This document shows, one piece after another, positions 1 to 44,964 of a stretch of DNA of 44,964 nt (positions are counted from its first letter, which is position 1; the number at the start of each line of letters is the position of its first letter). The translations under genes and the position numbers were made by a program. The notes beneath the pieces are model-generated. The model saw only the letters and a program-made list of their open reading frames with translations, did not search any database and was not told the origin of the DNA. This DNA is from Bacteroidales bacterium (GTDB lineage: Bacteria; Bacteroidota; Bacteroidia; Bacteroidales; UBA10428), in the NCBI GenBank assembly GCA_016938235.1, contig JAFGVA010000078.1, positions 1 to 44,964 on the forward strand, written 5' to 3'.

Positions 1-27
1 CAAATTAGCCCTCGAATTTTTGCTAAG

Positions 28-50
28 TTATTAACATAATATGTTAATAA
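28..50. repeat. Perfect 10-bp inverted repeat
   Basis: TTATTAACAT, a 3-base centre AAT, and ATGTTAATAA form a perfect palindrome just beyond the end of the truncated ferritin. There is no T-run. It could be an operator, a weak terminator or the end of an inserted element; the window edge prevents a choice. Confidence 0.5.
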
Positions 51-76
51 TCAGGAATATAATCGTATTTTAAGGA

Positions 77-268
77 TCAACTATTTATGTATTCAATGAA
101 TTTCAACATATGAATGCGTTCTTCATCAGATTGAGCATACATCCATTGAGCAATTCCGGCAAAACCGTTTTTCTCAGCCCATGAAGCCATTGACAGGTAT
201 AAATTTGAAGAATAACCTTCTTTTTTTACCTGCTCATTTAAAGCATCTTCTATTTTTTGACTTAACAT
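77..268 (-). pseudogene. Ferritin, N-terminal fragment (truncated)
   Basis: The 63 residues match the first helix and start of the second helix of bacterial non-haem ferritin (ftnA type), an iron-storage protein. Typical pieces are MLSQKIEDALNEQ at the start, SNLYLSMASWAE, and DEERIHMLKFIEYIN, which carry ferroxidase-type E and H residues. Bacterial ferritins are about 160-175 residues, so roughly 100 are missing. TGA follows EYINS, and neither other frame in the remaining 76 bases continues with the expected loop after the second helix. I chose the ATG at 268, not the one at 301, because a promoter -7 box lies at 299-306 and family members begin at MLS. It is probably a broken gene. An internal deletion, an insertion or an assembly error cannot be separated here. 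Confidence 0.7.
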
Positions 269-298
269 AACTCTAAATTTACTTGATTTGACATAATA

Positions 299-330
299 CA
301 AAGATAAACGGAATGATATAACCTTAACAA
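299..330 (-). promoter_or_regulatory. Promoter of the ferritin fragment
   Basis: On the minus strand TATCTTTG (299-306) matches the Bacteroidota -7 box TAnnTTTG exactly. A TTG at 328-330 sits 21 bases upstream as a -33 element. The site places transcription start downstream of the ATG at 301, which supports the start at 268. Confidence 0.55.
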
Positions 331-356
331 GGGATTTTCATTTTTAATTTAAATAT

Positions 357-2675
<2,319 letters not shown>

Positions 2676-2707
2676 CTAAATTCGAAACACAAATTGAGCA
2701 ATTATGT

Positions 2708-3340
2708 TTAATCAAAATCGAGTTTAAACTTATTTTTGAGCTTCTGTAATGCCGGATTTTTCTCTACCATGTGACTTAATTTTTCCTGATCGGAATATAA
2801 GGTAGGTTTCTCCATCTTTTCGACTTCAGCAACATTTTCGAGAATATCAAAAGCATCAGTTTCCAGTTTTTCCTTTAAATAGCTTAACAATCCGGGTTTT
2901 GCTCGTAACTTAAAATCTTCGAGTTGAGCATTATTCTGAAATACCAGTTCAAGTTTTTCGTTTGCAAATACCGGTTTTTGTGCATTTAAGGCTGAAAACA
3001 ACCTTGGGTGTTCTGTTTTTAATTTATTAAGATAATCCTGGTAATACTGAAGTACACTTTCTGAATCTATTGATTTTGAGGTCTTTGAAAATGAATTTTG
3101 TTCCGGAATTGAGGTCTCGGTTTCACTGCTTTCGCTTTTTACTAAAGGTTTATTTATAGTATTAATTTTGTTCAGGGTTTCTTTTAAGGATGGCGACTTC
3201 TCAAGTTTGGGTTTTTCGGGGGGAGGCATTGATTCTGATGTCTTTTTTCTCCCTGAAGGAGTTTTTCCTGTTCCTGAGGGTTGAATTGACTCATTCAGCT
3301 CATTACCTGTTAAGAAAAGGATGTCTGATTCTGCGTTATT
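2708..3340 (-). CDS. dnaX: DNA polymerase III tau, C-terminal part (reached by frameshift from dnaX)
   Basis: This is the tau-specific C-terminal region of the clamp-loader subunit, in a different frame from the N-terminal part. From the A-run the frame is open without a stop and reads NNAESDILF, then a Lys/Ser/Pro-rich linker (MPPPEKPKLEKSPS). A compact helical domain of about 115 residues follows (VLQYYQDYLNKLKTEHPRL to the end). That domain would carry polymerase- and helicase-binding functions, as in other tau proteins. With one A fewer (or two more) the joined protein is 578 residues. The ATG at 3229 is probably not a real start because the open frame and the linker extend upstream to the slip site. 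The coding content is clear; how it is expressed is inferred. Confidence 0.8.
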   Translation of the reverse strand, partial: NNAESDILFLTGNELNESIQPSGTGKTPSGRKKTSESMPPPEKPKLEKSPSLKETLNKINTINKPLVKSESSETETSIPEQNSFSKTSKSIDSESVLQYYQDYLNKLKTEHPRLFSALNAQKPVFANEKLELVFQNNAQLEDFKLRAKPGLLSYLKEKLETDAFDILENVAEVEKMEKPTLYSDQEKLSHMVEKNPALQKLKNKFKLDFD

Positions 3341-4445
3341 TTTTTTTTTCGCTGCTAAGGTTGCAGATTTTCACAAGAGCCATTTCGACATGTAAGCGCG
3401 GATTTTTGCTTAATCTGAATGATACATCAGTTTCGCCACATATTTCAAGTGCATTAAAAATGAACTTATCGGTACAGTTATTAGCCTGTTCGATATATTT
3501 TTCCTTTATGCTTTGGCCTACTTCCAATAACTGAACAGTATTATTTGATTTACAAACAAGCAAATCGCGCATATGTCTGCTTAGTCCATTAATAAAATTA
3601 TGTGCATCAAAGCCTTTGTTCAATATTTCATCGAATAAAAGCAGGCTTTTAGGAACATTATTAGCCAGAAATGCATCGGTTAATCCAAAATAATATTCGT
3701 AATCCAGAATATTCAGATTATCAATAACAGACTGATAACTTATCTGGTTGTTCTCAGAAAAACTAACAACCTGATCGAAAATAGATAATGCGTCACGCAT
3801 TGCTCCATCAGCCTTCTGAGCGATTATGTTAAATGCATCGGCTTCATATTCAATAGCTTCGTTTTTGGCGATAGATTCCAAATATTCGACTGTATCTTTG
3901 ATTTGAATTCGATTAAAATCATAAATCTGGCAACGCGATAGTATGGTTGGAAGTATTTTATGCTTTTCTGTAGTTGCCAGGATAAAAACTGCATGTTTTG
4001 GCGGTTCTTCCAAAGTTTTGAGGAATGCATTAAAGGCAGCTTGCGAGAGCATGTGAACCTCATCGATAATATATATACTGTATTTACTTACCTGAGGTGG
4101 TATTCTAACCTGCTCTATAAGCGTTCTGATGTCATCAACAGAGTTATTTGATGCTGCATCAAGTTCGTGAATGTTGTACGATCGGTTTGTATTGAAACTC
4201 TTGCATGACTCACACTCGTTGCAAGGTTCTGTGTCGGCTCCCAGATTTTGGCAGTTTATAGTCTTCGCAAAGATTCTTGCACAGGTTGTTTTGCCCACAC
4301 CTCTTGGACCACAAAACAAGTATGCTTGTGCTAAATGGCCTGTTTTAATTGCATTTTTAAGTGTTGCAGTGGTGCTCTTTTGTCCGACAACCGATGAAAA
4401 TGTGGCAGGCCTGTACTTTCTTGCTGATACTATAAATTCTGACAT
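3336..4445 (-). CDS. dnaX: DNA polymerase III subunit gamma (dnaX zero frame)
   Basis: This is the ATPase of the replication clamp loader, which opens the beta sliding clamp. The 369 residues hold domains I-III. The Walker A motif GPRGVGKTT is at 46-54, zinc-binding cysteines at 65/75/78/81, the Walker B/DEVH motif (IIDEVH) at 126-131, and the sensor-1/SRC motif LSRCQ at 169-173. The reading frame ends SSEKKK followed by TAA, immediately after a run of 11 A, at the place where domain III should end and the tau-specific part should begin. The rest of tau follows in another frame (2708-3340). A TATATTTG -7 box lies 18 bases upstream of the ATG. Confidence 0.93.
   Translation of the reverse strand: MSEFIVSARKYRPATFSSVVGQKSTTATLKNAIKTGHLAQAYLFCGPRGVGKTTCARIFAKTINCQNLGADTEPCNECESCKSFNTNRSYNIHELDAASNNSVDDIRTLIEQVRIPPQVSKYSIYIIDEVHMLSQAAFNAFLKTLEEPPKHAVFILATTEKHKILPTILSRCQIYDFNRIQIKDTVEYLESIAKNEAIEYEADAFNIIAQKADGAMRDALSIFDQVVSFSENNQISYQSVIDNLNILDYEYYFGLTDAFLANNVPKSLLLFDEILNKGFDAHNFINGLSRHMRDLLVCKSNNTVQLLEVGQSIKEKYIEQANNCTDKFIFNALEICGETDVSFRLSKNPRLHVEMALVKICNLSSEKKK
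3338..3350 (-). other. dnaX slippage site (G-A11-T)
   Basis: On the coding strand a run of 11 A is followed at once by TAA in the zero frame. Losing one A, or gaining two, joins the gamma frame to the tau C-terminal frame. Runs of nine or more A are known sites of RNA polymerase slippage, used in dnaX of Thermus thermophilus. A homopolymer sequencing error would look the same. Confidence 0.65.
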
Positions 4446-4463
4446 TCAACTTAATTAGAACAA

Positions 4464-4471
4464 CAAATATA
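4464..4471 (-). promoter_or_regulatory. dnaX promoter -7 box
   Basis: TATATTTG on the minus strand is an exact TAnnTTTG match 18 bases before the dnaX ATG. I see no good -33 TTTG at the right distance, so only the -7 element is supported. Confidence 0.45.
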
Positions 4472-4598
4472 CTTAATAAAATATCTTATGGAAGCCGAAG
4501 AAACAGAACAATTCTTTTGAATAGATTTAAATAGCTGGACAGCAATTAAAAACAAGTTTTCAATATATTATTAACAACCTATTCTTTCAGAGTAAAAC

Positions 4599-4628
4599 TT
4601 TGGAAAAAAAAATTTTTTTCTAATTTAG
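4599..4628 (+). promoter_or_regulatory. Promoter of the repeat/HTH protein gene
   Basis: TTTG at 4599-4602 and TAATTTAG at 4621-4628 are 18 bases apart, a 7-of-8 match to the Bacteroidota -7 box. The leader to the ATG at 4699 would be about 65 bases. Confidence 0.45.
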
Positions 4629-4698
4629 CATACAAGTTTACATACCGAACCCGTTATACATTTTACTAAACCATAAAACCGACCTAAATCTTACCTCA

Positions 4699-5274
4699 AT
4701 GAAAATTGAATCTTACGATCATATTGTTAAATGGTCATACAAACTTGCCAGCATTTGGGTACAGGAAAATTTGGTACCTCTGGGCATCAACTCATCAAGA
4801 AAGTTTGAACAATACAAAAAGGAGGGAAAATACATACCTAAAAATTTTCCCCGAAAACCAGATGAATATTTCAAAAAAACTAATGTCTGGAAAGGATGGA
4901 CGGACTTTTTTGGTAAAGACAAAGACCACATCGATAAAATTTATTATTCGTATGAAGAAGCTTCAGCGATTTGCAGAAAAATTGGAATTCACAATTCCAT
5001 AGAATACCGAACCTGGCAAAACCGTCCGGGTAAATTGCCGGCGCGACCTGACCAGTATTACAAAGAAAAATGGATTGGATGGTCTGAGTTTTTAGGCGAC
5101 ACATACAACCTACCTGACCGCAAAGTAGCCAGTAAGCTAAGTAAAAGTGATGTGCGGATAATTAAACATCAATTAAACATGGGAATATCGGGCTCAATAC
5201 TTGCCAGAAATTTTGGTGTTTCCGAAATGCAGATAAGCCGTATTAAAAATGGTGAAAACTGGGCAAAAGTATAA
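4699..5274 (+). CDS. Putative DNA-binding protein with two integrase-type repeats and a C-terminal HTH
   Basis: No named gene was recognised. The 191-residue protein has two copies of a repeat unit of roughly 40 residues (about 28-72 and 96-133). Both end with an RPDEY/RPDQY segment and a W-x-GW-[ST]-[DE]-F-[FL]-G motif. This resembles the short repeat unit found in the arm region of some phage integrases. Residues 148-190 (KLSKSDVRIIKHQL, then GSILARNFGVSEMQISRIKNG) form a clear helix-turn-helix of the resolvase/sigma-like type. No catalytic integrase domain is present. The gene stands alone, convergent to the polyketide synthase and divergent from dnaX. A site-specific DNA-binding or regulatory role is inferred from the HTH; target and process are unknown. 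Confidence 0.75.
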   Translation: MKIESYDHIVKWSYKLASIWVQENLVPLGINSSRKFEQYKKEGKYIPKNFPRKPDEYFKKTNVWKGWTDFFGKDKDHIDKIYYSYEEASAICRKIGIHNSIEYRTWQNRPGKLPARPDQYYKEKWIGWSEFLGDTYNLPDRKVASKLSKSDVRIIKHQLNMGISGSILARNFGVSEMQISRIKNGENWAKV

Positions 5275-5299
5275 ACTGGTTTTCGCTTTTATGATCAGT

Positions 5300-5328
5300 T
5301 ATGCTGTTAATAAAAGACTATCAGCATA
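5300..5328. terminator. Hairpin between convergent genes
   Basis: TATGCTG (5300-5306) and CAGCATA (5322-5328) form a perfect 7-bp stem with a 15-base loop, in the 149-bp gap between the HTH protein and the polyketide synthase. No U-run follows on either strand, so a terminator role is tentative. Confidence 0.3.
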
Positions 5329-5423
5329 GTCAATAATCACATCTTGCCAACCGAACTTTAATAGATACAGTTGAAATTTTTTCCAGTACCATGTTATTAA
5401 AACTCAAAAACAAACTACTGAAA

Positions 5424-8400
5424 CTAATCTGTTATTGTTTTATCAAAAGTTTTCAGATAATTAATTACTGCTGAAGGATTACTTTTTACTTCTAAAATGG
5501 CTTGAGCATCTTTTCTGGAAGCCCAGATGATAGTATTTGAACCATAAGCTAACTTACGTCTTTCTTCTTCAGAGCTGCTATAATATTCAAAATAGAATCT
5601 TAACCCGTTATTATAAATTTTTTCAAGATACATCACTACCTCTATGGTTTCAAAAGGCATAGCTTCCTGCAAATGATTTACAGATGATTCGAGACAAATA
5701 TATTCACCGGCTTTACCATTACTATGGTATATTTCAGGAACTAACCTGTATAACAAACTATCCAATGTTTTCGACTGCCAGTCATAATAATTTGAATAGT
5801 ACAGATTACCTACTGTGTTGCCATTGTATAAACCTGTAGCATATTTTTCAGTTGCCAGAATAATTTGAGGACGAGGAATTATACCAGATTCATAAGTTAA
5901 CCCGCCTAAATCATTACTATTTAAATACGAAGATCCAGATGTCAGGTTTTCGAATTCTTTGTTTTTTGAAGGGTCAAAATATAAATCGATATATTTTCTG
6001 AAATAAGAAGGTATTGGGCTTTTTTTCACAATACCTCTATCTATTATTTCAACCCAGGTTGTCGACAGGTAGCTCTCTGCAATTAGAGTCCGTGTGCCGT
6101 CAGCATTGTTTTTATACCATTCGTATTTAAAATCGATGTAGGAATTATCAAAATCGCACTTATCAGTAAAACTTAAAGTTCCGGTTATAGTGTCCAAAGC
6201 TTCAGCTTCGTTGAAAACCTGCACTGACGAAATGTTTGTGACCATTCCATATTGACCGGAGCCCAAATCTTTTAATAACTCAACTTTTATGGGACTTAAT
6301 GCAATTTCGCGCAAACTTCCCATCCATGCCGGATAACCAAGGAAATAAGTCTTGCCAAAAAAGCCTTTGCAATCTTTAAATGTTATATTGAAATTATGAA
6401 TGAATTTATTTAAGGATTTATCAAATAACTTATCTGCAATATTCTCATATACAATTACTTTTTCGGATTTTGATTGAAGATGAACTTCTTGCTTAACCAG
6501 CGGTTCGACAATAAAAGAAACTATTTTTTCAACACCAGGATAAACTTCAATTGAGATAGTATTAATAAATAATTCATTATCAGTCAAACTTGTTTTAAAT
6601 ACAATGGATTTTCCGTTTCTTGAATATTCTTCAAGCTTCACAGGTTCTGCTGAAAAAGCCTTAAAAAACGATTCTTTTATACACCATAACCTGGTAGCAT
6701 AAGTATTAAAGTTTTCTGCTTTATTATTTGCAACTAATTTTGCTAAGTCAGAACCCAGCATTTCATTCCATATATCTTTATCTCTATATTGAACATATTC
6801 AATATCACAGCCTTGGGGCTCTTCTCCAATTGTGAGCATTAGCCATGTATTGGAGTGCGAAACAGATATACATCTATCATTACCTTCAAAATATGGCTTA
6901 CCTGCTTTGTTATACAACAAACTGTTGTTCTTATATTTAAACCCATTTTCAAGGAGTAAATTACTCGATTTTACAAGCAATTCATTTTCAATCTGATGCC
7001 TTGAATTCGTATCGACTTTATGCAATAATATAGGTTGTTTTTCAATTAAAATCAATGGCGATTTGAAGTGTTCTCTTGAATTAACTAAAGCTTCATCTAC
7101 CTTCTCTTTTACATTTTTTGCTATTTCTGTAATTTCTTTTGGAGATGGATATTCAGGTTTTTCTCCCAACTCCTGCCCGTAATATCCTTCAATAGATTCT
7201 ATTACCTCGCCTTTCTTATCGGAGAAGGTAACATTAGTCCTGTACATTTTATCTTTATGGTCGAGATATTCACATTTAATAAAACCACCTTCTTCCGGTT
7301 GATTTATTTGATGCATTGTCCAACGATCAATTTTAACCGGCAGCATGAGTTTTTTAGTTAAGATTAACTGAAATGATTGCAACAGGGTATCTCTCAGAAG
7401 CGGACTTTGTAATATAAAGGGTACCTGATAAGAATCAGAAAAACATTCTTCGCTGGTATCGGAAGAAATTTTCCGCGTCGATAACAGTGTATGAGAGTCT
7501 GTCATTTCATATACCTTGTTAATCAACTGAAATCTTTTACCCTGAAATAATAACCAGGAGTATAAATCGGTTTTAGGTTCTATTAATAATGGCTCATTAA
7601 CAGGAACTTTTGTTTTGGAAGTTTTTATCTCCGAATCAATAATAAATTCGGCCGAAAAATGATCTTCGAGGTAATTATTTTGGTCGGTTGCAACTCCGGC
7701 TTTAACAATAAATTTGCCCTTTTCGTTTAAAGATTCTTCAACGAATGCGCGTATTCTAATCTTGTTTTCTCCCTGATTTGGAACTACAACTGGTTTTGTT
7801 AGCTGAATATTCTCAATTACCAGATTTTTAAACCCGGTTTTTCCTGTTACAGCGGCTACTGCCTGAGCCATCGATTCCAAACCAAAAACTGTTGGGAATA
7901 AGAGGGAGCCGTTATAGTTATGATCCTCTAAATACAAATCAGTCTTCGCACTTAGTTTTGCATAAGCAACAATTTCAACTCCCGGCTCGAAATATCCTAT
8001 TTCTTCCAAATACCTGTTTGCTTTTGGTAATTCAGAATTTTTTCTTTCCCAGGTATCAAGACCTCCCAGTCGTGAAGCTACAACAACCTGCTGATCGTTT
8101 GCCGGAAACTCAATGTTTTTAAGGAAATATTCTATTCCCTGGTTTGGAGGTATAGCTCCGATTCCCATGTGCGAAAGTGTTTCAACACTTCCCATTCTGG
8201 CGCCCATGCCAACTTCGCTCCAAACGCTGTAAGCCAACGAGAGCGTTTGTGTTCCCTTCTCCCTGATTTGTCTTAAAAGCCTGTCGGAAGTTTCATTAGC
8301 AAATGCATACCATGCGTTACCTTTCATTCCGGTAATGCCAATAATTGAGCTAAACAGGGTGAACTGTTTTAGCTTATTTTCTGCAAAACAATTTATTAAA

Positions 8401-11400
8401 TTGAGTGTACCCATTACCTTTGGAGAAATCTCTTTAACAGCCTCTTCCCATGACACCATTGATGCAAGTCGCGGTACATTCCTGCCTGCCCCGTGAATAA
8501 TCATGGTAACTTTACCCAGTTCTTTTTCTGCTTTAATCTTAATTTTTTCAAGAGAATAGGAATCGGAAATATCGCAGGAATAATAACGGGCTGTCAGATT
8601 ATTGTCGCTATAACGTTTAAGTGTATCATAAATCTCTTTGTTGCCCGAAGATAATGGAGAGCTTCCCAGTAAAATTGTTTTATTCTTATACTTAAGGGCA
8701 AGTTCCAAACCACACTCGGCAGTTATACCTTTGGCCCCACCAGTAATCAGAACAACGTCCTCGCCGCCTATTTTAAATTTACTTTGTACTGAATTTTCAC
8801 CCACCAAATTATATTTCATTACAATCCTGTCAGCATTGTTATAGGTAATTGTCTGAAACTGTTTTTCAGTAGTCATCTCATCAGAAATTATTTCTGATAT
8901 GTTTTCAATACTTATATTTTCAGTTATTTCAATGGTTCTGATTTTACACTTTGGCCTTTCGAGATGTAAGCTGGCAGCAAATGCTGATGCACTTATACAA
9001 TTCACCGAACCTTTACTGCTCTTCCTATAAAAGCTGCCATCGCCGCGTTGCAGAAAACATATATCGGCTGCAATTAAATTCTGATTTGTAGCAATTGCAG
9101 CCAGCATCTGAGTATGTTGAACTATTGCTTCCTTGTCATTTCCGCCTTTTACATCAACAATAATGGTGTCGCCAGAAATACTATCCTGATTTTCAAAAAG
9201 TTCTTTTAGTGAAAAACAAGAAAACCGAGGGGTGTATTTTTCAATTTTGCTTTTAAATTTGTCTGACAGGCCATTTAATTTCTCATTGTCTGTAATAAGA
9301 GACACCTTTTTACCTGTCCAATATGAAGCTTCCAGATTTTTCGGTTTTACCAGAGGCTCTGAAACTAATTCCACTTCGAAATCGCGTACCCAGCTAAATA
9401 CATTTTCTTCATTAACAATAGGTTCCGGTTTTTTATCGGTTTTTTCGACAAGCCTTTTAACTGTTGAGATGATGTTACTTATTGTTTCATTGGAAAAAGC
9501 TGCTGCCTGGATTTTATTTTGTATTTTAAAATGCTTAGCAATTTCTGCCAAAAGACTTCCAGCTTTAATGCTGTCAAGGTTTAAATCATCCAACAACCTA
9601 AATCCCATATTGATAGATTCAGAGGGAAAACCTGTTTTTTCTGAAACCAATTCAATAATTGCATCTTCAACAGATGTTTGATCGGGTTTTGGTACCTCAA
9701 TTGTTTCTGTAGGTAATACTTCTTCGAAAGCCGTTATAATTTGTTTTATGTTGGCATTGGCATAATTTGAAGCATTAATTTTCCCTGCTACAGAAAATTC
9801 TTTTGAAAGAGATGAAATTAATGTGCCAGCTTTAATACTGTCGAGGTTTAAATCATCCAGTAATTTCATATCATCTTTAAAAGCATCGGTTGGAAATCCG
9901 GTTGCTTCTTCCAGTTTACTATAAAGTGAGCTGGCAAAACTCACACTACGGTTTGCTAAGCCAGGTTCAATTACAGCTAATTTAATATTGCCCGATGCAT
10001 TGGTTTTGGTCTTCTCTTCAACGAAAACAGGCTGAACCAGCGAATCATGAAAGTGTTTCATATCGACCTGAATAAACTCCTTTAAGAATTCGCCACGTTT
10101 TGAGAGGTAGGATGAAAATGCATCTCCGGTAATTCCGGTAAAGTCGAACACTGAATTCACTGAATTAAAATCCAAATTGCTGTCAGATGACTGAATATCA
10201 ACTGGTAATGGCCTTTCTAATGGATTAACGAGGAATTTTCTTTCGGTGGCAGGCACAAAAGTCCGAATCAAACGATTCTGATATAAAACATCAATTTTAA
10301 GATCAACCCCATAAACATAAAGATTTGCCAGGGCAACATTGTATGACACATCGTCATTCGCATAGCTTTCTACGGGAAAACTTTTAACTTCATTGGTTAT
10401 ATTTTCGATAAGCCCTGATAATACTCTTCCCGGACCAACTTCAATTACAATATCACATTTGTCCTTTAGCTGCTGCACTGCCTTTACAAAATCTACCTGT
10501 TTAACAGCCTGATTGGCAAAATATTCACGCAAATTAACTTCATTGTCTAATATCTCACCTGTTACAGTGCTTAAGACCTTACACTTATTTTTTGATGATG
10601 CAGTAGGTTTTAATATTTCTGATGCTTTAATTGAATCAGATGCTTTCGAGATTAAATATGAATGAAAAGCTGCAGAAACGGGTAATTTTGCTGCTCCTAT
10701 GTGTTTGTTTTCAGCTACCAGAATTAGTTTATCAATAGCCTTTTCATCTCCACTAACAACAGTCTGTTGGGGTGCATTAATATTTGCTATGGTAACATAT
10801 CCATCAACTTCAGAAATAAGCTCTTCTGCCTCTTTTTGAGTACAAATAAGACTTGCCATTGCACCCAATCCTGAATTTGACATTACATCGCCTCTAAATC
10901 CGGCAAATAGTACAAGCTCTTCCTCATTTATATATCCGGCTGCGTAAAATGCTGCTAACTCGCCCAGGCTGTGGCCTATTGCCAGGTCAAACCCAATGCC
11001 AAGCTGTTGTAGATTTTTATACCACATTAAGCTTGCCAGAATAATAGCAGGCTGAGCATTTTGTGTTTGTTTTAATATATCTCTCCATTTCAGCTTATCG
11101 GTTAAATCAGTAATCCTTTCAGTCGATCTGAAAATCTTATCAGAAATATTTGCATAGCCAGCATCCGACAAAATCTTATCATACTTAAGGTACAATTCTT
11201 CAACCCAGTCATGTCGTTCTTTCTGTTTATAGGTCATATTTAGCTTTTGTGAGCCTTGACCCGGAAAAGCAACAGCTATTTTAATGTTTTCCTTCTTTTT
11301 ACCATAAACTATTGTGTTGCCTTCAATTGATTTTATTTCAGAAATACCACTCTCCTTTAACTTTTCAATCAATGTGTAGATTTTTTCAGCCAAATCGAAT

Positions 11401-13058
11401 GGCGTTTTTGCCACAATTGAGGCACGATACTTGTGTTCACTTTTAATGTTGGTGTTTAAATAATAGGCAAAGTCGGCCAATTCGGCATAGCTGATACCTT
11501 TTGCCATGTAACTGCATAATTCCAGCTCAGCAATTAAATCGTCAACAGAGGGTGATGAGAAAATAAACACTTCAGACTCCTGATTTGAAACCATGAGTTT
11601 ACGTTCAGAAACAGAAGGTTTAAGCTTTTCAGAAGGTGCGTTGCCAGAACACAATACCGCATGGCTATTTATTCCACCAAATCCCATGGCAGAAACTCCG
11701 GCGAATAATATTTCCGATGGGTTTTTTATTTGTCCGAAAATAAGAGGATATATAGTTTTTGCTTTATCTTCGAAAATTGGATTAAAATCTTTAAGCCCTG
11801 CAGTGGGAGGCATAATTCTCTGGTCTAATGCCATAACAGTTTTAATAAAAGCACCAACCCCGGCAGCAGCTTTTGTATGTCCTACAATCGATTTAAATGA
11901 TGTAACACCACAATTTCGAGGTGGTATTTTCTTCTTGTTATTTAATGCTATTGTAATACCTTCAAGCTCAATTTTATCACCAACCGTTGTGCCAGTGCCA
12001 TGACCTTCAATGAAATTAATTTTCTTTGTATCGATTCCTGCTTTTTCATAAGCGCGTATAAGAGCTCTTGATTGCCCCAGGGCACTTGGTGCTGTTATTC
12101 CGCCTTTTCCATCAGATGAGATTCCCCATCCCAATAAGCTTGCATATATTGTATCACCATCTCTAACAGCATCTTCCATTCGCTTCAGAACAACCATTCC
12201 ACAACCTTCTCCTGGCAGGAAACCCTGGCCCTGTTTATCATAAACACGCATTTCATTTCGTGTTAAAGCTTTGGTTTTTGAAAAACCTATTAGCTCAAAT
12301 GTGTCCAGGCTTATATCTACACCTCCGGCAATAACCATATCCATTTGGTTAAGTTCCAGGTAATTTGCCGCTGTTATAATGGCAAGAAGGGATGAAGAAC
12401 AAGCACCATCCACAATGTAACCACCACCATGAACATCTAAATAATTACAAATTCTGCCGGCAATGGTGTTTGCAAGACCTCCCGCCAATGTATCTTCGGT
12501 AACCGGAGCGAAAACCGATTTATAATAATACTCCATGGTAGAACTTAAATCACTTAAATGATGACTTAAGCCTTTTTTTAACAGAGAAGCTTTTAAAACT
12601 TTGCGTACAAAAGGCCATCTTAACGACATCTGATTTGACCTCGTGAATTCACCTGTTAAGGTATTTCCCAAGACCACCCCGGTTTTATCTTTTAAAATAT
12701 TTTCTTTCGAGTAATCGGCATCTGACAAAGCTTTTAGAGCAGTATCCAAAGCTAACCAATGAACTATATCTGTGCTGTCATATGTGCGTTTAGGTATTCT
12801 CCGTTCTAACCAATTGAATTCATAACCATCAATAACAGCTGCTTTGTTTTGGTATGTTTTGTCCGGTGCCTCAGGATTAGAGTCATAATATTCTTTGTTT
12901 GGCAACCTGACATCGGGCATTTCGCGAAATTGTTGCCTGCGACTTAAAATGTTTTCCCATAATTCTGATGGAGAATTTGCACCCGGATAATAACAAGCTA
13001 AACCAATAACTGCAATTTCACACTTTTGCTGAGATTTATTGTTATTTAAAGAATTCAT
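5424..13058 (-). CDS. Enediyne-type iterative type I polyketide synthase with fused PPTase and hotdog thioesterase
   Basis: A 2,544-residue megasynthase. KS (1-470): Cys220 in VDGACSSS, His353 in EGHGTGT, His394 in VGHTKAA; the flanking RICNYLDVHGGGYIVDGAC is typical of enediyne PKS KS domains. AT (594-890): Ser697 in GHSLGE, His799 in AAFHS, so malonyl-CoA is likely. Two ACPs carry DDLNLDSIKAG, with pantetheine serines at 1074 and 1163. KR (1430-1670): TGGAKGIT, Ser1570, Tyr1584, Asn1588. DH (1695-1960): His1713 and Asp1890. A 4'-phosphopantetheinyl transferase (2000-2185): SVSHS, GCDIE, WCIKESFFKAF. C-terminal tandem hotdog (2205-2540) with WMGSLRE and VGNLYYSNYYDWQ. Known enediyne PKSs are about 1,900-2,000 residues with one ACP and a separate thioesterase. 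All catalytic residues look intact. A polyene product is inferred. No Shine-Dalgarno or consensus promoter was seen. PUFA or glycolipid synthase is the alternative. Confidence 0.9.
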   Translation of the reverse strand: MNSLNNNKSQQKCEIAVIGLACYYPGANSPSELWENILSRRQQFREMPDVRLPNKEYYDSNPEAPDKTYQNKAAVIDGYEFNWLERRIPKRTYDSTDIVHWLALDTALKALSDADYSKENILKDKTGVVLGNTLTGEFTRSNQMSLRWPFVRKVLKASLLKKGLSHHLSDLSSTMEYYYKSVFAPVTEDTLAGGLANTIAGRICNYLDVHGGGYIVDGACSSSLLAIITAANYLELNQMDMVIAGGVDISLDTFELIGFSKTKALTRNEMRVYDKQGQGFLPGEGCGMVVLKRMEDAVRDGDTIYASLLGWGISSDGKGGITAPSALGQSRALIRAYEKAGIDTKKINFIEGHGTGTTVGDKIELEGITIALNNKKKIPPRNCGVTSFKSIVGHTKAAAGVGAFIKTVMALDQRIMPPTAGLKDFNPIFEDKAKTIYPLIFGQIKNPSEILFAGVSAMGFGGINSHAVLCSGNAPSEKLKPSVSERKLMVSNQESEVFIFSSPSVDDLIAELELCSYMAKGISYAELADFAYYLNTNIKSEHKYRASIVAKTPFDLAEKIYTLIEKLKESGISEIKSIEGNTIVYGKKKENIKIAVAFPGQGSQKLNMTYKQKERHDWVEELYLKYDKILSDAGYANISDKIFRSTERITDLTDKLKWRDILKQTQNAQPAIILASLMWYKNLQQLGIGFDLAIGHSLGELAAFYAAGYINEEELVLFAGFRGDVMSNSGLGAMASLICTQKEAEELISEVDGYVTIANINAPQQTVVSGDEKAIDKLILVAENKHIGAAKLPVSAAFHSYLISKASDSIKASEILKPTASSKNKCKVLSTVTGEILDNEVNLREYFANQAVKQVDFVKAVQQLKDKCDIVIEVGPGRVLSGLIENITNEVKSFPVESYANDDVSYNVALANLYVYGVDLKIDVLYQNRLIRTFVPATERKFLVNPLERPLPVDIQSSDSNLDFNSVNSVFDFTGITGDAFSSYLSKRGEFLKEFIQVDMKHFHDSLVQPVFVEEKTKTNASGNIKLAVIEPGLANRSVSFASSLYSKLEEATGFPTDAFKDDMKLLDDLNLDSIKAGTLISSLSKEFSVAGKINASNYANANIKQIITAFEEVLPTETIEVPKPDQTSVEDAIIELVSEKTGFPSESINMGFRLLDDLNLDSIKAGSLLAEIAKHFKIQNKIQAAAFSNETISNIISTVKRLVEKTDKKPEPIVNEENVFSWVRDFEVELVSEPLVKPKNLEASYWTGKKVSLITDNEKLNGLSDKFKSKIEKYTPRFSCFSLKELFENQDSISGDTIIVDVKGGNDKEAIVQHTQMLAAIATNQNLIAADICFLQRGDGSFYRKSSKGSVNCISASAFAASLHLERPKCKIRTIEITENISIENISEIISDEMTTEKQFQTITYNNADRIVMKYNLVGENSVQSKFKIGGEDVVLITGGAKGITAECGLELALKYKNKTILLGSSPLSSGNKEIYDTLKRYSDNNLTARYYSCDISDSYSLEKIKIKAEKELGKVTMIIHGAGRNVPRLASMVSWEEAVKEISPKVMGTLNLINCFAENKLKQFTLFSSIIGITGMKGNAWYAFANETSDRLLRQIREKGTQTLSLAYSVWSEVGMGARMGSVETLSHMGIGAIPPNQGIEYFLKNIEFPANDQQVVVASRLGGLDTWERKNSELPKANRYLEEIGYFEPGVEIVAYAKLSAKTDLYLEDHNYNGSLLFPTVFGLESMAQAVAAVTGKTGFKNLVIENIQLTKPVVVPNQGENKIRIRAFVEESLNEKGKFIVKAGVATDQNNYLEDHFSAEFIIDSEIKTSKTKVPVNEPLLIEPKTDLYSWLLFQGKRFQLINKVYEMTDSHTLLSTRKISSDTSEECFSDSYQVPFILQSPLLRDTLLQSFQLILTKKLMLPVKIDRWTMHQINQPEEGGFIKCEYLDHKDKMYRTNVTFSDKKGEVIESIEGYYGQELGEKPEYPSPKEITEIAKNVKEKVDEALVNSREHFKSPLILIEKQPILLHKVDTNSRHQIENELLVKSSNLLLENGFKYKNNSLLYNKAGKPYFEGNDRCISVSHSNTWLMLTIGEEPQGCDIEYVQYRDKDIWNEMLGSDLAKLVANNKAENFNTYATRLWCIKESFFKAFSAEPVKLEEYSRNGKSIVFKTSLTDNELFINTISIEVYPGVEKIVSFIVEPLVKQEVHLQSKSEKVIVYENIADKLFDKSLNKFIHNFNITFKDCKGFFGKTYFLGYPAWMGSLREIALSPIKVELLKDLGSGQYGMVTNISSVQVFNEAEALDTITGTLSFTDKCDFDNSYIDFKYEWYKNNADGTRTLIAESYLSTTWVEIIDRGIVKKSPIPSYFRKYIDLYFDPSKNKEFENLTSGSSYLNSNDLGGLTYESGIIPRPQIILATEKYATGLYNGNTVGNLYYSNYYDWQSKTLDSLLYRLVPEIYHSNGKAGEYICLESSVNHLQEAMPFETIEVVMYLEKIYNNGLRFYFEYYSSSEEERRKLAYGSNTIIWASRKDAQAILEVKSNPSAVINYLKTFDKTITD

Positions 13059-13321
13059 ATGTAAGGAGTATTTACTTTATGAAAAAATGATATTTCGCAT
13101 AACTAAAAAACTGACGATTTCTGAAATACCACAATAATTCAAGTAGTTAATAAATAAATTGTTGATATGTAAGTAATTATAAAATCAGACTTTTTTGAAC
13201 CTTTATACTCTGAGAGATTGGTGGTTAAAACCAACAATAAAAACATAAGAACTCGAAACATGAATTAATAAAATAAATGTTTGAGCAAATCACATTAATT
13301 AACAGTCAGGTTTTTTATTAA

Positions 13322-13756
13322 TCAAATGAATGAGGTTTCAACACCTTTACCTACTTTAAGCCAATTCTTAGCCTCTCCCATTGAACTAAAAGCTCTTATA
13401 TCCAGCGAATTGTCAGAGCGTTTATTAGTAAAATCAACATAAAACTTCACTGCCCATTTACCAAAAATATTTTCAGGAACCACAAATGCTACTTTCTTAA
13501 CGCCTAATTTATAAGCCCTGTTATTAACATTTTCGTTTAACCAGTTTAGATCATCCCTTCCTACGGTTTTTAATTGGCGGGCATCATTCAACCATGTAAT
13601 ATTAGGGTAGGTACTGATTTTCTTCTCAACAAAATCAATACCCACTCTGAAAGGTTCCCGGAAATTATCCCCCTTTATGTATCCGTTTGGAGTCCAAATC
13701 ACACATGGAACCTGATCATCAAAAGTTACAATTGCTTGATCGTTCTTAAATATCAT
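13322..13756 (-). CDS. SpoIIAA/STAS-like protein
   Basis: A small soluble protein of 144 residues with alternating strands and helices. It includes a WLNDARQLKTVGRDDLNWL segment, a KKVAFVVPE strand and a C-terminal FSSMGEAKNWLK helix, the pattern of SpoIIAA-like (STAS-fold) proteins common in Bacteroidota. No catalytic residues or signal peptide were recognised. It is 263 bases upstream of the polyketide synthase on the same strand, so co-regulation is possible, but the gap argues against a tight operon. Its own upstream region carries an imperfect palindrome. Family assignment rests on pattern, and function is unknown. Confidence 0.6.
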   Translation of the reverse strand: MIFKNDQAIVTFDDQVPCVIWTPNGYIKGDNFREPFRVGIDFVEKKISTYPNITWLNDARQLKTVGRDDLNWLNENVNNRAYKLGVKKVAFVVPENIFGKWAVKFYVDFTNKRSDNSLDIRAFSSMGEAKNWLKVGKGVETSFI

Positions 13757-13782
13757 AAGTGAAAAAGATTAAATAGTGAGTA

Positions 13783-13805
13783 TACCTGTAATATATTATT
13801 TCAGG
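13783..13805. promoter_or_regulatory. Imperfect palindrome, possible operator
   Basis: ACCTGTAATA (13783-13792) and TATTTCAGGT (13796-13805) are complementary at 9 of 10 positions. They lie 27 bases upstream of the STAS-like gene. It could be a binding site for a dimeric regulator; the rest of the 13757-14100 gap is AT-rich without further structure. Confidence 0.35.
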
Positions 13806-14100
13806 TAATAAAAATATGAAATAATGAATAGCTGTTCGTCACAATTTATGATGATTAAGAGTAATTAAACAGTATTAACTGAACGTTTACTTTATATACA
13901 TAACATAACGTCTTAAATGTATACAATGCTAATAATCAATAGAAATGAATTGTTGAAAAAAAAACTAAGCGTATTTATCGAAGAATGAATCTAAATAACA
14001 TAATATTGTAAGTTTACTTTTTAAAGTATAATAAACTTCCTGAAAAATTATAATCAAAAGATATTCCCCTGAAAATAACGGCAATTACTTTGTTTAAATT

Positions 14101-14131
14101 TTTGATTATAAAAAGAATTAGATTATTTTTG
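14101..14131 (+). promoter_or_regulatory. Promoter of the rpsF-rpsR-rplI operon
   Basis: TTTG (14101-14104), a 19-base spacer and TATTTTTG (14124-14131) match the Bacteroidota consensus TTTG-N19/20-TAnnTTTG exactly. The leader to the rpsF ATG is about 50 bases. Confidence 0.75.
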
Positions 14132-14185
14132 CGGCTCGAATTTTTAAAACTATATAGTTTAATTATTAATTAAATTTTAGAAAAA

Positions 14186-14533
14186 ATGATGAACAGGTAC
14201 GAAACCGTTTTCATTGCAACTCCCGTTTTATCTGAGGCCCAGATGAAGGAAGCGGTTGAAAAGTTCAAGACACTAATTACCGGAGCTAATGGTAAAATAG
14301 TGCACGAAGAGAACTGGGGATTAAAAAAACTGGCTTACCCCATTCAAAAGAAATCTACAGGCTTTTACTACTTATTAGAGTTCGAAGCTGAAGGTGAATT
14401 CATTAGCAAGCTGGAAATTGAATATCGTCGTGACGAGAGAATTATCAGGTTTCTGACTTTCAAATTGGATAAATACGCAGCAGCATATGCTGAAAAGAAA
14501 CGTTCAAAACAAACCGAAAAAGCGGAGGGCTAA
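14186..14533 (+). CDS. rpsF: 30S ribosomal protein S6
   Basis: A 115-residue small-subunit protein that pairs with S18 on the platform of the 30S subunit. It starts [14 protein letters not shown], the standard S6 N-terminus (the second Met is the usual family start, so the real start may be one codon later). It continues through [25 protein letters not shown] and a strand ending [13 protein letters not shown]. The C-terminal tail is Lys-rich, as usual. First gene of rpsF-rpsR-rplI, with rpsR starting 3 bases after its stop; the gene order is conserved in many bacteria. Confidence 0.97.
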
Positions 14534-14536
14534 ATC

Positions 14537-14815
14537 ATGGCAGTAGTAAGTAACGGACAAGGAGAAATAAGATACCTTACTCCACCCACAATAGAAACTA
14601 AGAAAAAGAAATTCTGTAGATTTAAAAAGAACCGAATTAAGTACATCGATTATAAAGATGCAGAATTCTTAAAAAGATTCTTAAACGAACAGGGAAAAAT
14701 TCTTCCAAGAAGACTAACCGGTACATCGCTGAAATACCAGCGTAAAGTGGCTACAGCTATTAAGCGTGCCCGTCATTTGGCTTTACTGCCATATGTTACT
14801 GATATGTTGAAATAA
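14537..14815 (+). CDS. rpsR: 30S ribosomal protein S18
   Basis: A 92-residue rRNA-binding protein of the small-subunit platform that forms a dimer with S6. Hallmarks are [30 protein letters not shown] and the C-terminal [29 protein letters not shown] segment (quoted here in part for recognition), which bind 16S rRNA. It starts 3 bases after rpsF and ends 16 bases before rplI, so it is translated from the same message. Confidence 0.97.
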
Positions 14816-14831
14816 TAAAACTCCGGAAAAA

Positions 14832-15278
14832 ATGGATATTATATTAAAACAAGATATAGCAAATTTGGGTTACAAAGACGATATTGTGACTGTTAAAGAC
14901 GGTTACGCTCGTAATTTTCTAATCCCAAAAGGATTTGCAGTAAATGCAAATGTATCGGCAAGAAAACAACATGCCGAAATACTGAAACAACGTGCACACA
15001 AAGAAGAAAAGATACGTAACGAAGCATTGGAGATTTCGGAAAAAATTAAAAACGTATCCTTAACTATTGGTGCAAAAACAAGCTCAAAAGGTAAGATCTT
15101 CGGTTCTGTTAACACGATTCAGATTGCTGAAGCTCTTAAAGAAAAAGGCTTTGATATTGATCGTAAAAACATAAGTGTTAAAGAAGAACTTATTAAAGAA
15201 ATTGGTAATTATACTGCTACAATAAAACTTCATAAAGAAGTTAAAGTAGAAATTCCATTTGAAATTGTAGCTGAATAA
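14832..15278 (+). CDS. rplI: 50S ribosomal protein L9
   Basis: A 148-residue 23S rRNA-binding protein with two globular domains joined by a long helix. The N-terminal domain (MDIILKQDIANLGYKDD, then VKDGYARNFLIPKGFA) binds rRNA. The central Lys/Glu-rich helix (about 42-75) leads to the C-terminal domain beginning near TIGAKTSSKGKIFGSV. Length is typical. It is the last gene of the operon and is followed by a hairpin terminator. Confidence 0.97.
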   Translation: MDIILKQDIANLGYKDDIVTVKDGYARNFLIPKGFAVNANVSARKQHAEILKQRAHKEEKIRNEALEISEKIKNVSLTIGAKTSSKGKIFGSVNTIQIAEALKEKGFDIDRKNISVKEELIKEIGNYTATIKLHKEVKVEIPFEIVAE

Positions 15279-15313
15279 GATTTATAAATAATACAGCTCA
15301 AAAAAACGATAAG

Positions 15314-15345
15314 AAACTCCCTTCAGATAATGTTGGGAGTTTTTT
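15314..15345. terminator. Terminator after rplI, overlapping the ridA stop
   Basis: AAACTCCC (15314-15321) pairs with GGGAGTTT (15335-15342) over a 13-base loop, followed by a T-run on the plus strand. An A-run also precedes it, so it could stop both convergent transcripts. The ridA stop codon at 15344 lies within it. Confidence 0.75.
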
Positions 15346-15721
15346 ATTTATGGGCTATAACTTCTATTTCAATTAATGCATCTTTAGGCAGGCGGGACAC
15401 TTCCACTGCAGAACGGGCAGGTTGATTCTCTTTAAGATAGCTTGCATATACTTTGTTCATTGCCTGAAAATCATCCATTGACTTCAGAAAACAAGTTGTT
15501 TTCACAATGTGTTCGTAGTTTATCCCTACTTCCTTTAAAACGGCTCCAATATTTCTAAAAACCTGGTTGGTCTGCTCTTCAATGCCACCTTCAACCAAAT
15601 TCCCTGTTTCAGGGTTAACAGGTATTTGTCCGCTTAAAAAAACAAATCCGTTAACCTCCACTGCCTGGTTATACGGACCAATAGCCTGTGGAGCATTGGT
15701 TGTATTATATGTTTTCTTCAT
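15344..15721 (-). CDS. ridA: RidA family enamine/imine deaminase
   Basis: RidA hydrolyses reactive 2-aminoacrylate and related enamines/imines made by PLP enzymes, releasing ammonia and a keto acid. The 125-residue protein has the family pattern: IGPYNQAV near residue 14, FLSGQIPVNPETG, GGIEEQTNQVFRNIGAVL, and PARSAVEVSRLPKDALIEIE at the end. Arg103 and Glu118 correspond to the conserved substrate-binding Arg and Glu of active RidA proteins, so catalysis is likely. It lies 24 bases downstream of lptD on the same strand and may be co-transcribed with it. Confidence 0.93.
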   Translation of the reverse strand: MKKTYNTTNAPQAIGPYNQAVEVNGFVFLSGQIPVNPETGNLVEGGIEEQTNQVFRNIGAVLKEVGINYEHIVKTTCFLKSMDDFQAMNKVYASYLKENQPARSAVEVSRLPKDALIEIEVIAHK

Positions 15722-15745
15722 TTCAATAAGAATTATTAATAGAAA

Positions 15746-18454
15746 CTAGAAGTTATCGTACCATGATTGCTTCTTTTCATATTTTAGATCTCTCAAAATG
15801 CTTGATTTTGCTCGTATTGTGAAATTAAAGTTTCGGGCAGTACCAAACGGAACCGTTCTGAAGGTCATTTCCCAGCAATGAAGATCTCTGTGAACATTAA
15901 TATTTGTAAAAGTTACCTCTTTAGAAACCAGATCGTAACCTGAGTTAAATCCTATTTTCCATTTAGGGGTAAGGCTGAAATCGCCATGAAAGCCTAAAGT
16001 GTGTGTAATAGTCTGGTCTGCCATCAGTTTTGGCCGGTTCAGTGTCCAGCTATAATCTACTCTAAGTGTCCAGGGAATACTAAAATCGACGTATGTGTTA
16101 TTTGCTGCAGAATAGCCGGGAACAAACTCAAAGTCAGGATTCAATGGATCCTGATAAGTATTAAACTCATCAACCTGCTCCTCTTGTTCTTCTTCCCGCG
16201 TTCCTTGTTCTGAACGTAAAGAAAAACCTGCGCTGACGCTCAGATAGGTAAAACGTGCCAGTCCTTTACCATTTCTGTAATAGAACTCATCAATAAGAGT
16301 AACTGTCTTTTTACCCTTAACACTGTCAACTTCCAAATCGTACAGACTGTACTTGTTATTTACCTGAAGATTTAATTTATTATTAAATAGCTGAGTGCTT
16401 CCGGAAATATTTACATCTCTCCAATGAAATTCTTCAACAAACGGATTGTATGATGTACTTGCATTCAGATTTCTTATTAATGACACTTTCTTAGGATCTT
16501 TTGTACCTGTTGTATCTGATTTATCTTTCACCTTCATCTCCAGGTTATTTCCCAAAGAGAGAGATAACACTCCATTTCGACCTGCACTAGAAGGAGGAGA
16601 ATTTAAATAAGAATAGGTTTCACGCTCAAGCTCCCCGTCCTGAAAATAATATAGAGTATCGTAATAATTGGGATTAATAAAACGCATATCAGGGGTATAA
16701 GAAAACGAAGCCCTGGGTTGTATTACATGCCTTACTGCTATAACCCTTGGATCGGACCTGGTATTAATAAACATACCATACACCTTTGGAGTTAAACCAA
16801 AACTTATACTTGGGTTTATGGCATGAGCGTATATGTAGTTACGAATGGTATCTGTTTGCAATACAGCATCGTCGTATAAATTAGGCTGAAACACCGTCTT
16901 TTTTGTGTACCAATTTTTAAAACGCCCCTGGTAACTTAATGAAGGGGAGACCGTTAACATCTTAAACCTCTTCGATTTCAAATTAATAACAAAGGGCACG
17001 CTATGCGAAAAATCAAAGTCCATATTCTTCCATGTTTCGCGATAAAAAATCATGGTATCTACTACATCCTGAAGTTCTGAGGAAAACCTTGAATTGTAGC
17101 TAAATCCGATATTATCAAGAATATCCTGGTACCATGCACTAACACCTTCAGCATCTTTCTTTCTGAATGGATAAATTGTTGACGCATTAAAAGAACCAGT
17201 TGGTAAATCGATATTTACAGTTTTTGTTGATGTGTTTTGCCTTGCATTGGCAGACAAACTCAAATTAAAAGGCGTTCCGGGCCAGTTCTTTGTATAACTG
17301 ATACTTGATGATTTTTGGTTGGTTAATCTATCCTGGTAACCATAGGAGTTATTAAGGTCAAATCCCGAACTTGAAAAGTTCACATTAGCAGAAAAGGATT
17401 GCGTTGGATTTGCTTTTGCATCCTGTCGGTGATTCCATGTCCACCTAAAATCCTTACTTATTTCCGTATCTGGATCTCCGCGTTCCGCTCCCCCTTTAAT
17501 GTTTTCATTATAATTTATCCTCATACTACCGCCAAACTTATAGCGAACTAAATAGCTTGATCCCCATTGTAATCCGAATGATCCTTTTGTGTAAACATCA
17601 CCCAGGAACTGCATATCGAGATATTCGCCCAAAGGTTGATACCAGCCACCATTACGCAGATAAAAACCACGCGTTTGTTCATCACCATATGTTGGTAAAA
17701 TAATACCTGCTCCGCGTTGTTTTGAATTTGGAAAAAAGCCAAAAGGCAGCCCCAATAAAGGTATTGGCACATCAGCAACAATTAAATATGCAGGTCCGCT
17801 AATAATTTTATCATCGGGAATAACAATTGCTTTGGTCAATTCCATATAAAAATGAGGATGATCTAAGTTACAGGTTGTGTATTTACCTCCCTTAACATGC
17901 ACATGCCCTTCGTTATCGCGTTTTGTAAGTTCACTGTGCAAATAACCTTCTCCCTGCTCCGTTTTTACATTATATATTAAACCTTTGCCCGATTCTAAAT
18001 TGTAAATGAGTGAGTCTGATTCAAACTCCTCACCTCCTTGTTTAAATAAAGGTCTGCCCAGGTATTTTCCTGTTGTATCAGAAACACCATTGGCAAAAAC
18101 TTCTTTTTTATTTAAATCAGATTCAATGTAGTCTGATGTTAACTCAAAATCCTGGTATTTAACATTTCCTTTTCCATACAAATAAACCCGCTTCTCCCCT
18201 ACTACCATTGTCATTGAATCAACCGATTCATAATAAACCGGATCATCAACAATAGATTTCTTTTGTTTTTTTTCTTTTTTCAAAGTATCTGCCGGATTGC
18301 TTAAAACCGAATCGGGTAAATGAACAGAACGCAATGAATCAGGTTGTTGAGCACAAAGCATTGTTGAAATCAACAGACTTGTTGTTGATAATACAAATTT
18401 TGCTCTGCTCAGAGAAAACAATTTTAGTGCTATTTTTGTAAATCTATTTACCAT
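15746..18454 (-). CDS. lptD: LptD-like outer-membrane LPS assembly protein
   Basis: A 902-residue outer-membrane protein of the Bacteroidota LptD type, expected to insert lipopolysaccharide into the outer leaflet. A signal segment ends near STMLCAQQP. An OstA/LptA-like beta-jellyroll region follows (GEKRVYLYGKGNVKYQDFEL, SDYIESDLNKKEVFANG), then a large beta-barrel with the conserved LPFGFFPNSKQRGAGIILPTYG stretch. I chose the ATG at 18454 over an upstream TTG at 18469, because the TTG overlaps a perfect -7 box. It is divergent from the amidase gene, with only 39 bases between the two start codons. Confidence 0.88.
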   Translation of the reverse strand: MVNRFTKIALKLFSLSRAKFVLSTTSLLISTMLCAQQPDSLRSVHLPDSVLSNPADTLKKEKKQKKSIVDDPVYYESVDSMTMVVGEKRVYLYGKGNVKYQDFELTSDYIESDLNKKEVFANGVSDTTGKYLGRPLFKQGGEEFESDSLIYNLESGKGLIYNVKTEQGEGYLHSELTKRDNEGHVHVKGGKYTTCNLDHPHFYMELTKAIVIPDDKIISGPAYLIVADVPIPLLGLPFGFFPNSKQRGAGIILPTYGDEQTRGFYLRNGGWYQPLGEYLDMQFLGDVYTKGSFGLQWGSSYLVRYKFGGSMRINYNENIKGGAERGDPDTEISKDFRWTWNHRQDAKANPTQSFSANVNFSSSGFDLNNSYGYQDRLTNQKSSSISYTKNWPGTPFNLSLSANARQNTSTKTVNIDLPTGSFNASTIYPFRKKDAEGVSAWYQDILDNIGFSYNSRFSSELQDVVDTMIFYRETWKNMDFDFSHSVPFVINLKSKRFKMLTVSPSLSYQGRFKNWYTKKTVFQPNLYDDAVLQTDTIRNYIYAHAINPSISFGLTPKVYGMFINTRSDPRVIAVRHVIQPRASFSYTPDMRFINPNYYDTLYYFQDGELERETYSYLNSPPSSAGRNGVLSLSLGNNLEMKVKDKSDTTGTKDPKKVSLIRNLNASTSYNPFVEEFHWRDVNISGSTQLFNNKLNLQVNNKYSLYDLEVDSVKGKKTVTLIDEFYYRNGKGLARFTYLSVSAGFSLRSEQGTREEEQEEQVDEFNTYQDPLNPDFEFVPGYSAANNTYVDFSIPWTLRVDYSWTLNRPKLMADQTITHTLGFHGDFSLTPKWKIGFNSGYDLVSKEVTFTNINVHRDLHCWEMTFRTVPFGTARNFNFTIRAKSSILRDLKYEKKQSWYDNF
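18431..18438 (+). promoter_or_regulatory. Possible -7 box for the amidase gene
   Basis: TATTTTTG matches TAnnTTTG exactly and lies 55 bases before the amidase ATG, inside the lptD signal-peptide coding region. No -33 element is found at the normal distance, so this is tentative. Confidence 0.3.
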
Positions 18455-18466
18455 GTTAAGAGGCAG

Positions 18467-18474
18467 CAAAACTA
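18467..18474 (-). promoter_or_regulatory. lptD -7 box, very short leader
   Basis: On the minus strand TAGTTTTG matches TAnnTTTG exactly and ends 12 bases before the lptD ATG at 18454, so the message would have a leader of only a few bases. No clear -33 TTTG is visible upstream. Confidence 0.4.
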
Positions 18475-18493
18475 ATAAAATAAACGTTTCCTC

Positions 18494-19774
18494 ATGAAGA
18501 AAATTTTAAGGGTGATTGCAAGAAAATACATAATTACGTCTTTGTTGGTATTGGGGCTGAATATTTCACAAAGTTTAACAATTTGTCAACAACCAGACTT
18601 CAACCAGAACAAAATTCGTACCGTGGTATTGGATGCAGGTCATGGCGGCAAAGATCCCGGTGCTATAGGCCTCAAATCAAAAGAAAAGGATATCGTTTTA
18701 GCTATTACATTATTAGTCGGAAAATACATTAATGAATATCTGCCCGATGTTAATGTAGTATATACAAGAGATACAGATACTCTTCCGCCACTTCATGAGC
18801 GGGCAAGAATTGCAAACGAAGCTAAAGCTGATCTATTTATTTCGATACATGCAAATTCAAACAAAAAAACCTCAGCTTATGGAACCGAAACCTGGGTAAT
18901 GGGATTGCATAAGTCAGAAGAAAACCTCGAAGTGGCTAAAAAGGAAAACTCTGTTATCACTTACGAAGAAAACTACCATGCCAAATATGAAGGATTTGAC
19001 CCAAATGATATCGAATCGTATATTATGATGTCGCTTATGCAGGACATCTACCTGGATCAAAGTTTATCAGTGGCTTCTCTTGTTCAGAATCAATTCAGAG
19101 ACAGAGTAAATCGTAAGGATCGCGGTGTTAAACAAGCCGGTTTTCTTGTTTTATGGCAAACTTCGATGCCCAGTATTTTAATAGAAACAGGATTTATAAG
19201 TAACCCTCATGAAGAAGAATTCCTGATTAGCAAACAAGGTCAAGAGTACCTTGCCTCGGCAATTTTCAGGGCTTTTAGAGACTATAAACAGCAAATAGAA
19301 GGCACTTCTTCTGAGATTTTAATGACTTCTAATTCAGCACCAAAGGATGAAACCAATAAACCTGAAATTACTGAAAAGCCTGTAAACGCTAATAATATAA
19401 TTGAAGATCCAAAAAAGGAAGAAAACAGCAAAAAACCAGAAGAGATAACAAAACAGGTGGTTGAATCAGAAAAGCAAGCCATAAATGAGATTACAGAAGA
19501 AGGGGGCAAAAAAGATGCTGTTTTTAAGGTTCAGATTCTTTTTTCTGAGAATAAACTTGCACTTGACAATGCCATTTTTAAAGACTTTAACGATGTTGAA
19601 GAAATTGAAATTGAAGGGAAATTCAAATATTTAGTAGGCTCATCCAATAGCTATTCAGAAGTTACAGAATATAGCAAATGGGTAAAAAGCAGGTACCCTG
19701 ATGCATTTATTGTTGCAGTTTCTAATGGAAAGATTGTACCTTTAACGCAAGTTTTATCAAACAAAAGCAATTAA
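18494..19774 (+). CDS. N-acetylmuramoyl-L-alanine amidase (Amidase_3), SPOR-like C-terminus
   Basis: A zinc amidase that cuts the bond between N-acetylmuramic acid and the stem peptide, used in cell separation and wall turnover. A signal/anchor segment covers residues 11-31. The Amidase_3 domain (42-260) shows zinc ligands His50 (DAGHGG), Glu64 (KSKEKD) and His119 (SIHANSN), plus the catalytic Glu231 (ILIETGF). A low-complexity Glu/Lys/Asn/Pro linker (about 275-340) leads to a final region of about 80 residues (VFKVQILFS to IVPLTQVL) resembling a SPOR domain, which would target septal denuded glycan. Its short intergenic region is shared with lptD. Confidence 0.92.
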   Translation: MKKILRVIARKYIITSLLVLGLNISQSLTICQQPDFNQNKIRTVVLDAGHGGKDPGAIGLKSKEKDIVLAITLLVGKYINEYLPDVNVVYTRDTDTLPPLHERARIANEAKADLFISIHANSNKKTSAYGTETWVMGLHKSEENLEVAKKENSVITYEENYHAKYEGFDPNDIESYIMMSLMQDIYLDQSLSVASLVQNQFRDRVNRKDRGVKQAGFLVLWQTSMPSILIETGFISNPHEEEFLISKQGQEYLASAIFRAFRDYKQQIEGTSSEILMTSNSAPKDETNKPEITEKPVNANNIIEDPKKEENSKKPEEITKQVVESEKQAINEITEEGGKKDAVFKVQILFSENKLALDNAIFKDFNDVEEIEIEGKFKYLVGSSNSYSEVTEYSKWVKSRYPDAFIVAVSNGKIVPLTQVLSNKSN

Positions 19775-19870
19775 TCGAATTACTAATAAAAATGCACTGA
19801 GCAGCAATAGTAAGCCTTAAAGTGCCCGTTTTTAAAATTATTAATTGATTATTGAAAACAAAATAATTTT

Positions 19871-20800
19871 ATGAAGTTATCAAGAGAGGCAAAAACAGGA
19901 ATATTTGCAATTCTCATATTAGCATTAGCAATTTGGGGATTTAATTATTTAAAAGGGAAGAATATTCTTAATCCAACAAACGAATACTATGTGAAATATG
20001 CAAATATTGAGGGTATCATTGAATCGGGGAATGTTTTATACCGTGGATTCAAAGTCGGAAATATTAATGGTATTGTTTTCGATAGTGATAGTCCGGAATT
20101 TTTTGTGGTTAAATTCAATGTAAATAAAAACATTAACATCCCTGTTGGATCAAAAATATTTGGAACACAAACTAACCTGATAGCTTCAACAAAAGATTTA
20201 GTTATTGAATTTTCTGATGCTAAAGAATTTTATAACAGTGGCGACACAGTTGTAGCTGGTTATAAATCAAGTCCTTTAGAAATGTTGGAACCTTATAAGA
20301 AGCAACTCGACAATATTCTTTCTAACATTGACACCACTCTTTTTGCAATAAAAGAAACGCTGAATGCCGAAACCCGCGAAAATCTGCAGCAGTCAGTTAG
20401 TGCTTTAAAACTTACAATAGGTTCAATAGAATCAATGATGGCTCCGGGTGGCACACTGAATAAGTCATTAAAAAACGTAGAATCCATTACATCAAACATT
20501 AAAGATAAAAACCAGGAAATAAGTAAATCAATTGATAACCTGGCTAATGCAACTTCAGCTCTTGACAGCGCAGGATTGCAAAGAACCCTGATGTCGCTTG
20601 ACAGCACCCTGCTGGCTACCAATGCCATTATGAACAAGATAAACAACAATGAAGGTACAGCGGGTTTGCTTGTAAATGACAGCAGTTTATACATTAACCT
20701 GTCGAGTGCAACAGCCAGTCTTGACAGCTTGTTAACAGATCTTAAAGAAAATCCGAAACGCTATGTACATTTGTCTGTATTTGGCGGTAAAGACAAGTAA
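19871..20800 (+). CDS. MCE/MlaD family lipid-transport protein
   Basis: A 309-residue periplasmic protein anchored by one N-terminal membrane helix (about 9-28, FAILILALAIWGFNYL). An MCE domain (38-115) follows, with YANIEGIIESGNVLYRGFKVGNINGI. MCE proteins form rings that shuttle lipids between the membranes, with an ABC transporter (MlaEF) usually nearby; none is seen here. The C-terminal half is helical and Ser/Asn/Leu-rich, with the LMSLDSTLLATNAIMNKINNNEGTAGLLVNDSSLY-like segment (in part) common in Bacteroidota MlaD proteins. It sits 96 bases after the amidase and 33 bases before the GroES-like gene, so these may form one unit. Confidence 0.88.
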   Translation: MKLSREAKTGIFAILILALAIWGFNYLKGKNILNPTNEYYVKYANIEGIIESGNVLYRGFKVGNINGIVFDSDSPEFFVVKFNVNKNINIPVGSKIFGTQTNLIASTKDLVIEFSDAKEFYNSGDTVVAGYKSSPLEMLEPYKKQLDNILSNIDTTLFAIKETLNAETRENLQQSVSALKLTIGSIESMMAPGGTLNKSLKNVESITSNIKDKNQEISKSIDNLANATSALDSAGLQRTLMSLDSTLLATNAIMNKINNNEGTAGLLVNDSSLYINLSSATASLDSLLTDLKENPKRYVHLSVFGGKDK

Positions 20801-20833
20801 ATATTCAAACATTTAAAAGTCTGAAATAAGAAA

Positions 20834-21217
20834 ATGACTCTTGAACTAGGCGAACAGAATCTCGACAAATTCATAATGGTTGGGGATCGTGTACTTATTA
20901 AACCTAAATCACCTTTAGACAAGACAAAATCTGGCTTATACCTGCCTCCGGGTGTGCAGCAAAAAGAAAAAATATATGCCGGTTATGTTGTAAAGGTGGG
21001 TCCCGGGTATCCAATTCCGGCGATTAACGATGCCGATGAACCCTGGAAAGATAAAAGCAATGAAGTAAAATATGTTCCCTTACAACCCAAAGAAGGAGAT
21101 TTAGCTATTTACATGCAGAATAGCGGGTTTGAAATAGAATTCAAAAAGGAAAAATACTTTATCATACCTCATTCGGCAGTTTTGATGCTGATTCGCGACA
21201 AAGACCTTTTTGCCTAA
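20834..21217 (+). CDS. GroES-like (Cpn10 fold) protein
   Basis: A 127-residue divergent co-chaperone-like protein. The Cpn10 pattern is visible: a start strand FIMVGDRVLIKPKSP, GLYLPPGVQQKEKIYAGYVVKVGPG as the mobile-loop/core region, then GDLAIYMQNSG and a final FIIPHSAVLMLIRD strand. It is longer than true GroES (about 95 residues) because of an insert around residues 58-80 (IPAINDADEPWKDKSNEV). No groEL is next to it, so this is probably a paralogue, not the main GroES. Function beyond the fold is unknown. Confidence 0.8.
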   Translation: MTLELGEQNLDKFIMVGDRVLIKPKSPLDKTKSGLYLPPGVQQKEKIYAGYVVKVGPGYPIPAINDADEPWKDKSNEVKYVPLQPKEGDLAIYMQNSGFEIEFKKEKYFIIPHSAVLMLIRDKDLFA

Positions 21218-21465
21218 TCTTTTAAAATTACCTTTGAGGTTCTTTTTCTATTACATAAAAATTATTTTCATCCGTTTTTTTAAGGTCGGAAGTGACCGCC
21301 ATAAAAAATTAATCATATTTGTTTGTGAAAATAATGATGAATTTTTTAATACTTGTTTCATAGATATAAGGGAATGTAAATTTTTATAAAATCCTGAAAT
21401 TGATTGTTCGGTTTTTAATTGTGTTGATTACATTTATATATTGAAACTGACTAAATTCCTGATTT

Positions 21466-23415
21466 ATGAAGAAAATTTTAATTCTCTTTTTTGTTTTCGG
21501 TTTACTAACAAACTGCAAAGAATCAGTAGAAAGATATACTTATCCGCGAAAAGCAGTAAATCTTAATTTTGTTGAACTAACAGATAGTTTCTGGTTACCT
21601 AAAATTAAAACCATTCAAAACACCACCATAAAATATGCTTTTGATAAAATTACGGAAGAAGGACGGCTTGACAATTTTCTGATAGCCGGAGGAAAACTCA
21701 AGGGTAAAACCAGGGGTAAAATGCCTTTTGATGATACCGATGTTTACAAAATTATAGAGGGTGCCTCCTATTCAATCATCAGCTCTCCCGACCCAATTCT
21801 GGAAGCATACATCGACTCGGTAATCAATATTATTGCCACGGGACAGGAAGATGACGGATATTTAACAACATGGAAAACTATTGACCCGATGAATCCTCCA
21901 GCCTGGTGGGTTGAACCGGGAGGACGATGGGAGAACCTCTCGGCAAGTCATGAATTATACAATAGCGGGCATCTTTTTGAGGCTGCATCGGCACATTATT
22001 ATGCCACCGGTAAACAAAATTTTCTGAACATTGCTCTTAAAAACGCCGATTTGCTGGTTCAGGTTTTTGGTGACACATCGAACCATAAGGTTCCCGGGCA
22101 TCAGATTGTTGAAACCGGATTAATTAAATTATTCGAAATTACTAAAAAGGACGATTACCTCAGATTATCAAAGAAATTCCTCGATTCCAGAGGCGACAGC
22201 ACCCATAGAGAATTATTTGGTTCATACAGCCAGGACAGCCTTCCTGTTATTCAACAAAGCGAAGTTGTTGGACATGCAGTCAGAGCAGTTTATATGTATG
22301 CAGCTATGACAGATATTGCTGCCATTCTTAATGATACTGCCTACTATAATGCAACAATGAGTCTGTGGAATAACATGGTAAACAAAAAAATGTATATTAC
22401 CGGAGGACTCGGAGCACGACACAATGGCGAAGCATTTGGAGAAAATTATGAATTACCCAATTTAACAGCTTACAGCGAAACCTGTGCTGCAATCGGAAGT
22501 GTTTACTGGAACCTAAGGTTGTTTCTTTTAACAGGAGATTCAAAATATTACGATGTATTGGAAAGAACTCTTTATAATGGTGTAATTCCGGGTATCTCTT
22601 TAGATGGCGACGAATTTTTCTATCCAAATGCTTTGGAATCTGATGGCAAATATGCATTTAACCATGGCTCCTGCACCAGAGAATCGTGGTTTGACTGCTC
22701 ATGTTGCCCAACAAACCTCATACGGTTTATCCCTTATATCCCGAACCTGATTTACAGTACTTCGGGCAAAAACATTTATGTGAATCTTTATATGTCGAAC
22801 AAAGCAAACATTAAAATTGAAAACTCTACTATTCAACTCATTCAAACTACTGATTATCCGTGGAACGGTAAAATAAAAATCGAAGTTATTCCTGAAAAAG
22901 AAACAGAATTCAATTTAAAAATAAGAATTCCAGGTTGGGTTCAAAACCATGTTGTTCCGGGTGATTTATACTCATATAACGACAATGTATCTCCCGAATA
23001 CAAAGTGCTGTTGAACAATAAAGAAATATTGAATGAACCGGAATCAGGTTATATTACTATAAGGCGTAAATGGTTAGATGGTGATATAGTTGAAATTAAT
23101 TTCCCAATGACTCCCAGAAAAGTAATTACAAATAACAAGGTGAAAACTAATGAAGGTTTGACAGCAATTGAGCTTGGTCCGGTAGTATACTGTGCAGAAG
23201 AAATTGATAACAACTCTAATTTCGATGAGATAAAAATTAGTAATCAATCACTTTTTTCAGTTCATAGAAATTTTGATCTACTTAGTGGAATCAATATAAT
23301 ATATGCAACAGATAGAATCAAACAAGATAGCATTAAATTAATTCCCTATTATGCCTGGTCAAACCGGGGAGTTAATAAAATGAAGATCTGGATTCCAAAT
23401 GAGTTAAACGAATAA
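21466..23415 (+). CDS. GH127 beta-L-arabinofuranosidase (lipoprotein)
   Basis: A glycoside hydrolase of the former DUF1680 family, which removes beta-linked L-arabinofuranose from plant glycans or glycoproteins. The 649-residue protein has a lipoprotein signal (LLTNC, Cys17), so it is membrane-anchored. The (alpha/alpha)6-barrel residues are in place: Glu322 in GEAFGENYE, Glu338 and Cys340 in YSETC, and Cys413/Cys414 in DCSCCPTN. They correspond to the acid/base, zinc ligands and Cys nucleophile described for Bifidobacterium HypBA1. The protein ends YYAWSNRG...IWIP, as in the family. It lies upstream of SusC/SusD on the same strand (265-bp gap), which suggests a small arabinoglycan utilisation locus. 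Confidence 0.92.
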   Translation: MKKILILFFVFGLLTNCKESVERYTYPRKAVNLNFVELTDSFWLPKIKTIQNTTIKYAFDKITEEGRLDNFLIAGGKLKGKTRGKMPFDDTDVYKIIEGASYSIISSPDPILEAYIDSVINIIATGQEDDGYLTTWKTIDPMNPPAWWVEPGGRWENLSASHELYNSGHLFEAASAHYYATGKQNFLNIALKNADLLVQVFGDTSNHKVPGHQIVETGLIKLFEITKKDDYLRLSKKFLDSRGDSTHRELFGSYSQDSLPVIQQSEVVGHAVRAVYMYAAMTDIAAILNDTAYYNATMSLWNNMVNKKMYITGGLGARHNGEAFGENYELPNLTAYSETCAAIGSVYWNLRLFLLTGDSKYYDVLERTLYNGVIPGISLDGDEFFYPNALESDGKYAFNHGSCTRESWFDCSCCPTNLIRFIPYIPNLIYSTSGKNIYVNLYMSNKANIKIENSTIQLIQTTDYPWNGKIKIEVIPEKETEFNLKIRIPGWVQNHVVPGDLYSYNDNVSPEYKVLLNNKEILNEPESGYITIRRKWLDGDIVEINFPMTPRKVITNNKVKTNEGLTAIELGPVVYCAEEIDNNSNFDEIKISNQSLFSVHRNFDLLSGINIIYATDRIKQDSIKLIPYYAWSNRGVNKMKIWIPNELNE

Positions 23416-23680
23416 CCTTCTTAAACCCGTTGGCGGAATTAACTATGTAACAAACTGAAGAACAAGTTCTCGACTAATTGGTGCATTACATGAGCGCGTA
23501 CAATGTATTTAATGAATTTATACACGATAGGATTATAAATTTTTAACCTGACAAACTAACCACCTATTAAGCTTAAAAATTTTCCATTTACTTATTTTGA
23601 CTTTTTATTATCTTGGTTAAAAATATTTTTTTTATTTTCAAATTCAATACAATTCCTCACATTAACCTAACTCACTAAAG

Positions 23681-26600
23681 ATGAAAAAAAAACCAAAAAA
23701 CAGAATCAGATCTTCCATTCTGATTTTCAGTACAATTATTACCATTTTCACTTTATCTACCCGGCAGATTTTTGCTGAAGTAAATTATGGTATGTTAAAG
23801 CAAACAATAATTACCGGAACGGTAATTGATTCAAAAACAAACGATCCGCTACCTGGTGTTTCTATTGTAGTTAAAGGTACTTCACGTGGTGTAGTTACCG
23901 ATCTAAGCGGAAAATATTCAATTGAAGCAAATCAGGGTGATGTTTTAATCTTCAGTTTTATTGGCTACCAAAGCAATGAAAAAACAATTGGCACAGAGAC
24001 GAAGATTGATATTATGTTGATTCCCGACATTATTGATTTATCTGAGGTAGTGGTTGTTGGTTATGGAACCATGAAAAAGAGCGATGTTACAGGTTCTATT
24101 TCATCCGTCTCATCAGAACAAATTAAAGCCATGCCGGTATCAAGTTTAGATCAGGCTCTGCAAGGGAAAGCTGCCGGAGTAATTGTTCAGTCATCTTCTG
24201 GATCACCTGCAGGCGGAGTATCTGTTTTAGTGCGAGGTGCAAGTTCCATTAATGCGTCCAGCCAACCCTTGTACGTAATTGATGGTGTGCCCATTAGTAA
24301 TACATCTACTAGTGGCATTGCCAACATTGATGGCGGCCAGGGTGGTCAGACTTCAAATCCTCTTGCTGCCATCAGTCCTGATGATATTGAAAAAATTGAT
24401 ATCCTTAAAGATGCATCTGCTGCTGCGATATATGGCACAAGGGGGGCAAATGGAGTTATTCTTATTACTACCAAACGTGGTATGAATAGTAAAAATAATT
24501 TTTCTTTTAATGCCTATAGTGGTTTCCAGTCATTACCAAAAAAACTTGATGTGCTGAATGCAACAGATTTTGTCAAATATAGGCTTATTGGCCATATGAA
24601 TTCTATTAATGAATCGACCTATCCTGTATTCACAGAACAATTAGATCCGATAAACGATGATGGAATTCCCTATACAACTCTTCATCCCGACTCATTTGAT
24701 ATTAACACAAACTGGCAGGAAGAAGCCTACCAACTAGCTCCAATTCAGAATTATCATTTAACTGCTTCAGGGGGTAGTAAAACTGCCACTTATTCAGTTT
24801 CAGGAGGTTATTATAGCGTTGATGGTATTTTAATTGGGTCCTCTTTCGACCGGCTTTCTTTAAAAGCTAACACTGACATAAAACTAAGAGAGTGGTTAGA
24901 TTTTGGGAATAGCATGTTGGTTTCGTACAGTAAAGAAAACATGTCTTTCAACGATGCATATTACAATGGTGGCATGGTGGAGCGTATTTTGCAAATGCAG
25001 CCACTTATGCAGGTAAAAGACGAAGATGGAAATTTCGTTGGCCCTTCTGAAGAAATGGACGGTTTGCCTGATAATCCAATTGCCGCAGAACTTGAAAAAC
25101 AGGATGATAATGTTGTATCAAGATTGGTCGGAAATATTTATGCTCAATTAAACCTTGCTAAAGGATTAAATTTCAGATCCTCCTTTGGGGCAGATATGTC
25201 TAATGCCAGAACAACACTCTTTAGTCCATCTGTTGACAGAGGGGCTATCTACATTGAAAGAGCAAGAATGAGAGAATCGATTCAGCAAAATATGTACTGG
25301 AATCTCGAGAATTATTTTACTTATTCGAAAAATGTCCTTAACGACCATAATTTTAATGTTGTTGCCGGTAATACCCGTAGTTTTGTCAAATGGGATCAGT
25401 TTAGTGCCTACCGCGACGGTTTTCCAAGTAATGAGTCGAGAAACCTGAATCTGGGTGAGTTGGAAAATATGTCGAATAGCGCATATGCCGGACATCAAAC
25501 CTTAATTGGATATTATGGCAGGCTGGTTTATTCTTTAAGTGAATATCTTACTTTAACTACCACACACCGTTGGGATGCCGACTCAAGATTTGGTAAAGAT
25601 TATAAATGGGGATATTTCCCGTCGTATGCTTTAGCCTGGAAAATTACATCTCACGACTTTATGAATAATTTGAACTTTATAAATTTCATGAAGTTAAGAC
25701 TTGGTTATGGTTTAACAGGGAACAGCAATCTTTCTGGAATACCTTATATAGCCAGATTAAGGCCTGTTGAGGTTACTATGAATAATGCTGTAATTCCTGC
25801 ATTCGAGCCCGACGGAAAAGACAACCCTGATGTACATTGGGAAACAGTTAAAACCTATAACCTGGGGTTAGATGTTAACTTTCTGGAAAACCGTTTTCAA
25901 CTGGTTGTTGATGCATATAATAAAATCTCTGATGAAATGTTAATAATTCAACCCTTAACTGTAACTGTATCTCCTTTTGGTTCGCCCTGGGCAAATGCCG
26001 CAAAAATGGAAAACAAAGGAATTGAGGTAAGTCTTATTTCTAATAATATATCAGGAACCTTCTCCTGGTCAAGTCAGGTGACTTACTCGTATAATAGAAA
26101 TAAAATTTTAGAACTCCAGGGAACCAGTGTACAACAAACCATAACAACTCGTGATCCATTCCTTACCAATACAGTTGAAGGATATCCAATTGCACAGTTC
26201 TATGGTCATGTTACAGATGGTATTTTTAAAACCCAGCAAGAAGTTGATGAACACGCCTATCAATCGCCAAGAACCAGTGTTGGTGATATTCGATTTAAAG
26301 ATTTAAATGGTGATGGAACTATAACTGATGATGACAAAACTTTTATTGGTAATCCTATACCAATGCATGTATATGGAATTACAAATACATTCTCATATAA
26401 AGGCTTCGATATGAACATTTTCTTGCAAGGCACCCATGGAAATAAAGTTTTTAACTGGACCAGACGAACAATGGAAGCCTTAGCTGGCCAACAGAATCAA
26501 CTGGCAGTAGTTCTTGATACATATGTTCCTGAAGATATTTATCTAAGAACTGATCATGGAGATTTTCTGGTTGCTGAAGCAAATACCGATACCGATATGC

Positions 26601-26908
26601 CAAGAATTACAACTACCGATAACAATAACAACAAAAGACTATCGGACAGGTATGTTGAAGATGCTTCCTATCTCAAAATACAATCTATCACTTTTGGATA
26701 TACATTCCCAGAGAACCTTGCTCAAAAAGTAAAAGCAGAAAGACTTAGAGTGTATGCTTCCGGTAAAAACCTATTTACCTTCACAAAATATTCTGGTTAT
26801 GAACCAGAACATGGTGCTTTAAACAACAATTCTCTTCTTACAGGAATTGATATTGGAAATTACCCTGTACCCCGTTCTATAATAATTGGTGTAAACCTTG
26901 ATTTCTAA
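23681..26908 (+). CDS. SusC/RagA-type TonB-linked outer-membrane transporter
   Basis: The 1,075-residue channel of a SusCD glycan importer, powered by TonB. A signal peptide ends near TRQIFA (residue 32). A CarboxypepD_reg-like domain (43-115, GTVIDSKTNDPLPGVSIVV) precedes the conserved SEVVVVGYGTMKKSDVTGSI segment, and the plug (about 135-260) contains LQGKAAGVIV and PLYVIDGVPI. The rest is a 22-strand barrel ending in an aromatic-poor but typical GVNLDF. susD follows after 19 bases. Its substrate is inferred only from the GH127 next door. Confidence 0.95.
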   Translation: MKKKPKNRIRSSILIFSTIITIFTLSTRQIFAEVNYGMLKQTIITGTVIDSKTNDPLPGVSIVVKGTSRGVVTDLSGKYSIEANQGDVLIFSFIGYQSNEKTIGTETKIDIMLIPDIIDLSEVVVVGYGTMKKSDVTGSISSVSSEQIKAMPVSSLDQALQGKAAGVIVQSSSGSPAGGVSVLVRGASSINASSQPLYVIDGVPISNTSTSGIANIDGGQGGQTSNPLAAISPDDIEKIDILKDASAAAIYGTRGANGVILITTKRGMNSKNNFSFNAYSGFQSLPKKLDVLNATDFVKYRLIGHMNSINESTYPVFTEQLDPINDDGIPYTTLHPDSFDINTNWQEEAYQLAPIQNYHLTASGGSKTATYSVSGGYYSVDGILIGSSFDRLSLKANTDIKLREWLDFGNSMLVSYSKENMSFNDAYYNGGMVERILQMQPLMQVKDEDGNFVGPSEEMDGLPDNPIAAELEKQDDNVVSRLVGNIYAQLNLAKGLNFRSSFGADMSNARTTLFSPSVDRGAIYIERARMRESIQQNMYWNLENYFTYSKNVLNDHNFNVVAGNTRSFVKWDQFSAYRDGFPSNESRNLNLGELENMSNSAYAGHQTLIGYYGRLVYSLSEYLTLTTTHRWDADSRFGKDYKWGYFPSYALAWKITSHDFMNNLNFINFMKLRLGYGLTGNSNLSGIPYIARLRPVEVTMNNAVIPAFEPDGKDNPDVHWETVKTYNLGLDVNFLENRFQLVVDAYNKISDEMLIIQPLTVTVSPFGSPWANAAKMENKGIEVSLISNNISGTFSWSSQVTYSYNRNKILELQGTSVQQTITTRDPFLTNTVEGYPIAQFYGHVTDGIFKTQQEVDEHAYQSPRTSVGDIRFKDLNGDGTITDDDKTFIGNPIPMHVYGITNTFSYKGFDMNIFLQGTHGNKVFNWTRRTMEALAGQQNQLAVVLDTYVPEDIYLRTDHGDFLVAEANTDTDMPRITTTDNNNNKRLSDRYVEDASYLKIQSITFGYTFPENLAQKVKAERLRVYASGKNLFTFTKYSGYEPEHGALNNNSLLTGIDIGNYPVPRSIIIGVNLDF

Positions 26909-26927
26909 AACCCTAAAAAAGAATAAT

Positions 26928-28559
26928 ATGAAACTAAATACAATACTAAAAATTTTCTTAGTACAGGTTTTCATCTTTGTATTTGCATCATGCAACGACG
27001 ATGATTTTCTGGACAAAAAGCCACTTGACACACTAGTGACAGGAAATTTCTATAAAACAGCCGAAGGTATTCAGCTTGCAGCGAATGCCATCTATGCTCC
27101 ATTAGGTGAAGAAGGATTCAATGGAAAGACAATCTGGATGATTGGAGATGGTGCTTCAGACGATGCCCAACCCAACGGTGAAGACCCGGATTATATTCCT
27201 ATTGATGAGTTTTCTCTATCAAGCGATAATCCCAGAAACAATGATATGTGGCGTATCATTTACCGAATGATTGCTTTAGCAAATATTGTAATTGAAAATG
27301 TTGATGGCAACTCTGCCAGTGAGGATATTCTAAACAGAGTTACCGGCGAAGCTCTTACTTTAAGAGCTTATGGCTATTTTGTGCTGGTAAGAATATATTC
27401 GGATATTCCACTAATACTTGATGGAATGACACCTGAAGAACTGGAAGCTCCTTCAAGAACTCCCGCAGCAGCTGTTTTTAAACAAATTATATCCGATTTA
27501 GAAAAAGCCATTGAATTACTACCTGCCAGAAGTGAATACTCTGGTAATGATATTGCCCGTGTGAACAAACATGCAGCCATGGGAATACTTGCCAAAGTTT
27601 ACATGACTATTGCTGGTGATTTAACTATGTTTGACACAGAAGAAAATGCTGATAACAGTAGTCAGATTGCAGCAATTGCAGATAACACAAACTGTTATAG
27701 TACAGCGCTTGAACTATGTGATAATATTATTAATTCAGGAGAATACCAAATTTTACCAAACTTTGGTGATCTGTTTACCCGCGAAGGTGATAATTGTGCA
27801 GAATCAATATGGCAATTACAATTTATTGGTTGTGGTGAACGTCATGGTTCGGGAAATATGATGAATGCATTCTTTGCTCCCTGGGATTCTAAAATTACAA
27901 ATGCAGGAGATGGCTGGGGTACACATAGTCCTCATGAAGACTTAATAGCTGCCTTCTACCCACACCCTGACTCACTCTATAACCATCATAACGGTGGAAA
28001 CGGTGTTGATACATTGCTTTTACCTCCTGCAGATAAACGATTTGTTCATACCATCATGTTTCCTGGAGTTGAATACACTAATCTTCCTGTTGGTGATGAA
28101 GGTATCCCTTACGCGCTTCCTTATAATTATGGGAAAAGTGGCTTTGCTGTTCGAAAATATGTAATTGGCAGCGGAAGCGATGTGTGTAGTTTAAAAGCTC
28201 CTAATAACGTATATCTTTTAAGGTATGCAGATATTTTTCTCTTAAAAGCTGAATGCCTGGTTGAACTGGGAAGGCATGCTCAAGCTGCTGCTGTTCTTGA
28301 CCCTATTAGAGAAAGAGCCGGACTTGAAATGATTTCTTCCTCATTAAGTCAGGAAGAAATGCGTGCTGCTGTTCGTCTTGAACGAAGAAGAGAACTGGCA
28401 ATTGAACAACAACGTTGGTTTGATATGTTACGTTGGGGAATTGCTGTTGATAAGCTACAAAGTCTTGGAATTAATATTGTTCCTGAACGCAGATTATTCC
28501 CAATTCCAAGTAATGAGCTGATATTGAACAAAAATTTAGTTCAGAATAAGACTTATTAA
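26928..28559 (+). CDS. SusD/RagB family glycan-binding lipoprotein
   Basis: The surface lid of the SusC transporter. The 543-residue protein starts at the ATG at 26928 (MKLNTILKIF); the in-frame ATG 30 bases upstream overlaps the SusC stop and lacks a signal-like start. Lipobox FASC gives Cys22. The SusD pattern is clear: DDFLDKKPLDTLVTGNFYKT at the N-terminus, TPR-like helices with GEALTLRAYGYFVLVRIYSDIPL, and the C-terminal LLRYADIFLLKAECLVELGR, RRRELAIEQQRWFDMLRWG. Length is normal. Confidence 0.95.
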   Translation: MKLNTILKIFLVQVFIFVFASCNDDDFLDKKPLDTLVTGNFYKTAEGIQLAANAIYAPLGEEGFNGKTIWMIGDGASDDAQPNGEDPDYIPIDEFSLSSDNPRNNDMWRIIYRMIALANIVIENVDGNSASEDILNRVTGEALTLRAYGYFVLVRIYSDIPLILDGMTPEELEAPSRTPAAAVFKQIISDLEKAIELLPARSEYSGNDIARVNKHAAMGILAKVYMTIAGDLTMFDTEENADNSSQIAAIADNTNCYSTALELCDNIINSGEYQILPNFGDLFTREGDNCAESIWQLQFIGCGERHGSGNMMNAFFAPWDSKITNAGDGWGTHSPHEDLIAAFYPHPDSLYNHHNGGNGVDTLLLPPADKRFVHTIMFPGVEYTNLPVGDEGIPYALPYNYGKSGFAVRKYVIGSGSDVCSLKAPNNVYLLRYADIFLLKAECLVELGRHAQAAAVLDPIRERAGLEMISSSLSQEEMRAAVRLERRRELAIEQQRWFDMLRWGIAVDKLQSLGINIVPERRLFPIPSNELILNKNLVQNKTY

Positions 28560-28577
28560 TTAAAAGCCATTAAAGAA

Positions 28578-29018
28578 ATGAAATACACATTTTTATTTAT
28601 AACAATCGGATTACTTTCGGCTATTTTAATATCATGCGAGGTAAAAGAAACATGGGTCGAACCTCAGGCCGATATGGAAATATGGTATACAGATACTACT
28701 ACATTTGAGGATATTATGCTCCAGGAACCCTACACCTTGTATCATGGGGTTAAATATTCCTTTAAATTTACCGGAACCGGAGCCAGTGCTGCATTCTGGT
28801 TTGGAGTTGCAGGTAATGATAAGGATGGTTCCGGAAATGACTATAATGACAGAGGAATAAATCATATCTCAAAAGGTCAGTTAGCAGAAGATGGTGCAGC
28901 AATATATACTTATAAAGAAGCAGGTAAGTATACTCTTGTATTGGTTGCTGCAAGCTACATTTATTCTGAAGATAAATATGCAGAAGATGTTATATCGAAA
29001 GAAATCACAGTCGAATAA
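28578..29018 (+). CDS. Small surface lipoprotein of the SusCD locus
   Basis: A 146-residue protein with a lipoprotein signal (ILISC, Cys20). The mature part looks like a single beta-sandwich (PKD/Ig-like), with strands such as VKYSFKFTGTG, YTYKEAGKYTLVLVAASY and a final SKEITVE. Such lipoproteins after susD often bind glycan at the cell surface (SusE/F-like position), but no specific family was recognised. It follows SusD by 18 bases and is the last gene before a strong terminator. Confidence 0.75.
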   Translation: MKYTFLFITIGLLSAILISCEVKETWVEPQADMEIWYTDTTTFEDIMLQEPYTLYHGVKYSFKFTGTGASAAFWFGVAGNDKDGSGNDYNDRGINHISKGQLAEDGAAIYTYKEAGKYTLVLVAASYIYSEDKYAEDVISKEITVE

Positions 29019-29041
29019 ATAATAAAATCTAATTGTAAAAT

Positions 29042-29075
29042 GGCTGTTTCATTTATTCTGAAACAGCCGTTTTTT
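29042..29075 (+). terminator. Rho-independent terminator of the SusCD locus
   Basis: GGCTGTTTCA (29042-29051) pairs perfectly with TGAAACAGCC (29059-29068) across a 7-base loop, followed by GTTTTTTATTTT. It is the strongest terminator in the window. Confidence 0.9.
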
Positions 29076-29081
29076 ATTTTA

Positions 29082-29117
29082 ATTCAATTTCAATAATGTA
29101 AAAAATTGAAATTGAAT
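29082..29117. repeat. Perfect 13-bp inverted repeat upstream of the FkbM gene
   Basis: ATTCAATTTCAAT (29082-29094) and ATTGAAATTGAAT (29105-29117) are exact reverse complements with a 10-base spacer. The right arm touches the TAAATTTG box at 29117-29124. It may be an operator or an upstream cassette boundary. Confidence 0.5.
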
Positions 29118-29124
29118 AAATTTG
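29117..29124 (+). promoter_or_regulatory. -7 box for the FkbM gene
   Basis: TAAATTTG matches TAnnTTTG and lies 76 bases before the ATG. No -33 TTTG at the standard distance. Confidence 0.35.
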
Positions 29125-29199
29125 TCTGCCTATGGTAGGAGTTCAAATATTAAGGTATTTTTATTTATTAGTTAGCAAAAATTTAAAACTTGAAATAGA

Positions 29200-30093
29200 A
29201 TGAATATTAAAGACATTAAAAGAACCTACAATCATCCTTTAAATAGGAAAAGAAAGCTAAAAAGTATCGTTAACTATTTTCGACTAGGAGCATACATGAG
29301 ACTGAACAAAAACAAAATGTTTATACATCCCTATATTCATGATACAAAACTATTAGTTGGCAGAAAATCGGCTAGTTCCATGGGACAGTATTTTAATAGT
29401 TTAAATGATTTTGATGAAATGAGTTTGTTATTACATTTTTTAGACAAAAACGATATTTTTGTTGATGTTGGAGCAAATGTTGGAGTATTTTCAGTATTAG
29501 CATCAGGGGTATCAGGTGCTAAAAGTATTGCTATTGAACCTAACGATGAGAACATTGAAATATTGAAACAAAATATTGCAATAAATAACTTACAAAACAA
29601 TATTAACATAGTCAAATGTGTAGTTGGAGAACAGATTGGAGAAATTTCTTTCACAAAAGGTTTAGATTCAATAAATAGAGTAACGAGAGAAGAAGATACT
29701 TCACTTGAAACAGAATTGATAAAAGAAGAAACTCTTGACAATTTACTAAAAAACAATAGACCTAGTTTTATAAAAATAGATGTGGAAGGATTTGAATTAA
29801 ATGTATTAAATGGTGCAAAAAACATTTTACAAGAGCCAAATCTTAAAATATTAATTATTGAAACCAATGGATTATCATCAAAATACCAATTAGATGAAAA
29901 TGAAATATTTAATATATTAGAAAATTTCGGATTCTCTATTTATCGCTATTCACCATTTGAAAGAAATTTAAATAAAGCAGATAAAAAAAATAAACAAGAA
30001 AATTCAATTTTCATAAGAAATAAAGATATTGATGAAGTGATAACAAAAATTAAAAACACTCAAAAACTGCATATCAATGGAATATCATATTGA
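29200..30093 (+). CDS. FkbM family SAM-dependent methyltransferase
   Basis: A 297-residue cytosolic methyltransferase. The SAM-binding glycine motif is FVDVGANVGVFS (87-98), with acidic Glu113 in AIEPNDENIE, and the family-typical FIKIDVEGFELNVLNGA lies near residues 188-204. FkbM proteins usually O-methylate sugars or natural products. Its base composition is visibly more AT-rich than the flanking SusD and receptor genes, and it is flanked by GTTAGC (29171) and GCTAAC (30102). These suggest separate acquisition. No glycan or natural-product cluster adjoins it, so the substrate is unknown. Confidence 0.88.
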   Translation: MNIKDIKRTYNHPLNRKRKLKSIVNYFRLGAYMRLNKNKMFIHPYIHDTKLLVGRKSASSMGQYFNSLNDFDEMSLLLHFLDKNDIFVDVGANVGVFSVLASGVSGAKSIAIEPNDENIEILKQNIAINNLQNNINIVKCVVGEQIGEISFTKGLDSINRVTREEDTSLETELIKEETLDNLLKNNRPSFIKIDVEGFELNVLNGAKNILQEPNLKILIIETNGLSSKYQLDENEIFNILENFGFSIYRYSPFERNLNKADKKNKQENSIFIRNKDIDEVITKIKNTQKLHINGISY

Positions 30094-30101
30094 AAAAAGT
30101 T

Positions 30102-30233
30102 GCTAACACGCATTAAAAAGCATTGGGGTGTAGGTGGTAGTGCGGGCTTTTCAAGCCCGCATCGTATCCCGGTGCACCGAGATACGACCGCAACTCGCAA
30201 TCCCCAACGACTTTTTACTACGATACCGTTAGC
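30102..30233. repeat. 132-bp imperfect palindrome between the FkbM and cupin genes
   Basis: Outer arms are GCTAAC (30102-30107) and GTTAGC (30228-30233). Next inside come AAAAAG-CA-TTGGGG (30115-30128) and CCCCAA-CGA-CTTTTT (30202-30216). The centre holds two hairpins: TGCGGGCTT-TTC-AAGCCCGCA (30141-30161) and CGTATC...GATACG (30163-30186) enclosing CGGTGCACCG. The nested design resembles an integron attC site but the arms do not fit the RYYYAAC/GTTRRRY consensus. Nothing protein-coding is seen here. Confidence 0.65.
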
Positions 30234-30301
30234 GTAAGTGTGCGGGCGACTAACATCAAACCGATGACTTAAAATTTTCTGATTTATAAAAATTTTAAAA
30301 T

Positions 30302-30811
30302 ATGGCAACGATTTTAAAAGCAGACCAAAGAGAATTTAAGGAAAGTCCCAATAAGATTGATAATTACAGGATATTCACAGATGTATCAAGGATTAAAAAA
30401 GGACTAAATCCTGAAAACCTGAACTTTGATTTAAGACAATTAAATCCAGACGAATACTCAGCTCCCTACCATTTTCATAGGTATGCAGAGGAACTTTTTA
30501 TGATAATTTCTGGCTCTGCAACATTGAGAACTCCAAATGGATTAGAAATAGTTAATAATGGTGATTTGATTTTTTTTGAAAAAGGGGAGACTGGGGCACA
30601 TCAGTTATATAATCATACGACTGAGACTTGTGTTTATTTGGACATAAGGACTTATTTTGGTTATGATATTGCTGAATATCCAGACTCAGATAAAATACTT
30701 TTAGCCCCATCATTCGAGATTTTCAAAAAAGACAAGCAAGCAGGCTATTTCGATGGAGAAAGGGACATTAAAGATAAATGGAAGCAAATTGAAAACAAAA
30801 ATGATAAATAG
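30302..30811 (+). CDS. Cupin domain protein
   Basis: A 169-residue protein with one cupin_2 barrel. The metal-binding motif 1 is YHFHRYAEELF (His57, His59, Glu63 or Glu64) and motif 2 is GDLIFFEKGETGAHQLYN (His100). Single-domain cupins of this type may be isomerases, dioxygenases or metal/sugar binders; the sequence does not decide. It lies between a GTTAGC at 30228 and a GCTAAC at 31159, like a cassette. The C-terminal 35 residues are Lys/Asp-rich. Confidence 0.85.
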   Translation: MATILKADQREFKESPNKIDNYRIFTDVSRIKKGLNPENLNFDLRQLNPDEYSAPYHFHRYAEELFMIISGSATLRTPNGLEIVNNGDLIFFEKGETGAHQLYNHTTETCVYLDIRTYFGYDIAEYPDSDKILLAPSFEIFKKDKQAGYFDGERDIKDKWKQIENKNDK

Positions 30812-30928
30812 AAATGGATAAAATGAATTAAAAATACATATCAATCGAATGATTGAGTTAAAAGATGAGATATCTGACTTAAAAAACAAACAAGATTTGG
30901 GTATTCATTAAGTTAATATATTGACTAA

Positions 30929-31150
30929 GTGAGAGATAAAATCGTTTTTACTGACCACGGTGATTGAGATATGTTTTTTGTTCCATCGCATATTGCTTGT
31001 AATAGATTAAAAGATTTACAAGACAAAGGAGAATCAAAAATTAATTCGAATTTTGTTTCAAGTAAGACAAAGCTTTTGTCGATTACGAACAATTACATAA
31101 AAGAGATGCATATAGGTTTTCAGCAATACAACTCAGATATAAATAAATAA
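30929..31150 (+). pseudogene. Decayed small coding remnant
   Basis: From a GTG at 30929 the frame reads VRDKIVFTDHGD, then a TGA, then DMFFVPSHIACNRLKDLQDKGE and on to a TAA at 31148. The part after the TGA could be a 59-residue ORF from the ATG at 30971. No family was recognised. With the short MIELKDEISDLKNKQ frame before it, this looks like a degraded gene. The rest of 30812-31150 holds nothing else I can support. Confidence 0.35.
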
Positions 31151-31152
31151 CA

Positions 31153-31190
31153 CCAGCCGCTAACGCGGTCATAAAATATTGAGGCGAAAT
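31153..31190 (+). repeat. Second cassette-like boundary after the cupin gene
   Basis: CCGCTAACGCGG (31157-31168) followed by ATAAAATATTGAGGCGAAATGG resembles the start of the palindrome at 30102: GCTAACRCG, then an A-run, then ATTGRGGYG. No matching GTTAGC arm is found downstream, so this copy is degenerate or partial. Confidence 0.45.
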
Positions 31191-31410
31191 GGTTATTCGA
31201 GCTTCGGTTCTCGCATCAAAGTTTATTGTACCTTTTTAATCTATTGGGTATTGGTTATTGTGGCAGGTTTGGAAATCAACAGGTATGTTTGTATGAAGTG
31301 TCCAAACACAAAATGTACATTATGTAAGAATAATACACAATGTCAATGAAATTTTGCAACAACAGTAAATTTTCATTTTCTTTATGGGTGAAATCCAACG
31401 CTAAAACCCC

Positions 31411-31959
31411 TTGCAAAAGAATTTGCACAACTTAACGAAAAAAGATTTCGAGGGTCTTTTTAAGTCCTTCTACCCTGCTTTATGTTCGTTTGCCAATAAA
31501 TACATCAACAACCATGAGCTAAGTGAAGATCTAGTGCAGGATGTGTTTTTCAGTTTGTGGAATAATTCTGAAATTACAACTAATATTCAATCGGTAAAAT
31601 CGTATCTCTATTCCTCCGTAAGAAACAAGTGCCTCAACGAAATTAAACACAATAAAATAGTCGATAATCATATTAGCGATGAATTGAGTTCTATTTCTTC
31701 AACTGGTTTCTTCCATGATCATATAATCGAAGAAGAATTGCATAGAATGATTCACAAAGCCATAAAGGAGCTTCCCGAAAAATGTGCGGAAATTATATTA
31801 CTAAGTATCGAAGGACAAAAAAATAACGAAATAGCAGAAACATTAAATATTTCGGTAAATACGGTAAAAACTCAGAAAAAGATTGCTTATCAGCAACTAC
31901 GTATCAAGTTAAAATACCTTTATATCTTATCTCCTATAATTTTTCAAAAATTTTTGTAG
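31411..31959 (+). CDS. ECF RNA polymerase sigma factor
   Basis: A 182-residue extracytoplasmic-function sigma factor of the Bacteroidota FecI-like type. Region 2 is LFKSFYPALCSFANKYINN to EDLVQDVFFSLW (15-50). Region 4 is LPEKCAEIILLSIEGQKNNEIAETLN...SVNTVKTQKKIAY (about 130-168). The start is a TTG at 31411: an in-frame TAA lies three codons upstream and there is no suitable ATG, while the conserved region-2 helix begins near residue 10. A second TTG is four codons later. It is followed after 57 bases by the FecR-like anti-sigma factor, and probably drives the receptor operon. Confidence 0.9.
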   Translation: MQKNLHNLTKKDFEGLFKSFYPALCSFANKYINNHELSEDLVQDVFFSLWNNSEITTNIQSVKSYLYSSVRNKCLNEIKHNKIVDNHISDELSSISSTGFFHDHIIEEELHRMIHKAIKELPEKCAEIILLSIEGQKNNEIAETLNISVNTVKTQKKIAYQQLRIKLKYLYILSPIIFQKFL

Positions 31960-32016
31960 CCTTTTCACCCACTTTTCAGAATTAGTTGTCATAGGATTAA
32001 TTAAACAAATACAACT

Positions 32017-33237
32017 ATGACTTTACCTGACATTCCATATAAAATTGCCGGACTTATTTATAAGCAAATGCGGAATGAAATTAGCGATGCTGAAAATACT
32101 ACACTTAACGAATGGTTAAACAGTTCTGACAAACAGACAGAACTGTACAATAAAATAACCAATGACGAAGCCATTGCAAAGAAATTAAAACTTTACAAAA
32201 AGTTTAATGAAAATACAGCATGGAATAAATTCGAAAAACAACTTGAAATAAAAGCCAAATCAACCAGCCGTTCAATGTTTAGAATTATTTCTTATGCTGC
32301 TGCTGTAATAATACCCTTATTTATTGCCAGCTATTTATTTCTCTTTGAAAAGGAGAAACCTGCGATAGATGATATAATTGTTCCAGGAACCCATATGGCT
32401 GTTTTAACTTTAAGCGATGGTAAAGAAATAAACCTGGATGGTTCTGAAACCAAACAAACTATTGATAACGAGCAGGTTTACATATACAATCAAGAGAGAA
32501 TTCTGAAATATGAACTAAAAGATGAAGAAAATAGCAGTGCTCCTGAAAATAATGCGAAATCTGTTGAACCTCGTTTTAACACCCTTACCATTCCACGTGG
32601 CGGTGAGTATTCAATTGAACTGACCGATGGCACCAAAATCTGGTTAAATGCCGAATCAAAATTGGTTTACCCAATAGAATTTACTGGAAATAACAGGCAG
32701 ATTTATATCGAAGGTGAAGCTTACCTTGAAGTAGCACATAACAGTGTTAAGCCGTTCATTGTAAATACCAGCCTGGTTAATATTACGGTTTTGGGTACCT
32801 CATTCAACATCAGGTCATATGAAAATGACCCGGAAATAGTTACTACGCTAGTTGAAGGCAAAGTAAAACTCACCGGTATCAGCACAAATAATCACGAACA
32901 AATTGTGTTATCTCCCGGAAAGCAGGCCCGGATGATAAAAACAACCAAAACGCTGGAGATATCAGAAGTTGAAACAAACGACTACACTGCATGGAAAGAT
33001 GGCTTACTGGTTTTCAATAACGAAAATCTGGGCAGTATTATGAAGAGGCTTGAAAGATGGTATAATTTCAACTCCATTTTTGAATCAGAGGAGCTTCGTG
33101 AGCTACATTTTTCAGGAACACTTAACAAGTATGACCATATCGATACCATTCTCGATATGATTTCGATAAGCTGTTATATTCAATTTAAATCAGAAGGCAG
33201 AAACATTACTGTAATAAAAAAACCGAATAATAAATAG
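32017..33237 (+). CDS. FecR family anti-sigma factor
   Basis: A 406-residue inner-membrane regulator of the preceding ECF sigma factor. A cytoplasmic N-terminal part (1-85) binds the sigma factor, a single membrane helix covers 89-110 (IISYAAAVIIPLFIASYLFLF), and the periplasmic FecR domain includes TIPRGGEYSIELTDGTKIWLN (about 190-220). The DUF4974-like C-terminus (VFNNENLGSIMKRLERWYN to the end) senses the receptor's STN domain. Gene order sigma, FecR, STN receptor is the standard cell-surface signalling unit. Confidence 0.93.
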   Translation: MTLPDIPYKIAGLIYKQMRNEISDAENTTLNEWLNSSDKQTELYNKITNDEAIAKKLKLYKKFNENTAWNKFEKQLEIKAKSTSRSMFRIISYAAAVIIPLFIASYLFLFEKEKPAIDDIIVPGTHMAVLTLSDGKEINLDGSETKQTIDNEQVYIYNQERILKYELKDEENSSAPENNAKSVEPRFNTLTIPRGGEYSIELTDGTKIWLNAESKLVYPIEFTGNNRQIYIEGEAYLEVAHNSVKPFIVNTSLVNITVLGTSFNIRSYENDPEIVTTLVEGKVKLTGISTNNHEQIVLSPGKQARMIKTTKTLEISEVETNDYTAWKDGLLVFNNENLGSIMKRLERWYNFNSIFESEELRELHFSGTLNKYDHIDTILDMISISCYIQFKSEGRNITVIKKPNNK

Positions 33238-33248
33238 AAAAAATAAAA

Positions 33249-33276
33249 ACCGGGAGATGCAGCAACATATCCCGGT
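33249..33276 (+). other. Intercistronic hairpin between fecR and the receptor gene
   Basis: ACCGGGA (33249-33255) pairs with TCCCGGT (33270-33276), extended by ATG/CAT inside after one mismatch. No U-run follows, so it is more likely an mRNA-stabilising or processing hairpin, or an attenuator, than a terminator. Confidence 0.5.
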
Positions 33277-33322
33277 CAATCAAATTTCTTATGAAATCTG
33301 AAACTTTTAAGCACTTAAAATT

Positions 33323-36004
33323 ATGAAAAAAAAAGGAAAACAAATTTTAAAAAGTACAAAAAAGTGTGCGCCTGTATTATGGGGAAAATTCTCGGCTCCA
33401 AGAATTCCATTAATTCTTTATGCATTATTAATCAGCCAGTTTGTTCTTGCCCAATCACCTAAAGTAAGCCTGAAGGTCGAAAAAAGTGGAATTGAACAAA
33501 TCCTGAAAGAAATAAATAAGCAAACGGGATACAATTATTTGCTGAATCATGAGCAAATTCCCAAAGATATTTCAATAACGGTCGACATTAAAAATTTAAC
33601 AATCGAGAAAGCTCTTGATGAATGCCTCAAAAATCTCTCCTTGGGTTATGAAATCAAAAATAAGGTAATCATTATAAAACCCAAACACGCAAAAGCCAAT
33701 ACTACGGAGACAAACGCATTGTACCAGACTATTCGAGGCAGGATAGTCGACCGGGAATCAAAATTCTCGCTCCCGGGAGCCAATGTAATTATATTGAATT
33801 CCAGTCCACTGATTGGTTCTGTTACTGATCAGAATGGAAACTTCAAGCTCGAAAAAGTACCCATTGGGCGACATAGCCTTAAAACTAGCTACATTGGTTA
33901 CGAAGAACTTATTGTTCCTGAAATTCTTGTTGGTTCAGCCAAAGAAGTTGTGCTGAATCTTCAGATGACCGAATCGGCCTCAGAATTAAAAGAGGTAATA
34001 GTAAGGCCTTATTCAAAAGGTGAAGCCAAAAACGATATGGCTACAGTAAGCGCCCGTTCTTTCTCAGTAGAAGAGTCGCAACGTTATGCAGGTTCAGTGG
34101 GCGATCCCGGAAGAATGGCTCTATCGTTTGCCGGGGTAAATACCGACGATGATGCATCGAACCAGATTGTTATTCGAGGAAATTCGCCGAACTCAATGCT
34201 TTGGCAATTAGAAGGTGTTCAGATACCAATCCCTAACCATTTTGTTATGGAAGGTTGGGATGCCGGGTATGTAAGCTTACTAAATACAAAAATACTGGGG
34301 CCGTCAGATTTCTACACGGGTGCATTTCCGGCAGAATACGGTAACAGTACATCGGGCGTCTTTGATCTTACTTTTAGAAATGGCAATAACCAAAAGTGTG
34401 AAAACACCTTTGAATTTGGAATGCTTGGAGTTGACCTGACAACCGAAGGCCCTTTCAGTAAGAACTACAATGGCTCCTACCTGATAAATTATCGTTATTC
34501 TACCTTCGCTCTAATGAACCTTATTGGGGTAAGAATTGGAGGTGATCTGCTGCCCGAATACACCGATCTTTCGTATAAGTTTTACCTGCCGACAAATAAA
34601 GCCGGTACTTTTTCGATATGGGGATTGGGTGGGCATGCTTATGTTGGAGATATTCCTGAGAAAGATTCAACACTCTGGGACAGCATGCCATACCTCAGAA
34701 ACGGTTACGAAACCAAAACAAACATGGCCGCTACAGGAATTACTCATACCTTTTTCCCTGACAAAAAATCGTACTTTAAAACAATTATTTCGTTTGCTGG
34801 CAACAATAGTATTGACAAAGGCTTTGAGTTAAATGACGATTACAGAAATGAGAATAACTATAGTGAAATTCTTTCATCATCTGCATTGAGATTTTCATCA
34901 TCATACAACAGGAAAATCACTTCAAACCTAACTGCAAGAGCTGGTTTTATATACAGTAAACTTTTTTACAAATATAAATCGAATACTTTTCGGGAAATGG
35001 CTGATACCAGCTTCTGGATTGAAGATTTAAACAGCTCGGGTAAATCTGAAAATATACAGGCATATTTTCAAACAAAATACAGAGTTTTTAAAAACCTTAC
35101 TATCAATGCAGGTGTTCATTCCATGTATTTCAAACTTACGAATGAGCATACCCTGGAACCAAGGGCAGGATTCAGATTATCAATGCGTAATAATCAGTCA
35201 ATAAATGGGGGCTTCGGAGTTCACAGCAAACACGATTACCTTATGACCTATTTCACCATTTTTAAAGATGAGAATGGAAATGTTGAATACCGGAATAGAG
35301 ATTTAAAACTGCAAAAGTCGATGCATTATGTTCTGGGATACTCCAAAATGTTTGGGAGCGATATAAAATTATTGATTGAAACTTATTACCAGCATTTATG
35401 GAATCTGCCGGTTTCTCCGGATTCATCAAAAACATGGACATCTCTTGACGGTAATACTGGCCAGTTTGAGTTCGTTAGCGAAGGTAAAGGCCGAAACTAT
35501 GGTATTGAATTCACATTAGAGAAATATTTTACAAACAACTACTACTTTTTACTAACGAGCACTCTTTATAGTGCCAAATACAAGCCTCTTGATGGCAACT
35601 GGTATAATTCGAGGTACAACAACAGTTATTTAATTAAGGCGCTCGGTGGAAAAGAATTCAACCTTCAGAATAACAATATACTGGGTACGAATATGCGTTT
35701 TATATGGACAGGTGGCAGAAGAATTACCCCTATCGACCGTTCCAAGGTTGGTGCAGAAGATTATGATATTCTGGACCACAAGCGCACGAATGAAAAAATG
35801 CTTTCACCTTATCTAAGACTCGACATTGGAGTGAGTTACAAAATAAACAATGCAAAGCTTGCACATGTATTATCACTCGATATTCAGAATACAACAAACA
35901 GACAAAATGTAGGCGGAGGCTTTTACGATTATTACACTCTCGATTTAATTGAATATACGCTTCAGGGTATTATTCCGGTTTTTAGCTATAAAATAGAATT
36001 CTAA
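33323..36004 (+). CDS. TonB-dependent receptor with N-terminal STN signalling domain
   Basis: An 893-residue outer-membrane receptor. A signal peptide ends at FVLAQ (44). The STN domain (48-128, ILKEINKQTGYNYLLNHEQI) talks to FecR. A CarboxypepD_reg-like domain (139-215, GRIVDRESKFSLPGANVI) and a plug follow (about 235-370, with NQIVIRGNSPNSMLWQLEGV). The C-terminal barrel ends in FSYKIEF with a terminal Phe. It lacks the GYG SusC signature and has no susD partner, so it is not a SusC. Ligand unknown. Two more genes follow at 13 and 2 bases, so the operon has at least five genes. Confidence 0.92.
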   Translation: MKKKGKQILKSTKKCAPVLWGKFSAPRIPLILYALLISQFVLAQSPKVSLKVEKSGIEQILKEINKQTGYNYLLNHEQIPKDISITVDIKNLTIEKALDECLKNLSLGYEIKNKVIIIKPKHAKANTTETNALYQTIRGRIVDRESKFSLPGANVIILNSSPLIGSVTDQNGNFKLEKVPIGRHSLKTSYIGYEELIVPEILVGSAKEVVLNLQMTESASELKEVIVRPYSKGEAKNDMATVSARSFSVEESQRYAGSVGDPGRMALSFAGVNTDDDASNQIVIRGNSPNSMLWQLEGVQIPIPNHFVMEGWDAGYVSLLNTKILGPSDFYTGAFPAEYGNSTSGVFDLTFRNGNNQKCENTFEFGMLGVDLTTEGPFSKNYNGSYLINYRYSTFALMNLIGVRIGGDLLPEYTDLSYKFYLPTNKAGTFSIWGLGGHAYVGDIPEKDSTLWDSMPYLRNGYETKTNMAATGITHTFFPDKKSYFKTIISFAGNNSIDKGFELNDDYRNENNYSEILSSSALRFSSSYNRKITSNLTARAGFIYSKLFYKYKSNTFREMADTSFWIEDLNSSGKSENIQAYFQTKYRVFKNLTINAGVHSMYFKLTNEHTLEPRAGFRLSMRNNQSINGGFGVHSKHDYLMTYFTIFKDENGNVEYRNRDLKLQKSMHYVLGYSKMFGSDIKLLIETYYQHLWNLPVSPDSSKTWTSLDGNTGQFEFVSEGKGRNYGIEFTLEKYFTNNYYFLLTSTLYSAKYKPLDGNWYNSRYNNSYLIKALGGKEFNLQNNNILGTNMRFIWTGGRRITPIDRSKVGAEDYDILDHKRTNEKMLSPYLRLDIGVSYKINNAKLAHVLSLDIQNTTNRQNVGGGFYDYYTLDLIEYTLQGIIPVFSYKIEF

Positions 36005-36017
36005 TTGCAGATAATCA

Positions 36018-36899
36018 ATGAACACAAAAATTAAAGCCTATTACATAAGAAAGACCAAATTTCTTATTCAAAACATTACTTTGTTGTTTTTTATTTCGAT
36101 AACTAACCTTACAGCGCAAAACGATATACAGAAAACAATTAATAACATAAACTTCGGAACAGGTTATTCGCATCTCAGAATGCTCGACCGGCAAGTAACA
36201 CAGTTGGTTTATTCAGCAAATTGTTTACCCATTAGTTTAGGGTATTCTGGTATATCTCAAAGATCAATCTTTCAAATAAACCTATGTTTTGAACCAGGTA
36301 TGATTGGTAGTTCCGGAATATATAAAAACCGCAAAGTAATACTTGAAAGCACTAATTCTTCCGGAGTTCTTGAATCACAAGAATTTATTATTCCGAAGAC
36401 CGGTATTTTTAAAGATGTTTTTAATGTTTCATACCATCACCGGATCTTTATGAAAGATTCTAAATTCAGTTTTTATGCAGGTGGAACTTTTGTCCAGTAT
36501 TTTTATTTGTCGTTTAGTGTTGTTCCAATATTATTTATGTCCGAAATCTCTCTAAACCCCTCATTAATTGGTATATATAAATTAAATGAAACGATTAAGG
36601 TTGAGGGAAATATTTCCTTCCCGGTATTCGGAATAAATACCAGGCTTCCTTATTGTAATGACCCTGTTGATGGTGAGCATGGATATACTTATGTGACTTT
36701 TAGGACAGGGAGCAGAATAGCAAGTTTCAATAATTATCAAAAAATGGTTTTAAATCTTGAAATTGAAAAACAACTTAGTTCAAAATGGTCGGTTTCTGCC
36801 GATTATAGGTTTTATTGGTTTCGTTATTCTCAAGAAAAAACTATTCAAGCATATGATAATAGCGTAAGCCTTAACCTAAAACGAAAAATTCTGAAATAA
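36018..36899 (+). CDS. Hypothetical protein, probable outer-membrane barrel
   Basis: No family was recognised. The 293-residue protein has a hydrophobic signal (ITLLFFISITNLTAQ, cleavage near residue 34). It then shows a run of alternating amphipathic strands with aromatic ends (VNVSYHHRIFM-like, FSFYAGGTFVQYFYLSF, WSVSADYRFYWFRYS) and ends SLNLKRKILK. This is the look of a small 8-12 strand outer-membrane barrel. It is translated directly after the STN receptor, so it may belong to the same uptake or surface system. Confidence 0.65.
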   Translation: MNTKIKAYYIRKTKFLIQNITLLFFISITNLTAQNDIQKTINNINFGTGYSHLRMLDRQVTQLVYSANCLPISLGYSGISQRSIFQINLCFEPGMIGSSGIYKNRKVILESTNSSGVLESQEFIIPKTGIFKDVFNVSYHHRIFMKDSKFSFYAGGTFVQYFYLSFSVVPILFMSEISLNPSLIGIYKLNETIKVEGNISFPVFGINTRLPYCNDPVDGEHGYTYVTFRTGSRIASFNNYQKMVLNLEIEKQLSSKWSVSADYRFYWFRYSQEKTIQAYDNSVSLNLKRKILK

Positions 36900-36901
36900 C
36901 T

Positions 36902-37933
36902 ATGAAAAAAATGAAGCTTGTTTTTAGCTGCATAATTACATTAAGTTTAATTTCTTGCGATAAGACTTTACTAGGCCCTGAGGAAGATAACTCTCCATTG
37001 AATAATTACGATATCTTCTGCAAAGACGTAAAAGAAATGTATGGTCCTTTTTGTGTTAAGAAATTAAACTGGGATTCGCTAACAATAGAATTCAGGAAAG
37101 ATGTTGAAGTTCAGAATTCAGAATCAGCTCTTTACGATGCAATAAAATCATTAATGATCCATTTAAACGATAATCATGTGAGTCTAATACCTACAAACCC
37201 CGATTATCCTTTCTTTCAAAGTGGAATTGTAGGCAGAATGGGAACATTTACCGATTTTAGTTTGCCTGTGATAGAAAAAAATTACTTGAAAGAAAAGGTA
37301 GATTTTGCTCAGGGATTGATGTACGGAAAGACCGAAGATAATTATGGATACCTGTACCTGAGCCATGTGGCTGCCGGAATAAAATCTTTCGAAAAATTTC
37401 TTGATGAAGCTTTTGATTTTTTGAAAGAAACGGACGGAATAATTATTGATTTGCGTAATAATAGTGGCGGAAACGATAATGAAGCAGTGTACATTGTCGG
37501 ACGATTTACCAGAGAGAAACATTCAGCATATAAGTTTAGGTTAAAGAATGGTCCCGGAGAAAATGATTTTACACCCTTCTATACCTACTATATCGAACCT
37601 CAGGGGAAAACCCAGTATTTGAAAAAAATTGTGGTACTTACTCACAGGTTTACAATAAGTGCTGCCGAAACTCTAACAATGGGGTTTAAACGTCTTGAAC
37701 GAACTATTACAATTGGCGACACAACTTCCGGAGCTTTTTCAGATATGATAACCCGCGAGTTGCCAAATGGCTGGGTATATTCAATTTCGATTGGCGATTG
37801 GCGCGATTATCGTGGAATTAGCTACGAAGGTATTGGTTATCCACCGGATATTGTAATTCAGAATGATGCAGCTGATATTGAACCGGGATTTGACAAAGTA
37901 TTCGACAGAGCCAAAAACGTTTTGGGAAAATAA
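36902..37933 (+). CDS. S41 family (C-terminal-processing-like) peptidase lipoprotein
   Basis: A 343-residue serine peptidase-like protein. The lipoprotein signal is SLISC (Cys19). A tricorn/IRBP-like His is in LNDNHVSLIP (His92). The catalytic core includes GIIIDLRNNSGGNDNEA and FTISAAETLTMGF with nucleophile Ser253. In CtpA-type enzymes a Lys follows about 25 residues later; here that place reads GDTTSGAFS (Ala278), so any activity would use the tricorn-like tetrad. It starts 2 bases after the barrel gene, in the same operon as the STN receptor. The substrate is unknown. Confidence 0.85.
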   Translation: MKKMKLVFSCIITLSLISCDKTLLGPEEDNSPLNNYDIFCKDVKEMYGPFCVKKLNWDSLTIEFRKDVEVQNSESALYDAIKSLMIHLNDNHVSLIPTNPDYPFFQSGIVGRMGTFTDFSLPVIEKNYLKEKVDFAQGLMYGKTEDNYGYLYLSHVAAGIKSFEKFLDEAFDFLKETDGIIIDLRNNSGGNDNEAVYIVGRFTREKHSAYKFRLKNGPGENDFTPFYTYYIEPQGKTQYLKKIVVLTHRFTISAAETLTMGFKRLERTITIGDTTSGAFSDMITRELPNGWVYSISIGDWRDYRGISYEGIGYPPDIVIQNDAADIEPGFDKVFDRAKNVLGK

Positions 37934-38006
37934 TCTAAAAGTAAAAGGCCGGTATCTTAAATCAGTTTTAATACCTTTAAGCTAACAATAAAACGAACAT
38001 GAAATA

Positions 38007-38561
38007 ATGGGTAAAATACTGATATTGTATTTCAGCAAAGATGGTAATACTCAAAAAATGGCTAAATATGTGTTTGAGGGAGCAAAACAAATTTCGGGGA
38101 ACGATATAAAAATGCTGCATGTAAAGGATGCCTGCATTGATGATGTTTTGTGGTGCGATGGAATAGCCCTTGGATCACCTACCTATTTAGGAACTGTTGC
38201 ATCTGAAATGAAAAAATTCTGGGAAGATTGTCTGCCTGCATGGCAAAAAATCGATGGAAAAATTGGTTGTGCTTTTAGCTCACAAGGTGGCTGGGGAGGT
38301 GGAGCAGAACTTACCTGCCAGGCATTGAATACCATTCTTATGAATTATGGTTTTCTGGTATTTGGTGTGACTGATTATGTTGCCCACCAGTTCACCACGC
38401 ATTATGGTGCTATACAGGCAGGAGAACCGCGGCTTGATAAAGAAATTGAATCGTGCCGCCGGTTAGGTAAAAGATTAGCTGAATGGGTGGCTGTATATGT
38501 TGATGGACGTACAGAACAGCATCCTTTGAATGAAAATTATTCAAGGCATCCGGATAAATAG
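38007..38561 (+). CDS. Flavodoxin family protein (WrbA-like)
   Basis: A 184-residue FMN-binding protein. The phosphate-binding loop is YFSKDGNTQKMAKYV (8-22), the GSPTYLGTVASEMKKF segment (57-72) contacts the isoalloxazine ring, and FSSQGGWGGGAELT (91-104) is the WrbA/NAD(P)H:quinone-type loop. It probably transfers electrons from NAD(P)H to quinones or is a flavodoxin. No signal peptide. It lies 73 bases after the S41 peptidase and is probably a separate or read-through gene. The substrate is unknown. Confidence 0.85.
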   Translation: MGKILILYFSKDGNTQKMAKYVFEGAKQISGNDIKMLHVKDACIDDVLWCDGIALGSPTYLGTVASEMKKFWEDCLPAWQKIDGKIGCAFSSQGGWGGGAELTCQALNTILMNYGFLVFGVTDYVAHQFTTHYGAIQAGEPRLDKEIESCRRLGKRLAEWVAVYVDGRTEQHPLNENYSRHPDK

Positions 38562-38658
38562 TATACTTTTCAGCTTTATTTAATACATAGTTTGTTCTTA
38601 ATAAATTATAAATTTTATAAGTTACATACAGGGAAAATGTTAACAAAACGTAATTCCT

Positions 38659-38690
38659 TTGTTTTAAACCCATCAAAAAAGTTATTTTGT
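38659..38690 (+). promoter_or_regulatory. Promoter of the second TonB receptor
   Basis: TTTG (38659-38662), 20 bases, then TTATTTTG (38683-38690), a 7-of-8 match to TAnnTTTG. The leader to the ATG at 38745 is about 50 bases. Confidence 0.5.
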
Positions 38691-38744
38691 GCAACCTTAA
38701 CCTATTCTGCTTGTCATTCGGATAGTTAAATCTTATACAAAAAA

Positions 38745-41108
38745 ATGAAATATCAACTATTAACCCTTACATTCCTGACGTCATTTTTATGCTCGCAGGT
38801 TTTTGCTCAGAAATTCACTGTTAGTGGATATATAAAAGATAACAACAACGGGGAATCGCTTATTGGCGCCAACGTTCTGGTAAAAGGAACTTATACCGGT
38901 ACAGTTTCAAATGCTTATGGTTTCTACTCTTTAACCCTCGAAAAAGGCAATTACGACTTGGTATTCAATTATACAGGTTTTACTGATAATGTCATTCCAG
39001 TAAACCTCAACAAGGACATTGTTTTGAATGTTGATTTGAAAACTGCTGTTGAAGAAATCGAAGAGGTTGTTATTATGTCAACAAGAAAAAACAATAATAT
39101 TGTTTCAACAGAAATGAGTAATGTAAAACTTGAATCTGCTACCATAAAAAAAATACCGGTTTTAATGGGTGAGACCGATATCATAAAAACCCTTCAGCTT
39201 TTACCAGGAATAAAATCTACCGGTGGATTGAGCGCCGGTATGAGTGTTCGGGGCAGTACAAGAGATCAAAACCTGTTGTTGCTCGACGAAGCCATTGTAT
39301 ATAGTGCAGCCCACCTGGGTGGAATATTTTCTGTTTTTAATAACGATGCCATTAAAAATGTTGAAATTCATAAAGGTTTTGTTCCTGCAGAAATGGGAGG
39401 CCGGCTGGCATCGGTTCTTGACATACGCATGAAGGATGGCAACACCAAAAACTTTTCGGCAAACGGCGGAATTGGATTAATCTCCAGCAGATTAACAATT
39501 GAAGGTCCTATTGTAAAAGATAAATGTTCCTTTATTGTTTCAGGAAGGCGAACATACCTCGATGCCGCTATTGGTGCAGCAAAAAAGGTAACCAAAAATG
39601 CTAAAATACAAGAATTTCCAATTCATTTCTACGATTTAAATGCCAAGATAAACTACACAATAAACCAGAATAACAGGCTCTATCTCTCCGGATATTTTGG
39701 CCGCGATGTGTTTTCATTTTCAGCAAATGAAGATACACAAACAAAATTTAACTGGGGTAATTATACCACAACACTTAGATGGAACCATGTTTATAACAAC
39801 AGGTTATTTTCTAATGTTACGCTCCTTGCCAGCAATTACGATTATTTAATGGATACTAAATACGAGATTGGCCGAGATAAAAAAGAATTTGCATTTAAAT
39901 ACGGTGCGTTTATTAAGGACTATTCTGCAAAAATTGACTTCGGGTATTATCTCAACCAGAAGAACACCATTAAATTTGGCGCAATATCTACATACCACGA
40001 TATTAATACCGGAAAGGTAACCGGCAGGCAAGACACCGTTAATTTTAGTTTTAAAATCCCTTCAATTCCGGGAGTCGAAAATGCTGCTTATATAAGTAAT
40101 GAACAAAAAATTGGTTCAAAACTTTCTTTAAATTATGGCTTGCGTTACTCTCTGTTTTTTAATACCGACAGCAATAAAATTAATATTGTTGAAGATGATT
40201 ATCATATTATCGGAAATAAAAAATATGGCTGGAAGAATACCATCTATCAGGGTTTTGAGCCCAGATTCGGAGCAACAGTAGTTATTAACGATAAACAATC
40301 GATAAAATCAAGCTATTCGCGTACCTACCAGTACATGTCAATTGCTTCAAACTCAACCACAGGAAATCCGCTTGATGTATGGATTCTGACTACTCCAAAT
40401 ATAAAACCTCAGATCTGTGACCAGGTTAGTGCCGGTTATTTCAGAAATTTCTTTGATAATGCAATAGAAACATCTGTTGAAGTTTATTACAAGAAAACTC
40501 AAAATCAGGTCGCTTTTAAAGAATTTGCCCAACCACAATTTAATGAATTAATTGAAGAAGATCTCCGTTTTGGTAAAGGCAAAGCTTATGGCCTTGAACT
40601 TCTAATTAAAAAGCCGGGAGGAAGATTAAACGGATGGATTAGTTATGAATACTCGGTATCTAAAATGAAAATAAAAGACATTCAGGAAAAAGACTGGTTC
40701 TTCTCCCCTTACGATTCTCCTCATGATTTTACAATTGTTGGCATTTACAATTTATCGAAGAAAATAGATATCTCAGCTACCTGGCTCTGGAAAAAAGGTC
40801 AACCCTTTAATGCTCCGGCCATGCGGTATGAATATGGCAACCTGATTTTTCCTTATTACCCTGGCAGAAACCAGGACAGGTTACCTGATATGCACAGACT
40901 CGATTTTTCACTCACAATTCATAATATACTAATAAAAAATCCTAAACGAAGCGATGAACTTGTATTATCAGTCTATAATGCATACAACTATAAAACTCCC
41001 GACATTATTTACTTTAAGCAGAATGTTACTGATTATTATAAAACAGACGCTGTACAGGTAACATATATACCTTTCTTTCCATCAATTACCTATAATTTCA
41101 AATTTTAA
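38745..41108 (+). CDS. TonB-dependent outer-membrane receptor
   Basis: A 787-residue receptor without an STN domain. Signal peptide ends at SQVFAQ (22). A CarboxypepD_reg-like domain (about 25-110, SGYIKDNNNGESLIGANVLV) leads into a plug (about 115-240) with MSVRGSTRDQNLLLLDEAIV and FVPAEMGGRLASVLDIRMKDG. The C-terminal barrel ends FPSITYNFKF. It is followed after 11 bases by a DUF4249 lipoprotein, a pairing seen often in Bacteroidota, and the two likely act together at the surface. No SusC signature. Ligand unknown. Confidence 0.92.
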   Translation: MKYQLLTLTFLTSFLCSQVFAQKFTVSGYIKDNNNGESLIGANVLVKGTYTGTVSNAYGFYSLTLEKGNYDLVFNYTGFTDNVIPVNLNKDIVLNVDLKTAVEEIEEVVIMSTRKNNNIVSTEMSNVKLESATIKKIPVLMGETDIIKTLQLLPGIKSTGGLSAGMSVRGSTRDQNLLLLDEAIVYSAAHLGGIFSVFNNDAIKNVEIHKGFVPAEMGGRLASVLDIRMKDGNTKNFSANGGIGLISSRLTIEGPIVKDKCSFIVSGRRTYLDAAIGAAKKVTKNAKIQEFPIHFYDLNAKINYTINQNNRLYLSGYFGRDVFSFSANEDTQTKFNWGNYTTTLRWNHVYNNRLFSNVTLLASNYDYLMDTKYEIGRDKKEFAFKYGAFIKDYSAKIDFGYYLNQKNTIKFGAISTYHDINTGKVTGRQDTVNFSFKIPSIPGVENAAYISNEQKIGSKLSLNYGLRYSLFFNTDSNKINIVEDDYHIIGNKKYGWKNTIYQGFEPRFGATVVINDKQSIKSSYSRTYQYMSIASNSTTGNPLDVWILTTPNIKPQICDQVSAGYFRNFFDNAIETSVEVYYKKTQNQVAFKEFAQPQFNELIEEDLRFGKGKAYGLELLIKKPGGRLNGWISYEYSVSKMKIKDIQEKDWFFSPYDSPHDFTIVGIYNLSKKIDISATWLWKKGQPFNAPAMRYEYGNLIFPYYPGRNQDRLPDMHRLDFSLTIHNILIKNPKRSDELVLSVYNAYNYKTPDIIYFKQNVTDYYKTDAVQVTYIPFFPSITYNFKF

Positions 41109-41119
41109 CTGCATTCACA

Positions 41120-41998
41120 ATGAAAAACTTATTATATATCCTGGGACTTATCATATTATTTTTAGCTAATGCCTGCGAAAAAAATATTGATTGGGAAACT
41201 AAAGAACTACCAGTAATGCTGGTTGTTGAAGGTTCGTTTACAAACGAATACAAAAAACATGAAGTAAAGCTTTCATTATCTGCCGAATATTTTTATAACA
41301 AGCCAACACCACACGTATCAGGAGCCATTTTATCAATTACCGATGGCAAAAATGTTTATAACATGATCGAAAACCCGGCAGGATCTGGCTCGTATGAAAC
41401 AGTTGATTCTTTAGCTGGAGTTGCTGGAAGTACTTATACGCTCAATATTCACTTAAGCGAACCTGTAAATAATGCAACAGATTATTATGCCTCGGGACAA
41501 CTTATTCAGGGTTTAGAAATTGACAGCCTGATAACCGCACTTTACGAAAACCCGCTTTTTAATATGGACAGTGAAATGGATTCGCTGATATTAATTGCAG
41601 TAACAATTGGTCAAGATCCGGAAGATATTAATAATTATTATGAAATGAATTTATACAATGAGGGTGAACTTATTCATGATACCATTGATGAAGTATACAT
41701 TACAAATGATAATGAAGGTATAAATGGCAATATTATTAATTCCTTTTTATTTTTCGAACAATTTGATGAAGGCAATACTGTTACTTTGGAGATGATTTCA
41801 GTTGAGAAAGCGTATTTCGATTTTGTTGCCACCTCTCAGAAACTTGCCAACCAATCTTTCGATCCCTTTGATATGTCAGGCCCACCGGCAAATGCAGTTG
41901 GTAATATTGAGGGTGCGGAGGCTATTGGCTTTTTTAAAGTAGGCTATGTTAGCAGAGCATCAGCCGTTGCCAGTTATCCAGAACAAGAAAAAGAATAA
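41120..41998 (+). CDS. DUF4249 family lipoprotein
   Basis: A 292-residue lipoprotein (LANAC, Cys19) of the DUF4249 type. An early strand reads LPVMLVVEGSFTNEYKKHEVKLS, followed by VSGAILSITDGKNVYN, AGSTYTLNIHLSE and a C-terminal FFKVGYVSRASA. These proteins accompany TonB receptors and probably act as surface partners, but their ligand is not known. It is in the same operon as the receptor. Confidence 0.85.
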   Translation: MKNLLYILGLIILFLANACEKNIDWETKELPVMLVVEGSFTNEYKKHEVKLSLSAEYFYNKPTPHVSGAILSITDGKNVYNMIENPAGSGSYETVDSLAGVAGSTYTLNIHLSEPVNNATDYYASGQLIQGLEIDSLITALYENPLFNMDSEMDSLILIAVTIGQDPEDINNYYEMNLYNEGELIHDTIDEVYITNDNEGINGNIINSFLFFEQFDEGNTVTLEMISVEKAYFDFVATSQKLANQSFDPFDMSGPPANAVGNIEGAEAIGFFKVGYVSRASAVASYPEQEKE

Positions 41999-42374
41999 AA
42001 TTGATTCTAAAACACAGGATTGTTACAGATATACGCCAGTGGACTTAATTTATATTCAGTGTATTAGGTTCCTTAAGGGAAGCCAAGGGTAAGCGAAGGA
42101 TAAAAAAAACTTCTCGCGTAACATGTATGCGCCAGCTATATGGTTTAAAAGGTACGCAAAGAAAGACCAATGCTTTCATCACAACGTCATTTCAGAATTT
42201 TCGGAGTAAACGTAGAAAATATCTGAAATCTCCTACACTTGCATTGCAACATCATCCATTTAAGAAAGAGTACCTCATACTACCGTAAGTCTGTGCCAAT
42301 AATTACGATGCAAACAACCGTATAAAAAATGCCCCCCGTTCCTCGTAGCGTGGAAAACAAATAAACAAAATGTT

Positions 42375-42406
42375 GTCCGTATGGCTTTGCCTACGGACTT
42401 TTTTTT
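42375..42406 (+). terminator. Hairpin terminator in the gap after the DUF4249 gene
   Basis: GTCCGTA (42375-42381) pairs with TACGGAC (42392-42398), with GGC/GCC inside, followed by eight T. A related palindrome (GTCCGCAGCTTTAAGCTACGGA) lies at 42438-42460, so this may also be part of a repeat family. Apart from these, and a short transposase-like remnant, the gene-free stretch 41999-42580 holds nothing I can identify. Confidence 0.6.
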
Positions 42407-42437
42407 CTAAATATGTTTATATTAGCAAAAGCACACA

Positions 42438-42460
42438 GTCCGCAGCTTTAAGCTACGGAT
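42438..42460. repeat. REP-like palindrome
   Basis: TCCG-C-AGCTT-T-AAGCT-A-CGGA is a hairpin with one internal mismatch. It resembles the terminator palindrome 63 bases to its left (GTCCG-A-GCTTT-...-TACGGA), suggesting a second small family of interspersed palindromes. Confidence 0.4.
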
Positions 42461-42481
42461 AACATTTGTAAATAATAGAAC

Positions 42482-42568
42482 ATGCCAGTTGCAGGTTATA
42501 GAATCAGAAACCAGGAAGCAATACCCCAACATGGCCTAATTGCCGGAAGAACAGGTTTACAGGCCTAA
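42482..42568 (+). pseudogene. Possible remnant of a transposase N-terminus
   Basis: A 28-residue frame begins MPVAGYRIRNQEAIP. The GYxIRxQEA pattern is like the first residues of IS200-type/REP-associated transposases, but the expected continuation is absent and a TAA follows. It lies beside REP-like palindromes. Short, so low certainty. Confidence 0.25.
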
Positions 42569-42581
42569 CTTAATGACATTG

Positions 42582-42686
42582 GCCGCAAGTCTCTGGGACT
42601 TGTGGCCTTTAAAGTTGAATTAAAGCAGAAACTTGTAGTTTAAAGATAAATAACCACAAGTTGAAAACTTGCGGTAGTCATAAAAC
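42582..42686. repeat. BIME-like repeat, copy 1
   Basis: A 105-bp unit with two inverted REP-like hairpins: CCGCAAGT...ACTTGTGG (about 42584-42605) and CCACAAGTT...AACTTGCGG (42654-42674). A near-identical copy lies at 44725-44827 in the same orientation. The GTG of the Rhs fragment starts 3 bases after it. Confidence 0.85.
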
Positions 42687-42688
42687 TC

Positions 42689-44029
42689 GTGAGGGCTTGT
42701 ACCTTAACGAACATAAATAACACAAAGTGCCAAACCAAAAAGGTCACCTCAAATGCCTATTCTGCCGATTTTACGTACGATGTAAGCGGAAATATACTAA
42801 CTTTAAAACGTAAAGACGCGATCGGCAGCCTTATGGACAATCTGGTATATACTTATGAAAACAGTAACAAAAGTTACCAGTTACTAAAAGTTACAGACTA
42901 TGTTGGCAACCTGGTTTACGGAAATGGAGAACTTAGGTATATGCTTACCAGCGAAGGCAGGTTGTTAATCGATGGCACCAGCCAAACCTACGAATACCAC
43001 CTAAAAGACCACCTGGGCAATACCCGCCTGGCCTTTACCGACGACGATGGTAACGGCACCATCTCTATAGCAGAAATAAGCCAGGTAGCCGATTATTACC
43101 CCTTTGGCCTGCGCCAGGAACCAAAAACCGAAGACGATCCCAACCAAAAGTACCTCTACAACGGTAAAGAACTGCAGGAAGATTTGGATTGGTACGATTA
43201 CGGCGCACGGATGTATGACCCGCAATTGGGGCGTTTCACAACTGTTGACCCGTTAACTGAAAAAAATCATTTCCAATCTGGTTTTGTCTATGCTGCTAAC
43301 AATCCTATCTTATACATGGACTATATGGGATTAGATACTTTTAATATTAATATTGAGAATCAAACAATTAATAGAACAACTGTTAAAAAAAGTGAAACTC
43401 ACACATATGTTGTTGTAAATGGAGACGAGACTACTACTACTACATTAGATGTCAACAATGCTGGTTTGGTGAAATTCCCTGCAAATGGAAATGGTTTTAG
43501 TCGTTATGGCCCAGAAGATGAAGGTGGAGACCACTATTTAAAACCAATTGCAGCAGCTGCTCTATTTGGGCTTATCACTGAAATGACAAATGAAATAGAC
43601 GGTTTTAATATCGCCTTAGGGGATATGTCATCAGCAGCTGGCACAGCACCTGGAAATGACCATAGAACCCATGGTGGCCCTAAAGGCTATTCAGGAGTAT
43701 GCGTGGATTTTCAATACTTAGATAAAGATGGTAGTAGCTTTCAAGGCTTTTCCAATGAAGCAAAATTTAATGCTTGGAATAATGCCTATTTTTTTAAAAA
43801 GGCTGGAGAATGGGGCTTTACAAAGAATTATATATCTAATCAAAAAGATGTATGGAGTTTTATGATACGCTCAGGAGCTACGGGCAATATAAAGACTACT
43901 TTTTATCCAATGAATGTTAATGGAGCGGCTATTGACAAACATGGACACCATGGACATTTAACCTATATGGGGATAACAATACCAGTATCACCTTCAATTA
44001 TACAAAGATCGACAGAATGGGCTGAGTAG
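42689..44029 (+). CDS. Orphan Rhs C-terminal fragment with LAS-peptidase-like toxin tip
   Basis: A 446-residue protein holding only the end of an Rhs core. From residue 24 it reads YSADFTYDVSGN, then YEYHLKDHLGNTRLAFTDDD (101-120), and the core end ARMYDPQLGRFTTVDPLT to NPILYMDYMGLD (173-216). The tip (217-446) is unlike Rhs core. It contains GDMSSAAG (311-318), NDHRTHGG (323-330) with Asp340, and HGHHGH (418-423). This His/Asp/HxH spacing resembles LAS-type (M15/M74) zinc peptidoglycan peptidases, so a cell-wall-cutting toxin is inferred. Start is a GTG and no secretion or PAAR domain is present, so it is an orphan tip or truncated gene. A candidate immunity gene follows after 95 bases. Confidence 0.75.
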   Translation: MRACTLTNINNTKCQTKKVTSNAYSADFTYDVSGNILTLKRKDAIGSLMDNLVYTYENSNKSYQLLKVTDYVGNLVYGNGELRYMLTSEGRLLIDGTSQTYEYHLKDHLGNTRLAFTDDDGNGTISIAEISQVADYYPFGLRQEPKTEDDPNQKYLYNGKELQEDLDWYDYGARMYDPQLGRFTTVDPLTEKNHFQSGFVYAANNPILYMDYMGLDTFNINIENQTINRTTVKKSETHTYVVVNGDETTTTTLDVNNAGLVKFPANGNGFSRYGPEDEGGDHYLKPIAAAALFGLITEMTNEIDGFNIALGDMSSAAGTAPGNDHRTHGGPKGYSGVCVDFQYLDKDGSSFQGFSNEAKFNAWNNAYFFKKAGEWGFTKNYISNQKDVWSFMIRSGATGNIKTTFYPMNVNGAAIDKHGHHGHLTYMGITIPVSPSIIQRSTEWAE

Positions 44030-44124
44030 AAAATGAAGTAATTCATTATTAAATTAAAAGGTTAAATAGTTATCTATTTATAAGAACAGAAATAGTCTAT
44101 AACGAACTAATAAAATATAAGATA

Positions 44125-44637
44125 ATGCGATATGTTTTTTTATTATTAATTGCTTTTCAGCAATGTCAAGGACAAACGCCTAACAATAGTGTAGATTCAA
44201 ATCAGGTATCAAGAGTATTCCAATATATTCAAGACTATTTAACCGAGTATAGTTTTATTTTGGATAGTGTTGTAGATAGTAGTTCGAAATTCCTACAACT
44301 CTATAAAGAGCAGTCTTTGGGTTGTGTATCTGACTTTAATGGAGATAAAATTGATGATTATGCATTGCTTTTACGAGATGCAAACAATAAGGTTTACCTT
44401 TTTTCTTTTAGCATAATCAATAATAGTGTAAAGCATTATCTAATTGATTGTTTGGGAATTTGGGAAGATGATTTTAGAGAGCTTAAAGTTGTGACTGAGC
44501 CTAAAGGAAAATGGGAGGCTATAGAAGAAACAATTATAGTCCCTAATGATGGAATATCAGTCGATGACTTAAGAAAAAGTTTAAGCTATTCTTATTATTG
44601 GGAAAAGACCCACTTTGTAAAATTTTTATATGACTAA
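44125..44637 (+). CDS. Putative exported immunity protein for the Rhs tip
   Basis: A 170-residue protein with a signal peptide (MRYVFLLLIAFQQCQGQ), so it should reach the periplasm. The mature part contains a Ca-loop-like DFNGDKIDDYALLLRD (FG-GAP/VCBS-like) and charged, strand-rich sequence. No family was recognised. Position right after the Rhs tip and periplasmic export fit an immunity protein guarding against a peptidoglycan-cutting toxin; this role is inferred from context only. Confidence 0.55.
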   Translation: MRYVFLLLIAFQQCQGQTPNNSVDSNQVSRVFQYIQDYLTEYSFILDSVVDSSSKFLQLYKEQSLGCVSDFNGDKIDDYALLLRDANNKVYLFSFSIINNSVKHYLIDCLGIWEDDFRELKVVTEPKGKWEAIEETIIVPNDGISVDDLRKSLSYSYYWEKTHFVKFLYD

Positions 44638-44693
44638 AGGGCATCTCTAAAAACTACTTTTTTCGATGTTATGATTTGAAACAAATTCCCACT

Positions 44694-44716
44694 GGCGCGA
44701 TTCTGTGAATCGTGCC
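44694..44716. repeat. REP-like palindrome
   Basis: GGCGCGATT-CTGTG-AATCGTGCC is a 9-bp stem (with G:T allowed) and 5-base loop. Loop and frame match the hairpin at 44725 although the stem differs. Confidence 0.65.
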
Positions 44717-44724
44717 CCCCAACT

Positions 44725-44827
44725 GCCGCAAGTCTGTGACTTGTGGCTTTTAAAGTTGAATTAAAGCAGAAACTTGTAGTTTAAAAATAAAAAACCACAA
44801 GTTAAAAACTTGCGGTAGTCATAAAAC
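44725..44827. repeat. BIME-like repeat, copy 2
   Basis: 103 bp, nearly identical to 42582-42686 and in the same orientation; by eye only a 2-base indel and a few substitutions differ. It holds GCCGCAAGT-CTGTG-ACTTGTGGC (44725-44747) and the inverted CCACAAGTT-AAA-AACTTGCGG (44795-44815). Confidence 0.85.
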
Positions 44828-44832
44828 CCCCT

Positions 44833-44855
44833 GGCGCGGTTTTGTAAACCGTGTC
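44833..44855. repeat. REP-like palindrome
   Basis: GGCGCGGTT-TTGTA-AACCGTGTC, same design as 44694-44716 with compensating stem changes. It lies 78 bases upstream of the transposase-like start. Confidence 0.6.
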
Positions 44856-44932
44856 TATTTTGTTTTATAAATTATATTGTAGGTTTTGTAACCCGGTAAT
44901 TTTTGTACCTTATTACAAAATTTAAGATAATA

Positions 44933-44964
44933 ATGTCCACAAAATATAAAGTTCAGGATCAAGA
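44933..44964 (+). CDS. Start of a REP-associated (Y1/IS200-like) transposase, partial
   Basis: The last 32 bases encode MSTKYKVQDQ before the window ends. Bacteroidota Y1 transposases of the REP-associated (RAYT) kind commonly begin M-S-x-K-Y-K-x-x-[DN]. The upstream 240 bases hold REP-like palindromes, the usual surroundings of a RAYT gene. Only ten residues are visible, so this is a prediction. Confidence 0.45.
   Translation, partial: MSTKYKVQDQ

Follow-up and report, generated by a model that had tools for sequence, protein, structure and literature searches.

The open reading frame at 5424..13058 (−) of the window (the whole stretch of DNA analysed here, 44,964 nucleotides, which is the complete contig C164 of the draft genome G000, 5.22 Mb in 239 contigs and placed in Bacteroidota through its relatives) seems best described as an iterative type I polyketide synthase (PKS) that is self-sufficient on a single chain, has a ketosynthase (KS) of the enediyne-type clade and yields a linear conjugated polyene in free form, a reading to which we assign a probability of about 0.78. 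The enzyme class is well supported by the reading frame, the family profiles and relatives that align end to end, while the product, the mechanism of the thioesterase and the transfer of the gene as a unit with its neighbour are parts of the reading that we infer. RerA/RerB and surveys of KSs in metagenomes have already made synthases of this kind known. The one-chain form, the fused double hot-dog thioesterase and the two-gene island discussed below are not described in the literature that we searched, which lies mostly outside subscription papers and supplements.

The reading frame is intact, with an ATG start and no internal stops over 2544 aa, and its full layout is KS-AT-ACP-ACP-KR-DH-PPTase followed by a tandem of hot-dog domains (D1 and D2) of the enediyne thioesterase type. 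Pfam recovers the KS, AT, ACP, KR, DH and PPTase, and a terminal thioesterase-like match falls below its cut-off. All domains lie on the (−) strand. The KS (aa 11–480, 11619..13028) is identified by Pfam, the KS tree and its motif residues C220, H353 and H394, the first of these being the cysteine that a preliminary description of this DNA had put at position 220 and that the motif scan finds there. It is followed by an AT (aa 593–906, 10341..11282, S697; Pfam and NCBIfam, with PDB matches that include the DynE8 AT), a first ACP of approximate boundaries recognised by its LDSIK motif (about aa 1040–1112, 9723..9941, S1074), a second ACP found by Pfam, NCBIfam and motif (about aa 1126–1210, 9429..9683, S1163), and a KR (aa 1436–1615, 8214..8753, Y1584) and a DH (aa 1696–1967, 7158..7973, H1713 and D1890), both by Pfam and motif. 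The integral PPTase, also with approximate boundaries (about aa 2040–2175, 6534..6941), lies just above the threshold of its family (PF01648, 25.8 bits against a cut-off of 25) and shows the motifs GCDIE and WCIKES, in which the scan marks D2085/E2087 and K2128/E2129. The catalytic roles of these motif positions in the KS, AT, ACP, KR, DH and PPTase are assumed here from general knowledge. The order KS-AT-ACP-KR-DH with an integral PPTase, as given in the preliminary description, stands except that the ACPs are two (S1074 and S1163). The statement that every catalytic motif is intact applies to the KS, AT, ACPs, KR, DH and PPTase and fails at D2, from which the usual Arg is missing, and what had been called a thioesterase-like region consists of two hot-dog domains at the C-terminus, a thioesterase with homology to CalE7, SgcE10 and DynE7. 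Across the PKS relatives, motif counts give between 1 and 5 ACPs, and in two cyanobacteria (Gloeothece and G063) the synthase chain is divided between two genes.

A tree of 59 KS rows places the window protein, as had been proposed for it, in an enediyne-type clade of 26 rows (support 100/100), which also holds SgcE and further enediyne PKSs of actinobacteria; the PfaA-type and modular PKSs fall outside. Within this clade there are two branches, each supported at 100/98: the window and 15 others from several phyla make up 16 rows (branch B), and seven actinobacteria, Aquimarina, G172 and the cyanobacterium UBA11370 make up 10 rows (branch A). Outside the clade lie 9 modular rows, a group of 19 PfaA-type rows (17 of them cyanobacterial) and two more rows that are PUFA-like; these last two, the KSs G008 9530 and G334 8463, pair with each other, apart from the PfaA-type clade. 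A modular PKS was considered and rejected on the position of the window KS outside the modular rows, and the label "hgl" for contig G063:C38 was likewise abandoned, with the KS at L093 8372 falling in the window's branch and the KS at 15802 among the modular rows. The tree omits L038 (which overlaps L037), six of the 18 cyanobacterial loci above the TIGR02813 cut-off (L104, L107, L110, L111, L126 and L128), the loci below that cut-off (L119–L122, L129 and L130) and one of the two G334 KSs. In an earlier tree of 39 rows the label nonact_PKSE appeared in two places and UBA11370 fell with the actinobacterial branch; this row was relabelled cassette_PKSE from its neighbours, so that the one-clade result for the label follows from the relabelling, and the 16-row branch is independent of labels.

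Judged by architecture, the closest characterised system appears to be that of Rhodococcus erythropolis PR4, in which RerA has the order KS-AT-ACP-ACP-KR-DH and RerB contains a PPTase, an unknown domain Y and a TE (PMC11563203). In E. coli the pair gives polyenes with 6–9 double bonds together with polyenones, in vitro mixtures with malonyl-CoA and NADPH turn yellow, and linker-fused RerA/RerB gives a stronger colour; the polyenes reach a C19 nonaene and the ACP-bound chains reach C22 (PMC11563203). The window protein shares the enediyne-like KS, the tandem ACPs and the succession KS-AT-ACP-ACP-KR-DH, then PPTase, an extra domain and TE, but as one natural chain where Rhodococcus has two proteins, and the stretch that corresponds to the unknown Y of RerB is a hot-dog. 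Since the layout is that of RerA/RerB in a single chain, we propose the same chemistry for it. Cutting the window protein before the PPTase at four positions from aa 1960 to 2000 (including aa 1975, 219 kDa) gives fragments of 217.4–221.9 and 67.1–62.5 kDa, which show compatibility with the sizes of 219 and 61.5 given for RerA and RerB (PMC11563203) and nothing beyond that.

In the mechanism that we propose, the C-terminal PPTase would arm the two ACPs, malonyl units would be loaded by the AT, and the KS, KR and DH would cycle without enoyl reduction such that each round leaves one conjugated double bond. The hot-dog pair would then hydrolyse the (beta-keto or hydroxy) polyenoyl-ACP, and decarboxylation would give a polyene or polyenone, the whole enzyme acting as a naturally fused RerA and RerB.

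Within the thioesterase, D1 (about aa 2215–2350, 6009..6416 (−)) is placed by alignment, predicted fold and a structural match to CalE7/SgcE10, with a weak phmmer match to SgcE10 (0.017), and D2 (about aa 2405–2530, 5469..5846 (−)) by alignment and a phmmer match to CalE7 (E 1.3e-7). The homology is to E10-type (CalE7-like) hot-dogs, although in the window protein the thioesterase is fused and duplicated, unlike SgcE10, CalE7 and DynE7. The acyl-ACP thioesterases FatA/FatB show 4–12% identity among the first 33 rows and differ in being free-standing enzymes. In the alignment D1 has R2250 at the position of CalE7 R37, together with Y2242, and G2232 at the position of N19, whereas D2 keeps N2414 and Y2424 and has L2432 at the R37 position. 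Counterparts of N19, Y29 and R37, to which we ascribe roles in thioesterase catalysis as an assumption, do not occur together in D1 or in D2. Across the branch the thioesterase Arg is present in D1 in 14/14 rows and the Asn in 0/14; in D2 the Asn is present in 13/13 rows and the Arg still in 5/13, two of which are the near-identical Laceyella. These counts cover D1 from 14/14 rows and D2 from 13/14 (the D2 of G017 is missing at a contig end), and the text patterns that excised the domains themselves contain Arg-Glu and Asn, with no row lost thereby; the Gloeothece protein, outside the counts, resembles the other rows by eye. From the alignment and the predicted fold, D1 and D2 probably pair within the chain as a pseudo-dimer that shares a single composite active site, for which D1 would supply the Arg and D2 the Asn and Tyr. 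In the five rows whose D2 keeps the Arg, that of D1 need not be the working one. By analogy of position, D1 is likely the counterpart of RerB domain Y.

The position of the KS inside the enediyne-type clade also speaks for a different explanation, in which a bacteroidete has a genuine enediyne pathway, dispersed or divergent, with this enzyme as its core PKS. The likeness to SgcE, CalE8 and DynE8 extends to the KS-AT-ACP-KR-DH-PPTase order and to a thioesterase homologous to SgcE10, CalE7 and DynE7, and Bacteroidota can carry the cassettes: Aquimarina acroporae (L056 4469–16019) has DUF1702, an UnbV_ASPIC protein and a separate TE beside its branch A PKS, and G172 (Bacteroidota, L098 7423–17209) has DUF1702, CRTAC1 and UnbU next to a branch A PKS to which a single TE is fused, which means that a thioesterase fusion alone does not imply a plain polyene. 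However, both of these PKSs group in the cassette-bearing branch, away from the window. In 10/10 branch A loci the PKS has DUF1702, CRTAC1/UnbV or UnbU, or more than one of them, as a neighbour. Genes of the CRTAC1/UnbV and UnbU types were matched in L055 and the seven actinobacterial loci; the window and the further branch B stretches searched held none at a threshold of 1e-3. Whole-genome searches of draft genomes with one DUF1702 query gave no match in G000 and none in the 13 branch B genomes, and a match in Aquimarina, which was the only cassette genome included in these searches. The earlier remark that the window holds no other enediyne core genes is borne out by these results and extended genome-wide for DUF1702 alone, on whose absence from G000 a true enediyne locus was rejected. 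Tandem ACPs and a double hot-dog are also unlike SgcE with its separate SgcE10: the window protein has two LDSIK ACPs where SgcE, CalE8 and DynE8 have one of the HMSSI type, and it lacks a lone ACP bearing H(L/M)(S/T/N)S(I/L), the motif given for CalE8-type ACPs in the relevant passages of PMC3107222. An enediyne pathway thus seems improbable to us, and a PUFA (PfaA) or heterocyst-glycolipid-type synthase is scarcely credible. For the latter, tandem ACPs are a feature of PUFA synthases, to which those of RerA have been likened (PMC11563203), and TIGR02813 (PfaA) is the top NCBIfam match, but it scores 577 bits against a cut-off of 1010, which is exceeded in one of 11 genomes, G066, and not in G000. 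The KS moreover falls outside the 19-row PfaA-type clade with its 17 cyanobacterial PfaA/HglE-like KSs (no row bears the HglE name), and no PfaD exceeds its cut-off in G000 (best 25.2 bits against 449.25, with 601 bits in G066). On these grounds a PUFA synthase was rejected. Nor do the other multidomain KS genes of the genome, on contig C106, supply pfa or hgl partners, being a PKS/NRPS pair. This locus (L028 222–19888) is a two-gene NRPS/PKS hybrid with nitroreductase-family and flavin-reductase-family genes upstream. Separately, PUFA-like multidomain gene pairs occur in Bacteroidota at L037/L038 (G008:C75) and L099 (G334), one of them in the window's genus, with KSs distant from PfaA.

It is also conceivable, but in our judgement unlikely, that the polyene or fatty acyl chain is passed to other enzymes and ends in a lipid, glycolipid or halogenated pigment instead of being a free end product. 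On a plasmid of Gloeothece verrucosa PCC 7822 (L100 2157–18213) the branch B synthase, in two genes, is followed by three annotated tryptophan 7-halogenases (one Pfam-checked) and an RPE65-type oxygenase, and this locus is possibly a halogenated polyene pathway. A Trp_halogenase-family gene lies downstream of the Phormidesmis synthase and a flavin amine-oxidoreductase-family gene downstream of that of Shimazuella. Against a handed-on chain, the enzyme carries its own predicted thioesterase, and clustering of the flanking ORFs of 22 stretches gave no tailoring gene common to the loci: apart from the PKS and overlapping contig copies, the families present in at least three loci are the SpoIIAA-like one, a family of 116–139 aa in four Thermoactinomycetaceae (no Pfam match in the two scanned) and the G013–L054 family.

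The PKS sits between dnaX/icd and rpsF/rplI, beside ribosomal genes as previously noted, and directly upstream of it is a SpoIIAA-like gene of 144 aa (13322..13756 (−); PF11964, 26.2 bits against a cut-off of 25), so the synthase is lone with respect to other enediyne core genes in the window but not with respect to its neighbour. The distance from a 191-aa ORF next to dnaX to rpsF is 167–438 bp in 4/4 same-genus stretches (G001, G002, G005 and G007) and 8.9 kb in the window, which, with junction ORFs matched by eye, defines an inserted interval at 5275..14185 (no strand assigned). Since the junction is empty in these four genomes, we read the insert as an acquisition of the pair, and the PKS would have arrived together with its SpoIIAA-like neighbour by horizontal transfer. 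The composition profile shows no foreign G+C in the insert (0.33–0.38, against 0.29–0.40 elsewhere). In G010, another PKS carrier, the dnaX-rpsF junction lacks the PKS, which is on another contig. The dnaX gene itself (2708–4445 (−)) lies in two frames, with an N-terminal ORF of 369 aa that ends at a run of 11 A and then TAA, and the C-terminal part in another frame. A run of 10–11 A occurs at the same site in five of six other same-genus genomes read, in four with a stop directly after, and dnaX is open in G002 (same genus, 586 aa) and G010 (other genus, 606 aa); the frame break is probably slippage yielding two products and not an error.

Of 16 distinct PKS loci, 6 have a close SpoIIAA-like homologue upstream (phmmer E-value no weaker than 1e-42), and these six form one KS subclade (97/96) of four Bacteroidota genomes and two Caenarcaniphilales, with one gene intervening before the PKS at L050 of the same subclade. 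No Pfam match was obtained for the Caenarcaniphilales homologues themselves, and at L058 two neighbours resemble PF11964 weakly, with scores below its cut-off. In the window's taxonomic family, close homologues (E < 1e-40) are present in the 4 PKS carriers and in one of the 19 others (G005), and in 15/23 genomes if weaker homologues are counted, which means that the small gene can exist without the PKS. In G005, where no PKS orthologue was found, the close homologue (G005:C111, L138 2081–2524) adjoins a gene that is ATPase-like by eye.

As to whether the synthase is conserved in related genomes and stands alone there, its occurrence is patchy (4/23 family genomes and 1/9 in the genus, several genomes being incomplete) and it is not alone, given the SpoIIAA-like gene. 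Of 395 genomes sampled from the phylum, three passed E 1e-120, namely the one to which the window belongs, G172 with its cassette-branch PKS and G334 with its PUFA-like pair, in a search that scored two candidates per genome and may undercount. A first contig scan with a single protein gave 8 pattern matches and none confirmed. Another scan of genome contigs gave at least 14 loci, at least 12 of them in the window's branch (two of those 12 being the same contigs as G010 and G017), so the enzyme is not a one-off. The loci come from Bacteroidales, Caenarcaniphilales, Thermoactinomycetaceae, a Phormidesmis, a deltaproteobacterial MAG, a Deferribacteres MAG, and Aquimarina and a cyanobacterial MAG, the last two belonging to the other branch. 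In the plasmid collection the 40 best-listed relatives are actinobacterial PKSs, most with enediyne-type neighbours or names, and the C-1027 enzyme aligns over aa 8–2149 at 33%. The suggestion of a possibly undescribed pathway has been overtaken, since the split domain set of RerA/RerB makes polyenes (PMC11563203, 2024) and passages of a 2023 paper report enediyne-type KSs from Bacteroidetes and other non-actinobacteria (PMC10308959). The "enediyne-like" KSs of the latter, from metagenomes and RefSeq, are probably the same broad group, with Bacteroidetes, Cyanobacteria and Firmicutes named in those passages; they are classed as KS domains, and neither a fused double hot-dog nor an island of two genes is mentioned there.

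More tentatively, and at somewhat less than even odds, the SpoIIAA-like gene and the one-chain synthase may together be a minimal polyene module, an island of two genes that has passed from one phylum to another. Its thioesterase would have arisen by duplication of an enediyne-type hot-dog and would work only as a pseudo-dimer, each copy having lost the catalytic residue that the other keeps, with one release site per chain, and domain Y of RerB would be the half that gives the Arg.

If the product reading is true, the synthase offers a one-gene route to long conjugated polyenes. It could serve in tests of chain-length control by enediyne-type KSs and, as branches A and B differ in gene content, of what divides the enediyne path from plain polyene making, and it provides a residue-level, testable reading of domain Y in RerB. 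Uncharacterised polyenes are also to be expected in several phyla, with named strains of Laceyella, Shimazuella, Thermoflavimicrobium and Gloeothece among the candidate producers.
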